Below are positions 1-64,000 of a stretch of 64,000 bases of DNA, in pieces. The stretch is from Clostridiales bacterium (GTDB lineage Bacteria; Bacillota; Clostridia; Christensenellales; UBA1242). A program made the position numbers and the translations under genes. A model generated the notes under the pieces. It saw only the letters and a program-made list of their open reading frames with translations. It had not been told where the DNA came from and searched no databases. The stretch is taken from contig SVHM01000002.1 of NCBI GenBank assembly GCA_015055815.1, forward strand, positions 71,966 through 135,965. The letters are read 5' to 3'. The first letter of the stretch is position 1, and each line of letters opens with the position of its first letter.

Positions 1-336
1 CCACCCGAAAATTGACGTCGCTTCACTCCTTAATGCGAATCCCACCCCCGCTACCACCATTAAGACACTTACGTGTCTTATTTTTTTCGCTTTGTGGGTT
101 TCGGGCAAATTCCATTTGCTAGAGATTTCATCTCTCAACCACACGACTTCGGTCGTGCTTGTATTCGGGTCCCCGCCTTGTTTCACAATCCACCCGAAAA
201 TTGACGTCGCTTCACTCCTTAATGCGAATCCCACCCCCGCTACCACCATTAAGACACTTACGTGTCTTATTTTTTTCGCTTTGTGGGTTTCGGGCAAATT
301 CCATTTGCTAGAGATTCCATCTCTTAACCACACTTA
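1..336. repeat. tRNA-3'-end/terminator tandem repeat with mini-hairpins (array A)
   Basis: A 189-bp unit begins at 1 and again at 190. Each copy has a tRNA-like 3' end ending in CGCTACCA (35-56 and 224-245), then a terminator hairpin (AAGACAC, loop TTA, complementary arm, T run; 62-87 and about 251-276), then short hairpins. In copy 1 these are GCAAAT-TCC-ATTTGC (105-119), AGAGAT-TTC-ATCTCT (121-135) and CACGAC-TTCG-GTCGTG (142-157). The parent tRNA is presumably left of the window, because neither copy has a complete T arm. Translations across this region are artefacts of the repeat. No gene lies between 1 and 405. Confidence 0.85.
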
Positions 337-347
337 TTTAAAAACAT

Positions 348-376
348 TTGTATTTGCCGATAGATAATGATAAAAT
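348..376 (+). promoter_or_regulatory. sigma-A-type promoter of the HIT-family gene
   Basis: TTGTAT (348-353), a 17-bp spacer and TAAAAT (371-376) lie 29 bp before the start codon at 406. The promoter begins directly after the repeat array. Confidence 0.6.
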
Positions 377-405
377 ACTTTCAATAACACATAAAGGAAA
401 GAATT

Positions 406-900
406 ATGAAAGATGAAGAACTTTTAAAATTATCCCCAGGTGAACTTACCGACATGGGTATTTGCCCTACTTGTTTTAATAGAGAACACAACGGTGCTTT
501 ATATGGCGATACATCCCAGACATTAATTTATGAAGACTCTGATATTGAGTGTTTCTTTGTAAAAAATCCGAGAGCTGATGGACATTTGTGTATTTCATCA
601 ATAACACATTATCACGATATGAGCGAAGCTCCCGACCACATAAACGAGAAAATGATTAAATTTGCCAAACAATTTATGATTATTATTAAAGAAGTTTATA
701 ATTGCGAAAGAGTCTACTTATGCACTATGTGTGATGGTCCCAATAATCATTATCATTTGCAATTAATACCTAGATATAGTTACGAAAAACGTGGCAGTAT
801 AAATTTTACAAAAACAAGAAAAGAATATATTTTCAATGAAGAAAAATTTAAATTGGTTAAGGAGAAAATTAATACTTTTGTCCATAAAAGCAACAACTAA
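406..900 (+). CDS. HIT-superfamily nucleotide hydrolase/transferase-like protein (HxHxQ type)
   Basis: This 164-residue protein ends its core with NNHYHLQLIPRY, a histidine-triad type motif (His115, His117, then Gln119). The third histidine of classical HIT hydrolases is Gln, as in the GalT and Ap4A-phosphorylase branches, so nucleotidyl or phosphoryl transfer on a nucleoside-phosphate substrate is likely, but the substrate is unknown. Two CxxC pairs (Cys20/Cys23 and Cys106/Cys109) could bind zinc, as in GalT-like proteins. The start at 406 is preceded by AAAGGAAAG, a reasonable ribosome-binding site. The gene has its own promoter and lies between two tRNA-derived repeat arrays, so it is probably accessory. 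HIT-superfamily membership is well supported by the motif; the specific reaction is not. Confidence 0.75.
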   Translation: MKDEELLKLSPGELTDMGICPTCFNREHNGALYGDTSQTLIYEDSDIECFFVKNPRADGHLCISSITHYHDMSEAPDHINEKMIKFAKQFMIIIKEVYNCERVYLCTMCDGPNNHYHLQLIPRYSYEKRGSINFTKTRKEYIFNEEKFKLVKEKINTFVHKSNN

Positions 901-919
901 AATTCCGTAAAATACCCCC

Positions 920-948
920 TTTACATTTAACATATTCTATGTTATACT
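920..948 (+). promoter_or_regulatory. promoter of the 108-residue unknown gene
   Basis: TTTACA (920-925), a 17-bp spacer and TATACT (943-948) stand 24 bp before the chosen start at 972. This supports separate transcription from the HIT-family gene. Confidence 0.6.
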
Positions 949-971
949 TATTAAGCAATAAAGGAGATATT

Positions 972-1298
972 ATGGGAATTAATAGAGATGATTGGAGATT
1001 TTATGTAACTTATCAATATGAACTTGAAGATGAAAACGAAGATATTATTTATGATACGTTATATGCATTAAATATGCCTAAAAATATTTGTTTTTGGTTC
1101 GATAATGAAACTGAAGAATGGAAGAAAAGCCTTTATAGTGCCATCGATATTATACTTGACAAAGACTTTAAAGAAGTTAGTTATTGGGATAATGGTATAG
1201 TTAATACTGATGAAGCATTAGAGCCAAATGGTCACCCAACATACTCATTAACCGGAAGATTTCCCGAATTATTTGGAGAAAAAGAACTTGGCGAATAA
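972..1298 (+). CDS. hypothetical acidic protein, 108 aa
   Basis: I do not recognise this protein. It is soluble-looking, acidic and rich in Trp, Tyr and Phe, with no signal peptide, membrane segment or cysteine cluster. An in-frame start at 939 would put the start inside the promoter. The start at 972 has AAGGAG five bases upstream and is preferred. It follows the HIT-family gene by 71 bp, has its own promoter and ends 77 bp before tRNA-Met. Its position among tRNA-linked repeats suggests accessory DNA, but nothing in the sequence shows its function. Confidence 0.65.
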   Translation: MGINRDDWRFYVTYQYELEDENEDIIYDTLYALNMPKNICFWFDNETEEWKKSLYSAIDIILDKDFKEVSYWDNGIVNTDEALEPNGHPTYSLTGRFPELFGEKELGE

Positions 1299-1332
1299 TT
1301 GCTTTGTTATTTGAAAAATTTGTCAAAATCTC

Positions 1333-1361
1333 TTGACAAGGCTTGATTTATATAGTAAGAT
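1333..1361 (+). promoter_or_regulatory. promoter of tRNA-Met
   Basis: TTGACA (1333-1338), a 17-bp spacer and TAAGAT (1356-1361) end 14 bp before the first base of the tRNA. The -35 is a perfect consensus, typical of stable-RNA genes. Confidence 0.75.
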
Positions 1362-1375
1362 AATCAAGTAATTAT

Positions 1376-1452
1376 GGCGGCGTAGCTTAGTTGGCTATAG
1401 CATTCGGTTCATACCCGAAAGGTCGTAGGTTCGAGTCCCACCGCCGCTACCA
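1376..1452 (+). tRNA. tRNA-Met (CAU), elongator type
   Basis: This is a 77-nt cloverleaf with an encoded CCA. The acceptor GGCGGCG pairs with CGCCGCT. The anticodon stem TTCGG/CCGAA encloses a loop with CAT, and the T loop contains TTCGAGT. The anticodon stem lacks the three G:C pairs typical of initiator tRNA, so elongator Met is likely. A tRNA-Ile with a modified CAU anticodon cannot be excluded. It is the seed of array B directly downstream. Confidence 0.93.
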
Positions 1453-1990
1453 AAAAATTAGCACGTAGAAAACTACGTGCTTTTTTTGTTGGCGTGGGAC
1501 TTGCAAGATTTTATCTTGCTGATAACTTTGTTATCTCGAACCTACTTCTTCGGTTCTCGGTCCTGTCGGACCCAGACCGCAATCGAGTTGCTCCCGGCTC
1601 CCGCTAAAAACTTGCCACCGGCAACTTTTCTTTACGCTTCGCCCCACCGCCGCTACCAAAAATTAGCACGTACAAAACTACGTGCTTTTTTTGTTGGCGT
1701 GGGACTTGCAAGATTTTATCTTGCTGATAACTTTGTTATCTCGAACCTACTTCTTCGGTTCTCGGTCCTGTCGGACCCAGACCGCAATCGAGTTGCTCCC
1801 GGCTCCCGCTAAAAACTTGCCACCGGCAACTTTTCTTTACGCTTCGCCCCACCGCCGCTACCAAAAATTAGCACGTACAAAACTACGTGCTTTTTTGTTG
1901 GCGTGGGACTCGTGGCAAATTTCATTTGCTGAAGAATTTTATTCTTCAACCTACAACTTCGGTCGTATAATTATTTTTAAATTAAGTTAA
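1453..1990 (+). repeat. tRNA-Met 3'-end tandem repeat with mini-hairpins (array B)
   Basis: A 205-bp unit is present twice. The 16-base tRNA-Met 3' end CCCACCGCCGCTACCA recurs at 1643-1658 and 1848-1863, each time followed by the same terminator. Unit 1 contains six short palindromes: GCAAGAT-TTT-ATCTTGC (1503-1519), GATAAC-TTT-GTTATC (1521-1535), GAACC/GGTTC (1538-1556), GGTCC-TGTC-GGACC (1559-1572), GCAA/TTGC (1579-1591) and TTGCC-ACC-GGCAA (1612-1624). After each terminator comes GGCGTGGGAC, roughly complementary to the tRNA 3' strand, so the unit could close as a multibranched fold. The final unit differs and has GCAAAT-TTC-ATTTGC and GAAGAAT-TTT-ATTCTTC. No gene is present between 1453 and 2209 apart from these elements. 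Confidence 0.88.
1460..1487 (+). terminator. intrinsic terminator of tRNA-Met
   Basis: A nine-base stem AGCACGTAG/CTACGTGCT with an AAAA loop is followed by seven T residues. Near-identical terminators follow each duplicated tRNA 3' end (about 1665-1692 and 1870-1895). Confidence 0.9.
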
Positions 1991-1993
1991 CAT

Positions 1994-2025
1994 AAAAAAT
2001 AACTCTCTGAAATTTTTAGAGAGTT
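1994..2025 (-). terminator. distal terminator of array C
   Basis: The stem AACTCTCT (2001-2008) pairs with AGAGAGTT (2018-2025). On the minus strand it is followed by a T-rich tract. Confidence 0.65.
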
Positions 2026-2175
2026 ATTTGAGTAGTCCCTAGGGGAACGTCTATGCGAACGAAGTTCGTATATCTCGCACGGAGAAATGTCTTGCATTTC
2101 AACAACCGTGCGAGTACGTTCGATTTAAATATCGCTAGATATTTAGTGTGCAAAGCACACACCCTTGGGATTAGC

Positions 2176-2199
2176 AAAAAAAGAAAGCCTTTCGGCTTT
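2176..2199 (-). terminator. intrinsic terminator of tRNA-Glu
   Basis: AAAGCC and GGCTTT flank a TTTC loop, and seven T residues follow on the minus strand. Confidence 0.85.
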
Positions 2200-2209
2200 A
2201 CTATTTTTT

Positions 2210-2284
2210 TGGTAGTCCCAAGGGGAATCGAACCCCTGTTACCGCCGTGAAAGGGCGATGTCTTAACCGCTTGACCATGGGACC
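2210..2284 (-). tRNA. tRNA-Glu (UUC)
   Basis: This is a 75-nt cloverleaf on the minus strand with an encoded CCA. The acceptor GGTCCCA pairs with TGGGACT, the anticodon loop contains TTC, and the T arm is AGGGGTTCGATTCCCCT. A perfect TTGACA promoter lies upstream and a strong terminator downstream. Confidence 0.95.
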
Positions 2285-2305
2285 ATATTCAATTTCGACA
2301 AGGTT

Positions 2306-2334
2306 AGTATAATAGAAATGTTTTCAATTGTCAA
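2306..2334 (-). promoter_or_regulatory. promoter of tRNA-Glu
   Basis: On the minus strand, TTGACA, a 17-bp spacer and TATACT stand 21 bp before the tRNA 5' end. Confidence 0.8.
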
Positions 2335-2449
2335 CAGTTTTTTGCAAAAAAAATTATTTTTCACTTCAAACACCATAACTTGAATATCTTTTCACAATAT
2401 ATATAAAATATATATAATTATAAAAATATATTTATTACATTAAATTCAT

Positions 2450-2478
2450 TTGTTAGTTTACAATGTTTGTGGTAAAAT
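2450..2478 (+). promoter_or_regulatory. promoter of the giant surface protein gene
   Basis: TTGTTA (2450-2455), a 17-bp spacer and TAAAAT (2473-2478) precede the 2538 start by about 60 bp. The intervening leader is AT-rich, without an obvious fold. Confidence 0.5.
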
Positions 2479-2537
2479 AATTTGTAGAAATTTGTATTAA
2501 ATTGAAAATACGTTATATCGAGAAATGGAGAAAACAA

Positions 2538-5500
2538 ATGGAAAGTAAAAAAATTAATTTAAACAAAATTTTTAATGTTTTAACTGTAATACTTGCAATT
2601 ATTGCTTTATCCACTATTGTGGGTGTTTGTCTTTTTGCACCAGTTGCAGTTGTTAGAGCAACTTCTAAATCTGAAATTTTAAAAGATAACATTAATTTTG
2701 TAACTGCTAAGACAAATTCTCAAGTTGCTACTGCTTATAGTTATGATTCTACTAAGAAGCAATATGTGTACACTTATAGCACAGACACTAAAAATTTGTA
2801 TTTTGGAGATGTTGGTGCTACTACATACGGAGATAATCAAGGAGCAACAATATTAGAAGAAGAAAATAATCCTTCTTTACTTTTGTCTCAACATGCAGAA
2901 GTTAATGCTGGTTCTTTTATTCCAACTAACACCACTCATTTTAAAAATGTTAATGGTCAATTTGAAGAGATTTTCTACTCAGATACAGTTGAAAATGGCT
3001 TTGTGTTATTGAACAACTATTCAGATACCCAATTTGCAACAAGCCAAACTAAAAATATAGAGAACTTCTATATTTCTTTCGGCTCTCCATATTCTCCAAA
3101 TGAAACTCATAATTACATACTTATTAATGGTGTAAAAGGTTTACTATACACAGATGAAAACAAAGACCCCTATACACTTAATCTTAATACACAACAAAAT
3201 GCATATATTCAAGGCACTGAAAAACAAATTTCATACTGGCATCAATATTTTGATTTGTCAAACATAACTACTGGAACATCTCAAAACCCAGTTGCTATCA
3301 CCAATCAAGAAGGTAGATATGAAATTGAATTTACATTCAAAAGATATGATAAAAATCAAAATATAATTGACGAAACTCCACTAACCTATAAATATGTATT
3401 CTATCTATTGGATAGCGCTAATTATGCAAAAACATTCCCTACAATTCAAAATACAATTCAAAATAAGATAGTTGCTAGTCCTAGCCAACCTATTGAGCGT
3501 TTCTCTCAAAAAGGTGTAAATGATGCTTATCTTGAATACGACCCCCTAAGATATAATATTGGATATTTAAGGTCAAACTTTGATATGCAAGAAAATATCT
3601 CAACTAAATTTTCTATCACTAAATATAAATTGGGAGAAAATGATAGTCATCCAATGGGTATCATATCTTTCAAGGATAGTGTTACAAACAAAGTTGTAAA
3701 GACTGTATATATCCTTACCTATAAAGTAAGTGTTAATGAATATAGATACTTGTACCTATCGAATGAAGGTGATAATGAACTAACACTAGTAACTGGTCAA
3801 GATTATTCTTATACTTATGAAGATATCAAAGATTGTATTATTAATGGCGATATCTCTTATGAATATGCAAGAGCAGAAAAAGTTGATGTTGATAATGACA
3901 CTAAAACAATTAATACTTATATCGTTAATAGTATTCCAAAATTAACTACCCCATTCACATTTACTTATGGCGAAAGTGATAAAGTATCCGACAACACAAC
4001 AACTATTGTTGATGCAAACCCATCAAATAGATATCAAGCTTCTTTAAAAGATAGAGACGGCGAATTAAAAGTGAATTATTCATATCGTCTACCACTTGAA
4101 GAACTTGGAGAATATTCATTCAATTATTCTTACAACCTTTACTACACTAACGGAAATGAATATTACTTAGTTAACGACGACACTTTGATACCAGAAAAAA
4201 TTACCGACTCATATAGCGCCCCAGCATCAGCAACTGCAGACGGCGAAGAAACTGAAGGAAGTGAAGGAGCTGAAGGTAGCGGTGAAGGAACTGGTGAAGG
4301 AACTGGTGAAGGAACTGGTGAAGGTGGTGAAGGAGCTGGTCAAGAAGGTGGCGGTGAAAATCAAGGTGGACAAGAGAGTACAGAACCAACAACTCCAGTA
4401 TACGATTTATACCTTACTTCTTGGAAAACTTTGGACGCAAACAATAGAGCTATAATTAATAATGTTGAATACACTTATTATCGTTCTGGAAATGAAGACC
4501 ATCTATATCATAGCAATGGCACCACTTCTGTAGACATAGTAATTTCAACATATAATGCAACTACTGGAGCAAATCCAACTTATCATATTGAGAAGACTGC
4601 AAAAGGCTCAACAATACTAAAAATTAAATATAAAGTTGGTACATACACAAAAACAACAACTGAAACTAAATATCACCTAGGCGGAGATATTAATAAGCCA
4701 TATTACACTAATATTGTAACAACTACTACCTACACTAAAATTACTTCATTACCTTTTAATACTCAATTTGCAGCTTTACAAAAAGTAATAAATACCCTTT
4801 GGCCATCAAATGCTACAACAACGACTATTACTACACTTGTAACTGAAGACCACAAAGCTTCACAAGATAGTGAAAAACTTCACGTGTTTGGTAGCATGCC
4901 ATACTTTAACAAAACAGATGAAACAACAGACAAAGGACTTGAAAAATTAGAAGAGTATAATAAATATCTAAATTACAACTACTCTGCTGATATTACAAGC
5001 ATGTTTGATTCAACAATTACTATAGAAAATGCACAAGCATTATTTGCTAGCCCTAACGCAAGCATCAAAATGTATACTAATAGTAATAAAGATGATGGCT
5101 CTAGAAAAATCATTAATACCAATGCAACACCAGTTTCTTGGGGCAATTTCTCAACTATCAATCCTGCAAATTCTAAAATTTATCACTTCCCTAATTACAC
5201 ATTTGATAGTAATGGTTTAATTACATTAGGTGAAAAAACAGCATCAAGCCCTACTACTTATACTGGTGATAAGTATATTGGAGAATCTGGACTTTATATT
5301 ATATTTGTTGAATACACTTATGATAGAATGCCTACTAGTGCTGGTAGCACTGCCACTACTTATACTCAAGTATTTACATTTGTAATAAGTAATATATCAC
5401 CTACTCTTAATATTTCTCATGATAAAAGTGAAACTACAACACCAGACTTCAAAACTCTAGATAAAAAGTATACAAATAAAGATGTTAGAATTTCTTGGGA

Positions 5501-8500
5501 TATGCCAAATATATTCCAATATGATGTATACATTAAACTTGAAATTTTAGATTTTTCTAATAAAAAATTGTGGAGTGGAGATATATTTAATAAAGATGTA
5601 ACTACTTCATCTTTACCAGCACATATAACAACCACAGTTGATAAAGAAAACAGCAAATATATTGTTGATATTGATAGCACAACTAATGCAAGTGGCAAAT
5701 ACTTTGTAACATTATGTTATGGTAAAAACAGTAATTCTTCTATTACAAAATCATTTATCTTGGATAATGAAGCTATATCAGGAATGAATATTTATGGCAT
5801 TACTGAAAACAACGAAACAGATAACGGCAAATACCGTGTCGATACCAGCCAAGCATTATCTCAAATTACTAATCAACCATTTACATTTAGATATAATAGA
5901 AAAAATAGTGAAGCACCAATTGAAACTTATGTTTATAAAGTGGAAATTTTAAATAATACTAGTAATAAACCTACTCTTATTAATTTAGACAATGGTAAAA
6001 AGGCTGTTACAAATACATACTATGTTTACGGCAACGACGCTAAAATTAATTTAGCACAATTCTATAACTACAATTATGAAATAAGTACAAATATAGACAG
6101 CAACTTCTTTATTCCTGATAATAGTTGTATTTATATTTTTGAATTATCAGACGTTGCAGGAAACACAGCAACATTCACTGTTTTATTTGATAAAACTACC
6201 CCATCATATTTGATTGAGTTAGAGCCAAAAAATAATATTAATAGAATTATTGATGGTGCTACTAAAGTTACATGGGGCGATTACAAAGCTATTTCAATTG
6301 TCAAAAATAGCGACGAAGCTAACAATACAAGATTAAACAAAGCATTAGATGAAATAAAAGAACTTTCTTCATCTGTGGAAATTCAAAATGATAATTTATT
6401 AATAAAAATATCTAATAAAAATGTTAAAAATAACGATATTGCCGGACTTGAATCTAGTGCAGTTGATGTAAACGAATATTATCTATTTACTAAAAATCCA
6501 GTAAATGGAAACGAAATTACTTTACCAGTATTTAATAATGGTGAAAGAAATGAACAAAAGTATAGTTTCACATCATCTCTAACACAACCAAAGGCAAACT
6601 TTGTAAAAGGTACCTGTTCACAAACTGTAAATGAAACTACTACTTGGGCAATTGAAGGTATGTATGGAGAAGGTTTCTACGCATTTACAATTGCGGACGC
6701 TCTTGGAAACTCTAGTTCAACACTTCTATGGATGAACATGGACAAAACCCAAACTATTGGTTATGGTACTTTTAGTAGTAACGACACTTCATTTGCAAAA
6801 GCCCTACCTTTATACAATCAAAGCCCAGACACTTATGCATTGAATGCTCTATATATGACATCTATCAAACCAAATGAAGTTGGTAGCGAAGGTCTTGATT
6901 ACACACTTTCTTACAACTATTACCCTATTAACTTAGATGTATATAGCAAAATTGTAGACATTGAATACAAAACTAATGGCAAAAAATCGTATTTCATATT
7001 TACTCTTAATGATGAAAGTACTATTGAATACTTAATTACTGACGAAGATGGTAACGAGTACCCTATCAACAGTTATCCATATGACTTAAAAGGCAACTTG
7101 ACAAGTGATGTGTATGGTTCAAACCCTACCTCATATGGTGAGAAATCTATACGTTCTCAATTAATTAATGGTACGTTAGAAGGTTCAAAATGGGTAACTC
7201 GTCAAGGTTTCTATATTTTCAAAAGAGAATATACTAATCTTGTAACCGATGCAGAAATCCAAACAGAAAAAGAGAAAGAAGAAAACTCAGGTAAAACAGA
7301 AGAAGAAATAAAAGCTGAATTAATTGCTGAATTACTTGGTGACGATACTAGAATTAAGTATTTGAGTTACTATGTGGATAGAACTGGTATTATTGATACT
7401 ACATCAGTCACTCATGCTGGTAAAGATATTAAATTTACACTTGGTGCTGAAATAAATGGTACTCCAGACAATGACTATATGGTAGAGTATGATTATTCAT
7501 ATATCGAAAGTAAATTCAAAGAAAGTATTGGACATACTCAAAGCAATCATGTGCGTGAAACAAATAAACTTTACACTACTAATAAAATGCTTGTAAACTT
7601 TAAAGTTTCAAATGATAAGTTTAATTATGATACTGATTTCTATGATTCGATGAGTGCTTCATTATTAGCAAAAGCAGACGCTAATAGTAAAACTTATTTA
7701 GAAAAGACCCTACTTAACAAAAAATACTTCAGTGACGGCAAGTACAAATTGGATTTAAAATTAGAACTAGGAAAAAATCCAAATTCTTCAAATACAGCAA
7801 TTGCAAATAGAGTAATTATAAATGAATTGTCTAGTGATAGTAATTTGAAAATATTTGAAAATTACACAGCTAATTTCTTTGCAAATAATGGATATAAACT
7901 TGATGACAAGACAAGGTCAAACAACTTCTACATGCATTTAGGTGACCAATCAAACAATTATTATGCAACTATTGCCGACCAAGGCACAATGTATGTATAT
8001 GAAAATAATCAACTTTTGGAAGTTCCTACATATGCAAACCAAGTATTAATGGAATTTCAAATTGTGCATACTCCACCACAAGGAGAATTCTATAGTAAAT
8101 ACTATGGCGGAAATGTAAATATCAATTATGATAAAAACCCTAACCAAGTAGGATCTTCAAGTTTGCCATTAACTACAATCACAGACCCTTCAACAGAAAA
8201 AAATGTACAAGTGTATAATTTACTAAAAGAATATATGCATCAATTGCAAAATATTTCAGATTCTACAACTGAGACAATGCAACAACTTGAAAATGGTGCT
8301 TTGATTACATTATCAAGCATAAATCATGAAACTTTAATATTTGCCTTTAAAGAAGAAACTTCTGAACAAAAAGCAAAAATAGATACTCAAAATATTCAAA
8401 TTTATGTTGGTGGTTATAACGAAAAAGAGAGTGACGTTATTACCAATCCATCAAGATTAATATTTAATAGAGTTAACGGAAGTTTCCCTGCTAATACAGC

Positions 8501-11500
8501 TGTTTCATTCTACGATTCAATTTATCCAGATTCAAAAGTTGAAAAAACTATATCTGGTACTACTATGGATAGCGCATTTATTACAAACGTAATGGATGAC
8601 GGAACAATTTATCATGCTATTATCGTTTATGATAACAACCTAGATAAAATTTATAGCGATACAGAAAAAGAGAATTATAATGGTTCAAATCTTAAATATA
8701 GATTATTAGAATCTGACGAAAACCTAGATAATATTAAGTATTATATTAAAATTAGATATTTGGGAGACGAAGACAATTATAAAGGCAAAACAAATAACGA
8801 TACAGAAAGTTATGCCGATATTAATTGTTATAGTTCAACTTATTGTGTAACTATTGATAGAACAAAACCTAATTATAATATTACTAAACTTATGGAGCTT
8901 GATAAATATTATAATTCAAAAGTTTCAACTCCAGTAGATGCAACTAATCACAATACGATTTTTGAAGAATATAAACCATATTATAATATCACTGATGAAA
9001 GTGAAAAAGGCACAGTTGATAGTTATCTTTCAAATTACTTCTTTGCGGTAGATAGTAGAGAGAATTCTTCATTTATATTTGAACAATCTGACAAATTTGA
9101 TAATAATGGTGCATTATATTTCAGAGAAATTAGTAAATCAAGCCTAGAATCTTATAGTCGTTCACTAACCCCTGATGATTATGAATCATATACCTTAAAA
9201 GGTCATTTACAATTCTCCCCTACTATGGTTGAAGAAATCAATACAGCATCATTCCAAAATGCAAAATTAAATATTGGCGTGAATGACGAAAACATTGATA
9301 GCGGTTATCCACAAAACCAATTTTACAAAATAGCATTTAGCCTTCCTGTAGATAATAACGGCAATACACTAGCCGACGACAAATGTCAAAATAAAAACTT
9401 AAGTTTATATAAATTAATAAATGCAGGAGTATTTAAAAAAGACCGTTATTACGAAATTATTGAAAGTGACGAAGCTGGAAACTACAGAGTATATGGAATA
9501 TATATTCAAGAGCCAAATCAAACTACAATACCCTTTGGTTATAATGCCACTGCAATTGATGCCGAAGGTGATACATTAACAAGTGTAATCAATACTGTAA
9601 ACATTGGTGGTACAGACCTTAACTTTAATGCAATACTTTCTAAAGATTATTATCAAAAAATCGTTATTGATATCAAATCAGAACGTTATAATTATGTAAT
9701 TTATGCTTCATATAACCCAGTACAACAACTTATTACTATTCAATATACTGGTAGTGAGAATCATACTGACACATTTAAAATTACATCAAACTCAACATTC
9801 GTAAATGATTTCAAAGAATTGTTGAACAAAGTCAATAGCATAATCAAAGACAAATCAAAAGAAATTAAAGATGCTGGTTATAGTAGATTTGGCCATTCCA
9901 TTACAATTACATTTATAGATAGAATTGGTCTTGAACCTTATACTAATGCACCAAAAGAAGACTTTAAAAACTTCACTGTTAACTTCTTGGTAGCAGGAGA
10001 TATTATTATTCCACAAACTTTCGACTCTTCTTATAAAGATAAATTTGGAATTAAAATCCCAGGCATTACGGAAACTGGCGAAAATACATATGTAATCGAT
10101 TTAAAGGTTGAAAAGTTCAATAAAGAATTTATAATTATGACACAAGATGATAATTCAATTAGTTTCCCTTCAACAGTTACTCAATTTAAAGCTGGTCCAT
10201 CATTCTACTTATCAAGCGGTGTTTGGAAACTAACGATAACAGACAACTTCAATAGAACAAATGTATACTATTTTGAGTTCTTAAATGGTGAAACACATGC
10301 TGGTGGTAGTTTAACATTCCAAAGTGGAAGTATTCAAGAAGATGGTAAATACATCACCGGTAATATAGCAAATTACACATACAGTCATAGTAGATATTCA
10401 GTTAAAGTTATATTCTATGGAAAATATTATGTATATGATGAAGAATCTGAAGAATATATCTTAGAAGATTGTACAGAAAATGGTAAAGAAATCACCAACA
10501 TTAATCAATCTAATTTATCTATTTACGGCATTAATGTTAATCAAGGAGATGTCAATACTACCCTTCAATTATCAGGAATTAATGGTCAACCATATTCAAG
10601 ATACGAAATTATCACAACACTTGCAAAAGATGAAGGAAATGTTGACGGTGCAATTGTTTATAAGAAAGATGTTACTATATACAAAGCAATTCAAACCCCT
10701 AGCCTTAAAAATATTAACGGTTCATTAATTGACTTGTCAGGCGATACTACAATTAACTTAACTGAAGATGTTTATATTATTTCTGATTGGGATGAAAATG
10801 AATACCCTATTACAGAAGGTTTCAAAACTTATGATTCAAAAATTGTACTTTCTAGAACATATTTTGAAAATGGTAAAAAGCTTACTAAAACATTAACAGT
10901 AACAGATAATTATAAGATTTCTGAACATGGAACATACACTGCTTATATTAAAAATGCATTAGGCGTAACAAGTAAATCAATTACATTTGTAAGAAGCAAA
11001 GATACTATCACTCTATATGCTGTTTATACTGTAGATAATATCTTGAATGAAGAAAAACAATTGAACGAGTCAAATTATATAACATTATCACAAAACAATG
11101 CAGAAATGACACCAAACATTTCTACTTATAACTACTTCGTTATTGACGATTTCTTCGGTTTCTACGACCCATCAACAGGTGTAAGATATAAAGTGTCTGA
11201 CATTAATGGTCTTATCAATGAAAATATTGACATTGATACAACAGCTTCTAGATATATTGATGTAAGAGTTAGTAGTAATATAAATGTATTCTCAAGATTA
11301 TTATTTGTTGAGACAGTTAGTGAATGGGGATACCCTATCGCTACTTTTGAAATTTATTCAAAAGGAATGAATAGTGACGGCGAAGAAACAATTATCGCAT
11401 ATAGATATATAAACATTCACTTCTTACCTAACAAAACTAAAGGGCTACAACTTGTTAATACTTCAGTTGTTGCAATGAATTCAAATGACACAACAAATCT

Positions 11501-12779
11501 TGCTGAAAATGTATTTAACATAACAAGAAACGATAGCGGACTAAAAGTTACATTCTCACCATATAAAATAGACAATAATCAAAAAGTATTACTTTGTCCA
11601 CAAGGAATAAATGTTTATATTGATAGATACTACAATCAAAAACTTGTTGAAACATTAGTATTCAACGCATCGCACTCTGGCGGAGACTTTGAAGATATTG
11701 TATTCAATATTACAACTGTCGGAATGCACACATTCAAAATTAGAGATATGGCTGGTAGATACCACAACTTCAAAGGCCCTATCGACCCAACTTCAAAAGA
11801 GAAAGAAAACACATATAGCGACACATTAAAAATACTTTTAATAAATCAAATATTGTATACTATAAACGGAGATACTCCGATAAACAATCAAATATTCAAT
11901 GATTCGGTAATATTAAAAGTTGAAAATAAACTTGATAATCAAACATTATATAAATCAAATGTTAGTTTTACAATCTACAAAGATGGTATCCAAATTACCC
12001 CACAAATTTCTGATAATACTATAGTATTTACAGACCATGGATACTATTCAGTTGAAATGATTGCAACAACTGACTTGTCATCATCAACGCAAATAATTAT
12101 AGATAAAGAAATTACCACCACTTATAGTTTCATTATCTTAAAAGAAAATATTGCAATGAAAAGTTTCGGAATTTCAAATGGTAATTTCTTCCTAGATTCT
12201 ATCGTTAAAATTTCTGAAGGATACTCTACACCACTTAACTACAGAAATCCAGATAGTCTAGTATATTTAACATATGAAAAAACAGAAAACACAAATATCC
12301 AAGATGGCGACAAAATTTATGGTAATGCAAAATATGAAATTACACTTAGATATTATGATGAAAACTTAAGAGCTTACCGTCCATTCACATTCAAAGTTTG
12401 GATAAGTGGAGATAAACCTAATATCATATCTAATATTATTGCAGGTTCTACAACTACTGACGATATAAAATTAACTTACAACCCAGGTTTAATTTATACA
12501 CAAGTTGGAAAATGCAGACTATTTATTAATGGTGAAGAATATTTAGTTATTGATGAAAATAGTGATATAATTCCAGCAACTATCACTTTATCAAAGAAAG
12601 GTGATTACACTATCGAACTTATAAGTGAAGATGGTAACACACTAATATCATCATACAAGTTTACAAAGAAAGACCCATTCAATTCTACAACAAAACTTAT
12701 ACTAATTTGTTCAGGTATTGGTGTGGTTGTTCTAGTTGCTATATTCTTCTTAATTAGAAGAAAAGGTAAATATAGATAA
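2538..12779 (+). CDS. giant cell-surface protein, signal peptide to C-terminal anchor, 3413 aa
   Basis: A hydrophobic signal or anchor segment (about residues 13-42, ending in VVRATS) is followed by a very long extracellular region and a C-terminal membrane helix (about 3385-3405) with a basic tail RRKGKYR. There is no LPxTG motif, so anchoring is probably by the helix. The ectodomain is Asn-, Thr-, Tyr- and Ser-rich. Recurring segments with DKTxP-like junctions (for example FDKTTPSY and IDRTKPNY) look like bacterial Ig-like/cadherin-like beta domains. A Gly/Glu-rich linker (about residues 570-615) contains iterated GEGT units encoded by 12-bp repeats at 4281-4320. The start at 2538 is chosen because GGAG lies seven bases upstream; a TTG at 2502 in the same frame has no such site. 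It is probably an adhesin or cell-envelope stalk; binding target unknown. No catalytic motif was recognised. Confidence 0.85.
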   Translation: MESKKINLNKIFNVLTVILAIIALSTIVGVCLFAPVAVVRATSKSEILKDNINFVTAKTNSQVATAYSYDSTKKQYVYTYSTDTKNLYFGDVGATTYGDNQGATILEEENNPSLLLSQHAEVNAGSFIPTNTTHFKNVNGQFEEIFYSDTVENGFVLLNNYSDTQFATSQTKNIENFYISFGSPYSPNETHNYILINGVKGLLYTDENKDPYTLNLNTQQNAYIQGTEKQISYWHQYFDLSNITTGTSQNPVAITNQEGRYEIEFTFKRYDKNQNIIDETPLTYKYVFYLLDSANYAKTFPTIQNTIQNKIVASPSQPIERFSQKGVNDAYLEYDPLRYNIGYLRSNFDMQENISTKFSITKYKLGENDSHPMGIISFKDSVTNKVVKTVYILTYKVSVNEYRYLYLSNEGDNELTLVTGQDYSYTYEDIKDCIINGDISYEYARAEKVDVDNDTKTINTYIVNSIPKLTTPFTFTYGESDKVSDNTTTIVDANPSNRYQASLKDRDGELKVNYSYRLPLEELGEYSFNYSYNLYYTNGNEYYLVNDDTLIPEKITDSYSAPASATADGEETEGSEGAEGSGEGTGEGTGEGTGEGGEGAGQEGGGENQGGQESTEPTTPVYDLYLTSWKTLDANNRAIINNVEYTYYRSGNEDHLYHSNGTTSVDIVISTYNATTGANPTYHIEKTAKGSTILKIKYKVGTYTKTTTETKYHLGGDINKPYYTNIVTTTTYTKITSLPFNTQFAALQKVINTLWPSNATTTTITTLVTEDHKASQDSEKLHVFGSMPYFNKTDETTDKGLEKLEEYNKYLNYNYSADITSMFDSTITIENAQALFASPNASIKMYTNSNKDDGSRKIINTNATPVSWGNFSTINPANSKIYHFPNYTFDSNGLITLGEKTASSPTTYTGDKYIGESGLYIIFVEYTYDRMPTSAGSTATTYTQVFTFVISNISPTLNISHDKSETTTPDFKTLDKKYTNKDVRISWDMPNIFQYDVYIKLEILDFSNKKLWSGDIFNKDVTTSSLPAHITTTVDKENSKYIVDIDSTTNASGKYFVTLCYGKNSNSSITKSFILDNEAISGMNIYGITENNETDNGKYRVDTSQALSQITNQPFTFRYNRKNSEAPIETYVYKVEILNNTSNKPTLINLDNGKKAVTNTYYVYGNDAKINLAQFYNYNYEISTNIDSNFFIPDNSCIYIFELSDVAGNTATFTVLFDKTTPSYLIELEPKNNINRIIDGATKVTWGDYKAISIVKNSDEANNTRLNKALDEIKELSSSVEIQNDNLLIKISNKNVKNNDIAGLESSAVDVNEYYLFTKNPVNGNEITLPVFNNGERNEQKYSFTSSLTQPKANFVKGTCSQTVNETTTWAIEGMYGEGFYAFTIADALGNSSSTLLWMNMDKTQTIGYGTFSSNDTSFAKALPLYNQSPDTYALNALYMTSIKPNEVGSEGLDYTLSYNYYPINLDVYSKIVDIEYKTNGKKSYFIFTLNDESTIEYLITDEDGNEYPINSYPYDLKGNLTSDVYGSNPTSYGEKSIRSQLINGTLEGSKWVTRQGFYIFKREYTNLVTDAEIQTEKEKEENSGKTEEEIKAELIAELLGDDTRIKYLSYYVDRTGIIDTTSVTHAGKDIKFTLGAEINGTPDNDYMVEYDYSYIESKFKESIGHTQSNHVRETNKLYTTNKMLVNFKVSNDKFNYDTDFYDSMSASLLAKADANSKTYLEKTLLNKKYFSDGKYKLDLKLELGKNPNSSNTAIANRVIINELSSDSNLKIFENYTANFFANNGYKLDDKTRSNNFYMHLGDQSNNYYATIADQGTMYVYENNQLLEVPTYANQVLMEFQIVHTPPQGEFYSKYYGGNVNINYDKNPNQVGSSSLPLTTITDPSTEKNVQVYNLLKEYMHQLQNISDSTTETMQQLENGALITLSSINHETLIFAFKEETSEQKAKIDTQNIQIYVGGYNEKESDVITNPSRLIFNRVNGSFPANTAVSFYDSIYPDSKVEKTISGTTMDSAFITNVMDDGTIYHAIIVYDNNLDKIYSDTEKENYNGSNLKYRLLESDENLDNIKYYIKIRYLGDEDNYKGKTNNDTESYADINCYSSTYCVTIDRTKPNYNITKLMELDKYYNSKVSTPVDATNHNTIFEEYKPYYNITDESEKGTVDSYLSNYFFAVDSRENSSFIFEQSDKFDNNGALYFREISKSSLESYSRSLTPDDYESYTLKGHLQFSPTMVEEINTASFQNAKLNIGVNDENIDSGYPQNQFYKIAFSLPVDNNGNTLADDKCQNKNLSLYKLINAGVFKKDRYYEIIESDEAGNYRVYGIYIQEPNQTTIPFGYNATAIDAEGDTLTSVINTVNIGGTDLNFNAILSKDYYQKIVIDIKSERYNYVIYASYNPVQQLITIQYTGSENHTDTFKITSNSTFVNDFKELLNKVNSIIKDKSKEIKDAGYSRFGHSITITFIDRIGLEPYTNAPKEDFKNFTVNFLVAGDIIIPQTFDSSYKDKFGIKIPGITETGENTYVIDLKVEKFNKEFIIMTQDDNSISFPSTVTQFKAGPSFYLSSGVWKLTITDNFNRTNVYYFEFLNGETHAGGSLTFQSGSIQEDGKYITGNIANYTYSHSRYSVKVIFYGKYYVYDEESEEYILEDCTENGKEITNINQSNLSIYGINVNQGDVNTTLQLSGINGQPYSRYEIITTLAKDEGNVDGAIVYKKDVTIYKAIQTPSLKNINGSLIDLSGDTTINLTEDVYIISDWDENEYPITEGFKTYDSKIVLSRTYFENGKKLTKTLTVTDNYKISEHGTYTAYIKNALGVTSKSITFVRSKDTITLYAVYTVDNILNEEKQLNESNYITLSQNNAEMTPNISTYNYFVIDDFFGFYDPSTGVRYKVSDINGLINENIDIDTTASRYIDVRVSSNINVFSRLLFVETVSEWGYPIATFEIYSKGMNSDGEETIIAYRYINIHFLPNKTKGLQLVNTSVVAMNSNDTTNLAENVFNITRNDSGLKVTFSPYKIDNNQKVLLCPQGINVYIDRYYNQKLVETLVFNASHSGGDFEDIVFNITTVGMHTFKIRDMAGRYHNFKGPIDPTSKEKENTYSDTLKILLINQILYTINGDTPINNQIFNDSVILKVENKLDNQTLYKSNVSFTIYKDGIQITPQISDNTIVFTDHGYYSVEMIATTDLSSSTQIIIDKEITTTYSFIILKENIAMKSFGISNGNFFLDSIVKISEGYSTPLNYRNPDSLVYLTYEKTENTNIQDGDKIYGNAKYEITLRYYDENLRAYRPFTFKVWISGDKPNIISNIIAGSTTTDDIKLTYNPGLIYTQVGKCRLFINGEEYLVIDENSDIIPATITLSKKGDYTIELISEDGNTLISSYKFTKKDPFNSTTKLILICSGIGVVVLVAIFFLIRRKGKYR
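4281..4340 (+). repeat. 12-bp tandem repeat encoding GEGT units
   Basis: GGTGAAGGAACT is repeated three times and then degenerates to shorter GGTGAAGG units inside the giant protein gene. It encodes a flexible acidic Gly/Glu linker. Such repeats can change copy number by slippage without shifting the frame, because the unit is a multiple of three. Confidence 0.85.
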
Positions 12780-12785
12780 AATAAA

Positions 12786-12818
12786 AAATTCCTTAAATTT
12801 AATTTTAAGGAATTTTTT
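12786..12818. terminator. bidirectional terminator after the giant gene
   Basis: The palindrome AATTCCTTAAA/TTTTAAGGAATT is followed by T residues on the plus strand and by a T tract on the minus strand. Confidence 0.8.
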
Positions 12819-12849
12819 ATATACTATGCAAACTACTACGCAAACAATA

Positions 12850-12886
12850 AAAAAAGTGCTAAATATAAAGATATTTTAGCACTTAT
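12850..12886 (-). terminator. terminator of the Rho-like gene
   Basis: The stem AAGTGCTAAA/TTTAGCACTT lies just after the stop codon at 12890 and is followed by T residues on the minus strand. A short intergenic repeat (12822-12845) sits between it and the previous terminator. Confidence 0.75.
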
Positions 12887-12889
12887 TTT

Positions 12890-14146
12890 TTACTTTGGTT
12901 GAACATTTTCAAGCACTCTATTAAATATTGGTTTTAGTTCTGTTTCAATAAGATTGTGCATATCAGTTGTAACACCCGACTTATTAATACATACAACCGT
13001 TGTATATAGATTGTTATCGAAACACTTAGCCATAGATAACACATTATGAATTTTATTCACTGCTTGTGCTGAAAATTTGTTGAAATCATAAACACCTTGA
13101 AAGTGAGCATTTACAATTCTTATAAGTTCACTGAAATTATAAACTATCAGAACATTTGATTTTCTATTCTCAAACTGTCTTTTAATTCTTTCCATCACCA
13201 ACTCTAAAGATAAAACTACATCTTTTTCTTCTTTATTAAATTGACAATTGATTATTTCAAATTTTTGATTTGACTGATAATTTTCTTCTGGTCTAGCCTT
13301 TATATTTAAAAACTTAACACTCGCACTATTTTCTTCAACAATGTCATAACCCAATTTAACAGCATCATCAAGAGTCATATTTTCAATATAAACCCTTTCC
13401 CCTTTCTTAATATCTAAATTAAATTTATCTAGATATAAACTTTCCCCAACAGGATTGTATGAAAAGTTGTCAAAATTACTTTTTCTTTTGTCATTACTGC
13501 CATCAATTGACATTATTTCATACATAACCTTTGGTTTGTCATTCATTACAATTCTCGCCTTACCTGTAACGATATCACCACTTTTAATGTGATATTTATT
13601 AACGGTAGTTTCTGTTAAATAAACATCTCGACTGCTTGGTAAAAATCCATCTCTTAAAACTATTGCGTATTTGTCAGGCAAAACATAAGCATATCCTTTT
13701 ACAATATCATCTTGATTATCTCCATACTCTGGCAAATTTTGATTAACATTAAAACTAAAAGTAACTAAGTTTCTATTTATATTTTCATATGAATCGTTTG
13801 CATGATTTTCTTTTTTCATAACTATAGTATTTGAAGATTTAGACATTTTAACTTCTTTGTTTTTAGAAGTTTCTATAGTCTGTGCAGTTGTAGATTTATC
13901 TAGCAACGCTTTAAACACCGACTCATTTGAAGAGCTAAGAAGTGCAAAAAAATCTAATTTATCTTCTCTTCCAATTAGCATATCATTAGAAGAGTCAATT
14001 GTAGATAATTCTACAATTTTACTTATTCTCTCAATAAGTTCATCCTTTCTCATAGTTGTTGGACTACTAACACCTATTCTTCTTGCATAATCTCTAAGTT
14101 CATGTATTCTCATATTTTCAATACATTCAAGACTAAATTCGCTCAT
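12890..14146 (-). CDS. Rho-like protein lacking the ATPase motifs (pseudo-Rho)
   Basis: Residues about 8-47 resemble the Rho N-terminal SAP-like domain (RIHELRDYARRIGV). Residues about 148-215 resemble the Rho cold-shock RNA-binding domain, with the DVYLTETTVNKYHIKSGD segment matching the family pattern DxYVSxxQIRrFxLRxGD. The remainder follows the Rho ATPase core in order: KKGERVYIEN aligns with the strand before Walker A, IKARPEEN with the conserved DERPEEV segment, and VLIVYNFSELIRIVNAHF with the Walker B segment VILLDSITRLARAYN. The Walker A GKT is replaced by MTLDDA and the Walker B Asp by Asn. At 418 residues it is close to normal Rho length. It is therefore probably an RNA-binding, non-hydrolysing Rho paralogue. 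AAGGTGAT precedes the 14146 start. Regulation of Rho activity or an RNA-chaperone role are both inference. Confidence 0.72.
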   Translation of the reverse strand: MSEFSLECIENMRIHELRDYARRIGVSSPTTMRKDELIERISKIVELSTIDSSNDMLIGREDKLDFFALLSSSNESVFKALLDKSTTAQTIETSKNKEVKMSKSSNTIVMKKENHANDSYENINRNLVTFSFNVNQNLPEYGDNQDDIVKGYAYVLPDKYAIVLRDGFLPSSRDVYLTETTVNKYHIKSGDIVTGKARIVMNDKPKVMYEIMSIDGSNDKRKSNFDNFSYNPVGESLYLDKFNLDIKKGERVYIENMTLDDAVKLGYDIVEENSASVKFLNIKARPEENYQSNQKFEIINCQFNKEEKDVVLSLELVMERIKRQFENRKSNVLIVYNFSELIRIVNAHFQGVYDFNKFSAQAVNKIHNVLSMAKCFDNNLYTTVVCINKSGVTTDMHNLIETELKPIFNRVLENVQPK

Positions 14147-14360
14147 ACATCACCTTTAATTAAATTATTTTTGTAATTATAACTAAAATTTCATCTTTTG
14201 TAAATAGGTTAATTTTAAACATAAGTAAACTTTCGAAATTAATACATTTATTTGAATGCTTAATATTAACTTTCATATAACTTGCACTTTTAGTATAACA
14301 CATCTTAAAATATTTCAAAATCATTTATTTGCTAATTTTTTCACTTGCAATTTTTTTTAC

Positions 14361-14388
14361 AAAAAAAAGTATGGTATTTCTACCATAC
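14361..14388 (-). terminator. terminator of the cysteine-rich peptide gene
   Basis: GTATGGTA, loop TTTC, TACCATAC, then eight T residues on the minus strand. It lies 11 bp after the stop codon. Confidence 0.85.
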
Positions 14389-14399
14389 ATAAATACAAA

Positions 14400-14510
14400 T
14401 TAAAATAAATTACAAAAATTGCAACCATTATTTCTACAACAATTATTACAGTTATTTTCACAACAGTCATGGTTACAATTATTTTCACAGTTATTTCTTC
14501 TACAACACAT
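14400..14510 (-). CDS. 36-residue cysteine/asparagine-rich peptide
   Basis: This short frame encodes 36 residues, of which 11 are Cys and 12 are Asn, with CC pairs and NNC triplets (it begins MCCRRNNCENNC). A strong GGAGG lies five bases before the ATG and a clear intrinsic terminator follows the stop, so the gene is very likely expressed. It has no signal peptide. The spacing of cysteines suggests metal binding (metallothionein-like) or a highly crosslinked structural peptide such as a spore-coat or surface component; it could also be a precursor modified by another enzyme. It does not match the SCIFF or classical bacteriocin patterns I know. It sits between the Rho-like gene and the transglutaminase-like gene on the opposite strand to the latter. 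Confidence 0.75.
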   Translation of the reverse strand: MCCRRNNCENNCNHDCCENNCNNCCRNNGCNFCNLF

Positions 14511-14602
14511 ACTTGCCTCCATAGGTTAAAAATTTAACCTACTTCATTATATTGTCAATCTTAAAAAAATGTTATTCTCAGATATAAATACCATTGAAAT
14601 CA

Positions 14603-14631
14603 TTGTTTATTAAAAAAATATTTGTTAAAAT
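14603..14631 (+). promoter_or_regulatory. promoter of the transglutaminase-like gene
   Basis: TTGTTT (14603-14608), a 17-bp spacer and TAAAAT (14626-14631), 31 bp before the start. The layout is like that of the giant surface gene. Confidence 0.5.
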
Positions 14632-14662
14632 AATTGTATAGTATAATATATGGAGAAAAACC

Positions 14663-16771
14663 ATGTCAAAAAAACTTTCTAAAAAAATTTATATATCATT
14701 AATTTTAATAGTTCTATCGTTAACACTATTATTCCTTTCCCCACTAAAAACATATCCAACTTTTGAAGTATCTGCTTCAGAAACTCAAAACTCATACTCA
14801 TCATATGGTGGCGACAACCTTAACGAAAACCCAAAAGAATTATACGACCATTTAAAACCTAAACTTATTTCAATCGGAAAGGGCGAATTAGAAGAAACCA
14901 CAATCATTATCGAAAGTGAAGATGTTTCCCAATGGAAAGTTAAAAAAACTTGGACAAAAGAAGATTTAGGTGTTTCTGAACTTACAATTAGCGATGTTCA
15001 AAAAGCATTTCTTGAAGAACTAGAAGTTAGCACAGTTATTACCGCTCTTTTACATGATTTGCCATATGACTTATATTGGTTTGATAAAACACAAGGTTAC
15101 AGCATTCAAGCTCATCCTACCTCAACATCCAATACATCAAGCATAACTTTTGAAAAAATAACTATGAAATTTCAAGTAACAAAAGAATATCAACCTAACC
15201 CTTATGACCCAGACAATCCATCCATAAACAGAACAAAAGCATCAGAAACTATAACAATTTTAAATGAAGCCAAAGAAATCGTTGAAGAATACAAAAATGT
15301 TTCAGATTATCAAAAGTTGCTTGCATATAAAAATAAAATTTGTGAACTTGTTTCATATAATGAAGATGCTGTTTCTGAAGATTATTTATTAGGATACGGA
15401 AGTCCATGGCAAACATTATATGTCTTTGATAACAACACATCAACAAACGTTGTTTGTGAAGGCTATGCAAAGGCTTTTCAACTACTATGCAATCTTACAG
15501 ATTTTGCCGATATTCACGTAAAATGTTATACTATTACAGGAGTAATGACAAGTGGTACAGGTGCTGGTGAACACATGTGGAATATTGTCACTCTTGATGA
15601 CGAAAAAAATTATATTGTAGACGTTACCAATAGTGATACGGGAACTGTTGGACAATTAGGTCAATTATTTTTAACTGGCACTCAAAATGGAAGTATTAAT
15701 ATTGGCTACACTTTTAACTCAACTAATTTTATATACGCAGATACAACCACAGATTTATTCGGCAGTGACGAGCAAAGCATTTTAAATATATCTGCTACCA
15801 ACTACACTCCCGACCACCCTACAATCACATTAAATATTCAAGATTTAGTGTACAATAAAGAAACTCCAACAGTTGGTTTAGATACAGGAAGTTATCAAAT
15901 TGAATATAGTTTTGAAAAAGATGAACATATAGAAGATAATTACACTTGGGACTTTGCTTGGTTTTCAGACTATAACAATAATATTGGCAATAAATTAACC
16001 AATCTTCCTATCAACGCAGGAAAATACTGGTTAAAAATTACCGCTACAAATAAAACATTATCTTTTGACACCATAGTTCATTCTGAACAAATAACTATCT
16101 CTCCAAAACCAATTGAAATTCTTGACATTACCGCTAGTAATAAAATATATGACGGAACTACAGCTATTCAATTTACAGATATTACTATTTATGGGGCATT
16201 TGACAATGCAGATATTAAAATTAATGCAGATGCAAATATCCAGTCGGCAAATGTTGGAACATATAAATATGTAAACTTAACAAACATCACAATATCAGGA
16301 CAAGATAAAAACAACTACTCTGTTAGTAGCACAGTAAATAATATTCCTACAACAACTGATGTTACCATTACAAAATCAACTCCAACATGCGAATGTTTGC
16401 ACGACCCAATAATAGAAGATGGAAAAACTCTTGGAGATTTGGAAGTTGAAATAAGCGGTGCTGGTGTTTTAAACGAAAAAGTTACAGGAACATTTATATG
16501 GATAGACAACGAAGGCAACGAATTGCCATCTACCACCATTATTGAAAAAGGTAAAAGCTATAAGTATAAATTTACACCTACCGACACATTAAATTATAAC
16601 GAACAACAAGGAGAAGTCATTCTTTACGAAGAAAAAGAGCCAACACTATTAGACAAATTTAATGAATTTATAAATAACAAAACAAACCAAAAATATTTAA
16701 TAATTGGCGGAGCCGGGCTTTTAGTATTAATAATTTTAATTGCAATTATCAAAAAAAAGAAAAATAGATAA
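14663..16771 (+). CDS. membrane-anchored transglutaminase-like surface protein with YDG domain
   Basis: This is a 702-residue protein with an N-terminal signal segment (about residues 9-28) and a C-terminal helix (about 675-696) plus the basic tail KKKKNR. Residues about 205-330 form a transglutaminase-like domain with the expected triad: Cys265 in NVVCEGYAKAF, His304 in GEHMWN and Asp320 in YIVDVTNSD. It may cleave or crosslink peptide bonds, or act on peptidoglycan-linked peptides; substrate unknown. Around residues 490-570, ASNKIYDGTTAI with following beta strands is a YDG-type repeat domain often found in bacterial surface proteins. GGAG precedes the ATG. It shares anchor architecture and promoter style with the giant protein 1.9 kb upstream, which suggests both act at the envelope. 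Confidence 0.82.
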   Translation: MSKKLSKKIYISLILIVLSLTLLFLSPLKTYPTFEVSASETQNSYSSYGGDNLNENPKELYDHLKPKLISIGKGELEETTIIIESEDVSQWKVKKTWTKEDLGVSELTISDVQKAFLEELEVSTVITALLHDLPYDLYWFDKTQGYSIQAHPTSTSNTSSITFEKITMKFQVTKEYQPNPYDPDNPSINRTKASETITILNEAKEIVEEYKNVSDYQKLLAYKNKICELVSYNEDAVSEDYLLGYGSPWQTLYVFDNNTSTNVVCEGYAKAFQLLCNLTDFADIHVKCYTITGVMTSGTGAGEHMWNIVTLDDEKNYIVDVTNSDTGTVGQLGQLFLTGTQNGSINIGYTFNSTNFIYADTTTDLFGSDEQSILNISATNYTPDHPTITLNIQDLVYNKETPTVGLDTGSYQIEYSFEKDEHIEDNYTWDFAWFSDYNNNIGNKLTNLPINAGKYWLKITATNKTLSFDTIVHSEQITISPKPIEILDITASNKIYDGTTAIQFTDITIYGAFDNADIKINADANIQSANVGTYKYVNLTNITISGQDKNNYSVSSTVNNIPTTTDVTITKSTPTCECLHDPIIEDGKTLGDLEVEISGAGVLNEKVTGTFIWIDNEGNELPSTTIIEKGKSYKYKFTPTDTLNYNEQQGEVILYEEKEPTLLDKFNEFINNKTNQKYLIIGGAGLLVLIILIAIIKKKKNR

Positions 16772-16793
16772 AAAACAATACTAAAGATAAAAG

Positions 16794-16826
16794 AAAAATA
16801 GTGAACTTTATATTCACTATTTTTTC
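16794..16826 (+). terminator. terminator after the transglutaminase-like gene
   Basis: AAATAGTGAA/TTCACTATTT stem, then TTTTTTC. The flanking A tract would also let it act on the minus strand. Confidence 0.8.
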
Positions 16827-16874
16827 TTATATCAATTCTTACTCATATCAACAACACAAACGTCTAAGGTCTTG

Positions 16875-16915
16875 AAAAAAAAGTGAGCATCTTGCCCACT
16901 TACTTTGGTGGAGAG
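16875..16915 (-). repeat. distal copy of tRNA-Ser 3' end plus terminator
   Basis: On the minus strand, CTCTCCACCA (complement of 16906-16915) is one base different from the tRNA-Ser acceptor end. It is followed by the same terminator found after the real tRNA (stem at 16882-16900) and a T tract. It marks the distal limit of the tRNA-Ser-linked cassette region. Confidence 0.8.
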
Positions 16916-17492
16916 TGTGTAACGTAAAACGAATTATAATAAATCATACCTATAAAGTCGTTGAATGTGCGGATTAAGATAAGTTTCTACGAAATCTACA
17001 AATGTCCATCCATACTTTTCATATAAGCCAATATGTGATGTATACAAGTATAAATGTGTTAAATTATTTTCTCTTGCTGTCTTAATTGCTTCATCCAAAA
17101 GTAATTTTGCAAATCCATTATTTCTATACTTTTCTTCAATATAAAGGTTAGCTATATAGGGATATATATCAGGTCTACAATCTAAGTCTTTTAGTGTAAT
17201 TTGACACATTCCTATCTCTTCATTATTTTCATTAAAAGCTATAATAGTTTGAGGCAATGTATTACTATTGAAAGATGCTTTCATATAAGTGGATACTTTT
17301 TCTTTTGTCCAACCTTCTGCATTTCCCCACCAATCATACATCCAAGATACGCATTTGTTTAAATTAATTTCATTATAATCAGTAATTTTTTTTACAATAA
17401 TTTTTTTCATATAAATATATTATCATATTAATTACAAAAAAACAATCCTAAACCAAACAAAAAGTTCGATTTAGGTTACGATTGGCGGAGAG
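16906..17492 (-). mobile_element. tRNA-Ser-linked gene unit 1 (GNAT cassette) with inverted-repeat ends
   Basis: The unit is bounded by GTAACGTAAAACGAA (16919-16933) and TTCGATTTAGGTTAC (17465-17479), inverted repeats matching at 13 of 15 bases. Outside each arm are three spacer bases and a copy of TGG(C/T)GGAGAG (16906-16915 and 17483-17492), the complement of the tRNA-Ser acceptor end. The stop codon of the enclosed gene directly abuts the left arm. Joining the ends would give two inverted arms around a 16-base core, the layout of a site-specific recombination site. No recombinase is present nearby, so mobility is inferred. Confidence 0.62.
16934..17410 (-). CDS. GNAT-family N-acetyltransferase
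   Basis: This 158-residue protein has the GNAT core: strands with IGMCQITLKDLD, then PYIANLYIEEKYRNNGFAKLLLDEAI, which contains the acetyl-CoA pyrophosphate-binding RxxGxA-like segment (RNNGFA), and a C-terminal THLYLYTSHIGLYEKYGWTFVD typical of the family. It probably transfers an acetyl group from acetyl-CoA to an amine; substrate unknown. Its TAA stop is immediately followed by the left inverted-repeat arm of the cassette, and a plausible promoter (TTGTTT and TAATAT on the minus strand) lies inside the cassette. GNAT genes are common cargo of mobile gene cassettes in other systems, which fits the context. Confidence 0.85.
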   Translation of the reverse strand: MKKIIVKKITDYNEINLNKCVSWMYDWWGNAEGWTKEKVSTYMKASFNSNTLPQTIIAFNENNEEIGMCQITLKDLDCRPDIYPYIANLYIEEKYRNNGFAKLLLDEAIKTARENNLTHLYLYTSHIGLYEKYGWTFVDFVETYLNPHIQRLYRYDLL

Positions 17493-17659
17493 TTAGGGAT
17501 CGGTGCAGTCACGAAGTGACAAATTAGCGAGCGAGTGCTTGCACTCATTAGCGAGCGTCACGTTCGAATCAAATTGCAACGCAATTGACGTGTATTTACA
17601 CGTCTTCTAACTCGACCACAAAAAAAGAACCAATTAATGGTTCTTTTTGTGGCGGAGAG
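17483..17659 (-). repeat. tRNA-Ser-type hairpin array between the two cassettes (array D)
   Basis: Reading the minus strand: tRNA-Ser acceptor-end copy (17650-17659), terminator (17620-17645), then hairpins and another acceptor-end copy (17483-17492). The hairpins are GACGTGTA-TT-TACACGTC (17587-17604), AATTGC-AAC-GCAATT (17572-17586), GAGTGC-TT-GCACTC (17533-17546) and GTCAC-GAA-GTGAC (17508-17520). TTAGCGAGCG occurs twice around the GAGTGC hairpin. The design is the same as in arrays A, B, C and E. Confidence 0.8.
17620..17645 (-). terminator. terminator within array D
   Basis: AGAACCA/TGGTTCT stem followed by T residues on the minus strand, downstream of a tRNA-Ser acceptor-end copy and of the zinc-ribbon gene. 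Confidence 0.75.
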
Positions 17660-17677
17660 TGTGTAACGTAAAACGAA

Positions 17678-18130
17678 TTACTGTTCTTTGCCACATTTGT
17701 TGCAAAACTTAGAGTCAGAATCAATTGATTCTCCGCAATGCTTACAAAAAACTTTATCTTCTAGACCTTTTTTAATAGCTTTTGTAGTCTTTGTAATTGC
17801 TTCACTTGTTATATCTGCGGTATTACTAGCGATTTCTTTTAAATCTTCTTTAGTTTCTTTTTGAATATACTTAGTTGTTTTAGCGTTAAATTTAGCAATT
17901 TCAGGTTTATATGCGGCGGATAGAATTAGTATTGTAAACACTAAGCAGCCAATTCCTCCAAAGATAAAAGAATTTTTTGTTGAATTGGCTTCATACCATC
18001 CTTCTTTACCTATTTCTGGAACTTTGGTACATATTCCAATTATAATTAAAATAATGCCGAGTCCAAGTAAGCAATATCCAATTATTTTTAAAATCTTAAA
18101 AATTCTTGGTTTCTCATTTTTAATATCCAT
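17678..18130 (-). CDS. small membrane protein with C-terminal zinc ribbon, 150 aa
   Basis: There are two hydrophobic segments (about residues 14-33 and 51-70) and a lysine-rich cytosolic stretch. The C-terminal FCKHCGESIDSDSKFCNKCG is a two-CxxC zinc ribbon. Proteins of this zinc-ribbon plus membrane design are widespread in Firmicutes without a firm function. The stop codon is fused to the left arm of cassette unit 2. A consensus promoter lies inside the unit, so the cassette carries a complete transcription unit. Codon use and AT content look like the surrounding genes. Confidence 0.7.
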   Translation of the reverse strand: MDIKNEKPRIFKILKIIGYCLLGLGIILIIIGICTKVPEIGKEGWYEANSTKNSFIFGGIGCLVFTILILSAAYKPEIAKFNAKTTKYIQKETKEDLKEIASNTADITSEAITKTTKAIKKGLEDKVFCKHCGESIDSDSKFCNKCGKEQ

Positions 18131-18159
18131 TTTTACCCTCTCAATTTTTACTTGACTTT

Positions 18160-18188
18160 ATTTTATCAGCGATATAAAATTTTGTCAA
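18160..18188 (-). promoter_or_regulatory. promoter of the zinc-ribbon cassette gene
   Basis: On the minus strand, TTGACA, a 17-bp spacer and TAAAAT, about 30 bp upstream of the start and inside the inverted-repeat boundaries. Confidence 0.75.
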
Positions 18189-18237
18189 ATAATTTAAAAA
18201 ATAAAAAAAATACTAAAAGTTCGATTTAGGTTACACT

Positions 18238-18288
18238 TGGCGGAGAGTTAGGGATTCGAACCCCAGGAAGCTCGCACTTCAACGGTTT
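18238..18288 (-). pseudogene. 3'-half copy of tRNA-Ser
   Basis: These 51 bases equal the 3' part of the intact tRNA-Ser (variable arm, T arm, acceptor 3' strand, CCA). The anticodon side is replaced by unrelated sequence beginning AACTCGAACCC. It cannot form a functional tRNA. The 3' end serves as the right boundary of cassette unit 2. From 18289 to 18401 I see AT-rich sequence and one hairpin, GACCGC-CTG-GCGGTC-like, near 18380-18394, and no gene. Confidence 0.85.
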
Positions 18289-18401
18289 AACTCGAACCCA
18301 CCCTATATTTAAATAAAACAAATCAGCACTAACATTTTATTTTATAAATATTTTCTCACATTTCTCTCGTCAACCACACGACCGCCTGCGGTCTTGAAAA
18401 C

Positions 18402-18425
18402 AAAAAGTGAGCATCTTGCCCACTT
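18402..18425 (-). terminator. terminator of tRNA-Ser
   Basis: AGTGGGCA-AGA-TGCTCACT on the minus strand (one G:T pair), followed by five T residues. Confidence 0.8.
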
Positions 18426-18429
18426 ACTT

Positions 18430-18517
18430 TGGCGGAGAGTTAGGGATTCGAACCCCAGGAAGCTCGCACTTCAACGGTTTTCAAGACCGCCGCTTTCGAC
18501 CGCTCAGCCAACTCTCC
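18430..18517 (-). tRNA. tRNA-Ser (UGA)
   Basis: This is an 88-nt cloverleaf with a long variable arm and encoded CCA. The acceptor GGAGAGT pairs with ACTCTCC, the discriminator is G, the anticodon loop contains TGA within CGGTCTTGAAAACCG, and the T arm has GGTTCGAATCC. It is flanked by partial copies of itself on both sides (3' copies to the left, a 5' copy at 18614-18631). Confidence 0.95.
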
Positions 18518-18631
18518 ATATAATATTTAGTTTTAATAACGAGCGGTCGAACAAGTTCGTCCATAGCCCGTCAAGATAGTCCGTCATTGGCTAATGTCAT
18601 TTAGACATTACCTCCGCTCAGCCAACTCTCC
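18518..18631 (-). repeat. 5'-side tRNA-Ser duplication with hairpins
   Basis: The first 18 bases of tRNA-Ser (GGAGAGTTGGCTGAGCGG) occur again at 18614-18631. Between this fragment and the intact tRNA are the hairpins TAATGTC/GACATTA (near 18593-18611) and CGAAC-TT-GTTCG (near 18546-18557). GAGCGG of the fragment can pair with CCGCTC before the intact tRNA, closing a multibranched fold. The leader ATATTATAT just upstream of the tRNA is duplicated too. Confidence 0.75.
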
Positions 18632-18639
18632 ATATAATA

Positions 18640-18667
18640 TTTATATGTCATGTTTTTTGAAAGACAA
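18640..18667 (-). promoter_or_regulatory. probable original tRNA-Ser promoter
   Basis: On the minus strand, TTGTCT, a 16-bp spacer and TATAAA lie just before the duplicated 5' fragment. The intact tRNA has no equally good promoter directly upstream, so transcription may start here and run through the hairpin insert. Confidence 0.55.
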
Positions 18668-18737
18668 ATATATTATATATGTTTTTTATATAAATTGCAA
18701 GTGTTTTTATAATATTTTTAGAAATTAAATTTACAAA

Positions 18738-18778
18738 TAAAAATATGGCTATAATTATTCATTATAGTCATATTTTAA
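18738..18778 (-). terminator. terminator of the MscS gene
   Basis: ATATGACTATAAT pairs with ATTATAGCCATAT and is followed by a T-rich tract on the minus strand. From 18668 to 18804 nothing else is seen. Confidence 0.75.
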
Positions 18779-18804
18779 GTTATATGCAAACTTTAGGAAA
18801 ACCC

Positions 18805-19794
18805 CTATTTTTCAGACTTATTTGTTTCTTTTTTATCTTCTTTTTCTTTATTTTTTCTTGGGTGTTTTTTAAATATTGCCATTAAATCTGCATGTTCCAA
18901 ATCCATATGTTCTTTTGTTAAATGTCTTTCTTTTTCAACTCTTTCTGGCAAAGGTTGTTTATTTACAGGCATCTTAACATTATCTTTTCTTTCCCTTATT
19001 TCAATTTGGTTATATGGTATTGAAATGTTATTTCTCTTGAATTCATTATACACATTTTCAATTATATAATAATATACATCCCAATAATCTTCACTATCTA
19101 CCCAGCAATTTGCAACAAAATCTATACTGCTTGCGTTTAAAACTTTTAATCTACAAAATGGTGCTTTTGGCTCTAGCATAACTTTACCGTTACTATGCAT
19201 AACATCCAAAACTATTTGTTTAACTTGTTCAACATCACTCTCATAAGCTACTGAAAACATAAAGTCTACCCTTCTTGTTTTGTTAGCTCCAAAATTAGTA
19301 ACAGGATTATTTAAAATATCTGAATTAGGAATAGTAATTTTCTTATTATCTGTTGTAATCAATGTACAGAATAAGAAGTTAATTCCATCAACACTACCTT
19401 CAACCCCGTTAACAGACACATAATCGCCCTTTTTAAATATTTTTGAAGTTACAACAACAATTCCATTCGCAACATTTGCTATGATATTTTGAAGTGCCAT
19501 ACCAACAGCAAGAATAAGAGCACTAATAGCAGTTAAAACACCACCCAAGTCTACTCCCATCATTTTTAGAAGTATCATAACCAATACGAAATAGAAGCAA
19601 AACTTTATAATATTATATAAAAAGTTTTGGGCTACTTTTTCCATTTTTGATTTATTTAATAATCTTCTTACCACATTTAGAACAATTTTAATAATCACAA
19701 TTCCAATAAAGAATGTTGCTATCCAAGCAATTATGCTCCAAAAATTATTCGTAAAAAATGCAGTAATGCTTGACCATACTTGATTCCAGTCCAT
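18805..19794 (-). CDS. mscS: MscS-family small-conductance mechanosensitive channel
   Basis: The protein has 329 residues and three N-terminal membrane helices. The third contains the Gly/Ala-rich pore segment ALILAVGMALQNIIANVANG, typical of MscS. It is followed by the beta domain with IFKKGDYVSVNGVEGSVDGINFLFCTLITTDNKKITIPNSDI, the most diagnostic MscS stretch. The C terminus carries a long Lys/Glu-rich cytoplasmic tail (about residues 275-329) that is absent from E. coli MscS. The channel opens under membrane tension and releases solutes after osmotic downshock. It is monocistronic, with its own terminator, and divergent from the dehydrogenase/glycosyltransferase pair. Confidence 0.92.
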   Translation of the reverse strand: MDWNQVWSSITAFFTNNFWSIIAWIATFFIGIVIIKIVLNVVRRLLNKSKMEKVAQNFLYNIIKFCFYFVLVMILLKMMGVDLGGVLTAISALILAVGMALQNIIANVANGIVVVTSKIFKKGDYVSVNGVEGSVDGINFLFCTLITTDNKKITIPNSDILNNPVTNFGANKTRRVDFMFSVAYESDVEQVKQIVLDVMHSNGKVMLEPKAPFCRLKVLNASSIDFVANCWVDSEDYWDVYYYIIENVYNEFKRNNISIPYNQIEIRERKDNVKMPVNKQPLPERVEKERHLTKEHMDLEHADLMAIFKKHPRKNKEKEDKKETNKSEK

Positions 19795-19960
19795 AATCTT
19801 CTCCTTTGTTAATTTAATATATGTTTAGTATAGCACGAATTCAAAAAATCTCAATCGAATTAAATTATAATTTTCTAAATTACTATAAATATTTTTCAAA
19901 CAATAAATATTTTATAATTAATTCTTTGACTAAAAACAGGTAATAATTTATACTAATAAT

Positions 19961-20776
19961 ATGAAGAAAATTGAAAACAAAACAATCTTAATAACTGGTG
20001 CAACTGGCGGACTTGGTCAAACTTTTGCCAAACTTTTATGTAATAACAACAATCACTTAATACTAACGTCTACTTCTGAAGAGAAAATTAATACGTTAAT
20101 ATCAGAACTTAAAGATTTAGATAACAAAGCAACAATAACACCACTTATTTGTAATTTACTAGATATAAATTCTATAAATTCAGTTATCAACTATCTTATA
20201 GAAAACAAAATTTCTCTAGATATTTTAATCAATAATGCAGGATACATTACTGAAGGAAGTGTTGAAAATGCGAATATTGAAACGTTAACAAACTGTATTC
20301 AAGTTAATTGTATTGGTACTATGCAACTTACAAAAAAAGTACTAGATATAAAGAAAAATTCACAATCACTTAGGATAATAACTATAGCAAGCATGGCTGG
20401 TGACTACCCTATGCCATACATGGCAACATATGCATCAACTAAGTCATTTTTAAAAAACTTTATGTTAGCGCTAGGGTATGAATATAGAAAAAGAAATGTT
20501 GAATGTTTAGTTGTTCAACCGGGAGCAATTGCCACAAGTGTTGCTATGCAAGAAGCAATCAAAGCACAAGGCTTAAAAGGCAAGATGTCTGCCGTTTCAC
20601 CACAAAAAATTGCAATCAATTCAATCAAAAAGAGTTTAAAAGGTAGAAAAGTATATACACCAGGTGTATTTAATAAACTAACTAAATTTGTAAGTTTTTT
20701 CGCACCAACCACTCTTAAAATGAAAGCAATAAGTTCAATGTGGAAAAAATCTCAAGAAAAAAGGAATATAAGATAA
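19961..20776 (+). CDS. short-chain dehydrogenase/reductase (SDR family)
   Basis: This is a 271-residue classical SDR. It has a Rossmann cofactor motif ILITGATGGLG (about residues 9-19), NNAG (about 90), a catalytic Ser in ITIASMAG and the YASTK motif with catalytic Tyr and Lys. It uses NAD(P)H to reduce or oxidise a carbonyl or alcohol; the substrate cannot be told from sequence. The C terminus (PTTLKMKAISSMWKKS) is basic and amphipathic and may touch the membrane. It ends one base before the glycosyltransferase start, so the two are co-translated. The pairing suggests a lipid substrate, but that is inference. Confidence 0.88.
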   Translation: MKKIENKTILITGATGGLGQTFAKLLCNNNNHLILTSTSEEKINTLISELKDLDNKATITPLICNLLDINSINSVINYLIENKISLDILINNAGYITEGSVENANIETLTNCIQVNCIGTMQLTKKVLDIKKNSQSLRIITIASMAGDYPMPYMATYASTKSFLKNFMLALGYEYRKRNVECLVVQPGAIATSVAMQEAIKAQGLKGKMSAVSPQKIAINSIKKSLKGRKVYTPGVFNKLTKFVSFFAPTTLKMKAISSMWKKSQEKRNIR

Positions 20777-20777
20777 A

Positions 20778-22019
20778 ATGAAAGTATTAATTTTTACTGC
20801 AAGTGCAGGAAACGGTCATAATTCTACCGCTAGAAGATTGGTAGAAAAAATTCAACAAGAAAACCCCGAAACAAAATGCGAAGTTGTAGATATTTTTAAA
20901 GAATACGCAAGTAAATTAAAAGCGTGGACAATGGACGAAGGATATTCCCTATCTTGCAACCACTTGTTGCCTATTTATAATTATTTTTTCAAAAAAAGCG
21001 AAAAATCTAGTTATGAAAATAGAGACAAATCCAAATGTAACAAATCTGTTTATTCAGTCATGTACGGCATGTTAAATAAAATTTATAAGTACAAACCCGA
21101 TTTAATTATTTCTACATATATTTTTAGTTCTGTAGCATTAACAAATATTAAAAGACACTATAAAATCCCTGCCAGAATTATATGCATGACTTTAGATTAT
21201 GGCATTTCGCCATATTGGGAATGTTGTGCAAGTGGGCTTGATTATATGTTTTTATCGGGCGACTACATGGTAAAACCATTTTTGGAAAAAGGCTACAAAA
21301 AAGAACAATTAATTGTATCTGGAATACCAGTAGCAGATAAATTTTATAATTTACCATCTAAAGATGAAGCAAGAGAAATACTTGAATTAGATAAAGACAA
21401 ATTTACTTTAATAATCATGAAAGCAAGTTTCTTCCCAATTTCACATAAAAAGATAATTAAAGAACTTAGTAAAATTGAACAACCTATTCAAATAGTAATA
21501 GTAAACGGTAAAAACCCAAAAGTCAAAAATGATATGCAAAAAAGACTTAAGAAAGCAAAGTTAAAGCATAAAATAATAAATCTTGGCTTTACAACTAAAA
21601 TTACCGAATATTTTGCTTCTTGTGACTTAATTTTAGGTAAAGCTGGCGGGCTTTCCACTACCGAAAGCATAAATGCAGGCATACCATCTTTAATAATAGA
21701 TAAACTTCCACAACAAGAAATTTACAACAAGGATTTTCTTGTTAATTGCGGATGTGCAAAAACTGTTAATAAGCGAACAATTGCAAGTACTATTAATGAT
21801 TTAATGACCAATCCAAAAGAATATGAGAAAATGAAAAAATCGGCTTTAAAAATAAGAATTGAAGGCACTTTGGACAAATTCTACGATATAATATCTTCTA
21901 CACCACAAGCAGATTATTCAGATATAATATTTAATGACAATAAAAAAACTGTAATAAAAAATATTGATCGCAAAAGAAAACAAACAATAAAAGAACAAAA
22001 AAATAAATCACATAAATAA
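20778..22019 (+). CDS. MGDG-synthase/UgtP-type diacylglycerol glycosyltransferase
   Basis: This 413-residue protein starts with MKVLIFTASAGNGHNSTARRL, the N-terminal signature of monogalactosyldiacylglycerol synthase and UgtP-type GT28 enzymes. The C-terminal half carries the sugar-nucleotide-binding region ITEYFASCDLILGKAGGLSTTESINAGIPSLI. It probably transfers glucose or galactose from a UDP-sugar to diacylglycerol at the membrane, making glycolipids and lipoteichoic-acid anchors. A Lys-rich tail (about 380-413) is consistent with peripheral membrane binding. Translation is coupled to the preceding SDR gene. The sugar specificity is not resolvable. Confidence 0.87.
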   Translation: MKVLIFTASAGNGHNSTARRLVEKIQQENPETKCEVVDIFKEYASKLKAWTMDEGYSLSCNHLLPIYNYFFKKSEKSSYENRDKSKCNKSVYSVMYGMLNKIYKYKPDLIISTYIFSSVALTNIKRHYKIPARIICMTLDYGISPYWECCASGLDYMFLSGDYMVKPFLEKGYKKEQLIVSGIPVADKFYNLPSKDEAREILELDKDKFTLIIMKASFFPISHKKIIKELSKIEQPIQIVIVNGKNPKVKNDMQKRLKKAKLKHKIINLGFTTKITEYFASCDLILGKAGGLSTTESINAGIPSLIIDKLPQQEIYNKDFLVNCGCAKTVNKRTIASTINDLMTNPKEYEKMKKSALKIRIEGTLDKFYDIISSTPQADYSDIIFNDNKKTVIKNIDRKRKQTIKEQKNKSHK

Positions 22020-22034
22020 TGTGATTTATTTTTT
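22001..22034. terminator. bidirectional terminator overlapping both converging stop codons
   Basis: AAATAAATCACAT/ATGTGATTTATTT forms a 12-13 bp stem with loop AAATA. It contains the stop codon of the glycosyltransferase and abuts the stop of the converging acetyltransferase-like gene. Confidence 0.85.
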
Positions 22035-23282
22035 ATTAGTATATTTCCTATTAGAAGTAGTGTTTGACTTTTGTTTGGTTTTATTTGATTTTACAGAAGT
22101 CGACTTTTTCTTAGTTACTTTTTTAACTGATTTTTTTGCCCCACTTTTCTTCTTTTCATTTAAATCTTTTGTAAACACTCTATACCTTTTGTGTTGTTCA
22201 ACATCATCAAAGTTTTTCCATGTTTGCAAAATTTTAAGATTAGTTTCTAGAGAGTGATTTGTTTCTACTCTAGTCACCCCTACTTGTTTAGCTGCTTCAA
22301 CTATGTAATTTAAAATTATCGCAGGAATACCCTTGCCTTGTAAATCTTTTCTTACACCTATCAATCCAAAATCGGCAAGTTTACAATGATTTTTATCATG
22401 TAATATTCTAAATACACCCAAAGGCAATAATTTACCTTTTGATTTTTGTACAGACTTTGCAATAGATGGCAATCCAAAACCAAAAGCGACTACCTTATCG
22501 TTTTCATCTAAAATAGTTATCAAGTATTCCAAATTGATTATTAAGTTAAACTGGTCTATAATTTGTTTTCTTAATTTTTCATTATATGGTATAACTCCGT
22601 ACAAATCACCATATGCTTCATCTAATAAATCAAAAATACCATCTTTATATTTATTTATATATTCCTTTTTGTTTTTTGCAGTTGCAATTCTAAGATTGTA
22701 TCTTTTCATAACAAGGTCACTTAATTTTTGAACCCTATCATCAGACTTTTCAGGAAGTTTAATGGTAAAAGACAAATAATCTATATCTTTAACATATCCA
22801 AGTTGTTCCAAATATTCTTTATAATATGGAAAATTATAATTTTCTTCAAACGTAGCAAGTCTATCAAAACCGTCAATTAAAAGGCCTTCCCTTTCTAAAT
22901 CATGAAAACCAAGCGGGCCATGAACAGTATCCATACCCATCATTTTTGCCCACTCTTCTATTTTGCTAAGTAAAGCCTTTGCTACTTCAAAATCTTCAAT
23001 ACAATCAAATCTAGAAAATCTTACTTTTTTTGTCTCTGTTTTGCTATTATATACTTTTTGGATAATTCCGCATATTCTGCCTGCTACATGACCATCTTTA
23101 TATGCCAAATAAAAAACCATGTCACATTCATCAAATGAGACATTTTTCTTTGGGTCAAATATTGCAAACTCATCCATTCTAAGCGGATGTACATAGCAAT
23201 CATTACCTTTATATAGTTTGGTTGGAAAATCAACAAACTTTTTTCTTTGTCTTTTTGTTTTTACTTCTACTACTGATATCAT
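22026..23282 (-). CDS. GNAT-like acyltransferase domain protein, 418 aa
   Basis: The C-terminal half holds an N-acyltransferase fold. IGVRKDLQGKGIPAIILNYIVEAAKQVGV is the acyl-CoA-binding helix region with the QGKG motif, and RVETNHSLETNLKILQTWKNF follows the usual GNAT order (near residues 300-375). The N-terminal half (FVDFPTKLYKGNDCYVHPLRMDE) is conserved in a group of clostridial and planctomycete proteins annotated only as acetyltransferase-like. The last 40 residues are Lys/Ser-rich (KKSVKKVTKKKST), which may bind nucleic acid or acidic lipid. The substrate is unknown. It is monocistronic and converges on the glycosyltransferase gene. Confidence 0.75.
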   Translation of the reverse strand: MISVVEVKTKRQRKKFVDFPTKLYKGNDCYVHPLRMDEFAIFDPKKNVSFDECDMVFYLAYKDGHVAGRICGIIQKVYNSKTETKKVRFSRFDCIEDFEVAKALLSKIEEWAKMMGMDTVHGPLGFHDLEREGLLIDGFDRLATFEENYNFPYYKEYLEQLGYVKDIDYLSFTIKLPEKSDDRVQKLSDLVMKRYNLRIATAKNKKEYINKYKDGIFDLLDEAYGDLYGVIPYNEKLRKQIIDQFNLIINLEYLITILDENDKVVAFGFGLPSIAKSVQKSKGKLLPLGVFRILHDKNHCKLADFGLIGVRKDLQGKGIPAIILNYIVEAAKQVGVTRVETNHSLETNLKILQTWKNFDDVEQHKRYRVFTKDLNEKKKSGAKKSVKKVTKKKSTSVKSNKTKQKSNTTSNRKYTNKK

Positions 23283-23349
23283 ATTTTAAGTATAATATAA
23301 CTTGTAGATTTTGGCAATTAAATTTGTAGAAAAAGAATATAATTTACAT

Positions 23350-23380
23350 AAAAAAAGGCTATTTATATAAATAATAGCCC
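23350..23380 (-). terminator. terminator of the 349-residue unknown gene
   Basis: GGGCTATT/AATAGCC stem overlapping the 3' end of the gene at 23363, followed by T residues on the minus strand. Confidence 0.75.
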
Positions 23381-24412
23381 TTCATCTAATTCTCTATGCT
23401 CATCTAAAACACTATCTAATGTCGGTAAATTGTATATAAGTGAAACAATTCCATCCTTCTCACTATCCGAAAAATTCATATTACAACTTTTTAAATCTAG
23501 ATTAAAATAATCAAAAACTTCTTTGCCTTCATCTGAAAGTTCGAAATCTTTATGAATAGCAATTCCATAATCTTCATCATAATTTTTAAACTTAATTCCT
23601 ATTAATTCACCATTATCATCATATCTAAGTTTAACATTATTTATGCTACAAATTTGATTATATGGAACATCAAGCGAAAGTAAACACTTAGCAATTGAAG
23701 ATGTAGCAACACGCCTTTCTTCATTGGTACATGTTAAATATTTAGATAAATACTTCCTTGAAGAATACTTATCTAGTGCTAAACTTTTATAAATAGTAGT
23801 AATTAATTTATTGTATCCATCTATTGATTTAAGGTTACTAATATTTTTATAATCATCAACAACAAAATAATTTGAAAGGGCTGTAATCATATTCATAGCA
23901 AGTGTACTATCACTATTGGTATCAGTTAGTTCATTGTACTCAAGCATAATATTACATAGATTATTAAAACCACTTAGAGCATAAAGATCCGCCAAGTTTC
24001 CATTCATCATGTTAAATTGATATTTACCCCTATTCACTTTACGTAAACTTTCATAAAAAATATTTTCAATAGGAGTAAGCGAATCATTAAAATCATATCT
24101 ACATTTTTCTTGCAAGTATCTCATAACTTGTTTTGACACCATATTGATTATTAATCTATTAACAGGTGAATTACTACTAATTGAAAACCATGCATTAATT
24201 CCATCATATCCATCAAAATACTCTTTATCAAAATCAATACACGCATAAAGTTTTCCATTTTTTCTAACAATGTCTACCCATAGATTATTACTATTATCCA
24301 TAGTTATTGCATTAAGTAGCATGGCTACATTTTTTACAACTCCACCATCTTTTTCATAAATGCCTATGGCATCACAATTAAAATCATTTAGTTTATCAAA
24401 ATCAAACCCCAT
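23363..24412 (-). CDS. hypothetical protein, 349 aa
   Basis: I do not recognise this protein. It is soluble-looking, without a signal peptide, with many Asn, Asp and Tyr residues. A longer frame starts at 24490 with a hydrophobic stretch, but AAGGGG stands six bases before the ATG at 24412, so the shorter protein (MGFDFDKLNDFNCD...) is preferred. It lies downstream of the DacA-type gene, with a terminator in between, so it probably has its own promoter. No catalytic motif could be identified. Confidence 0.6.
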   Translation of the reverse strand: MGFDFDKLNDFNCDAIGIYEKDGGVVKNVAMLLNAITMDNSNNLWVDIVRKNGKLYACIDFDKEYFDGYDGINAWFSISSNSPVNRLIINMVSKQVMRYLQEKCRYDFNDSLTPIENIFYESLRKVNRGKYQFNMMNGNLADLYALSGFNNLCNIMLEYNELTDTNSDSTLAMNMITALSNYFVVDDYKNISNLKSIDGYNKLITTIYKSLALDKYSSRKYLSKYLTCTNEERRVATSSIAKCLLSLDVPYNQICSINNVKLRYDDNGELIGIKFKNYDEDYGIAIHKDFELSDEGKEVFDYFNLDLKSCNMNFSDSEKDGIVSLIYNLPTLDSVLDEHRELDEGLLFI

Positions 24413-24488
24413 ATATAACCCCTTAATTATTAATATAATAGCATAAAATATATCAGTTGTAAATATGCAACTTAAAAAAAATAATAAC

Positions 24489-24520
24489 AAAAAAGAGTAG
24501 AATTTTCTACCCTTATTTTT
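24489..24520 (-). terminator. terminator of the carboxypeptidase gene
   Basis: AAGGGTAGAA/TTCTACTCTT stem with T residues on the minus strand. Confidence 0.75.
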
Positions 24521-24524
24521 TACA

Positions 24525-25688
24525 TCATAAACGATTAAAATTCGTTGTTATTTTATTTAATATATCTCCAAAAGTTTGCTTATCATAATTTTCTGCTGAA
24601 ACAATGTTAACTTCCCCCACCACAATTCCATCAACTATAATCATAGCATATCCGACTTCTTGCCCTTCTAAAATTGGAGCTTTCAAAGTGGTTGGTAAAT
24701 TGTATTCGATAGAATAATTATTTGATTTATTTTTGTTCTTTAACAGATAAAAATCTTTTTCAAAAATTACATTTATTTTGTCTACTTTTGAGCTACTAAT
24801 TTTAATAGAATTTTCTATCAAATTGCCAGCCTTAATTATCTGTTCATTTTCATAATTTGCAAAAGCATAATTATATAATTTCATACTGTCAGTAAATCTA
24901 TCTGCTGACGAATTACAACCAAGAACTACTGCAGTTAATTTTAAGTTATCTTTTAAAGAAGTAGATGACAAACAATAACCCGCTTCATCAGTAAATCCAG
25001 TCTTTCCAGTAAGGCAATAATCATAATATTTTATAAGCCTATTAGTATTAACTAATTCCGTTTTTCTCCCACTAGGATGCACAAGTTCATCCATCCAAAT
25101 TTGTGAGTACTCTACATACAAATCATAACTGCTTACAACATTTAAAAGTAATGACGTATCATAAGCTGTACTATATTGATTTATGGCAGGAAGCCCAGTA
25201 GAATTGGCATAAAGTGTATTTTTCATACCAATAACTTTACACTTATCATTCATAAGCGAGACGAAAGATTTTTCGCTTCCCGCAACATTTTCCGCAAGCA
25301 CAACTGCGCTGTCGTTAGCTGAAGCCACTATAACAGATTTAAGCAAATCTCTTACAAAATATTTACTTCCTGCATCAAGAAAAGCTTGACTACCTTCAAT
25401 ACTACTAGCATACTCACTTACAACAAATTCATCATCTAAAGACAAACTTTTATCTTCAATTTTTTCAAGTACAATTAAAGTTGTCATAAGTTTACAAATA
25501 CTTGCAACTTCTACTTTTTTATCTTTATCTTTTTCAACTAGCACACTTCCATTTTCGTTTACAACAACATAACTTTTAGCCCCAATATCCAATACTTCTT
25601 CACTAGCAAAAACACTGAATTTTTCACCATAAAAAAATGATACAGAACACATTAAAATTAAAACAAAACTAAGTACAATTTTTTTCAT
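24525..25688 (-). CDS. dacA: D-alanyl-D-alanine carboxypeptidase (S11, DacA/DacF type)
   Basis: This 387-residue penicillin-binding protein has all three active-site motifs: SICK (Ser63-Lys66) as SxxK, SAN in VIVASANDSAVV, and KTG in LTGKTGFTDEAGYCL. An N-terminal signal peptide (about residues 1-28) exports it. The C-terminal domain (about 280-387) matches the PBP5-type beta domain. It trims the terminal D-Ala from peptidoglycan pentapeptides outside the membrane. Whether it is the vegetative DacA or a sporulation DacF/DacB form cannot be decided here, so the symbol is approximate. It has its own terminator and follows a lipoprotein gene on the same strand. Confidence 0.92.
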   Translation of the reverse strand: MKKIVLSFVLILMCSVSFFYGEKFSVFASEEVLDIGAKSYVVVNENGSVLVEKDKDKKVEVASICKLMTTLIVLEKIEDKSLSLDDEFVVSEYASSIEGSQAFLDAGSKYFVRDLLKSVIVASANDSAVVLAENVAGSEKSFVSLMNDKCKVIGMKNTLYANSTGLPAINQYSTAYDTSLLLNVVSSYDLYVEYSQIWMDELVHPSGRKTELVNTNRLIKYYDYCLTGKTGFTDEAGYCLSSTSLKDNLKLTAVVLGCNSSADRFTDSMKLYNYAFANYENEQIIKAGNLIENSIKISSSKVDKINVIFEKDFYLLKNKNKSNNYSIEYNLPTTLKAPILEGQEVGYAMIIVDGIVVGEVNIVSAENYDKQTFGDILNKITTNFNRL

Positions 25689-25733
25689 AAAATCCCCTTT
25701 AATTTAATTTGTTCATATTGTGGAATTTTATGT

Positions 25734-25764
25734 AAAAAAAGAACTGAAATTTTTCAGTTCTTTA
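25734..25764 (-). terminator. terminator of the 558-residue lipoprotein gene
   Basis: AAAGAACTGAAA/TCAGTTCTTT stem overlapping the stop codon, with seven T residues on the minus strand. Confidence 0.85.
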
Positions 25765-27438
25765 AAAACTCATAAAGTTTACAACATGCACTTCTGGAAC
25801 GCTTGGAAGTGAATTGTTTTCACCATCATAATAATCAAAATTATAATAGTAAAAATTCTTTTCAAAATTGTAACTAGGATTGCCTTCAGCATCAACTATA
25901 ACAAACTGATTAAATACATTTAAGACACCTTTTTTATAAACTTCACCTTGAACATTATAATCTGACATTGTAAACGAATTGTTCATCATAGTTTCCAATT
26001 CTACCGAAGCATTTGGAACAGTAGAGCCCAATGTGTATGATAAATTTTCATCATAATTTATATATCCATCAACCATCGGCTCATCTTTAACATCTTTAAA
26101 TACTTTAACTTTGCCATTTTCAACATCGTCATATTCTTCATCAAATACAATACTTGAATTTTTTAGTTCACTTCCACTATCAAACACACCACTTATTTTT
26201 ATGTCAACAAACATATTTTCTGTTTCTTCAGAAACTAAACCTACGAATAAAAATTCAATTGTGAATGTATCATTAATAAATCCACTATCAGTTATATTAG
26301 GTATATATATTAAAGATTTTAATTTTTTAGGTGTGGTATTTGAATTTTCATCATATAAAACCAAATTAATATTATCGTAAAATACATACTCTGATTTTTC
26401 TATACATGGATAAAGTGTGGTATCCCAATTTTCTTTTGAGAAATAATCTTTATATTGAATTTCGCCACTAACAATTGAACAGTTAAACGCTTTTTTAACT
26501 AAATCATTTAGAACTATATCATAACCCTTATAACTTTCAAAAGCACTCTCTACCGTACTATCACAATAGCTACTGTTAATTGTTCTTATTTCATTATTTA
26601 AAAATACTTTATCATAATTATTTAAAGTTTTTGCAATATTATCTTCACCTATAATGCTATAACTTATCATATAAAGCACATTCCACATATAAGCCCTTGA
26701 AAAGCCTATAACTTCAAATTTATCTTCATATTCATAGTTAATAATTCCATTCTCGGTAATATCAAAATTTACATAGTAATCTTTTAATTCAATATCAGAC
26801 ACCAATGACAGACTTCCATCTTCATCTTCTACCGGTTGAACATTTTCATAGATGTATGCAAGTACACTCTTTAGATTATTTTTATTAAATACACTTGCAC
26901 ATTTCCACGCATTATCAGATAAAAGAGTTGTACCATAATTCCACGTGCCATCAGCGTTTACAACTAAATCATATCCACCATTTATGGTATTTACATAATT
27001 GAGTTGTGTTTTGTTGACCGTTGTCCCTGATGTAAGTTGAGCAACATCACTCTGAACACTATCATCAAGTATATTTGCCATATTATAAGTAACAACTTCA
27101 CCAAAGTTTGTAAACGAATTTGATGACCCGCCATTTCCATATATTGCAATAAGGTTATTGTATAGATATGTAGCCAAACTATCAAATTGTCTATCCACTA
27201 ACCATTCAAAAGACTTATTTTCGTTGGTATACTTATCATAAAAAACTGCACTATCACCTTGAACATCATATACTGCAACAACACCCAAATACATTTCATC
27301 GGTACTTAAAGTATCGTCTCCATCAACACCTGGACTGCCATCACAAGCAACAAACACAAATGACAACACTAGCAAAAAAAGAATAGACAATATTCTACTG
27401 CACAAAGTCGATTTAATTAACTTTATCTTTTTCCCCAT
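25762..27438 (-). CDS. putative lipoprotein, 558 aa, unknown function
   Basis: The N terminus has a basic start, a hydrophobic stretch and the lipobox FVAC with Cys32, so it is probably lipid-anchored on the outer face of the membrane. The rest is Asp-, Asn-, Tyr- and Val-rich and looks like an extracellular beta-rich protein, without a motif I recognise. The likely role is in envelope biogenesis or substrate binding, with no direct evidence. It is preceded by the small membrane protein gene (27534) on the same strand with a 95-bp gap and followed by its own terminator. Confidence 0.7.
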   Translation of the reverse strand: MGKKIKLIKSTLCSRILSILFLLVLSFVFVACDGSPGVDGDDTLSTDEMYLGVVAVYDVQGDSAVFYDKYTNENKSFEWLVDRQFDSLATYLYNNLIAIYGNGGSSNSFTNFGEVVTYNMANILDDSVQSDVAQLTSGTTVNKTQLNYVNTINGGYDLVVNADGTWNYGTTLLSDNAWKCASVFNKNNLKSVLAYIYENVQPVEDEDGSLSLVSDIELKDYYVNFDITENGIINYEYEDKFEVIGFSRAYMWNVLYMISYSIIGEDNIAKTLNNYDKVFLNNEIRTINSSYCDSTVESAFESYKGYDIVLNDLVKKAFNCSIVSGEIQYKDYFSKENWDTTLYPCIEKSEYVFYDNINLVLYDENSNTTPKKLKSLIYIPNITDSGFINDTFTIEFLFVGLVSEETENMFVDIKISGVFDSGSELKNSSIVFDEEYDDVENGKVKVFKDVKDEPMVDGYINYDENLSYTLGSTVPNASVELETMMNNSFTMSDYNVQGEVYKKGVLNVFNQFVIVDAEGNPSYNFEKNFYYYNFDYYDGENNSLPSVPEVHVVNFMSF

Positions 27439-27533
27439 TTTCTTTACCTATTATAGTTTTTTTCATTAGACCAAAATAAATACGCAATATCTTTTAATAA
27501 TTTTAGCATAATCATAAAAATAAATCTAATAAA

Positions 27534-28142
27534 TCAATCAATTATTATAAATATATGAATAGAAGAAAATAAGAAAATCGATAAAAACAAAATTATAGCC
27601 GACACAATAGCCAAAATAAGAAATAGTTTTAATAAATACTTTTTCGGTATGCAATTAGATTTTGCAAAAACATGAAATGAAACTACCGATAAAAGTATAA
27701 TAATATTAAATATTACAAAAATCCAAATAACTCTAAATAATATACAATATATTATCCCCGAAAGACCTAAAGTCAGCATTATAATACACAAATCAAAACC
27801 AAACACATAACATGCAAGACACAAAATTATATGGCACACAATTACAAAAAATTTACTGCTTGAACACACAATAATTAAAAAATTAATTAACAGATAAAAA
27901 ACAAAAACTGTTAAAAAATATCCAAGGAAATCGGTATCTCTTTTTAAAAATGAAAACAAATATTTATCTATTAAATTTTCATAAGTTACAATATCCGAAT
28001 ATTGAGCACAAGTTAAAATACCCGTTATTATAAAAATAAGAGAAATAAGCGAGATAAATATAATTCTAAACTTATACTCTTTAAAAAAATTTAAACATAT
28101 ATTAGATATTCCATTTTTAATTCTAAAAAATTTTCCACCCAT
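27534..28142 (-). CDS. multi-pass membrane protein, 202 aa (possibly SpoIIM-like)
   Basis: Five or so hydrophobic segments occupy most of the 202 residues, beginning at about residue 26 (RIIFISLISLIFIITGIL). Size, helix count and the short basic N terminus resemble SpoIIM, and the gene directly follows a Spo0A-like regulator. However, I cannot see a diagnostic motif, so SpoIIM is only a suggestion. It has no clear ribosome-binding site at the ATG. A general integral membrane protein of unknown function is the safe call. Confidence 0.55.
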   Translation of the reverse strand: MGGKFFRIKNGISNICLNFFKEYKFRIIFISLISLIFIITGILTCAQYSDIVTYENLIDKYLFSFLKRDTDFLGYFLTVFVFYLLINFLIIVCSSSKFFVIVCHIILCLACYVFGFDLCIIMLTLGLSGIIYCILFRVIWIFVIFNIIILLSVVSFHVFAKSNCIPKKYLLKLFLILAIVSAIILFLSIFLFSSIHIFIIID

Positions 28143-28198
28143 ATAATAATATATGAATATAAAAAATAATTTACCATAAAAAAATAAAAGCCCTATTT

Positions 28199-28915
28199 TT
28201 AAGAACTTTTAATTATGTTAATTATATGTTTCGAAAATCTCTCAATAAATATCTTACTGGTTAGTTTTACATCTCCAAATATTTGAGTGTAATACTTAGT
28301 TTTATCTTTTTTAATTTTATTAATTGCAACTCGAACACATTTTTCAACATTTGAAATATCAACGTTAAATATACTAGCAACACCCAAATAAATTTCATTA
28401 TACAAATTTAGTTTTCGTCCCCTATTCCTAATTTCAAATAGCAAACACTCAACTAAATAATCATATCCTTTCATACTATCAGATAAACCAAGTTTATCAA
28501 GTTCAAAAGAAATCTTTTCGATAAGAAATTTATCAGATACACCATTTAAACTTATATTTTTATCACTATTTTGTATACTTTTTATTAAATCAACAACATT
28601 TGACGCAGTGCACCTAAAACAATTCTCACCATAATCATCAAAATGCTTAACAACTTCAAAATCTTCTAAAATTATAAGTTTAAAATCAAGGATATTAGTC
28701 TTAATTAAGTAATTATACAACAATGAAAGAATTTGACTTGGGTATCTTGCATCAAGTAATATAAAGCCTTTCTTCAAAGTAAATATTTTAACTATCATAT
28801 CACTCAACGAATTAACTTTTTCTAATTGTAGACCAATGGATAGACATTTACTTCTTATATTATTTACATATTCAATTTCATTACTTAATATTATTCCGTT
28901 CAAAACATTCTCCAT
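28199..28915 (-). CDS. Spo0A-like response regulator with degenerate receiver domain
   Basis: The C-terminal half (about residues 130-238) follows the Spo0A DNA-binding domain. SDSMKGYDYLVECLLFEIRN resembles the conserved IKGYxYLREAI region, and EIYLGVASIFNVDISNVEKCVRVAINK resembles the recognition helix region SRVERAIRHAIE. The N-terminal receiver-like half is degenerate: the usual acidic pair is replaced (ILSNEIEY), although an Asp remains at the expected phosphorylation position (FILLDARYP). In spore formers Spo0A is the master regulator; this one may be unphosphorylated or differently controlled. It stands upstream of a membrane protein gene on the same strand. It could be the genome's only Spo0A or a paralogue; the window cannot tell. 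Confidence 0.65.
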   Translation of the reverse strand: MENVLNGIILSNEIEYVNNIRSKCLSIGLQLEKVNSLSDMIVKIFTLKKGFILLDARYPSQILSLLYNYLIKTNILDFKLIILEDFEVVKHFDDYGENCFRCTASNVVDLIKSIQNSDKNISLNGVSDKFLIEKISFELDKLGLSDSMKGYDYLVECLLFEIRNRGRKLNLYNEIYLGVASIFNVDISNVEKCVRVAINKIKKDKTKYYTQIFGDVKLTSKIFIERFSKHIINIIKSS

Positions 28916-29038
28916 TGTTAATTCTAAAATGAAAAGTAATTATATTATAACAAAAGTAAATGTTTTTTCAAAATAATTTATGGCTATTTTACAAAATTTG
29001 TACAAATTTAACACGATTTAACATAAATTGTCGAAATA

Positions 29039-29070
29039 TAAAAAAAATTGACAATTTTCATTGTCAATAT
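29039..29070 (-). terminator. terminator of rplS
   Basis: ATTGACAA-TGAAAA-TTGTCAAT on the minus strand followed by eight T residues, ending at the rplS stop codon. Confidence 0.85.
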
Positions 29071-29073
29071 TTT

Positions 29074-29415
29074 TTATCTTTTCTCTTTAATCTTAGCAGC
29101 TTTACCAGATAGATCTTTTAGATAATACAATTTAGCACGTCTTACTTTACCTTTCTTAGTAACCTCAATTTTATCAATACGAGGACTATGTACAGGGAAA
29201 GTTTTTTCAACGCCAACACCAAAAGACATTCTTCTTACAGTAAAAGTTTCTCTAACGCTAGAGTTCTTTCTAGCAATTACAACACCTTCAAAAATTTGAA
29301 TTCTTTCTCTAGTGCCTTCAACAATCTTGTTGTAAACTTTAACAGTATCGCCAACATTAAATTCAGGAATTTCTGGTTTAAGATTTTCTCTCTCTAATGC
29401 TTCAATAAGTGTCAT
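29074..29415 (-). CDS. rplS: 50S ribosomal protein L19
   Basis: This is a full-length 113-residue L19 with the family pattern [35 protein letters not shown] and the C-terminal [11 protein letters not shown]-like segment ([11 protein letters not shown]). It sits at the 30S-50S interface of the ribosome. GGAGG lies upstream of the ATG. In most Bacillota rplS directly follows trmD; here it is a separate transcription unit beyond yraN, with its own promoter and leader. Confidence 0.97.
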
Positions 29416-29516
29416 TGACTTTACCTCCTAATGTACTAAATGTTCATACAAAATATCATTTCCAGAGGAACATCCGAAGTCTATAGAATATTAACACAAA
29501 AACAATTAAAAATCAA
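29416..29516 (-). promoter_or_regulatory. rplS promoter and possible L19 leader
   Basis: On the minus strand, TTGATT, a 17-bp spacer and TAATAT (29488-29516) start a leader of about 65 nt. Within it, ATGTTC (29468-29473) can pair with GAACAT (29440-29445), enclosing CTCTGGAAATG, and the GGAGG site follows. Autogenous L19 leader motifs exist upstream of rplS in Bacillota. I cannot confirm the family match without a covariance model. Confidence 0.45.
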
Positions 29517-29638
29517 GTGTTTTTTTATTATTTTTTATTTTGTATATAAAATTTACGAAAAAAGCGATATTTTATCGATTATTTTGTTTTTTTCGCTAAT
29601 ATTATTATACATAAAATACGTTTAAATAATTCCACTTT

Positions 29639-29986
29639 TTAAAAACAATTTTCTATGTGATTAATTTCACCCGCCAATATTTCTATCACATCAAATTGGC
29701 AAGGCTTATCAAAAAGCCTATATTTATTTATATAAATTTGAGCAACTTGTCTTATTTTTCGTTGCTTATGTAAATTTACCGCTTCACTAGGTCTACCAAA
29801 ATAATCTGACGATCTAAACTTCACTTCAACAAACGATATTGCACCTTTCTTACTAGCAATAATATCTATCTCACCTATTTTAGTTGTAAAGTTTGTTTTA
29901 ATAATTTTATATCCCTTATCCTTTAAAAATTGTACGGCTTTTTCTTCACCGCCAATTCCACTAACTTTATTAAATCGCCTATCCAT
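29639..29986 (-). CDS. yraN: YraN/UPF0102 family nuclease-like protein
   Basis: This 115-residue protein has the restriction-endonuclease-like core GEIDIIASKKGAISFVEVKFRSS, where GEID and VEVK hold the putative metal-binding acid and Lys. The N terminus GEEKAVQFLKDKGYKI is the family's first helix and strand. Its function is uncertain; the fold and its conserved place after rnhB suggest DNA processing. It is the last gene of the trmD-rbgA-rnhB run, four bases after rnhB. Confidence 0.93.
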   Translation of the reverse strand: MDRRFNKVSGIGGEEKAVQFLKDKGYKIIKTNFTTKIGEIDIIASKKGAISFVEVKFRSSDYFGRPSEAVNLHKQRKIRQVAQIYINKYRLFDKPCQFDVIEILAGEINHIENCF

Positions 29987-29990
29987 TATT

Positions 29991-30587
29991 TCACTCTATA
30001 AAATTACCTATAAAAGAATTTCTATGAATTGGGCACTTGCCAAATTTCTTTAAATTTTCAATATGTTCTTTAGTTCCATAACCTTTATGCTTTTTAAAGT
30101 TATACTCGGGATATTTACTATCTAATTCAATCATAAGCCTATCTCTTGAAACTTTAGCAAGTATTGACGCACAAGCAATTGAATAACTCAAAGCATCACC
30201 TTTTATAATGCTCTCAGTTTTAATATCACTATCTATTTTCACCGCATCAATAAGTACAACATCAGGTTTCACATCTATATTATTTATACAAGTAAGCATA
30301 CCCAATTTTGTTGCATTTAAAATATTTATAGTATCGATAGTTTCTTCGTCAATCATTTCTATTCTATAAGATATTGCTTTTTCAATTATTTCATTAAATA
30401 ATTTTTCACGCATTTTCTCAGTCAGTTTTTTACTATCGTTTACTTTTTCAATTATACTTTCTTTGTCAAGTGGCATTATAACCATTGCTACACAAACAGG
30501 TCCCGCTAGCGGACCCCTTCCCGCTTCATCAATACCAGCAATTAACTTACAACCACTTTCCAAATATTTATTTTCGTAATCAAACAT
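29991..30587 (-). CDS. rnhB: ribonuclease HII
   Basis: This is a 198-residue RNase HII with the active-site segment IAGIDEAGRGPLAGPV containing the paired Asp-Glu, and further conserved acids in DVVLIDAVKID and ASILAKVSRDRLM. It removes RNA from RNA/DNA hybrids and misincorporated ribonucleotides. Its start overlaps the end of rbgA by eight bases, indicating translational coupling. Confidence 0.96.
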   Translation of the reverse strand: MFDYENKYLESGCKLIAGIDEAGRGPLAGPVCVAMVIMPLDKESIIEKVNDSKKLTEKMREKLFNEIIEKAISYRIEMIDEETIDTINILNATKLGMLTCINNIDVKPDVVLIDAVKIDSDIKTESIIKGDALSYSIACASILAKVSRDRLMIELDSKYPEYNFKKHKGYGTKEHIENLKKFGKCPIHRNSFIGNFIE

Positions 30588-31473
30588 TTTCTTTTTTCCT
30601 ATCTTTCACCGTTAACTTCTTTAGCTCAGAAAAGCTCTCCAAAGTAATATTTCCCATTCTGCCAGATTTGAAGTCGGATATGATTGCATAGCACCCCCTA
30701 TCATAATCAATATCTCCACCCTTCATTAAATATTTTCTGGCTTCACAAATACTATCTAAAACTTCTAAGTTTGACATATCATCAGTCACCGAAATATTAA
30801 ATCTATCTTCCAAAATTTTCTTATCAATTTCTCGTATATCTTTTACAAACTCAAGAGCCAATTCCGGTATGTCCAAAACTTCTTCTTTAATGCTTCCGAT
30901 ATACGCTAAATGTTTAGCAACCTTTGTATTATCAAATGCTGGCCACAACGTTCCCGGCATATCAAGCAGTTCAATACCACTAGCAATTTTAACCCATTGT
31001 TTTCCTTTTGTAACTCCAGGCTTATTGCCAGTAACCGTCTTGCTTTTGCCACAAAGATTATTGATAAGTGTACTTTTTCCACAGTTTGGAACACCTATAA
31101 CCATTGCTCTAATTGTTGTATTCATGCCTTTTGCTTTAAATTTATTTATTTTATCAGCAAGCACTTCACGAATAACATTTTCAAGCTTTTTCCCACTACC
31201 ACTTGTAGTACTATCAGTTGTCACACACCTAGTATTTTCTTTTCTAAAATATTTGTTTATCCATTCATCAACTTTTGATTTATCGGACAAATCATATTTA
31301 TTAAAAACATAAATAATTGGTTTGCCACCAATCAAACTTTCAAACTTAGGATTAACACAAGAAAAAGGTGCTCTACTATCGAGAACATAAATAATTGTAT
31401 CAACGAGTTTTATTTCTTTTTCCATAAGCCTAAAGGCTTTGGTCATATGACCAGGAAACCACTGTATTAACAT
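30580..31473 (-). CDS. rbgA: ribosome biogenesis GTPase RbgA (YlqF)
   Basis: The 297-residue protein has circularly permuted GTPase motifs: NKYDLSDK (G4) precedes GVPNCGKSTLINNL (G1) and LDMPGT (G3). The N terminus MLIQWFPGHMTKAF is diagnostic for RbgA. It acts late in 50S subunit assembly. Between trmD and rbgA this genome has two extra genes in place of rplS. Overlap with rnhB places it in one operon. Confidence 0.96.
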   Translation of the reverse strand: MLIQWFPGHMTKAFRLMEKEIKLVDTIIYVLDSRAPFSCVNPKFESLIGGKPIIYVFNKYDLSDKSKVDEWINKYFRKENTRCVTTDSTTSGSGKKLENVIREVLADKINKFKAKGMNTTIRAMVIGVPNCGKSTLINNLCGKSKTVTGNKPGVTKGKQWVKIASGIELLDMPGTLWPAFDNTKVAKHLAYIGSIKEEVLDIPELALEFVKDIREIDKKILEDRFNISVTDDMSNLEVLDSICEARKYLMKGGDIDYDRGCYAIISDFKSGRMGNITLESFSELKKLTVKDRKKENV

Positions 31474-31488
31474 ATCTTTTCACCTAAA

Positions 31489-32382
31489 TTATTTAAACAT
31501 TTCATCAATTACTTTTGAATATATATTTTTAGCAATATCATAACCATCTTCTAAATTTTTACTTAGGTTATCCATCATTACACCACTATTAACTTCCAGC
31601 AGTAGTAGTTCACCATTTGTCAATTCAATTATATCAACACTAACAAATGACGTTCCTAATTTTTGAGTTATTTCCAAAGCTAATTTTTTTAGTTTGTTTA
31701 CAAGTTTATTATCATCTATCATAAATGGCATTGAGCCCTTTGACAAATTGAATTGCCAATTATATTCAAAAATTTCATTTTCTTTAAGAACTTTTTTAAG
31801 TTTGCCATCATTCTTTATTTTTTCGAAATAATTTTTGTTAAACTCACACAAAAGTTCATAAATAGTACTCTTACCATCACCTATCACTACTGGTTTCTTT
31901 TTGCCATAAACCAATTCTACATTATTATTTAAAACAATATTTCGATACTCGGTTTTTATATCATAATATGGCGACAAGCTTAGAGAATAATGTTTTTTAA
32001 GCAGTTTATCTATCTTTTTAAACAATTCTGATTTCTTGGTTATATAAAACATATCATTACCACAAGTACCAGTATTGCTTTTCACAACCATTTTAAAGTT
32101 ATACTTTTCACAGTAATTTAAAATTTTTTGTTTATCATAATTTTTAAATAAAATAACATGTTCTGCAACAGGGATATTAAACTCTTTAATTACATCATAC
32201 AAAGCAAATTTATCATCACAAACTTTACTTACTGCTTGATTATTTAAAGGAAACTTATAACCCGTTATATATCTAATTTTTTTGCCTTTTTCAAGAATTA
32301 TAACCCAATCTTTTGATACTAATTTAAAGTTAATTCCCTTTTCTTCACAAATTTCTTTGATTATCTTTTGCACATTATTCAT
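31489..32382 (-). CDS. ATP-grasp ligase, cyanophycin-synthetase-like central domain
   Basis: The 297-residue protein shows an ATP-grasp fold. FNIPVAEHVILF and FKMVVKSNTGTCGNDMFYI form the ATP-binding lobe, VIGDGKSTIYELLCEFN matches the loop typical of cyanophycin-synthetase and RimK-type ligases, and LLLLEVNSGVMMDN supplies metal-binding Glu and Asn. It probably forms an amide bond between an amino acid and a carboxylate via an acyl-phosphate; substrates unknown. It lacks the C-terminal Mur-ligase domain of cyanophycin synthetase. It is inserted in the trmD-rbgA operon, seven bases after the histidine-phosphatase gene and 15 bases before rbgA. Confidence 0.75.
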   Translation of the reverse strand: MNNVQKIIKEICEEKGINFKLVSKDWVIILEKGKKIRYITGYKFPLNNQAVSKVCDDKFALYDVIKEFNIPVAEHVILFKNYDKQKILNYCEKYNFKMVVKSNTGTCGNDMFYITKKSELFKKIDKLLKKHYSLSLSPYYDIKTEYRNIVLNNNVELVYGKKKPVVIGDGKSTIYELLCEFNKNYFEKIKNDGKLKKVLKENEIFEYNWQFNLSKGSMPFMIDDNKLVNKLKKLALEITQKLGTSFVSVDIIELTNGELLLLEVNSGVMMDNLSKNLEDGYDIAKNIYSKVIDEMFK

Positions 32383-32389
32383 TATTGTT

Positions 32390-32932
32390 TTAATCCTTTA
32401 TATTGTATTCCCATCCAGGTTGCCAATCTCCAGTTTTTCTCCAATCACCCGCAATAGCATCTTCCCATGTCATTCCTTTTACAATTACATCAAGAGCTAA
32501 TTGTGGAGCCCTATGAGCTACAATTCCAATAGTTTTACCATTATAATTTTGAATTATAAAATCCAAAAATTCTCGCATTCTATTTTCAACATCAATTAAG
32601 CTTTCACCATTTGGGAAAGACTCTTCTATATGCTCTTCATATTTAACAAAACTTTTATGCTTACCATCGAAATCGCCATAATTACACTCTCTAAGCCTAC
32701 TGTCTACAAGTTTGTTCTCTTTAGGAAACGCTAAATGTGACGACTCTATCGCTCTATTTAAATCTGATGTAATTATCACATCAAATTTATCTCCCCTTTC
32801 TCTTGATACGTTACCCAAATTTACCGCTTGTTCTTTACCCAAATCATTAAGCATTGCCTGTTTCCAACCACTGCATAATTTATCTGCATTGTCAGTTGTT
32901 GTACCATGCACAAAATAAATTAATTTTACCAT
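32390..32932 (-). CDS. histidine phosphatase superfamily protein (phosphoglycerate-mutase-like)
   Basis: The 180-residue protein has the histidine-phosphatase layout. YFVHGTTTDN occupies the place of the RHGxTxxN motif, DVIITSDLNRAIESS is the conserved acid-Arg segment, LRECNYGDFDGKH follows, and GIVAHRAPQ provides the second catalytic His. The Arg of the RHG motif is absent (FVHG), a recognisable variant whose activity is uncertain. The start at 32932 is chosen because GGAG is seven bases upstream; the ATG at 32938 is too close to it. It is 17 bases after trmD and probably co-transcribed with the ATP-grasp gene. Confidence 0.8.
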   Translation of the reverse strand: MVKLIYFVHGTTTDNADKLCSGWKQAMLNDLGKEQAVNLGNVSRERGDKFDVIITSDLNRAIESSHLAFPKENKLVDSRLRECNYGDFDGKHKSFVKYEEHIEESFPNGESLIDVENRMREFLDFIIQNYNGKTIGIVAHRAPQLALDVIVKGMTWEDAIAGDWRKTGDWQPGWEYNIKD

Positions 32933-32949
32933 ATTCATTCTCCACTACC

Positions 32950-33627
32950 TTACTTATCTTCATTTAATAAATCTGGTCTATATTTTTTCGTTTCAAGAAG
33001 TTTTTGTTCAACTTTCCACTTCTCAATTTCTTTATGATTACCATTAAGCAAAACTTCAGGCACCGTAAGTCCCATAAATTCCCTAGGTCTTGTATATTGT
33101 GGATATTCAAGTAGATTACTTGAAAAACTCTCATCTACGACACTCGTATCACTATGTAAAACATTTGGAATATATCTTAAAATACTATCGACCAACACCA
33201 TGGCTGGAAGTTCACCACCCGTAAGCACATAATCGCCAATGCTTATTTGTTCATCAACACAAAGCTCAATTACCCTTTCATCAATGCCTTCATAATGTCC
33301 ACAAACAACAATTAAATGTTCTATTTCCGAAGCCATTTTTTTGACTTTTGTTTGATTTAAAACACTTCCTTTTGGCGACATATACACAACATAAGAATTG
33401 TCCTTTTTTACACTCATTATTGCATCATACAAAGGTTGTGGAGTCATAAGCATACCATCTCCACCACCAAAAGGATAATCGTCAACTTTTTTATGCTTAT
33501 CAAGGGAAAAATCCCTGATATTTATCAAATTCAGGGTAAATAAATCTTTTTCCATCGCACGACCCAAAATGCTTTCTTTAAGCGGAGCAAACATTTCTGG
33601 GAATAATGTTAAAATATCAATCTTCAT
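32950..33627 (-). CDS. trmD: tRNA (guanine-N1)-methyltransferase TrmD
   Basis: The 225-residue enzyme begins MKIDILTLFPEMFAP, as typical TrmD proteins do, and contains YPFGGGDGMLMTPQPLYDA and the AdoMet knot segment SIGDYVLTGGELPAMVLVD. It methylates G37 of tRNAs that read CNN codons and prevents frameshifting. A longer frame starts at 33657, but the 33627 ATG matches the family and overlaps the rimM stop region by 11 bases, implying coupling. Confidence 0.97.
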   Translation of the reverse strand: MKIDILTLFPEMFAPLKESILGRAMEKDLFTLNLINIRDFSLDKHKKVDDYPFGGGDGMLMTPQPLYDAIMSVKKDNSYVVYMSPKGSVLNQTKVKKMASEIEHLIVVCGHYEGIDERVIELCVDEQISIGDYVLTGGELPAMVLVDSILRYIPNVLHSDTSVVDESFSSNLLEYPQYTRPREFMGLTVPEVLLNGNHKEIEKWKVEQKLLETKKYRPDLLNEDK

Positions 33628-34099
33628 AAACAGCCACTTGTTCAAATATTTTTGCATCTAATACAACTTGTTTTTTATCATCAAAAACTTTCGTAATCAA
33701 GCCATCAATTACAGGTAGCATAGTACTATGCTTTCCACTAATTGAAAGTATATCTTTCGAGCCGTAGTTGTTTATATCTACAACCTCGCCGATTTCTTCG
33801 TTTTCAACAAAAACAGTATACCCTTTTAAATCTAAAGGCTCTTCAAACTTAATATCCATATCAGCAAAAATTTCTTTATTTCTTAAAAGTTCTGCCTGTT
33901 CACAAGAATTTATACTTTCAACCTTTAAAATTACAAAAGTATCTCTAAGTGACACACTTTCAACATTGTATTCATTATTTGAAATAAATACTTTGTTTAT
34001 TTTCTTATATTCTTTTAAATTTAAAAGAGCAGGTTTTACCCTAAATTCCCCTTTTAGAGCTTGTGGTTTTGTAATTGTTCCAATTTTAATTCTTTCCAT
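33617..34099 (-). CDS. rimM: 16S rRNA processing protein RimM
   Basis: The 160-residue protein starts with IKIGTITKPQALKGEFRVKP, the RimM N-terminal beta-barrel, and ends with a PRC-barrel domain (NNYGSKDILSISGKHSTMLPVI). RimM assists maturation of the 30S head. It is 17 bases downstream of khpA and overlaps trmD. Confidence 0.96.
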   Translation of the reverse strand: MERIKIGTITKPQALKGEFRVKPALLNLKEYKKINKVFISNNEYNVESVSLRDTFVILKVESINSCEQAELLRNKEIFADMDIKFEEPLDLKGYTVFVENEEIGEVVDINNYGSKDILSISGKHSTMLPVIDGLITKVFDDKKQVVLDAKIFEQVAVYED

Positions 34100-34116
34100 A
34101 ATAAAAATAAGAGAAA

Positions 34117-34356
34117 TTAATCTCTTTCTCCTATTTTTACTATAAATCTTTTTCCTGTTTTTGCACTAGCAGACTTAACGATTGTACGAATACTATGAGC
34201 AATTTTACCGTTTTTCCCGATAACCTTACCAATATCCGCTTTATCAACAGCCACAGTCAAAACAACTACTTTTTCACTTTCTTCAGTAGTTGTAACTGTT
34301 ACTTTATCATCACCACCAACTAGTTCACCAACAATGTATTTAACTAAATTTTCCAA
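34117..34356 (-). CDS. khpA: KH-domain RNA-binding protein KhpA (YlqC)
   Basis: The 79-residue single KH domain has the signature IGKVIGKNGKIAHSIR (GxxG loop GKNG). KhpA proteins bind RNA with KhpB and affect cell size and envelope regulation in Gram-positive bacteria. Its position between rpsP and rimM is the standard one. Confidence 0.95.
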   Translation of the reverse strand: MENLVKYIVGELVGGDDKVTVTTTEESEKVVVLTVAVDKADIGKVIGKNGKIAHSIRTIVKSASAKTGKRFIVKIGERD

Positions 34357-34373
34357 AATAATAACCTTCCTGA

Positions 34374-34670
34374 TTATTTACTTTCTTTTTTCTTTTTGTC
34401 AGTCTTAGGTGCATTTTTTGTTTTTGGTTGCAAAATACCTTCTCTAACAAGAATGTTTCTTGCAGTTTCAGTAGGTTGAGCACCATTTGAAAGCCATTTT
34501 TTAGTGTTTTCAACATCTAATTTTACTTCAGCTGGGTTAGTAAGTGGGTTATATGTACCTAATTTTTCGATATAAGCACCATCTCTAGCCTTTCTTGAAT
34601 CTGTAACTACTACACGATAGAAAGGTGATTTCTTATCTCCCATACGAGTAAGTCTAATTTTAACTGCCAT
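34374..34670 (-). CDS. rpsP: 30S ribosomal protein S16
   Basis: The 98-residue protein has the S16 core [29 protein letters not shown] and a Lys-rich tail. It stabilises 16S rRNA during 30S assembly. It lies between ffh and khpA as in many Bacillota. Confidence 0.97.
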
Positions 34671-34736
34671 ATTTTTTCTCCTTCATATATATTAATTTTT
34701 ATTGGTTTATCCAAAAAAATTTTAAAACTATTTAAC

Positions 34737-36056
34737 TTAGAATGGCATTCTAAAGCCACCCTTTTTATTTTTGAACTGCTTCATCATTTCTTTCGATTGA
34801 TTAAATTGTTTTAGTAGAATATTCACATCTTGAATGGATGTCCCACTACCACTAGCAATTCTTCTTTTGTGACTACCCTTCAAAATATCTGGGTTTTGTC
34901 TTTCTTTTTTGGTCATGCTAAGAATAATTGACTTATTCTTTGCAAGTTGGTTTTCATCAACAGCATTTGCGTTAAGCTTTAATTTATTTGCACCCGGTAT
35001 CATTGACAAAATGTCGCTAATGCTACCCATTTTCTTCAAATTCTCAAATTGGACTAGGTAATCATCTAAAGTAAAGTCATTTTCTCTAAACTTCTTTTCA
35101 AGTTTTTTCGCTTCTTCTTCGGTTATGTTTTGTTGTGCTTTTTCAATAAGTGATAAAACATCACCCATATCAAGTATTCTACTAGCCATTCTATCTGGGT
35201 GAAATGGCTCTATATCATCCATTTTTTCACCGACACCACAGAATTTAATAGGTTTACCTGTAACAGCTTTTATAGATAATGCCGCACCACCCCTAGTATC
35301 GCCATCAAGTTTAGTAAGTATTACACCTGAGATGTCTAATTTTTCATTAAACGTCGTTGCAACATTTACCGATTCTTGACCAATCATACTATCGACTGTT
35401 AGAAGAATTTCTGTTGGATTTACTGCCTTTTTAATATCAAGCAACTCGTCCATTAGCTCTTCATTGATTTGTAGTCTACCAGCCGTATCGATAATAACAG
35501 TATCATAACCTTTCTTATCAGCATACTTTATAGCATTTACTGCTGTTTTATGTGGTTTATTTGTTCCTTCATCATAAACTTCGACATCAACCGATTTACC
35601 TACCGTCTTTAACTGACTGATAGCTGCTGGTCTATAAATATCGCAAGCAACAAGCATTGGTTTTTTGCCTTGTTTTTTAAGAAGTTTAGCAAGTTTTCCA
35701 CACATTGTAGTTTTACCTGCACCTTGAAGTCCACACATCATAATAACTGTCGGTGGCTTACTAGCAACTGCTAATTTTGCATTAGTAGAGCCCATAAGTT
35801 CACAAAGTTCTTCATTGACAATTTTTACAATCTGCTGACCTGGAGTAAGAGATTTCATAACTCTTTCCCCCATAGCCTTTTCACTCACTTTATTTACAAA
35901 ATCTTTAACAACTAGATAATTAACATCCGCTTCAAGAAGAACGAGTTTAATTTCTCTCATTGCGTTTTTGATTTCTAATTCAGTAAGTGTACCCCTTTTA
36001 GTAATCTTACTAAAAACATGATTAAGTTTTTCGCCTAAGCTTCCAAATAATGCCAT
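34737..36056 (-). CDS. ffh: signal recognition particle protein Ffh
   Basis: The 439-residue SRP54 GTPase has GLQGAGKTTMCGKLA (G1), DTAGR (G3) and TKLDGDTRGG (G4), then a Met-rich M domain (about 300-439) that holds SRP RNA and signal peptides, ending KGGFRMPF. It targets nascent membrane and secreted proteins with FtsY, encoded in the same operon. Confidence 0.97.
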   Translation of the reverse strand: MALFGSLGEKLNHVFSKITKRGTLTELEIKNAMREIKLVLLEADVNYLVVKDFVNKVSEKAMGERVMKSLTPGQQIVKIVNEELCELMGSTNAKLAVASKPPTVIMMCGLQGAGKTTMCGKLAKLLKKQGKKPMLVACDIYRPAAISQLKTVGKSVDVEVYDEGTNKPHKTAVNAIKYADKKGYDTVIIDTAGRLQINEELMDELLDIKKAVNPTEILLTVDSMIGQESVNVATTFNEKLDISGVILTKLDGDTRGGAALSIKAVTGKPIKFCGVGEKMDDIEPFHPDRMASRILDMGDVLSLIEKAQQNITEEEAKKLEKKFRENDFTLDDYLVQFENLKKMGSISDILSMIPGANKLKLNANAVDENQLAKNKSIILSMTKKERQNPDILKGSHKRRIASGSGTSIQDVNILLKQFNQSKEMMKQFKNKKGGFRMPF

Positions 36057-36071
36057 ATAAACTCCTAAAGT

Positions 36072-36398
36072 TTATTTTAATAAATTCAATACTTCATCCA
36101 TTTTTTTCATAAGATTATCATCACTTAAGTTTTCTCTGATATTAGATAGTTTTTCAATAACCACTTCGTTGTTTGCAACAACTTGCAGTTTTTCTTCTAA
36201 ATTTGAAAGAATTTTAATTGACTTATTAATACAATCGCTAACCGCTTGTCTAGACACGTCATAATTATACGCAATTTCAGAAAGACTTAAATTATCAAAA
36301 TAATAAAAAGTCATCATGTCATATTGTCTATCAGTAAGCAACTTACCATAAGCATCAATAAGTTTAATAATTTTCAAATTATCATCTATAATCATCAA
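36072..36398 (-). CDS. ylxM: YlxM/UPF0122 family DNA-binding protein, SRP operon
   Basis: The 108-residue sigma-factor-like HTH protein has LLTDRQYDMMTFYYFDNLSLSEIAYNYDVSRQAVSDCINKS. It is encoded between ftsY and ffh, its conserved place in Gram-positive bacteria, and is thought to act in the SRP pathway. The start uses the first of two Met codons; the second is equally possible. Confidence 0.93.
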   Translation of the reverse strand: MMIIDDNLKIIKLIDAYGKLLTDRQYDMMTFYYFDNLSLSEIAYNYDVSRQAVSDCINKSIKILSNLEEKLQVVANNEVVIEKLSNIRENLSDDNLMKKMDEVLNLLK

Positions 36399-36477
36399 AA
36401 CCCCACTTTGCAGGTGTAAAGCATTTTTACTTTACAGTGTAATTATATCTTATCTTACATGTAATGTCAATAGTTTT

Positions 36478-37365
36478 TTATATAATATTTTCAACAAAAT
36501 CTCTTGCATTAAATGGCTCAATATCGTCTACACCTTCGCCAACTCCAACATATTTAATTGGAATGCCAAATTTTTGAGCGATAGCAAATACAACACCACC
36601 CTTACTAGAGCCATCAAGTTTAGTAAGAATTATACCCGATAACGGCAAAATTTCATTAAACATTTCTACTTGTGTAAGTGCATTTTGTCCAGTTGTGGCA
36701 TCAATTACAAGATAGTTTTCGGTATTACCATTCCATTCTTTAGATACAATTTTTGAAATTTTTTTCAATTCTTCCATAAGGCCTACTTTGTTATGAAGTC
36801 TTCCAGCAGTATCTACAAGTACTACATCTTCTTTCTTTGCAATTGCACTCTTTATTCCATCATACACAACAGCACCTGGGTCTACACCTTCATTATATTT
36901 AACTATTCTAGTACCCGCTCTTTTACTCCATTCGGTCAACTGTTCGCTGGCAGCCGCTCTAAAGGTATCTCCCGCCACCATAAGAACGGATTTTTTTTCT
37001 TTTTTAAGTCTATAAGCAAGTTTACCAATTGCAGTAGTCTTGCCTACACCATTTACACCAACAACTGTTATTAGCGTAGGCAACTCCATTTCATCATTAT
37101 CTTCTGGCAACAAGTCAACCATTGCCTGTCTTAAAATTTCTTTAAAACCTTCTTCCGTTTTGATTTTTTCTTTCTTTGCAAGCTTCCTGACATTTTCTAC
37201 AATCTCAGCACTTGCATCCGCACCAATATCGCTAGAAATCAAAACAAATTCAAGTTCTTCAAAAAAGTCATCATCAAGTTCACCAACAAAAATCTGTGAG
37301 ATTTTTTTTGAAATCGCATCTTTAGTTTTCTTTAAAGCTCCGAAAAATTTTGAAAATATACCCAT
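36478..37365 (-). CDS. ftsY: signal recognition particle receptor FtsY
   Basis: The 295-residue NG-domain GTPase has GVNGVGKTTAIGKLA (G1), DTAGR and TKLDGSSKGG motifs. It is short, without the long acidic N-terminal domain of the E. coli protein, as in many Gram-positive bacteria. It docks Ffh-ribosome complexes to the membrane. Its ATG overlaps the smc stop codon by one base. Confidence 0.97.
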   Translation of the reverse strand: MGIFSKFFGALKKTKDAISKKISQIFVGELDDDFFEELEFVLISSDIGADASAEIVENVRKLAKKEKIKTEEGFKEILRQAMVDLLPEDNDEMELPTLITVVGVNGVGKTTAIGKLAYRLKKEKKSVLMVAGDTFRAAASEQLTEWSKRAGTRIVKYNEGVDPGAVVYDGIKSAIAKKEDVVLVDTAGRLHNKVGLMEELKKISKIVSKEWNGNTENYLVIDATTGQNALTQVEMFNEILPLSGIILTKLDGSSKGGVVFAIAQKFGIPIKYVGVGEGVDDIEPFNARDFVENII

Positions 37366-40300
37366 TATTTTTGCTCCGTATTTTTGATTGCATCATTAAG
37401 TTTAACCGATACTATTTTACTAACACCCTTTTCTTCCATGGTTACACCAAATAATGTATCAGCATTTTCCATTGTTGGTTTTTTGTGAGTAATTACTACA
37501 AATTGAGTTTCACCCGAATATCTCTTTAAGTATTTAGCAAGTCTAGTTACATTCGCTTCATCCAAAGGCGCTTCTATTTCGTCTAACAAACAGAATGGCA
37601 ATGGTCTAAGTCTCAAAATTGCAAATAATATAGCAATAGCAACTAGTGCTTGCTCTCCACCACTTAGAAGGGATACATTACTTAACTTCTTCTCTGGTGG
37701 CTCAGCCTTAATATCAATACCCGCTTCTAATTCATCTTCGCTATCAAGGATTTCAAGTTTTGCAGCACCACCATTAAATAGTTCTTTAAATACGATACCA
37801 AAGTTTGTATTAATCTTATCAAACTCAGTCTTAAATCTTGTAACCATTTCATTTGACAAGTCTTTTATAATCCTCTTTAAGTCGCTCTCTGCTTTTAGCA
37901 AGTCTTGAGACTGATTATACATCTTGCCAAATCTTTCTTCTAGGGCTTGACAATCTTCAATAGCCCTTTCGTTAATATGACCCAAAGATATGATATCTTT
38001 CTTAATTTTATTTATACTTGATTGACCCATTTTATAGTCAAAGTTTTCATCTTTAAATGCAAGTGCAGAGTCATACGTAAGACTATACTCAGTCCACACT
38101 CTTTCTTGCATACTTTCAATATCGGTATCAACTTTTGAAAGACTAATTTCTTGCTTGTATTTTTTATCTTGAAGAATATTAACATCATTTAAAAGTGTAC
38201 TTCTACTTTCATCAAGTTTTTTCAAATCATCATTTATTTTAGATTTCTCAACTTCTCTTTGGCTAAGTAATTCTTGAGTTTTTTGAAGTTCTGCATAGCA
38301 CTCATTGTTTTCAAGATTGCTCTCTATTGCAAACACAACATTAGAAGCATTAGAAAGAACTACCCTATTTTCTTCCAACGCTTTTTCCATAATACTCAAC
38401 TGCTCTGACACCGAAGTTAAATTGTCAGTAATTCTAACTTTTTCTTGTTGGAGACTTATAAGTTCAGACTCAGTTGTAGCAATTAAAACTTTTAATGATG
38501 TTATTCTACTAGAGTATTCTTCTTTTTGATTTTTCAATTGAGAAAATTGAGATGGTGTTTTAATAGTATCATCTAGTTCAATATCACTTTTTACATCAGA
38601 AATTTTTGAAAGTTGTGAATTAATACTATCTAATATTTGACTATTTTTAGCAATATTACCATTCAATCTATTAATCTCAAGCTCATACTCACTTGAAATA
38701 TTTGAATATTTGTCATTTCTCTCATCTTCTTGAGCTATCTCAATATCCAAATTATGTCTTCTATTAGTAGCATTACTAATTTCGTCGTTAACATCTTTCA
38801 ATTTATTAATAAGTTCTGTAAGTTCAGTTTGTTTTTCTTCTTTTTCAGAAGTTAATTTCGAAATTAATTTTGCACAGTTTTCAATTTCTGTTTGTCTACC
38901 CAAAAGATTTGTTACTTGGGCTTTTTTACTACCACCGGTAAGTGAGCCTTGATTTGAAATAATATCCCCTTCAAGAGTAACAATTCTAACGCTATAATTA
39001 CAGCTTCTTGCAATATTTATTGCACTATTCATGTTGGTCGCCACAACAGTTGTTCCAATAAGGCTACTGATAATATTTTCAAGAGATTTATCATAACCAA
39101 TTAAGTCACTAGCAATACCAAGACATCCGTCCATTGATAAGATATTATTATACCTATTATCAAAAAATCTAGGTTTTACAGTATTAATTGGTAAAAAAGT
39201 AGCCCTACCATAATCTCTCTGTTTCAAGTAATTAATAAGATATTTGGCATTATCATCAGAAGTAGTTACTATATTTTGAACTGCATTACCAAGTACACTT
39301 TCAATTGCTGTTTGATAAGTTTGCGGAACTTTAATAAGGCTTGCAATAACACCAACAATTTTATCCCTTAACTCATTATTCCTTTCTGCATCTTGAAGAA
39401 GTCTTTTAACCGTTCCACTAAATCCTTCATATTCTTTAGCATACTCTTCAAGCATTTTCTTTCTATGTTCTAAAGTTACAATATTACTTGAAACTTCTGA
39501 AACAATACTTTCTAACTTTTTAATATCCACTTGAAGATTATTTTGATAAGAAATGTTTTCATTTAGTTTAACATCCAAATTTGACCTTTCTTGTCTCAAC
39601 TCTTTTAATACTTCGTTACTTTTGTCCAAACTTTCTTTAGACAAATTAAATTTTTCACTTACATCTTGCAATTGAATGGTATTTTCTTCAATTGTTTTAG
39701 TATACGTATTTTTCTCGGTAGTAAGAGCAGAAATTTGTGCTTTTACATCACCTAGCATTTCAAGGTTGTCAATAATTTTCTTCTGAATAGCATCTGCCTC
39801 ATCTTCACCGCTTTTAAGTTCATTTGAGATACTTTCATACTTTTGATTAATATCAATTATTTCGGCATTCTTTTCAGTTAAAATATTTTGTTTTTCTTCA
39901 ATTGATGAATCTAATTCAAAAAGCCTATTTTGACTATCATCTTTGGAAGTTCTTAATCTTTCAACTTCTCTACTAAGTCTCTCATCTTCCATTTTCAAAT
40001 GGTTATACTTCTCTTTCTGTAAAGATATTTCACCACTCTGTTTTGTAATTTCAATGTTAAGCTCAAGAATTTTATCTTTCAATTCACTTATATCTAAATC
40101 AATCGTCCCTACTCTTTCAAAAGCTTCAGCATAAAGTTTATCTGCCATTTCTTTTTCTTGAGTTCTATATGTTAATTCTTCAACAATTCCATTGATTTTT
40201 TCTAAAATTGCATTTTTAGTATCGCTAGCAGTATCATATTGATAAATATAAGAATTTACTTCCAAAACTTTCAATTGGTCTTTTAACTCATGGTAAATTT

Positions 40301-40937
40301 TAGCCGTCTCAGCCTGTTCTTTTAAAGGCTTCAATTGCCTATCAATCTCGCTTATCAAATCATTAATTCTATTTAAATTATCTTGAGTATTAAGAAGTTT
40401 TCTTTCCGCTTCATGTTTTTTAGATTTGAACTTTGCAATACCTGCCGCTTCTTCAAAAATAACTCTTCTTTCTTCTGGCTTGCTATTAAGAATTTTTCCT
40501 ACCATACCTTGCCCGATTATAGAATAGCCGTTTGAAGCAATTCCACTATCGTGAAGTAAATTTACGATATCTTTAAGCCTTGCTGGAGCCTTGTTAAGTA
40601 AATATTCAGACTCACCACTTTTATAAAGTTTTCTAGTAATGATAATTTCGGAATAATCACAATTAAACATATGATTGGTGTTATCAAAAACTAAAGAAAC
40701 TTCGCAAAAACTAAGACCCTTTCTTTTCTCAGTGCCTTTAAAAATAACGTCTTGCATAGAAGAGCCCCTAAGGTTTTTACTTCTCTGCTCACCCATTACC
40801 CATCTGATAGCGTCAGCAACATTACTCTTACCACAACCATTAGGACCAACTATTGCAGTTATACCTTCTTCAAAATCAATTTTCTGATAGTCGGCAAATG
40901 ATTTAAAGCCAACCATTTCAATTCTTTTTAAGTTCAT
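37365..40937 (-). CDS. smc: chromosome segregation protein SMC
   Basis: The 1190-residue ATPase has an N-terminal Walker A GPNGCGKSNVADAIRW, long coiled coils, a hinge (about residues 510-670, including GYDKSLENIISSLIGTTVVA and GSLTGGSKK) and the C-terminal signature LSGGEQALVAIAILFAI plus Walker B FCLLDEIEAPLD. It compacts and segregates chromosomes with ScpA and ScpB. GGAG precedes the start. It is the first gene of the SRP-ribosome maturation run. Confidence 0.98.
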   Translation of the reverse strand: MNLKRIEMVGFKSFADYQKIDFEEGITAIVGPNGCGKSNVADAIRWVMGEQRSKNLRGSSMQDVIFKGTEKRKGLSFCEVSLVFDNTNHMFNCDYSEIIITRKLYKSGESEYLLNKAPARLKDIVNLLHDSGIASNGYSIIGQGMVGKILNSKPEERRVIFEEAAGIAKFKSKKHEAERKLLNTQDNLNRINDLISEIDRQLKPLKEQAETAKIYHELKDQLKVLEVNSYIYQYDTASDTKNAILEKINGIVEELTYRTQEKEMADKLYAEAFERVGTIDLDISELKDKILELNIEITKQSGEISLQKEKYNHLKMEDERLSREVERLRTSKDDSQNRLFELDSSIEEKQNILTEKNAEIIDINQKYESISNELKSGEDEADAIQKKIIDNLEMLGDVKAQISALTTEKNTYTKTIEENTIQLQDVSEKFNLSKESLDKSNEVLKELRQERSNLDVKLNENISYQNNLQVDIKKLESIVSEVSSNIVTLEHRKKMLEEYAKEYEGFSGTVKRLLQDAERNNELRDKIVGVIASLIKVPQTYQTAIESVLGNAVQNIVTTSDDNAKYLINYLKQRDYGRATFLPINTVKPRFFDNRYNNILSMDGCLGIASDLIGYDKSLENIISSLIGTTVVATNMNSAINIARSCNYSVRIVTLEGDIISNQGSLTGGSKKAQVTNLLGRQTEIENCAKLISKLTSEKEEKQTELTELINKLKDVNDEISNATNRRHNLDIEIAQEDERNDKYSNISSEYELEINRLNGNIAKNSQILDSINSQLSKISDVKSDIELDDTIKTPSQFSQLKNQKEEYSSRITSLKVLIATTESELISLQQEKVRITDNLTSVSEQLSIMEKALEENRVVLSNASNVVFAIESNLENNECYAELQKTQELLSQREVEKSKINDDLKKLDESRSTLLNDVNILQDKKYKQEISLSKVDTDIESMQERVWTEYSLTYDSALAFKDENFDYKMGQSSINKIKKDIISLGHINERAIEDCQALEERFGKMYNQSQDLLKAESDLKRIIKDLSNEMVTRFKTEFDKINTNFGIVFKELFNGGAAKLEILDSEDELEAGIDIKAEPPEKKLSNVSLLSGGEQALVAIAILFAILRLRPLPFCLLDEIEAPLDEANVTRLAKYLKRYSGETQFVVITHKKPTMENADTLFGVTMEEKGVSKIVSVKLNDAIKNTEQK

Positions 40938-41190
40938 TTGTATTCTCCAAGCATAAAGTCTTAATTTTACTTATATTGAAATAAGCACTTTTGCACTATA
41001 TATTTTATCAAAAAAATCACAAAAATCCAAACGAATTGTATTATATATATTAATATTTATATTATATAAAATAGAAAAAACTCATCAAATATTTGTTGTT
41101 TGATGAGTTTTATTAACCTAAAAGTAAACATTAAATCATTGATAGATTTAGCCATATTTTAATATTATGCATAGTAGTTTGCATAGTACA
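40938..41190. other. intergenic region between smc and rnc
   Basis: It holds the smc promoter region, the rnc terminator (41074-41113) and one copy of a short intergenic repeat (41168-41189). I see no gene or RNA. Confidence 0.7.
41074..41113 (-). terminator. terminator of the plsX-rnc unit
   Basis: AAACTCATCAAA/TTTGATGAGTTT stem followed by T residues on the minus strand, about 80 bp after rnc. Confidence 0.8.
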
Positions 41191-41853
41191 TTATTTTAGC
41201 CTTTTTAAGTAATTTTCAGCCGACTTATCTTCAGCCTTTTGAATAGAAAGTCCAGTCCCCCTTGATACAAGATTTCCATTTACATATAAACCAACTTCAA
41301 AAGTCTTCTCATGGTCAAGTCCTTGAGAATTAAGAAGTTCATACCTAAATGTTTCACCATTCTTTTGAAGAATTTCTTGCAATCGTGATTTATTGTCCAC
41401 ACACTCCAAAATATGATTTTGGATATTTTTATTATCGATAATTAAAAACTTATTGATAACACTTTTTGCAACATCCATTCCCCCATCAAGATAAACAGCT
41501 GCTACCAAACTTTCAAAAAGGTCGGCTGTATTTTTCTTACTAAGAGTTGTCATTGAATTGCCAAGATAAGCAAAAGTCGGAAGATTTAATTTCATAGAAA
41601 TATCATACAGATTGCTTGTTGAGACAAGGCTTGCTCTAAGCCTACTACAATTTCCCGCATCAACATTTAAGTTTTCATAAATATACTCAGACACAACCAT
41701 TTCAATAATTGCATCACCCAAAAACTCAAGTCGCTCGTAACTATTTAAATTATTTTCATTAGCAAAACTACTATGCGTTAGAGCATTTTTAAGAATACTC
41801 ACATCTTTAAAATTATATCCAATTAATTGTTGTAATTTATCTATATTATTCAT
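41191..41853 (-). CDS. rnc: ribonuclease III
   Basis: The 220-residue protein has the RNase III signature YERLEFLGDAIIEMVVSEYIY and a C-terminal dsRNA-binding domain (about 150-220). It cleaves double-stranded RNA, including rRNA precursors. Its ATG overlaps plsX by eight bases. The usual acpP gene is missing between plsX and rnc. RNase III is also a candidate enzyme for cutting any transcripts from the hairpin arrays, but that is inference. Confidence 0.97.
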   Translation of the reverse strand: MNNIDKLQQLIGYNFKDVSILKNALTHSSFANENNLNSYERLEFLGDAIIEMVVSEYIYENLNVDAGNCSRLRASLVSTSNLYDISMKLNLPTFAYLGNSMTTLSKKNTADLFESLVAAVYLDGGMDVAKSVINKFLIIDNKNIQNHILECVDNKSRLQEILQKNGETFRYELLNSQGLDHEKTFEVGLYVNGNLVSRGTGLSIQKAEDKSAENYLKRLK

Positions 41854-42865
41854 TAGACATTTCTACTTTTTCTAAACTTTTACTAATATTTTCAACAAGT
41901 TTCCCTTCTGCCATTGTAACAACTTGATTAATACAAGTAAGGAAATTTTTTGCAGTACTACTTCCATGACTTTTTACAACAAGCTTTTTACAACCAAGAA
42001 GAACTGCCCCGCCATGATTAGAATAATCAAAACCTTTCTTGATGTTTTTGAAAGTTTTTTTCATAAATAAAGCACCTATTTTACTGAAAAAGCTTGCTTT
42101 AATCTCGTTTTTCATAATTGTTAATAAATTTTTGATAGCACCTTCTGTGCTTTTCAAAAGTACATTTCCAGCAAAACCATCAGTTACAACCAAATCATAG
42201 TCACCACTAAGCAAATCTCTAGCTTCCATATTACCAACAAAATTAATCTTGCTAGAAGAGTTTTTAAGCAGTTCAAATGTCTCTTTTGACCTAACATCAC
42301 CCTTATGGTCTTCAGTACCAACATTAAGTAGCGCTACTCTTGGGTTTTTAACGCCCAACACTTTTAGATAAGCATTTCCCATTATAGCAAATTGATGAAG
42401 ATATTCTGGTTTGCAATCTACATTTGCACCACAATCGCAAATACTAGTTATTGTACCTTGAGCTGTTGGTATGATAGGACACAATGCAGGTCTTAAAACG
42501 CCTTTCATTCTGCCTAATTTCATAAATGCACCAGTAAGAACTGCACCTGTTGACCCTGCAGAAATTATTCCAACAACTTCATCATCTTCTTTTGCACAAT
42601 CTAAAGCTTTTACTAAAGAACTATCTTTCTTTTGCCTAATTGCTTCTGTTGCACTTTCATTATTTGAAATAACTTCTCTTGCATCAATGATTGAAATTTG
42701 GCTGTCGTTATATTTATAACCAGAAAGAACTTCCATTAAAACTTCTTCTTTACCGGTTAATATAATATGCAATTTTTCATTACTATTAATTGCACTTACC
42801 ACTCCACTTACTACTTCATTTGGCGCATTATCCCCACCAAAAGCATCTACAACAATTTTAATCAT
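41846..42865 (-). CDS. plsX: phosphate acyltransferase PlsX
   Basis: The 340-residue protein begins MIKIVVDAFGGDNAPNEVV, the PlsX signature. It makes acyl-phosphate from acyl-ACP for phospholipid synthesis. A longer frame from 42967 adds a spurious hydrophobic leader; AGG eight bases before 42865 and the family N terminus decide the start. Confidence 0.96.
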   Translation of the reverse strand: MIKIVVDAFGGDNAPNEVVSGVVSAINSNEKLHIILTGKEEVLMEVLSGYKYNDSQISIIDAREVISNNESATEAIRQKKDSSLVKALDCAKEDDEVVGIISAGSTGAVLTGAFMKLGRMKGVLRPALCPIIPTAQGTITSICDCGANVDCKPEYLHQFAIMGNAYLKVLGVKNPRVALLNVGTEDHKGDVRSKETFELLKNSSSKINFVGNMEARDLLSGDYDLVVTDGFAGNVLLKSTEGAIKNLLTIMKNEIKASFFSKIGALFMKKTFKNIKKGFDYSNHGGAVLLGCKKLVVKSHGSSTAKNFLTCINQVVTMAEGKLVENISKSLEKVEMSNE

Positions 42866-42928
42866 AATATTTACCTCATTATCTTTAGTAGTATATATGA
42901 AAAAACCAAAAAAAACAAATAAATAAAG

Positions 42929-42959
42929 AAAAAAGATATGGTAGTCCATATCTTTTTTT
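42929..42959 (-). terminator. terminator between rpmF and plsX
   Basis: AAAAGATATGG-TAGT-CCATATCTTTT with T residues on the minus strand. It could limit read-through from rpmF into plsX. Confidence 0.8.
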
Positions 42960-42973
42960 AAATACAACTATAA

Positions 42974-43174
42974 TTATTTAGTTTCTTTCTTTTCTTTTTC
43001 TACAACAACTTTTTGTTCGCCATCATAGTAACCACATTTTTTACATACTCTGTGATTAGCCTTTAATTCATGACAATGTGGACATTCAACCATAGAAGGT
43101 GTTGAAATTTTCCAATTTGCCTTTCTTGAATTACGCCTTGCTTTTGAAACTTTACCCTTTGGTACTATAGCCAT
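42974..43174 (-). CDS. rpmF: 50S ribosomal protein L32
   Basis: The 66-residue protein starts MAIVPKGKVSKARRNSRKANW and has the zinc ribbon CPHCHELKANHRVCKKC. The Lys/Glu-rich tail is longer than usual. It precedes plsX, the common arrangement. Confidence 0.97.
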   Translation of the reverse strand: MAIVPKGKVSKARRNSRKANWKISTPSMVECPHCHELKANHRVCKKCGYYDGEQKVVVEKEKKETK

Positions 43175-43284
43175 ACTGCACCTCCTAATTTTATATTGAA
43201 GCGAAAAGAATTTCCGCCATCTTCGTACATTATGCTTATGTATTTTATACTAAAATTCGCTATTTGTCAATCACTATTTCTAAA

Positions 43285-44487
43285 TTATTTTAAATTATTA
43301 ATAGTTTTTACTGTTTCTTCAGCAATTACCATCTCTTCATCAGTAGGAATTACAAATACTTTTACTTTTGATTTATCTGAACTAATAAGAACTTCTTCAC
43401 CACGTGGGCTATTATAATTTTTCTCTTTATCAACAGAAATTCCCATAAATTCAAGATTTTCAGTTACTGCTTCTCTTAATTCTGGAGTATGTTCACCACA
43501 ACCTGCTGTAAATACAATTGCATCTACGCCACCAAGAACACCAATATAAGCACAAATATATTTCTTAATTCTGTGACAATACATATCAAAGCCAAGTTTT
43601 ACATCTGGGTTATCTAAATTTGCAGTAATATCTCTCATATCGGCAATTCCATTACCAATAGCACCAAGAAGTCCACTTTCTTTATTTAAAATTCTAATTA
43701 CTTCACTTACAGTCTTTCCTTCTTTGTTGCAAATATATTCTACAACAGCTGGATCAAGGTCTCCACTTCTTGTATTCATCATTATTCCTTCAAGTGGAGT
43801 AAATCCCATTGAAGTATCAAATGATTTACCATTCTTAACAGCTGTAATACTAGCACCAGATCCCAAGTGGCAAGTAACAATATTAATGTCTTCTGGTTTT
43901 TTATTTAGAAGTTCAGCACATCTTTGTGTTACATAGTAGTGACTAGTTCCATGCATACCATATTTTCTAATTTTATATTTGTCATAATATCTTCTAGGAA
44001 TTGGATATTTATATACAAATTCAGGAACAGATTTATGAAAACCGATATCAAAAACAGCTACATTTGGCTTTCCAGGACAGATTGCCATCGCACTTTCAAT
44101 TCCAGCGATTGAGCCAGGAATATGAAGTGGAGCAAAATCAACATTCATTCTCAAATTCTCTAAAATATTATCATCAATTAAAACACTATCGAAATGGTCT
44201 TCACCAGCATTTACTACTCTATGACCAATTGCACCAATTTCATCAAGGCTAGAAAGCACCCCCACTTTTTCATCTGTTAATTTTTCAATAACAAGCGCTA
44301 GTCCTTCGCTATGATTTTTGATATCTCTATCATATTTATATTCTTGACCATTTGCCTTATACTTTAAGAAAGATGCTCCTTCATTAATTCTTTCTACATT
44401 ACCCTTAGCAATTACACTCTTATTTTCCATATCAATAACTTGGAATTTAAGCGAACTACTTCCTGCGTTAATAACTAATACTTTCAT
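43285..44487 (-). CDS. ackA: acetate kinase
   Basis: The 400-residue protein has MKVLVINAGSSSLKFQVID and MNTRSGDLDPAVV, both diagnostic for AckA. It converts acetyl-phosphate and ADP to acetate and ATP. It lies 12 bases after pta; together they form the acetate-producing ATP-generating branch of fermentation. Confidence 0.98.
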   Translation of the reverse strand: MKVLVINAGSSSLKFQVIDMENKSVIAKGNVERINEGASFLKYKANGQEYKYDRDIKNHSEGLALVIEKLTDEKVGVLSSLDEIGAIGHRVVNAGEDHFDSVLIDDNILENLRMNVDFAPLHIPGSIAGIESAMAICPGKPNVAVFDIGFHKSVPEFVYKYPIPRRYYDKYKIRKYGMHGTSHYYVTQRCAELLNKKPEDINIVTCHLGSGASITAVKNGKSFDTSMGFTPLEGIMMNTRSGDLDPAVVEYICNKEGKTVSEVIRILNKESGLLGAIGNGIADMRDITANLDNPDVKLGFDMYCHRIKKYICAYIGVLGGVDAIVFTAGCGEHTPELREAVTENLEFMGISVDKEKNYNSPRGEEVLISSDKSKVKVFVIPTDEEMVIAEETVKTINNLK

Positions 44488-44499
44488 AATTTTCTCCTT

Positions 44500-45480
44500 T
44501 TAATTTTGAATAGCAGTAATTGCGATTGCTTGTACTATATCGTTTACATTAGCCCCACGACTAACATCATTAATTGGCTTTCTCATACCTTGTGAAATTG
44601 GACCAAACGCCTTAAAACCGCCAAATCTTTGCATAAGCTTATATCCAATATTTCCAGCAGACAAATTTGGAAATACAAATACATTGGCTTTGCCACCAAC
44701 TACACTGCCAGGCGCTTTTAATTCGGCTACAGATGGAACTATCGCACAGTCAAGTTGCATTTCACCATCATAAGCAAAATCAACTTCCATTGTATCCAAA
44801 ATTTCTTTTGCTTGTCTCATTTTTAATGCATCTTCCCCTTCAGCACTGCCTTTTGTTGAGTAAGATAACAATGCAACTTTTGGGTCTAATCTACAAATTT
44901 CCCTTGCAGACTCGCTAGAAAGTTTAGCAATTTCAACAACTTCTTCAACAGTCGGGTCAATTACCACACCACAATCAGATAGTAGATAAACTTCTTCACC
45001 ATCTTTTCCATCCCTTACCATTACAAAGAAACTAGAAATCTTTGATTCTTTCGTTCTACCTTTGATAATTTGAAAAGCAGGTTTAAATGTCTCAGCGGTA
45101 GCAATTTCAGCTCCGGCAACAAGTCCATCTGCAAGCGACAAATCTACAAGCATTGTACCAAAGTAAACGGGATTATCTATAAGCTTACTAGCATCTTCCA
45201 TAGAAAGTCCTTTCTCTTTTCTCTTTTCATAAAGAGCAGATACAAGCATTTCCCTTACTTCATGAGTTTTTATATTAATAACTTTCAAATATTCACTTTC
45301 TTGCAAATTATATTTAGCAAAAGCGTTATCATCATTTGTAAGAAGTATGATCTTTGCAATCTTATCTTCTGCACATTTAATACCTGCAAGTGTTACCCTT
45401 TCACTAAAACTTGCTTCAGGAAGAACAATAGTTTTGCCAAGTTCTCTAGCTTTTTCCAGCCAAAATTCTTCTATTTTCAT
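44500..45480 (-). CDS. pta: phosphate acetyltransferase
   Basis: This is a 326-residue short-form Pta (catalytic domain only), with NPVYFGTMLVDLSLADGLVAGA and FKAFGPISQGMRKPINDVSRG. It turns acetyl-CoA and phosphate into acetyl-phosphate. GGAG lies six bases before the ATG at 45480; an upstream ATG at 45492 overlaps that site and is rejected. Confidence 0.96.
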   Translation of the reverse strand: MKIEEFWLEKARELGKTIVLPEASFSERVTLAGIKCAEDKIAKIILLTNDDNAFAKYNLQESEYLKVINIKTHEVREMLVSALYEKRKEKGLSMEDASKLIDNPVYFGTMLVDLSLADGLVAGAEIATAETFKPAFQIIKGRTKESKISSFFVMVRDGKDGEEVYLLSDCGVVIDPTVEEVVEIAKLSSESAREICRLDPKVALLSYSTKGSAEGEDALKMRQAKEILDTMEVDFAYDGEMQLDCAIVPSVAELKAPGSVVGGKANVFVFPNLSAGNIGYKLMQRFGGFKAFGPISQGMRKPINDVSRGANVNDIVQAIAITAIQN

Positions 45481-45642
45481 TACTTTCTCCATAAAAATTT
45501 AAAATTTTTAAACATTCATTTGTGAAAAGCAGTAAATTGTAATATAATATAACTACTGAAATAAAATATTACTTAAGTTACATTTCACCTTATTCAGTAT
45601 ACGAAAAAAAATTAAAATTGTAAAGAAATTATTGGAGTATGT

Positions 45643-46911
45643 ATGAAAATCTGTGCGATTATTTGCGAATATAACCCACTTCATTATGGACATTTGTATC
45701 ATATTGAAAAGGCTAGAGAATTAACAGGTTGCGATGCTGTTATGTGCATCCAAGCAGGAAATTTTACCCAAAGGGGCGAGCCTGCAATTGCAAATAAATA
45801 TGTAAGAGCAACAATGGCACTAGAAGGTGGTGCAGACATAGTTGTTCAAATTCCTACTGCTTATTGTTGTAGTTCAGCTGAGATTTTTGCTCTTGCTGGC
45901 GTTAAGATTGCAAATTCCTTTGAAAATGTTACTCATTTGGCTTTTGGTTGTGAAACAGACAATTATGAGCTTCTTAAAGAAATTGCTAAATATTTTGCTA
46001 ATGAGCCAAAAGAATTTAAAGAAAAACTAAATAAGTTTTTAGATGAAGGCAACTCCCTACCGGTAAGCAGACAAAAAGCAATTGAAGAACTTATCAAAGA
46101 AGACAAAGTTGAGTTTAGTGAAATAACTGAAACTTTAAACATACTTACTAAACCAAATAACATTCTTGCAATTGAATATTTAAAGGCTTTATATAGAACA
46201 AAAAGTAAAATTGAGCCAGTATTTACAACAAGGTCAAATAGTGATTACAACTCAGCCGATTTAAACGGAAGAGATAGTAGCGCTACAGCAATTAGAACTA
46301 GACTTATTACAAAAGAAAAAATCAAATCTATCAAAAAATTAGTTCCATCTTTCACATATGATTTACTAAAAGAAGATATGGATAAATACGGACTACCCGA
46401 TTTAGATTTATATAATGATTTATGTTCTTATGTTGTAAAAACAAGCACAGTTAGTGAAATGAAAAACATTTATGATGTGTCAGAAGGAATTGAAAATAGA
46501 TTTTTTGAAAGTGCAAAGAAATTTAAAGACTTTAATGAACTTCTTCTTGATGTTAAAACAAAAAGATACACATACACTAGACTAAAAAGAATTGTTCTAC
46601 GACTTTTATTAAAGATAAACAAAGATATTGTCGGTCAAATTTACAAAATGGACAAACTTCCTTTCATCAAGGTATTAGCATTCAATGCAAGAAATAAAGA
46701 TTTACTTTCAAACGTAAGTGCAGATACAAATATTATAATAAGGAATAGTAACGTTGTAAAAAATCCAGATACTGCATATAAAGAACTTGCAGATATTGAA
46801 GACAGAGCAAATGCCGTATATAACATGCTTTTAAGAAAAACAAAAGAAATACCAAACTTTGCACCCGATTTATTTACACAAACATTAAAATATGACAAGA
46901 AACAAAAATAA
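45643..46911 (+). CDS. tmcAL: tRNA(Met) cytidine acetate ligase TmcAL
   Basis: The 422-residue protein has the nucleotidyltransferase motif ICEYNPLHYGHLYHIEKARE and MCIQAGNFTQRGEPAI, as in YlbM/TmcAL. It uses ATP and acetate to acetylate the wobble C34 of elongator tRNA-Met. It is divergent from pta-ackA, which produce acetate, and its substrate tRNA-Met is at the left of this window. Confidence 0.93.
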   Translation: MKICAIICEYNPLHYGHLYHIEKARELTGCDAVMCIQAGNFTQRGEPAIANKYVRATMALEGGADIVVQIPTAYCCSSAEIFALAGVKIANSFENVTHLAFGCETDNYELLKEIAKYFANEPKEFKEKLNKFLDEGNSLPVSRQKAIEELIKEDKVEFSEITETLNILTKPNNILAIEYLKALYRTKSKIEPVFTTRSNSDYNSADLNGRDSSATAIRTRLITKEKIKSIKKLVPSFTYDLLKEDMDKYGLPDLDLYNDLCSYVVKTSTVSEMKNIYDVSEGIENRFFESAKKFKDFNELLLDVKTKRYTYTRLKRIVLRLLLKINKDIVGQIYKMDKLPFIKVLAFNARNKDLLSNVSADTNIIIRNSNVVKNPDTAYKELADIEDRANAVYNMLLRKTKEIPNFAPDLFTQTLKYDKKQK

Positions 46912-46936
46912 GCAACTGTCGTTGCTTATTTTTTTA
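46905..46936. terminator. bidirectional terminator between tmcAL and the patatin gene
   Basis: AAATAAGCAAC-TGTC-GTTGCTTATTT followed by T residues in both directions. Confidence 0.85.
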
Positions 46937-47707
46937 CTTTAAAAGTTTTTTAATTTTTTCAATGTGTTTTTTTGTTTCACTTGCCCCTATTTTTACGCAT
47001 TTATCAACAGTTTTTTCAGTAAATGACATTTGTTTAATATCACTTAAATTGGGCTCAATGATAACATCATGAAGCTTTGCTTTATTTTTTTGTATCTCCT
47101 TTGTTGACAAGTTGATTGAATAAAACAATGCATCCATAACATTACGTGGTGAATTTTTTATCTTATAATTTTTCAATACATCAACAGAAATTATAATATC
47201 AGCACCCATTTCTTTTGCAACATTTTCTGGCAGATTATTAATTATACCACCATCAACTATATTTGAATTACCGCTCTTAACTGGAACAAATAATCCCGGT
47301 ATAGAAATTGTCGCCCTTACAGCATCACGCACACTCCCACTTTTATAAACAATTTCTTTTTCTTTATTTAGATCGCACGCAACACAAGCAAATGGAATTT
47401 TTAAATTTTCAATCAATTCATCCGGTAAAAATTTATTTATAGTTCTCATCATTCCCCTTCCGGAAAAAAGACCACCTTTATTAAAGTTTATATCGAAAAA
47501 ATTAATATTTTTAAATTTTTTACCCAGTTCAATCATCTTATCAACATTAATACCACATGCATACGAAGCCCCAACAAGTCCACCCATACTAGTTCCAACT
47601 ACAATATCTATTGGAATATTATTTTTTTCCAGTTCTTTTATAACCCCCACATGTGCATATCCAAGCGCAGCACCACCACTCAAAACAAGTCCAACCTTTT
47701 TGCTCAT
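46934..47707 (-). CDS. patatin-like phospholipase/lysophospholipase (RssA/NTE type)
   Basis: The 257-residue protein has the oxyanion segment LSGGAALGYAHVGVI, the nucleophile elbow GTSMGG (GxSxG) and the catalytic Asp in VDGGIINNLP. It hydrolyses acyl esters of membrane lipids; physiological substrate unknown. It converges with tmcAL and diverges from the YlbJ-like gene. Confidence 0.92.
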   Translation of the reverse strand: MSKKVGLVLSGGAALGYAHVGVIKELEKNNIPIDIVVGTSMGGLVGASYACGINVDKMIELGKKFKNINFFDINFNKGGLFSGRGMMRTINKFLPDELIENLKIPFACVACDLNKEKEIVYKSGSVRDAVRATISIPGLFVPVKSGNSNIVDGGIINNLPENVAKEMGADIIISVDVLKNYKIKNSPRNVMDALFYSINLSTKEIQKNKAKLHDVIIEPNLSDIKQMSFTEKTVDKCVKIGASETKKHIEKIKKLLK

Positions 47708-47765
47708 TTATAACTCCCTAAAATTAAAGTATATTTATATTATTTTAAACATATTTTATAATATA

Positions 47766-48737
47766 ATGATAAAAATCCAAAACAAAAAAATAAATATTGA
47801 AAAAATAATCATAATAATTTTATTACTACTTATATTAATGCTAATTGTTTTACCTGAAATAGCAATATCATCATTTCTAAACGGCATTATGATATGGGCA
47901 ACAAAAGTACTCCCATCACTTCTACCCTTTCTAATATTCACAAAATTATTATCATACACTTCATTTATATCAAACGTTGGAAATAAACTAACACCTATAA
48001 CCCAAAAACTATATAACGTTGGTGGAGTATCGGGATATATTTATTTTATGAGTATAGTGTCAGGTTATCCAATAGGTGCAAAATTAACATCTGACTTTTA
48101 CAACAATAACACAATAACAAAAGGACAAGCAGAAGTCATAACGTCGTTCACTAGTACATCAGGTCCCCTTTTTATAATCGGCTCAGTTGCAATTGGGATG
48201 TTCCAAAATAAAAAACTAGGATACATAATTCTCATATCTCATTATTTATCAGCAATCTTAAACGGATTAATTTATAGAAAAAAATTTGATAAAAAAATAT
48301 CAACTCAATCGTATGAAAGAAATATTAACCCTTTAAGTGACAGCATGAGTGAAAGTATAACATCAATACTTTCCATTGGCGGTTTCATTGCAATCTTTTA
48401 TATGATATTGCAAATACTTTTATCAATAAATTTTTTTACAATTATATCGTATCCATTAAATTTAATTGGGATAGACACTATGCTCACAAATAGCATCCTA
48501 TCAGGCATCATTGAAGTAACTTCAGGATGTATTATGTTAAGCAACTTAGCAATACCCTTTAATTCACTATCTATTATCCTTTCATTTTTGATATCGTTTG
48601 GTGGAATATCAATTCATGCACAAGCATATTCTTTTCTAAAAAATTTTAACATGTCCTACTCAAAATTTCTACTACAAAAAACAACTCAAAGTATAATAAG
48701 TTCAGTCATAACATTTATAATAGTTTTAATTTTTTAA
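47766..48737 (+). CDS. ylbJ: sporulation membrane protein YlbJ-like (nucleoside-recognition/GATE domain)
   Basis: The 324-residue multi-pass protein has VLPSLLPFLIFTKLL and SIVSGYPIGAKLTSDFY, the conserved YlbJ signatures, and a second half repeating the GATE-type fold. YlbJ is needed for spore cortex formation in Bacillus. An in-frame TTG at 47700 would overlap the divergent patatin start. The ATG at 47766 lies directly after a TATAAT-like box and has no obvious ribosome-binding site, so the mRNA may be nearly leaderless. Confidence 0.8.
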   Translation: MIKIQNKKINIEKIIIIILLLLILMLIVLPEIAISSFLNGIMIWATKVLPSLLPFLIFTKLLSYTSFISNVGNKLTPITQKLYNVGGVSGYIYFMSIVSGYPIGAKLTSDFYNNNTITKGQAEVITSFTSTSGPLFIIGSVAIGMFQNKKLGYIILISHYLSAILNGLIYRKKFDKKISTQSYERNINPLSDSMSESITSILSIGGFIAIFYMILQILLSINFFTIISYPLNLIGIDTMLTNSILSGIIEVTSGCIMLSNLAIPFNSLSIILSFLISFGGISIHAQAYSFLKNFNMSYSKFLLQKTTQSIISSVITFIIVLIF

Positions 48738-48743
48738 AACCCC

Positions 48744-48772
48744 TTGAAAGTTTAATAATAATATGATAAAAT
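48744..48772 (+). promoter_or_regulatory. promoter of the 325-residue repeat protein
   Basis: TTGAAA (48744-48749), a 17-bp spacer and TAAAAT (48767-48772), 35 bp before the start. Confidence 0.6.
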
Positions 48773-48807
48773 ATACTCAAGAAATTTTGATTTTATGGGG
48801 TTAAAAA

Positions 48808-49785
48808 ATGGAAAAATTAATACAAAGTTTAAAACAACAAATTCAAGCACACATAGAAAATGGTGGAAGTATTTATGACGACAGGAGAAGCCTGCCATAT
48901 TACTTTAATCTAAGATATTTAAGAAATAAATTAAGAGCACACAGACCAGAGACAACCATAGAAGACGTATACGCATTATGCGGATATGAAATGGACAGAG
49001 AATATCATAGATTTAAATTACTTAATGACAATTTATTATTAGCAATTGACACAAACGGTTATGTTGATGACGTTAAATCAAAACAAGAACACAGTCACAC
49101 CAAACATGTTCTTAATATGCTAGCAGAAGAATTAGGATGCTCGCCAAGCGACTATTTAGTTTTGATGACCAAATTTAGATATCAAAAAGCAATTGTTCAA
49201 AGAGACTACATAAGTCAAATCCAACAAGAATTACTTGAGAAATATCCCGATGGTGACATTACTGGAATTAGACACGATAATCCAAAGCTTTACGAAAAGT
49301 TAAGACACTTCAAAAGATATGCTCCAGAAGACATTTCCATGTCAGACATTCTTGAATATTTTGGTGTAACCGGAAGTAGATTTAGAGACGATAAATTAAC
49401 AAAAGAAGAATGCGAATTAATCAAAGCTAATTTTAGAGAAAAATACAACCCAGAAACAATTGAAAATATTAAAGATTTTGACTTTACTGATTATCAAAGA
49501 TTAAACACTGTTGCAATCAAAGAAAATATTTCTATATTTGACCTTCTTGCAAAGTTGGGCTACCATGTAAAATACCATGCAAATGTTTCAGCCTTTTCAA
49601 GAACAATAGTTGACGCAAAAGAAAGAGAACAGCAATTACTAACAGCTAGAAAAGAAATAATTAAAGAATTACTTTCTCAAGGGCATGACATACCACAAAC
49701 GGATAAAGACTTATATTACTTCAATAAAAAAGTAGCACAAATGGTACTAGAAAATATTTATAGTTTAACACCTATTGATGACTAA
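48808..49785 (+). CDS. unknown protein with three similar helical modules, 325 aa
   Basis: I do not recognise this family. Three stretches share a pattern of an aromatic-rich helix followed by an HTH-like segment: YFNLRYLRNKL...IEDVYALCGYEM, YEKLRHFKRYA...MSDILEYFGVTG and YQRLNTVAIKEN...IFDLLAKLGYHV. The modules are roughly 35 residues long and separated by linkers. The protein is charged and soluble. The repeated small helical modules suggest DNA or RNA binding, but no catalytic residues are visible. It is monocistronic with a clear promoter and terminator. Confidence 0.6.
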   Translation: MEKLIQSLKQQIQAHIENGGSIYDDRRSLPYYFNLRYLRNKLRAHRPETTIEDVYALCGYEMDREYHRFKLLNDNLLLAIDTNGYVDDVKSKQEHSHTKHVLNMLAEELGCSPSDYLVLMTKFRYQKAIVQRDYISQIQQELLEKYPDGDITGIRHDNPKLYEKLRHFKRYAPEDISMSDILEYFGVTGSRFRDDKLTKEECELIKANFREKYNPETIENIKDFDFTDYQRLNTVAIKENISIFDLLAKLGYHVKYHANVSAFSRTIVDAKEREQQLLTARKEIIKELLSQGHDIPQTDKDLYYFNKKVAQMVLENIYSLTPIDD

Positions 49786-49818
49786 AAAAATGAGAAACAT
49801 TTTTGTTTCTCATTTTTT
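49784..49818. terminator. bidirectional terminator
   Basis: AAAATGAGAAACA-TTTT-TGTTTCTCATTTT between two convergent genes. Confidence 0.85.
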
Positions 49819-49822
49819 ATTT

Positions 49823-50596
49823 TTAGTAATAAATATCTGCAATTAAAAGTTTTACATTTTCATAAATCGGTCTTAATTTTTTATACTTATTAAGAGAGTG
49901 CTCTAACGGAATAAGTAAAGCATTTATTACTAACAATTCTTCTAAATGCACCGCCCTATTTAAAGCTTTTAAAACAATTAACAATTCTTCTTTCTCTGCC
50001 ATTTTAATTTTATAATCATCATTTATTGCATTATATAGTTCATTTATATTCATAACCAAATTTGCAAAAAGAATTTTGGTATCTTGGTCAGCCTCCACTT
50101 TTTCTTCTTCAATTGCTATTTGACCATCAGAGAAATCTTCATCTTCAATTATTTTTCCTTCGTCATCAATTCCAAGTAGATTTTTAATACTAGTCTTATA
50201 AGTCACCAAAACTGTAAGAGCAAAATTATTATAGCTAATATTATAACCATCATTACTGTAGAAATTATCTGTAACAAATGTCTGTAAATTTATATTCTTT
50301 TTATCAACCTCCAAAAGTAAGCACGTAACAAATGCAATTATATCTTTTTCTTCATCAGGCATGACAAAATAACCGCCATTACTAGGGTTTTCCGCCTTAC
50401 ACCTATCCATCATAGACATAAATTTGAAGCCTTGCATACATTTAGAATAAAGATTATAAAGCACTTCACTTTTTACAATACCTTTAAGAATATTTGCAAC
50501 TTTAGTGTCTGATAAAATAAATCTACCTTCAATCATTTCATCAACAGCTGACAAAAACTCAACAATTTTTACTCTTTCTTCTTCAGTTATCAACAT
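49823..50596 (-). CDS. hypothetical protein, 257 aa
   Basis: Not recognised. It is soluble-looking, helical and acidic, with no signal peptide. The longer frame from 50647 has a hydrophobic N terminus, but GGGAGA stands about six bases before the ATG at 50596 (MLITEEERVKIVEF), so that start is preferred. It is monocistronic and divergent from the DUF4364 gene. The function is unknown. Confidence 0.6.
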   Translation of the reverse strand: MLITEEERVKIVEFLSAVDEMIEGRFILSDTKVANILKGIVKSEVLYNLYSKCMQGFKFMSMMDRCKAENPSNGGYFVMPDEEKDIIAFVTCLLLEVDKKNINLQTFVTDNFYSNDGYNISYNNFALTVLVTYKTSIKNLLGIDDEGKIIEDEDFSDGQIAIEEEKVEADQDTKILFANLVMNINELYNAINDDYKIKMAEKEELLIVLKALNRAVHLEELLVINALLIPLEHSLNKYKKLRPIYENVKLLIADIYY

Positions 50597-50808
50597 ACAT
50601 TTCTCCCTTATAATATTTATTTTAGTATAAAATAATATTTTTATCAATTAAATTTAAATGTTTTAAAAATAATTACACAGATATATCTATAAAATATTTA
50701 CAACATTTAAAAAAATGGCATAAAATATTTACTTTAAATTCGTTTTTATGTTAATATATATGTAGAAGAATTGGGATAACAAAAATTCCCATAAACATCG
50801 GAGAAAAT

Positions 50809-51345
50809 ATGGAATTTGAAGAATATAACACAGTTGAAAAGATTAAACTTTTATTTGTCCTTGAAAGAATGGAAATCCCCCTAACTGAAAACAATATTAT
50901 TGACATTTGTACTTCAAGCAATAAATGGTTTAAATATCTTGACCTAAAAGAAGCAATGTTTCAACTTATCGATATAGGATTTATATTTGAAAACAAAATT
51001 GTTGGCGAAGAAACTAGATACTCTATAACCACTGCCGGAAGAGAATGCTTGAGCCATTTTTATTATAGAATTCCACAGACTACTAGAGAAAACATTATTG
51101 CTTACGTACAAGAAAACAGAATGAATTTAAAAAGAAGCCAAGAATATGTTTCTGAATATAGAAAAAATGACGACACTTCATATTCTGTAATTTTAAAAAT
51201 AAAAGAACCAGCATTAACCAGTTCTTTACTTGAAATTAAGTTAAAAACACCTAATAGAAAATCAGCTGTTGAAGCTGCAAAAAAATGGATTGATAAAGCA
51301 CCTGCAATTTACGAAAATATTTATGAAAACTTACTTGATAACTAA
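50809..51345 (+). CDS. DUF4364 family transcriptional-regulator-like protein
   Basis: The 178-residue protein has an N-terminal winged-helix region (KIKLLFVLERMEIPLTENNI and YSITTAGRECL) followed by a domain typical of DUF4364 in Clostridia. It probably binds DNA; its targets are unknown. GGAG precedes the ATG. Confidence 0.8.
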   Translation: MEFEEYNTVEKIKLLFVLERMEIPLTENNIIDICTSSNKWFKYLDLKEAMFQLIDIGFIFENKIVGEETRYSITTAGRECLSHFYYRIPQTTRENIIAYVQENRMNLKRSQEYVSEYRKNDDTSYSVILKIKEPALTSSLLEIKLKTPNRKSAVEAAKKWIDKAPAIYENIYENLLDN

Positions 51346-51436
51346 CTACTACGCAAACTTTCAAATATCACAATATATAGCGATAATTTAAACATTTGCA
51401 TAGCACCCCTAAACTTATATAATTATAGGAGATAAT

Positions 51437-51679
51437 ATGAATACATATATACCACACGGAGTATGTTCTAGAAAGATAAATTTTGAGATAGAGAACGGTA
51501 AAATTACCGCTTGCGAATTTATTGGCGGATGCACGGGCAATACACAAGGAATAGCAAAACTTGTAATCGGACTTACACCCGAACAAGTGATTGAAAAGCT
51601 TGACGGTATCATATGTCGTGGTGGAACATCCTGCCCCGACCAACTAGCCAAAGCCATGAAAGAATATTTGGGAAAGTAA
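51437..51679 (+). CDS. TSCPD-domain protein (TIGR03905 type)
   Basis: The 80-residue protein ends with GIICRGGTSCPDQLAKAMKEYL, the TSCPD motif, and has Cys residues in GVCSRKI and GGCTGN. The motif is shared with the C terminus of vitamin-B12-dependent ribonucleotide reductases; free-standing versions have no known function but may bind metal. TAGGAG precedes the start. Confidence 0.9.
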   Translation: MNTYIPHGVCSRKINFEIENGKITACEFIGGCTGNTQGIAKLVIGLTPEQVIEKLDGIICRGGTSCPDQLAKAMKEYLGK

Positions 51680-51703
51680 AAACGCTTTTCAACTAATAAA
51701 AAT

Positions 51704-51748
51704 ACCAGTTCATGAAGTATCAAGCAACTTCACAAACTGGTAATTTTT
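51704..51748. terminator. terminator between the TSCPD gene and the CotH-like gene
   Basis: ACCAGTT...ATGAAGT pairs with ACTTCAC...ACTGGT in an imperfect long stem followed by TTTTTTT. Confidence 0.75.
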
Positions 51749-53596
51749 TTATATTTCTTCCAACATCCTATTATCCATATAGTTCAATCTCTTGACAGCA
51801 AAATCTAAAATTTGTTGAATATTATTTTCTTGAACACTTGGAATATTCCCCCATCTTTCAATCTCTACTTCTCTAATTATTGAAGAAATATTATCGCTGA
51901 AGGCTTCAAATTCGTATTTTATATTTTCATATGTCATAACTGTTAATCTGAGCTCAAAATAACGCCTAACAATATCATCTTTAAGCAACGTGTAAATCCT
52001 ATTCCACAATAGATTCCCACAATACTCATCAAGACAATATTCATCAAGAAAACTACCAACTGGTCTATTTATCATTTTCCCATCCCACCAGAGACCCCAT
52101 GTAGCATCCATATCATACATTGATGAAAACCAATGTATCCCATCGTATGTTAGCCAATTAATATTTTTTGCAGTATTATCTGCAGCCATAATAAAAGACG
52201 TATAAATTATAGCATCAATTGTTCTATCAACATTAATATAATTAGATATATTAGCCTTAAATTCTTCATCAGAACTATTATTTACAAATCTTATCATATT
52301 ATTAAAACTTTGTAGCACCCACTCATTTCCTATAGTATCTTCAGTTGAACAAAATTCAAGTTCCACATCATCAGAAAATCCATCAATCTCTTTTTTAAGA
52401 CAGACTTCATCACCCCACGCACCCATAGACAAAGCCGCCTGCTTCAATACATCTCCACCATCTTCATCATCTTCCATACCAAACATCCAACCATCTTTTG
52501 GGATATTAAGAGTATATAACCCTTCAAACCTTCCATTTATATATATTACTATAGGAAAGCCATCAACAACACCACCAGTCGAAATAGTTGATAATTCATC
52601 TTGAACTTTATTAGATTTTACAATGTCTTTATAAATTTTACCAGAAACAACATTTCTTGCATGCGAAAAATCAATCCAATTAGCTTTAAGAGTGTATTTA
52701 CTCTGCTTCCCCCAACTATCATTTAATAATACCTTATTTTTTGATGTTGTTCCCGTTTTCAAAAAAGTAATATTATAATTCTTTTTAGGATAGTTTAATG
52801 ACGACGCACCTTGCCATTTTAACGTAGCATCACTCCAAAACTCAATAGCTTGACTTTCATATCTAACTGATAAAGTGATTTTATTCTCCTTAGATATCCC
52901 ATCCATAGAACCATAAAAATTTAAAATCGGAACGCCAATATCACTTGAAGTTATTGTTCTATACTCAACATTTTCACAATACAAGCACTTAAACACACCG
53001 CAATTATCTATACTTTCATGCGATAGTAATAAAGCATTAACTTCATTTGAATAAACATGTTCGTCTTTTCGCTCTCCACATCTAGAACAAATCCTATTAC
53101 ATTCTTCTCCATTTTCATCCTTTACATAATCATGTCCCTTTTCTTCAATAACAAGACTCTCCTTAGACAACTCACTTTCAGCAACATCATTATTAAATAA
53201 TTTGTCACAAATCTCACACACATAGTGAGATTCTACCCCTTCACTCTCACAACTACTATCTATTTTATTAACAAATTTTAGTTTATGCTCAAATTTTTCG
53301 TTACTACATCTATTACAAATTTTTTTACATAAAATTCCGCCTGAATCTTCAGTATATTCATGTCCTAATGCATCTACAACGGTGCTCTCTAACGTTATCT
53401 CTTTTTCTGCAAATTCATTATCAAAAAGCTTTAAGCACCCACTACATTTATAATAAGCACAACTACCCTCATTTTCACATGTACTAGCAACAGCACTTAT
53501 TAATTCTAGGCTATGTTCATGTTTTTTTTCACAACCAGCAAACAAAGGCATTAAACAACACGCCACTAAAGCAACAATAATCCTTAAATTTTTCAT
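51749..53596 (-). CDS. CotH-family kinase-like lipoprotein with cysteine-rich N-terminal repeats
   Basis: The lipobox LFAGC near residue 21 predicts a lipid-anchored protein. Residues about 25-190 contain repeated modules of the type TCxxxG...YxCxxCxKLFxxxxAE with GHxY, found on clostridial surface proteins. The CotH domain follows, with KWQGASSLNYPKKNYNITF, YTLKANWIDFSHARN, YINGRFEGLYTLN and YDMDATWG carrying a DxD acidic pair. CotH proteins phosphorylate spore-coat proteins in Bacillus; the substrate here is unknown. GGAG is six bases before the ATG at 53596. The promoter overlaps a palindromic operator shared with the divergent XRE gene. Confidence 0.83.
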   Translation of the reverse strand: MKNLRIIVALVACCLMPLFAGCEKKHEHSLELISAVASTCENEGSCAYYKCSGCLKLFDNEFAEKEITLESTVVDALGHEYTEDSGGILCKKICNRCSNEKFEHKLKFVNKIDSSCESEGVESHYVCEICDKLFNNDVAESELSKESLVIEEKGHDYVKDENGEECNRICSRCGERKDEHVYSNEVNALLLSHESIDNCGVFKCLYCENVEYRTITSSDIGVPILNFYGSMDGISKENKITLSVRYESQAIEFWSDATLKWQGASSLNYPKKNYNITFLKTGTTSKNKVLLNDSWGKQSKYTLKANWIDFSHARNVVSGKIYKDIVKSNKVQDELSTISTGGVVDGFPIVIYINGRFEGLYTLNIPKDGWMFGMEDDEDGGDVLKQAALSMGAWGDEVCLKKEIDGFSDDVELEFCSTEDTIGNEWVLQSFNNMIRFVNNSSDEEFKANISNYINVDRTIDAIIYTSFIMAADNTAKNINWLTYDGIHWFSSMYDMDATWGLWWDGKMINRPVGSFLDEYCLDEYCGNLLWNRIYTLLKDDIVRRYFELRLTVMTYENIKYEFEAFSDNISSIIREVEIERWGNIPSVQENNIQQILDFAVKRLNYMDNRMLEEI

Positions 53597-53631
53597 CCTA
53601 AACTCCTTCATTACTTATTACCAATATTATA

Positions 53632-53648
53632 TACGAATATTTTTCGTA
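53632..53648. promoter_or_regulatory. palindromic operator 1 between cotH-like and xre
   Basis: TACGAA-N5-TTCGTA is a perfect 6-bp inverted repeat. It lies just upstream of the TATAAT of the CotH-like gene (53624-53629, minus strand). Confidence 0.65.
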
Positions 53649-53661
53649 ATGCAACAATTTG

Positions 53662-53676
53662 ACGAATTTTGTTCGT
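53662..53676. promoter_or_regulatory. palindromic operator 2 overlapping the xre promoter
   Basis: ACGAA-N5-TTCGT has the same half-sites and spacing as operator 1. Its centre is 29 bp away, about three helical turns, and it overlaps the xre -10 TATAAT (53676-53681). Confidence 0.65.
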
Positions 53677-53687
53677 ATAATAAAGAC

Positions 53688-53888
53688 ATGGAGTTTGGAA
53701 ATATCTTAAAAGAATTAAGAAAAGAAAATAAAATGACGCAAACAGAATTTGCGTCTTATTTATGTACTACACAAGACTCAATATCATTATGGGAATTAGG
53801 TAAAAGTTTTCCAGACATTCCAACACTTATAAAAATTGCTAAATTTTTTCAAGTTTCAACAGATTATTTATTAGGACTAGAAAATTGA
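53688..53888 (+). CDS. XRE-family HTH regulator, 66 aa
   Basis: Single helix-turn-helix domain with LKELRKENKMTQTEFASYLCTTQDSISLWELGKSFPDIPTLIKIAKFFQVSTDYLLGLEN, shown here in family order. The ATG at 53688 stands seven bases after TATAAT, so the mRNA may be leaderless; an in-frame start at 53649 would overlap the operators and is rejected. It probably represses itself and the divergent CotH-like gene through the two palindromes. Confidence 0.82.
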   Translation: MEFGNILKELRKENKMTQTEFASYLCTTQDSISLWELGKSFPDIPTLIKIAKFFQVSTDYLLGLEN

Positions 53889-53923
53889 TTTTAAATTTAT
53901 ACCGATTAATATTTAACTTATCT

Positions 53924-53961
53924 AAAAAAGACTTACAATTTAAATTTGTAAGTCTTTTTAT
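53924..53961. terminator. bidirectional terminator between xre and valS
   Basis: AAAAGACTTACAA/TTTGTAAGTCTTTT stem with T residues in both directions. Confidence 0.85.
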
Positions 53962-53968
53962 TTTTATA

Positions 53969-56551
53969 CTATTTTATTAAATCATCAAGTAACGCTTTGT
54001 TTTTTGCAAGTTTTTCTTTCTCTGCGTCAATTAATTTAGCTGGAGCTTTTGCAACAAATCCTGCGTTATTTAGCATTTTTTCACTTCTTTCAATCTCAGA
54101 TTTAAGTCTTGCAATTTCTTTTTCAATTCTTTCTTTCTCTTGTGCCATATCAACCATTCCTTCCAATGGAAGTGCAACAACAATATCACCAAAAGACAAT
54201 TGAACAGAATTTTGCGTAAGTAACTTTTCGTCTTCTACAACCTTGATTTCATTTGTAAGTGAAAGTTTAGCAATATATTTTATACAACTTAAATATATTT
54301 CTTTGTTATTCTTTATTAATATTTCACAGTCAATTTTCTTGTTGTCTGGAACTTTTTTCTCTGCTCTTGCATTTCTAATAGTTCTAATTACATTCATAAC
54401 TTCATCAATATATTTGGCATCTTCAAAAGTTTCTGACTTTACTGGCCATGAAGATATCATTATACTTTCATCATGATTTGGAAGTTCTAAATAAATTTTT
54501 TCTGTAACGAAAGGAATAAAAGGATGTAAAAGTTTAAGGGTTTGTGTAAGCACATAAACAAGCGTTGAGCAAGTTCCCTGCTTATTTGTTTGCATATCGC
54601 ATTTGCTAAGTTCTATATACCAATCACAGAATTTATTCCAGAAGAAGTCATTTAAGTCGTTTGCAGCCATACCTATATCGTATTTTTCAAACTTCTTATC
54701 TACCCCATCAATCGTTTTGTTAAGTTCACTTAAAATCCACTTATCTGCAAGTGTTAATTTTACTTCTGTTACCGGTTTAATTTCAACCCCTTCAATCTGC
54801 ATTAGAACATAACGAGACGCATTCCAAATTTTATTAATAAAGTTTCTAGTTAGTTCAACTTTTTTCTCAGAAAATCTACTATCACTTTCAATTGCAACGC
54901 CATCGAACAGACTAAATCTAAGTGCATCAACACCATATTTTTCAATCATTTCAATTGGGTCAGTACCATTCCCCAAAGTCTTTGACATTTTCTTTCCATT
55001 AATATCTTTTACAATACCGTTAATAACAATATCTTTAAATGGAATATCTCCCACATATTCAAGCCCCGAGAATATCATTCTAGCAACCCAAAGGTTGATA
55101 ATTTCCCTTGCTGTTACCATAACATTTGTTGGATAGAAATACTTCAAATCTTCAGTTTCATCAGGATATCCAAGAGTACTAATTGGCCATAAGGCAGAAC
55201 TAAACCAAGTATCTAATTTATCTAATTCTTTATCTAAATTATGGCTATGACATTTTGGACATTCTGTTGGGTCAGTTTCTTCAACAATAACTTCACCACA
55301 ATCAGCACATGTAAAAATCGGAATATCATGTCCCGACCAAATTTGACGAGAAATACACCAATCTTTAATATTTTTCATCCAATTAAGATATGTCTTTTTA
55401 TACTGTTCATCCATAAACTTAATTGTACCATCTTCAACCACTTTTATAGCAGGTTTTGCAAGTTCTTCCATGCGAACAAACCATTGACTAGATATAAGTG
55501 GTTCAATTACAGTTTTACATCTTTCACAATGTCCAACGTTATGAGAATAATCTTCAATTTTAACAAGATTACCAGAAGCTTTTAAATCTTCAACAACTTT
55601 TTCTCTTGCCTGCTCTCTTGTAAGCCCTACATAGTCACCAGCAAGTTCATTCATCACTCCATCATCACCAATAACTTTGATAACTTCTAAATTATGTCTA
55701 AGACCAACTTCAAAGTCATTTGGGTCGTGCGCTGGAGTAATTTTAACAACACCAGTTCCAAAATCTTTTTCAACATAATCGTCAGCCACTACTGGAATTG
55801 GCTTATTAAGGAGTGGAAGAATAACATTTTTCCCAACAACATCTTTATATCTATCATCACTTGGATTTACTGCAACTGCAGTATCTCCCAACATTGTTTC
55901 TGGTCTAGTTGTGGCAACTTCAATATATTTATCACTATTTTCTATTTGATATCTAATATGCCAAAGATGACTAGGCAAATCTTTAAACTCAACTTCAGCA
56001 TCAGAAATGGAACTTCTACATTTTGGGCACCAGTTTACAATTCTTTTACCTTTGTAAATATACCCCTTCTTATAAAGATGTACAAATACTTTTCTAACCG
56101 CTCTACAATTACCTTCATCCATTGTAAAGGCAAGCCTATCCCAATCACAAGAAAAACCCATTCTCTTAAACTGGTCTAATATAGTACCCTTATAGTCTTT
56201 ATACCACTCAGCTATTCTCTCAGCAAACTTTTCCCTTCCTAGTTCTTCTTTAGAAGTGCCTTCTTTCTCCAACTGTTTACAAAGCATATATTCAGTAGAT
56301 AATGCAGCATGGTCAGTACCCGGCACCCAAAGTGCAGAATAACCTTGCATTCTTTTTCTTCGTATTATTATGTCTTGAATTGTTTCTTGAAAAGCATGCC
56401 CCATATGAAGTTTACTTGTAATGTTTGGTGGTGGCATAATAATAGTAAATGGGGTTTTATTTTTATCTACAACCCCATTAAAATATTTTTTATTTAACCA
56501 ATTCTTATATATTTCTTCTTCAAATTCTATCGGATTATAAGTTTTTTCCAT
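53969..56551 (-). CDS. valS: valyl-tRNA synthetase
   Basis: The 860-residue class I synthetase has a HIGH-type motif in PPPNITSKLHMGHAFQ, KMSKTLGNG near residue 530, a CP1 editing domain (about 180-370, with ATTRPETMLGDTAVAV), the CxxC zinc site around CPKC and a C-terminal coiled coil (about 800-860). It charges tRNA-Val and edits misactivated Thr. It follows a small membrane protein gene by 11 bases. No T-box signature is visible upstream of that gene. Confidence 0.98.
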   Translation of the reverse strand: MEKTYNPIEFEEEIYKNWLNKKYFNGVVDKNKTPFTIIMPPPNITSKLHMGHAFQETIQDIIIRRKRMQGYSALWVPGTDHAALSTEYMLCKQLEKEGTSKEELGREKFAERIAEWYKDYKGTILDQFKRMGFSCDWDRLAFTMDEGNCRAVRKVFVHLYKKGYIYKGKRIVNWCPKCRSSISDAEVEFKDLPSHLWHIRYQIENSDKYIEVATTRPETMLGDTAVAVNPSDDRYKDVVGKNVILPLLNKPIPVVADDYVEKDFGTGVVKITPAHDPNDFEVGLRHNLEVIKVIGDDGVMNELAGDYVGLTREQAREKVVEDLKASGNLVKIEDYSHNVGHCERCKTVIEPLISSQWFVRMEELAKPAIKVVEDGTIKFMDEQYKKTYLNWMKNIKDWCISRQIWSGHDIPIFTCADCGEVIVEETDPTECPKCHSHNLDKELDKLDTWFSSALWPISTLGYPDETEDLKYFYPTNVMVTAREIINLWVARMIFSGLEYVGDIPFKDIVINGIVKDINGKKMSKTLGNGTDPIEMIEKYGVDALRFSLFDGVAIESDSRFSEKKVELTRNFINKIWNASRYVLMQIEGVEIKPVTEVKLTLADKWILSELNKTIDGVDKKFEKYDIGMAANDLNDFFWNKFCDWYIELSKCDMQTNKQGTCSTLVYVLTQTLKLLHPFIPFVTEKIYLELPNHDESIMISSWPVKSETFEDAKYIDEVMNVIRTIRNARAEKKVPDNKKIDCEILIKNNKEIYLSCIKYIAKLSLTNEIKVVEDEKLLTQNSVQLSFGDIVVALPLEGMVDMAQEKERIEKEIARLKSEIERSEKMLNNAGFVAKAPAKLIDAEKEKLAKNKALLDDLIK

Positions 56552-56562
56552 TTCAATGTCTC

Positions 56563-56814
56563 CTATATTCTAAAAACAATTATAAGTACTGAAATAAATA
56601 GTAACACAAGACCAATTGCCTTTAGGGTAATAAGGACAGTATCATTATCTTGTATATTATCAGACTTTCTAACAGCTCTCGCTATCCTTCTAGCAAGCAT
56701 TACCAAAGCAACCGCCACAATTGCACATGCAAGTGCCACAATTATCGCAGGCATCCTAAGTCTTAAAAGCAGACTATCCAAAAATGTTTGAAAACTATTT
56801 AATAAATTATTCAT
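56563..56814 (-). CDS. small two-helix membrane protein, 83 aa
   Basis: There are two hydrophobic helices (about residues 23-41 and 62-82) joined by a basic linker ARRIARAVRKSDN. Not recognised. GGAG precedes the ATG, and valS follows 11 bases after its stop, so it is probably co-transcribed with valS. Confidence 0.65.
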   Translation of the reverse strand: MNNLLNSFQTFLDSLLLRLRMPAIIVALACAIVAVALVMLARRIARAVRKSDNIQDNDTVLITLKAIGLVLLFISVLIIVFRI

Positions 56815-57005
56815 ACATTCTCCTTAAAATTAAATAATACTCAAAGTAATTATATCATTGATATACAAAAAATACAAGTCTATTTTTTATAAAAAGTACT
56901 ATTTTAATACAAAAAATTTTGTTTTTAACAATCAATAAGACTAACAATAACAATTTTTAATATTTACGAATATACTAAAGTATTGCAAACTTTAAGGAGG
57001 TTTGA

Positions 57006-57986
57006 ATGAAAAGGTTATTAATTGCACTGCTTTGCATTTTGTTTATTTCGCCTTTTGGATTTATAGGATGCAAAGACACCGATAGCAATGTAATACGAGT
57101 AAATGAAGTTACACATAGTATCTTTTATGCACCACTCTACATTGCAATCAACAACGGGTATTTTGAAGAATACGATATTGAAATAGAACTTACAAATGGT
57201 GGCGGAGCAGATAAAAGCATGGCTTCACTTGTTAGTAATTCAGCAGACATTGGACTAATGGGTCCAGAAGCAGCTATTTATGTTGCCGAACAAGGAAAAC
57301 AAGACTTACCTGTAGTATTTGGTCAGCTTACAAAAAGAGACGGTTCATTTTTAATTGGTCGTGAAAATATCGAAAATTTCACATGGGCAGATATGGCAGG
57401 AAAAGAAGTCTTGGGCGGTAGACAAGGTGGAGTGCCCGCTATGACACTTGAATACGTAATAGAAAAAAATGGTGTTAGCAACTGCACAATAAACTACGAT
57501 ATTGCTTTCGATAATTTAACTGGTGCATTTGTTGGTGGTACTGGTGACTTTGTTACAGCTTTTGAGCCAGTAGCAAGCACACTCGAAGCCAACGGTCAGG
57601 GACATATTCTTGCCAGTATTGGAGCAGAAGCAGGAGAAATGCCATTTACTGCATTTATGGCAAACAAGAGTTATATAGAGAGCAACAAAGAAACAGTCAA
57701 AAATTTCTTAAGAGCAATTGTAAAAGGATACAACTTTTTAGTAACTGCTGAAATGAGCGATATCGTTAGCGCACTACGTCCATCATTTGACGGAACAAGT
57801 GACGCACTTATTCAAAAAAGCATTGAGCATTATGTTGCAATTGACGCATGGAACAACTCACCAGTTATGACAGAAGTAGCATACAACAACTTAATCAAAG
57901 TTATGAAAAATGCTGGAAAATTAACAAATGATGTGCCATTTAGCAAAATTGTTGATAATTCTTTAGCTCTTGAAATACTAAAATAA
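57006..57986 (+). CDS. ABC transporter substrate-binding lipoprotein, NMT1/THI5-like
   Basis: The 326-residue protein has a lipobox FIGC (near residue 22) and the SsuA/NMT1 fold start VNEVTHSIFYAPLYIAINNGYFEEYDIEIELTNGGGADKSMASLVSNSADIGL. Such proteins bind thiamine precursors, sulfonates, nitrate or related anions. AAGGAGG precedes the start. No TPP riboswitch is visible upstream, so a thiamine-precursor role is not supported by regulation. The ATPase and permease genes follow. Confidence 0.9.
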   Translation: MKRLLIALLCILFISPFGFIGCKDTDSNVIRVNEVTHSIFYAPLYIAINNGYFEEYDIEIELTNGGGADKSMASLVSNSADIGLMGPEAAIYVAEQGKQDLPVVFGQLTKRDGSFLIGRENIENFTWADMAGKEVLGGRQGGVPAMTLEYVIEKNGVSNCTINYDIAFDNLTGAFVGGTGDFVTAFEPVASTLEANGQGHILASIGAEAGEMPFTAFMANKSYIESNKETVKNFLRAIVKGYNFLVTAEMSDIVSALRPSFDGTSDALIQKSIEHYVAIDAWNNSPVMTEVAYNNLIKVMKNAGKLTNDVPFSKIVDNSLALEILK

Positions 57987-57990
57987 ATAC

Positions 57991-58028
57991 GTGAAATAAA
58001 AAGCCTAAATATAGGCTTTTTATTTCAC
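57991..58028 (+). terminator. long perfect hairpin terminator after the substrate-binding gene
   Basis: A 17-bp perfect inverted repeat (GTGAAATAAAAAGCCTA and its complement) surrounds a four-base loop and contains the T run. It separates the binding-protein gene from the ATPase gene and may set their expression ratio. Confidence 0.8.
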
Positions 58029-58107
58029 TTTGCATAATACTATAAAATAACAACAATTATTTTAAATAATCATTAACAATTTTAAATCATATAAAATATA
58101 ATGAAGT

Positions 58108-58127
58108 AAGGCAAGTGAAATTGCCTT
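58108..58127 (+). promoter_or_regulatory. 5'-UTR hairpin before the ABC ATPase gene
   Basis: AAGGCAA-GTGAAA-TTGCCTT, a 7-bp stem without a T run, lies 25 bp before the start. A TATAAT-like box lies just upstream (near 58096-58101). It may be part of the leader; role unknown. Confidence 0.4.
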
Positions 58128-58152
58128 GACTGTAGCATTTTAGGAGAACAAA

Positions 58153-58893
58153 ATGAATTTACTTGAATTAAAAGATATTACACTTACCTATTTTAGTGAC
58201 AATGGTGAAACAAAAGCCCTTGAAAATATTTCATTTAATGTAAATGATGGAGAATTTATAAGCATTGTAGGTCCTAGCGGTTGTGGCAAAACAACTATTC
58301 TATCGCTTATTAGCGGACTTATAAAACCCACGTCTGGTGAAGTTATTATAAATCAAAACGATAATTTTTATGCTGGGTATATGTTTCAAAAAGACAATCT
58401 TTTTGAATGGAGAACTGTTCTTGATAATGTATACTTAGGTCTTGAAATTAGAAAGATGAAAACAGCAGAAAATATTGAGTATGCAAATGACTTATTAAAG
58501 AAGTATAATCTTTGGGAATTTAGAAATAAATACCCTAAACAGCTTTCTGGCGGAATGCGTCAAAGAGTAGCACTTATTAGAACATTGGCTTTAAAACCAT
58601 CAATCCTACTTTTAGACGAAGCATTTAGCGCCTTAGATTACCAAACACGACTAAATATATGTGATGACGTATATTCAATTATTAAACAAATGAAACTTAC
58701 AGCAATACTAGTCACTCACGATATAAGTGAAGCAATATCTCTTAGTGATAAAATCATAATCCTTTCTTCAAGACCTGCTACAGTAAAAAAAGAAATCAGT
58801 CTCAACTTAAACAATATCGGCACTCCACTTAAACGAAGAGAGTGCCCACAAGCAAAAGAATACTTTGAGACAATTTGGAGTGAATTAATGTGA
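58153..58893 (+). CDS. ABC transporter ATP-binding protein (SsuB/TauB/ThiZ type)
   Basis: The 246-residue ATPase has Walker A GPSGCGKTT, the Q-loop region YMFQKDNLFEWRTVLDNV, signature LSGGMRQR and Walker B ILLLDEAFSALD. The family energises import of sulfonate, nitrate or thiamine-precursor type ligands. GGAG precedes the ATG. Its stop overlaps the permease start by four bases. Confidence 0.94.
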   Translation: MNLLELKDITLTYFSDNGETKALENISFNVNDGEFISIVGPSGCGKTTILSLISGLIKPTSGEVIINQNDNFYAGYMFQKDNLFEWRTVLDNVYLGLEIRKMKTAENIEYANDLLKKYNLWEFRNKYPKQLSGGMRQRVALIRTLALKPSILLLDEAFSALDYQTRLNICDDVYSIIKQMKLTAILVTHDISEAISLSDKIIILSSRPATVKKEISLNLNNIGTPLKRRECPQAKEYFETIWSELM

Positions 58894-59696
58894 CAAGCAA
58901 TATTTCAAAAGAATATAAAATATATTTGAAGAACAAAAGAATATCTCGAATTTTGATTGCAACTGCACAAATAGGATTACTAATTTTAATTATTGCCCTA
59001 TGGGAAGTACTTGCAAGACTAAATGTTATTGATACATTTATAATGTCATGCCCTAGTAGAATTTTGAAAACTATACGTGACTTATACATTTCCAATACAC
59101 TATTTGTTCATATTTTCACTACTCTATATGAAACAATTATTGGATTTTTGATTGCCACAATAGGTGGCACACTTATAGCACTTATCTTATGGTGGAATGA
59201 TACTTTAAGAAAAATTTTAGACCCATATATAGTAGTACTTAATTCACTACCTAAAATTGCATTGGGACCAATTATTATAATATGGGTTGGAGTTGGAATG
59301 TCCGCAATTGTAACAATGGATATTCTTATCATGATAGTGATAACAATCATATCAATGCTTAATGCATTTAGACAAACAGAAGAAAGTAAAATAATGCTAC
59401 TAAAAAGTATGGGAGCTAGCAAGACTCAAATACTAACAAAATTAGTTCTACCAAATTCAATACCAGAATTTATAAGTTTACTTAAAATCAATATTGGACT
59501 TACTTGGGTTGGAACTATAATGGGAGAATATTTAGTAAGCAAAGCAGGACTTGGCTACCTTATAATTTATGGAAGTCAAATATTCAATTTAGACTTAGTA
59601 ATGACAAGCACAATTATACTTTGCATACTAGCAGGAGCAATGTATTTTGTAGTTGCATATATTGAAAAAATAATTAATAAAAAATTTAATAATTAG
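58890..59696 (+). CDS. ABC transporter permease (SsuC/TauC type)
   Basis: The 268-residue protein has about six membrane helices and the cytoplasmic coupling loop LLKSMGASKTQILTKLVLPNSIPEFISLLKINIGLTWVG, which contains the EAA-type motif. The start is GTG at 58890, overlapping the ATPase stop by four bases. With the upstream ATPase and binding protein it forms one importer. Confidence 0.93.
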   Translation: MTSNISKEYKIYLKNKRISRILIATAQIGLLILIIALWEVLARLNVIDTFIMSCPSRILKTIRDLYISNTLFVHIFTTLYETIIGFLIATIGGTLIALILWWNDTLRKILDPYIVVLNSLPKIALGPIIIIWVGVGMSAIVTMDILIMIVITIISMLNAFRQTEESKIMLLKSMGASKTQILTKLVLPNSIPEFISLLKINIGLTWVGTIMGEYLVSKAGLGYLIIYGSQIFNLDLVMTSTIILCILAGAMYFVVAYIEKIINKKFNN

Positions 59697-59722
59697 GAGC
59701 TAATGTTTTAGCTCCTTTTTTA
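59693..59722 (+). terminator. terminator of the ABC operon
   Basis: TAGGAGCTA-ATGTT-TTAGCTCC followed by six T residues; it contains the permease stop region. Confidence 0.85.
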
Positions 59723-60668
59723 AAACACCTAAAACAAAAACAAAACCTACAACTCCTATAAAACAATATACATAATTTACAAAAATTTCAAATCCAAAAC
59801 AACAAAGCGATAAACACATCAAAAGCAAAATTACAGATTTGAAACTTTCTGAGACATTTAAACTTATTGAATTTTTCAAAACAAATATATTAGAAGCAAG
59901 CGTTGTAAACAGACCTATCCATACAAAAATTATCATAAGTGTATACACACAATTACCCTTTAATTTTGCAATAGAAACAAGTGGCATTACATCTTCAACA
60001 ACGCCATTAGAAAGTATAGAATTATTAATAAAAATCATAAGCAAAAAAACTATAAAAGAAGATATAATTACAGCCCATATTTTTTCTTTCTTTGTATACC
60101 TGTAACCAATCTCAATTATAAACATTCCAAGAGAAACAATATTAATAAATGGATAAATTATACTGCTAGTTATTGACAATATCATGTTATTACTTGTCAA
60201 TAATATGCTATTATTTGTACAACAAACAATACAAATAAAAACTATTAAAAAAGGAAATAATATAAAATTTACAGAAGATAAAACGTGTATATTTTTTATA
60301 GACACAACACATAAAATAACAGTAACTAACGCAACAACTCCACCACCAATATTTAACATTTTTCCTATCTCAAAAGTACCAGACAACATTGCAGAAGAAA
60401 AAATAATTAACGATATCAAAAATAAACCTTTAATAAACTTTTTACCCTTATAAAATGTGCCATCTATAAATGAAGAAAAACCCTTTGAGTTATTTGAAAG
60501 TTTAAAGAAAAATAACATCAAAAAAGCAAGTATTATAACAGTTAAAAATATTGCTAAATATGAATACACCCCAAATCTACTAAAATAAAAAGCAACTTCC
60601 CTACCACTTGCAATTCCTGCCCCAACAATTGAGCCTAACAACATAAAAACCAACAACAATATTTTCAT
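59700..60668 (-). CDS. YkvI-family membrane transporter-like protein
   Basis: The 322-residue protein has roughly ten hydrophobic helices and the N-terminal motif LLGSIVGAGIASGREVAFYFSRFG, typical of the YkvI group within the amino-acid/polyamine/organocation-like fold. The unwound GAGIASG segment is a substrate-binding feature in the superfamily. Transported solute unknown. It converges with the ABC operon. Confidence 0.83.
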   Translation of the reverse strand: MKILLLVFMLLGSIVGAGIASGREVAFYFSRFGVYSYLAIFLTVIILAFLMLFFFKLSNNSKGFSSFIDGTFYKGKKFIKGLFLISLIIFSSAMLSGTFEIGKMLNIGGGVVALVTVILCVVSIKNIHVLSSVNFILFPFLIVFICIVCCTNNSILLTSNNMILSITSSIIYPFINIVSLGMFIIEIGYRYTKKEKIWAVIISSFIVFLLMIFINNSILSNGVVEDVMPLVSIAKLKGNCVYTLMIIFVWIGLFTTLASNIFVLKNSISLNVSESFKSVILLLMCLSLCCFGFEIFVNYVYCFIGVVGFVFVLGVLKKELKH

Positions 60669-60689
60669 GTAATATTATATGTATCCACA

Positions 60690-60716
60690 AATAAAAAAAG
60701 AAGACGTTTAATCTTC
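60690..60716 (-). terminator. terminator of the 314-residue membrane protein gene
   Basis: AGAAGAT-TAAAC-GTCTTCT followed by seven T residues on the minus strand. Confidence 0.75.
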
Positions 60717-61652
60717 TTTCGTCTCATTATTTGTTTTAACTTCTTTTATTACTGAAACAAACCCGCTTGAAGATTTTCCACCAACATCTTTTGGCGTACT
60801 TGGCATTGCCTTTGTTTCACTCCTAACTAAGATTTGAGATTTGGATTTCATCTTTTGCCTATACTCTTGTTGAGCCTTCATATTTCCAAGCGCAACAAGT
60901 TCTTCAATATGACTTTGCCTATCTCTATTATCTTGACTTTTTGCAAATGGTAATACAAGTAAAAATTCAACACCTATAAGTATAGCAACAAGTGGTAATA
61001 GTGCCACTAATGAAACTGGAATTAATTTATATAGAAAAGATATAATAAGGTTATATTCTTCACCCATTGTACCAAAGCAATTTGAATGAAGTCCCCATGC
61101 TGTAAATCTCATTACAACATTGATTATATGAACAGCAGATAGCATTACAACAAAGTCCATAGATGCTATCAAAATATGTTTATATTCTATCCCTTCTTCC
61201 ATCCAAAGCATATTAAGAATTGAGTATGAAAGAATACAAATATTTATCAGATAAAAACTAATTACTTGAAGCCCAAATGGAGAACTCGCTAAATAATGTT
61301 CTGATGGGAATAATGTAAAAAACAAACTCACCGGTGCCATTATAAGATAAGCAAACCTTTGCCAACTAAGGCTATTTTTAATAACAGAGAAAATAATAAT
61401 GTAAGTAAATATATGGAAGTATTCAAAGGGAAGATTATCAAAGAAATTAAAGTTTTTCGTCAAGCATCTTCCAATAAATTCCAAAATTACAAATAAGGAC
61501 AGACATCCCATTAAAACATAATTTATTACTTTCTTCTTTTGTTCACTTGCCGACCTAAAAGGAAAAACTAAAGCAATAGTTATTCCAATTGCCAACAATA
61601 CAAATAAAAAATATTCTAAACCAAACATTTTAAAAACTAATAATCTATTCAT
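60708..61652 (-). CDS. multi-pass membrane protein, possibly YwaF-like, 314 aa
   Basis: About seven helices cover residues 10-235, with LPFEYFHIFTYIIIF and FRSASEQKKKVINYVLMG in the order seen in YwaF/TMEM164-type proteins. The similarity is from pattern only and is weak. The C-terminal 75 residues are charged, cytosolic and low-complexity. It sits between the YkvI-like gene and a single-pass membrane protein gene on the same strand. Confidence 0.55.
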   Translation of the reverse strand: MNRLLVFKMFGLEYFLFVLLAIGITIALVFPFRSASEQKKKVINYVLMGCLSLFVILEFIGRCLTKNFNFFDNLPFEYFHIFTYIIIFSVIKNSLSWQRFAYLIMAPVSLFFTLFPSEHYLASSPFGLQVISFYLINICILSYSILNMLWMEEGIEYKHILIASMDFVVMLSAVHIINVVMRFTAWGLHSNCFGTMGEEYNLIISFLYKLIPVSLVALLPLVAILIGVEFLLVLPFAKSQDNRDRQSHIEELVALGNMKAQQEYRQKMKSKSQILVRSETKAMPSTPKDVGGKSSSGFVSVIKEVKTNNETKED

Positions 61653-61696
61653 AATTCATTCCTATACACATATTTTACAACAATAACAACTTTTAA

Positions 61697-62560
61697 TCAA
61701 TCAATTCGCTTAACAAAACTTAATCCATTACTACCAATAGACATTTCAGCATCAAGCATATTAGCAAATGAATTTAATACATCACAAACGGTAAAATTTG
61801 CCAAATCTTTTACATCTTCCAATTTATTATTAACAATAAAATTATTGATTTCATTCATTGCATTTTGAGATAAATTATTTATTTTTATCTCACTATCCAG
61901 TATAACTAATTTATCTTGCAATACTTGAAACTCAGACTTTGTGTAAAGATAAACACTTGGCAATCTTGAAACACCTAAAACATCAGACAGATTAACAATA
62001 GAAACACTCTCCAAGACACCCAAATTTGAATTATTAATATCCCCTGTTATTTTTAAATTTTTCAAGTCGATTTTGCTTTGCATTTCATAAACTTCGACCA
62101 AATTAGAAAACAAAGCGCCTAGTTCTTTTCCATTTAAAAACAAATCAAATTCTTCCGTCTCAATATTATCAAGTTTTTCTTTATCAATATTGTTTTTAGA
62201 ACAAATATTTAAATTAGCATTCTGAAATCTAACTATAGTTTTCATCCAGTCAGCACGACCAATCTCCGTTTCAAATAAAACATCTTCAGATTTGACATCA
62301 GCTTTAATTTCTTCAATTGTCTCAGTTGAAATTCCTACCAACCCCGCCCAATTAAAATTTTCACTACTACAAGACATCGCCCTACAAGAAGTAGTAAAAC
62401 AAAGGACAGTAATAACAACTATAAATATCGCCCACATAATTCTGTATGCTTTTTGTTCGCCAGTTACGGATTTTTTCTTTTCTATTTTCTGTTGTTTTTT
62501 TTGTTCTTTTTTGTCTATTCTATCTTGCTTGACTTCTTGCCATAAATCTTTTAAGCTCAT
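61697..62560 (-). CDS. single-pass membrane protein, 287 aa, unknown
   Basis: A basic, coiled N terminus (KQDRIDKKEQKKQQKIEKKK) is followed by one membrane helix (about residues 39-60) and an extracellular domain with Asn/Asp-rich beta and helical segments. Not recognised. Its ATG overlaps by four bases (ATGA) the stop codon of a 27-residue membrane peptide gene, which suggests translational coupling. Confidence 0.6.
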   Translation of the reverse strand: MSLKDLWQEVKQDRIDKKEQKKQQKIEKKKSVTGEQKAYRIMWAIFIVVITVLCFTTSCRAMSCSSENFNWAGLVGISTETIEEIKADVKSEDVLFETEIGRADWMKTIVRFQNANLNICSKNNIDKEKLDNIETEEFDLFLNGKELGALFSNLVEVYEMQSKIDLKNLKITGDINNSNLGVLESVSIVNLSDVLGVSRLPSVYLYTKSEFQVLQDKLVILDSEIKINNLSQNAMNEINNFIVNNKLEDVKDLANFTVCDVLNSFANMLDAEMSIGSNGLSFVKRID

Positions 62561-62640
62561 CTAACAAAAAACCAATAAAATAGTATTAGCCCAACAAAAA
62601 TTAAAATCCACTTGTAAACTTTGCGAAACAATTTAAACAT
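62557..62640 (-). CDS. 27-residue membrane peptide
   Basis: MFKLFRKVYKWILIFVGLIL followed by FYWFFVR: a basic N terminus and one hydrophobic helix. AAAGGA lies about eight bases before the ATG and the stop overlaps the next start as ATGA. It could be a leader for translational coupling or a functional small membrane protein. Between 62641 and 62756 I see only AT-rich sequence. Confidence 0.5.
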   Translation of the reverse strand: MFKLFRKVYKWILIFVGLILFYWFFVR

Positions 62641-62756
62641 ACAAAAAATCCTTTGAAATATATTAATTTTAGTATACATTTAAGAATAAATATTGTCAAA
62701 CAAATAGATTAACACAAAATCTTTATACAAATATATTTGAAATCATAAATTAATTA

Positions 62757-62785
62757 TTGACAAAATTCACAAATTAGATTAAACT
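62757..62785 (+). promoter_or_regulatory. promoter of tRNA-Arg
   Basis: TTGACA (62757-62762), a 17-bp spacer and TAAACT (62780-62785), 19 bp before the tRNA. Confidence 0.75.
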
Positions 62786-62804
62786 AGTATAGTAAATTTA
62801 ATAT

Positions 62805-62881
62805 GCACTCATAGCTCAATTGGATAGAGCGTTTGGCTACGGACCAAAAGGTTTGGGGTTCGACTCCTCATGGGTGCACCA
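62805..62881 (+). tRNA. tRNA-Arg (ACG)
   Basis: This is a 77-nt cloverleaf with encoded CCA. The acceptor GCACTCA pairs with TGGGTGC, the anticodon loop CTACGGA contains ACG, and the T loop has TTCGACT. The first A of the anticodon would be edited to inosine by a TadA-type enzyme. Confidence 0.95.
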
Positions 62882-63220
62882 CAAAAACAAGAGTGCTTTC
62901 GCTCTTTTTTTGTTGGTTTACCCATGAGCATACAGATTTCATCTGTTTGTTTCTTTCAGAAACTGTCGAACCGGTATTCATTGGGTTTTCGGAATGCTAG
63001 ACATTCCACCCAATGAAATATATTTGCTTACGCAAACATAGACGCCTTCCCACGTGGTGCACCACAAAAACAAGAGCGCTTTCGCTCTTTTTTTGTTGGC
63101 CCCATAGGAGTCACAAGTCTTTGACTTGTAGATAACTAAGTTATCTTGAAACCCAAACAAGTTTGGGAAGGTAGTCGGGACCCCGTCAACTTCGCCTTCA
63201 TCTATAATCAACAGCAAGCA
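62882..63220 (+). repeat. tRNA-Arg 3'-end hairpin array (array E)
   Basis: The tRNA-Arg acceptor end recurs as GTGGTGCACCA (63054-63064), each time followed by a terminator with AGAG(T/C)G-CTTT-CGCTCT and a T run (62890-62912 and about 63073-63097). Short hairpins fill the space: ACAGAT-TTC-ATCTGT (62932-62946), GTTTCT-TTC-AGAAAC (62949-62963), a nested pair CATTGGG/CCCAATG with GGAATG/CATTCC (62979-63015), TTTGC/GCAAA (63023-63036), ACAAGT/ACTTGT (63113-63129), GATAAC-TAA-GTTATC (63131-63145) and CCCAAAC-AA-GTTTGGG (63152-63167). After each terminator comes a sequence complementary to part of the tRNA 3' strand (ACCCATGAG near 62920). No gene lies between 62882 and 63289. Confidence 0.85.
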
Positions 63221-63289
63221 TGATAGAGAAGAAGATCTAAAAAAGATGCCCATTTTTATGGACACCTTTATTTTTTAGAAATCACCCAA

Positions 63290-64000
63290 TTAGAACGTAT
63301 ATTTATTGTTAACATAGTCATTTGCGTCAGAAATCTTATCGCAAATTTCTGCTGTTGAAAGATCAAAAGCATCAACTGTTGCTTGATAAGGAATAATATA
63401 TTCTTTTACATTAGCGATACAGTTTAACAAGGTGTTTTGTTGGTCGGTTGTTAATGCACTAAAATCAATATGCTCAGAGTTATCATTATTAGAATCCACA
63501 GAAACATCAAACCCTTTGTAATCTGTCAAATCATTGATATTACCTTCAAAACAACGTATAAAACTTACATTGGTAGAAATATACTCACCATTGACTTTGT
63601 TTGCTGACATATCTTCTTGATATTGTTTAGAAGTTACCCCATTTATATTTAGATTGAATAAATAAACCTTACCTTCTTTGATATTATATCTATAACATGG
63701 ATAATAACAATCATCCATGTCATCATCAAATTGCACATAGTTAAAGTCAACAAGTTCGTCACTTTTAAAATCATAATTAATTTCGTAAGCAGTATATGTA
63801 TTAGAATCTCCACGAGTATATAATACATTAACATAAACCAAACCTTTATTTTGTGTAACCAGCGTATATATATAAGATTGTTGAGTATCATCTGTCTCAG
63901 TTACTTCATCATATTGCAATGTTCCAACTTTTAACGCATTGGCTTCAACTAGATAATCTACATAAGAAATACATGCAATTGGGACCATTGTAACCATAAG
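63290..64000 (-). CDS. unknown protein, C-terminal part, cut by the window edge
   Basis: At least 235 residues are visible on the minus strand, ending NDYVNNKYTF; the true start is probably beyond 64000. The visible N-terminal stretch MVTMVPIACISYV is hydrophobic and could contain a lipobox-like PIAC, but the upstream context is missing. The rest is Asp-, Tyr- and Asn-rich, resembling the extracellular domains of other surface proteins here. No family recognised. Confidence 0.6.
   Translation of the reverse strand, partial: LMVTMVPIACISYVDYLVEANALKVGTLQYDEVTETDDTQQSYIYTLVTQNKGLVYVNVLYTRGDSNTYTAYEINYDFKSDELVDFNYVQFDDDMDDCYYPCYRYNIKEGKVYLFNLNINGVTSKQYQEDMSANKVNGEYISTNVSFIRCFEGNINDLTDYKGFDVSVDSNNDNSEHIDFSALTTDQQNTLLNCIANVKEYIIPYQATVDAFDLSTAEICDKISDANDYVNNKYTF

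Follow-up and report, generated by a model that had tools for sequence, protein, structure and literature searches.

Which process placed two unrelated single genes, each between the same pair of short inverted arms, beside a tRNA-Ser gene of a Clostridiales bacterium? The window, i.e. the whole stretch of 64,000 nucleotides analyzed here (64 kb), holds an array which reads on the minus strand, starting from the tRNA, as terminator, tRNA 3'-half copy, cassette 1, short insert, cassette 2 and terminator copy. Its features are:

18430..18517, minus strand: intact tRNA-Ser(tga) that anchors the array (ARAGORN)
18405..18425, minus strand: hairpin terminator directly 3' of the tRNA-Ser
18237..18288, minus strand: 52-nt copy of the tRNA-Ser 3' half (D3), 100% identical to 18429-18480, abutting cassette 1
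18238..18247, minus strand: left core of cassette 1, CTCTCCGCCA
18220..18234, minus strand: left (P') arm of cassette 1, GTAACCTAAATCGAA, the outer part of which is GTTCGATTT on the opposite strand
18160..18188, minus strand: promoter-like TTGACA-17-TAAAAT of cassette 1, named by consensus match alone (11/12)
17678..18130, minus strand: cassette 1 gene, encoding a 150-aa protein with hydrophobic segments and a C-terminal zinc ribbon (Pfam, PF13240)
17663..17677, minus strand: right (P) arm of cassette 1, TTCGTTTTACGTTAC, touching the stop codon
17650..17659, minus strand: right core of cassette 1, CTCTCCGCCA, followed by the terminator-like hairpin AAAGAACCATTAATTGGTTCTTT
17483..17492, minus strand: left core of cassette 2, CTCTCCGCCA, with 18 nt of the tRNA 3' end
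17465..17479, minus strand: left (P') arm of cassette 2, GTAACCTAAATCGAA
17447..17475, minus strand: intrinsic terminator of the cassette 2 left arm (CCTAAATCGAAC...GTTTGGTTTAGG and a T run)
16934..17410, minus strand: cassette 2 gene, encoding a 158-aa GNAT acetyltransferase (Pfam, PF00583)
16919..16933, minus strand: right (P) arm of cassette 2, TTCGTTTTACGTTAC, touching the stop codon
16906..16915, minus strand: right core of cassette 2, CTCTCCACCA, followed by the tRNA-Ser terminator copy (16881-16901)

Within the 64-kb window, the right-arm 15-mer GTAACGTAAAACGAA occurs exactly at 16919-16933 and 17663-17677, the left-arm 15-mer TTCGATTTAGGTTAC at 17465-17479 and 18220-18234. The two are complementary at 13 of 15 positions. 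No further exact arm copies were found in the window or in the 1.3-Mb genome, where the four 15-mers of the arm family all lie at this locus. A 10-bp core starts exactly three bases beyond each arm. On the plus strand it reads TGGCGGAGAG at 17483-17492, 17650-17659 and 18238-18247, and TGGTGGAGAG, with one mismatch, at 16906-16915; the right core of cassette 2 is thus one base off the tRNA sequence, which counts against the model proposed below. The 3-nt spacers between arm and core differ between the ends (AGT or ATC on the left, ACA on the right). Both stop codons lie 0 nt from the arm, and the arm-to-arm lengths are 572 and 561 bp. Common to both cassettes are the ends alone (51 nt, 88%, and 38 nt, 89%), while the interiors are unrelated; therefore, the cassettes are not duplicates of one unit. 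The 15-mer arm pair by itself is not rare in 64 kb, and window scans allowing three mismatches returned about as many matches as expected by chance, so that the claim of cassettes rests on the exact ends, the spacing and the recurrence. The sequence-only reading, which had described two arm-bounded unrelated genes, a three-base spacing to copies of the tRNA-Ser acceptor end and abutting stop codons, was accurate in these respects.

It had also anchored the units at the tRNA gene. The array does lie at tRNA-Ser; cassette 1, however, abuts the identical 52-nt 3'-half copy and not the intact tRNA. This copy looks like the footprint of a tRNA-integrating element, probably of the tyrosine-integrase type. 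A similar extended tRNA-Ser copy is present in the same genome beside a tyrosine integrase: contig C9 (G000:C9, L032:1-3724) encodes a 293-aa integrase (L032:2843-3724), and its end consists of an extended tRNA-Ser 3'-half copy followed by the left arm TTAACCTAAATCGAT. The short insert between the cassettes comprises a terminator-like hairpin and an 18-nt tRNA 3' fragment. The hairpin, AAAGAACCATTAATTGGTTCTTT, resembles the native tRNA-Ser flank of the congener G094. Beyond the right core of the GNAT cassette, the tRNA-Ser terminator recurs as a near-identical copy at 16881-16901 (direct repeat D4, 42 nt, 95%). The 5' end of the tRNA-Ser is repeated as well. Positions 18500-18529, comprising this end and upstream sequence, are identical to 18614-18643, a 30-nt copy that lies ~114 bp away from the start of the tRNA. 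Taken with the 3'-half copy (18237-18288), this copy suggests that the tRNA-Ser was replaced or duplicated repeatedly. The congener G051 carries a similar 5' fragment upstream of its tRNA-Ser.

The ends were surveyed in 297 genomes of the same bacterial family, which are draft assemblies and at least partly metagenome-derived. The left-end signature, tRNA CCA-N3-NNAACCTAAATCGA, yielded 53 matches versus 3 for reversed controls, and occurs after tRNA-Ser, Trp, Ala, Gln, Met, Tyr, Leu and Ile. Right ends were gathered in the same genomes with the pattern TTCGNTTTANGTTAC-N10-CCA. Altogether, 35 distinct left ends are anchored at annotated tRNAs of 13 species, inserted at the same tRNA nucleotide and in a single orientation. 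At a tRNA-Trp (L009) and a tRNA-Ser(gct) (L014), GTAACCTAAATCGAA itself stands exactly three bases past the tRNA CCA. The search for arms in relatives, proposed in the earlier reading, thus located them next to tRNA genes in many genera. An array at the tRNA-Gln(ctg) of G051, which belongs to the same genus, opens with a large serine recombinase (LSR) element; behind it come units with a GNAT gene, a 169-aa ORF and a 77-aa ORF, and a CAGCCA core stands before each unit. The right arm ATCGTTTTACGTTTG is common to the LSR element and the last unit of this array, the 77-aa-ORF cassette. The orthologous tRNA-Ser site of G051 (L119:6000-9127) holds other units, including another putative acetyltransferase, which are divided by repeated tRNA 3' ends and terminators. 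In G168, a 1-kb unit (L112:2049-3093) has perfectly inverted ends around a palindromic GGTGCACC core and encodes a 179-aa ORF without a Pfam match; a similar core is found at the LSRs of L186 and L187.

Larger elements with the same ends comprise 4-12 kb and encode a large serine recombinase besides restriction-modification cargo. The window cassettes themselves carry no LSR. Complete two-ended LSR elements are L107, L108, L111, L122 and L030, in which the LSR reads back towards the tRNA. The domains PF00239, PF07508 and PF13408 (Resolvase, Recombinase, Zn-ribbon) scored above cut-off in the LSRs tested, L118 and L145. The cargo includes restriction-modification genes of type III (L107), type II-like (L111) and type IIG-like (L122), a DUF4379/helicase-associated protein (L108), and a PADLOC candidate defense protein with a Rep-like protein (L118). 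An LSR-less unit of 3.3 kb encodes a cytosine methylase and an HNH enzyme (L120). Smaller units with a single ORF are the two of the window, L127, L174 and L112. The Rep-like gene of L118 (L118:5042-5938, PF23343 REP_ORF2-G2P) adjoins the LSR, and a similar ORF is present in L030 (about 9110-10057). Such genes suggest rolling-circle replication or mobilization of LSR elements.

A control started from the LSR genes. Homologues of the G051 LSR were collected and their stop-side flanks fetched where not already seen; the control is therefore less selected on arms, if not wholly free of arm selection. A tRNA lies within 1.6 kb on the stop side in 18 of 25 clade LSRs (15 fetched for the LSR alone), always antiparallel and never parallel. 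An antiparallel tRNA or an arm was present in 11 flanks fetched solely for the LSR, and several other clade LSRs have an arm at a tRNA-like core. Outside this bacterial family, the clade is almost absent: matches were obtained in only three other genomes, ~42% identical (398 phylum genomes, E<=1e-90), and phage matches reached at most 42% identity. The window's own genome has one full-length clade LSR, on contig C15 (G000:C15), the sole one recognized there. It is 52% identical to the query and adjoins a different arm type, which counts against it as the helper of the cassettes. In a sister LSR group, 7 of 20 members are located at a tRNA; their arm is related to that of the clade yet distinct (commonly AATCCGAAC). 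A second LSR group (L209, L212-L214, L216, L219 and L220) is situated directly beside tRNA genes; its arm, commonly GAGCAATCCGAAC, is different, is also terminator-forming, and has a motif offset of 4 bp in place of 5.

Joined, P and P' give an inverted-repeat site of 46 bp (15+16+15) with its center between tRNA nt 71|72. Symmetric half-sites flank the central dinucleotide, as in an attP-like site of ~50 bp. In the complete LSR elements inspected, nt 71-76 are common to both ends, and divergence can begin directly inward of them (L108, L111); the minimal identity is 6 bp, CAACCA in L108 and CCGCCA in L111. Such a short shared stretch with immediate divergence is expected for a 2-bp crossover. 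The central dinucleotides of the left ends are CC (26), CA (5) and CT (4). The outer motif of P', GTTCGATTT, occupies positions 24-16, the tRNA T-loop GTTCRANNC positions 19-11. In offset scans, arm and tRNA matched best at 5 bp, both for P' (+5.7 bits; next best -0.05) and for P (+2.9; next best +1.8). For the LI integrase, the zinc-domain motif spans 16-24 in attP, whereas in attB it is shifted by 5 bp towards the center (Rutherford et al., PMC3783163). The mechanistic case rests mainly on an offset equal to this published LSR rule within an LSR-carrying family; since the tRNA geometry is fixed, this amounts to a single structural coincidence and not to 35 independent ones. The arm motif of the sister LSR group is 4 bp, not 5, from the T-loop position if its center is identical. 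The right half of attB has no clear conserved motif, and covariation between T-loop residue 57 and the arm is present in some pairs but inconsistent. No intact attP, i.e. a circle junction, was found in the 297 family genomes or in IMG/VR. Like the 4-bp offset of the sister group and the right half of attB, this counts against the model proposed below.

The left arm doubles as a terminator, a feature missed in the sequence-only reading. It forms the 5' strand of a hairpin in 33 of 35 left ends and in all 11 left ends of the LSR-first control, with a mean z of ~ -4.4 to -5 versus dinucleotide shuffles and usually with a T run behind. Where arms diverge, the partner strand changes along, e.g. 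AAGTCTAAATCG/TTTAGACTT and AGCGTAAATCTA/TAGATTTGCGT. Presumably, an inserted element supplies the tRNA with a new terminator that replaces its own. The arm motif is not merely a terminator, since it is also present in the right arm, where no hairpin forms.

The GNAT cassette has a second copy in G094 (Clostridiales bacterium SIG395, SVHX01000017.1), identical at 293 of 299 DNA positions (98%). This copy is located at another locus with another core, the identity ends inside the core, its 5' part is truncated, and no tRNA gene lies near its core. A neighboring MscS protein is 69% identical between the same two genomes. On the level of DNA identity, these values demonstrate a recent transfer of the GNAT cassette between species. 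Both cassettes are absent from the orthologous tRNA-Ser sites of the congeners G094, G073 and G051; the comparison of presence and absence, suggested beforehand, thus yielded sites without either unit in three congeners. Homologues of the GNAT and zinc-ribbon genes in other genera (<=54% identity) had no cassette ends where checked and are ordinary chromosomal genes. By this comparison, the cassette genes look captured from ordinary chromosomal families. Viral contigs contained no cassette homologues.

With the same ends at tRNA genes of many genera and the GNAT copy elsewhere, the earlier view of single-gene, arm-bounded, tRNA-anchored mobile cassettes has held. The two units are quite probably non-autonomous integrative cassettes of an LSR element family that targets tRNA 3' ends, mobilized in trans. 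A cassette would consist of a P' half-site doubling as terminator, one gene with a promoter-like sequence, and a stop codon placed on the P half-site. Excision would create a circle with a 46-bp attP, composed of the P arm TTCGTTTTACGTTAC, a 16-bp core spacer and the P' arm GTAACCTAAATCGAA. With an LSR provided in trans, the attP of an LSR-less cassette would recombine with attB, which is the 3' end of the tRNA gene; the crossover would take place at the central dinucleotide CC (nt 71-72). The sequence restoring the CCA end would lie in the right half of attP, and the P' arm would fold into the terminator replacing that of the tRNA. The zinc domain of the LSR may read GTTCGA, at positions 24-16 from the center in attP and 5 bp nearer in attB, at the T-loop GTTCRANNC. 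Every tRNA gene has a T-loop, so that one LSR family could serve many tRNA isotypes. Repeated insertions would stack single genes into an array, and capture would be the putative route by which genes enter cassettes.

The attachment layout of a tyrosine recombinase, which the sequence-only reading had recognized in the arrangement of arm, core and arm, was not supported. Mobilization by such an enzyme, an integrase or Xer, at the tRNA 3' end is unlikely. In its favor, tyrosine integrases classically target tRNA 3' ends, cassette 1 is preceded by the 52-nt tRNA copy, and the C9 integrase adjoins both an extended tRNA-Ser copy and a left arm. However, the complete elements that share the arms encode an LSR beside the left end, and no homologue of either tyrosine recombinase of the window's genome, that of C9 included, lies between their ends. 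The symmetry of 15-16-15 with a 5-bp offset fits LSR sites, and an identity between ends as small as in L108 and L111 further disfavors the tyrosine layout. A search for a tyrosine recombinase co-occurring with the arms had been proposed; the genome has two, and neither lies inside an arm-bounded unit, one being that of C9, the other a chromosomal, XerS-like enzyme adjoining lexA-mutL-mutS genes. The recombinase of the cassettes is probably not a tyrosine recombinase. Tyrosine integrases probably explain the extended tRNA 3'-half copies at tRNA-Ser, not the arms, and elements of the tyrosine and the LSR type appear to stack at this gene.

An origin without mobility, by segmental duplication of one ancestral unit or from static tRNA terminators of chance similarity, is very unlikely. 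Duplicated tRNA-Ser fragments and terminators around the locus would agree with it, and so would the hairpins formed by nearly all left arms. It is already contradicted by the family-wide end matches and the G094 GNAT copy, found in another species. Ends in common around unrelated genes and interiors and a right arm with the same motif and no terminator speak against it, and duplication, named in the sequence-only reading as the failure of its cassette idea, was not borne out. Still less probable is a transposon-like element with terminal inverted repeats, a target duplication (the core) and a DDE transposase. The imperfect 15-bp inverted repeats and short direct repeats resemble those of transposons, but the arm-core spacers differ by end, insertion occurs at a fixed tRNA nucleotide in one orientation, and no transposase gene was recognized among the annotated genes of complete elements. 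A classical or degenerate integron cassette array would likewise present single genes in one orientation with stop codons near a repeated recombination site; it is the most remote of these readings. Both tyrosine recombinases scored 64.9 and 62 bits versus the integron-integrase cut-off of 265, hence no IntI by profile score, and inspection of the locus revealed no attC layout of R/L-box hairpins. Moreover, the arms are constant, the spacer is the 16-bp tRNA end, and the cassettes carry promoter-like sequences and terminators. The distinction from classical integrons made at the outset is thereby upheld.

Among known systems, the cassettes are grouped with LSR integrative elements rather than with integrons or tyrosine-integrase islands. 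With the serine integrases phiC31, Bxb1 and A118/LI, the family shares the Resolvase, Recombinase and zinc-ribbon domains, an inverted-repeat attP-like site of ~50 bp, a non-palindromic central dinucleotide and an outer motif 5 bp nearer the center in attB (PMC3783163). It differs in its targets, tRNA 3' ends with restoration of the tRNA, and in an attB motif that falls on the universal T-loop. For mycobacteriophages with serine integrases, integration into tRNA genes is stated not to occur (PMC9262239), and the streptococcal serine-integrase elements mostly insert inside protein genes (PMC4701971, PMC5357655). One LSR clade with many different target genes is also known from the multi-targeting LSRs (Durrant et al., 2022, PMC10083194); their target motifs are not described there as tRNA, whereas T-loop and acceptor end are used here. 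Tyrosine-integrase islands and IMEs, among them the Streptococcus family Tyr_8, which targets four tRNAs (PMC5357655), likewise use the tRNA 3' end, restore the tRNA and accrete in several elements. The cassettes differ from them by another recombinase class, a very short common core, constant arms and single-gene non-autonomous units. For SCC elements, composite arrays and recombinase-less cargo elements exist. SCC/SCCmec and the Enterococcus cassette chromosome resemble the present family as LSR-driven elements at a fixed chromosomal 3' end (PMC6222049). SCC is defined by ccr genes (CcrAB or CcrC) and by its site, the 3' end of the protein gene rlmH; the site here is tRNA 3' ends, and by site the cassettes do not belong to SCC. 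SCC has no single-gene units of ~570 bp, nor the many tRNA isotypes and the terminator arm of the present family. Integron cassettes share the single genes in one orientation, the stop near the site, the serial insertion and a recombinase acting in trans, whereas IntI and attC are replaced here by an arm-core-arm site, insertion at tRNA, and cassettes with promoter-like sequences and terminators of their own.

To our knowledge, the tRNA T-loop is not normally reported as an LSR target, and no description of LSR cassettes at tRNA ends was found in the open-access literature searched. Whether the family constitutes a serine-recombinase counterpart of integrons is evenly balanced; its LSRs would read the T-loop and use any tRNA as platform, trans-mobilize single-gene cassettes and employ a half-site as tRNA terminator. 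If this is true, evolution has led serine integrases to exploit tRNA genes collectively through T-loop matching, a solution so far associated with tyrosine integrases. The motif GTTCRANNC at 11-19 bp and the dinucleotide of nt 71-72 would give a testable account of multi-target specificity. Minimal cassettes could move single genes between species and recur at the tRNAs of a large family of small-genome bacteria, while the larger relatives of these cassettes carry restriction-modification and other defense genes. tRNA-directed LSRs could also serve as integration tools with a predictable, universal landing site.

Two other features of the window concern its first part. Positions 2502-12779 encode a predicted surface protein of 3425 aa with an N-terminal signal-like segment and a C-terminal membrane anchor. 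At 1477-1990, two overlapping ORFs repeat one segment (MLFLLAWDLQDFILLI...), which represents a tandem DNA repeat of ~205 bp adjoining a tRNA-Met.
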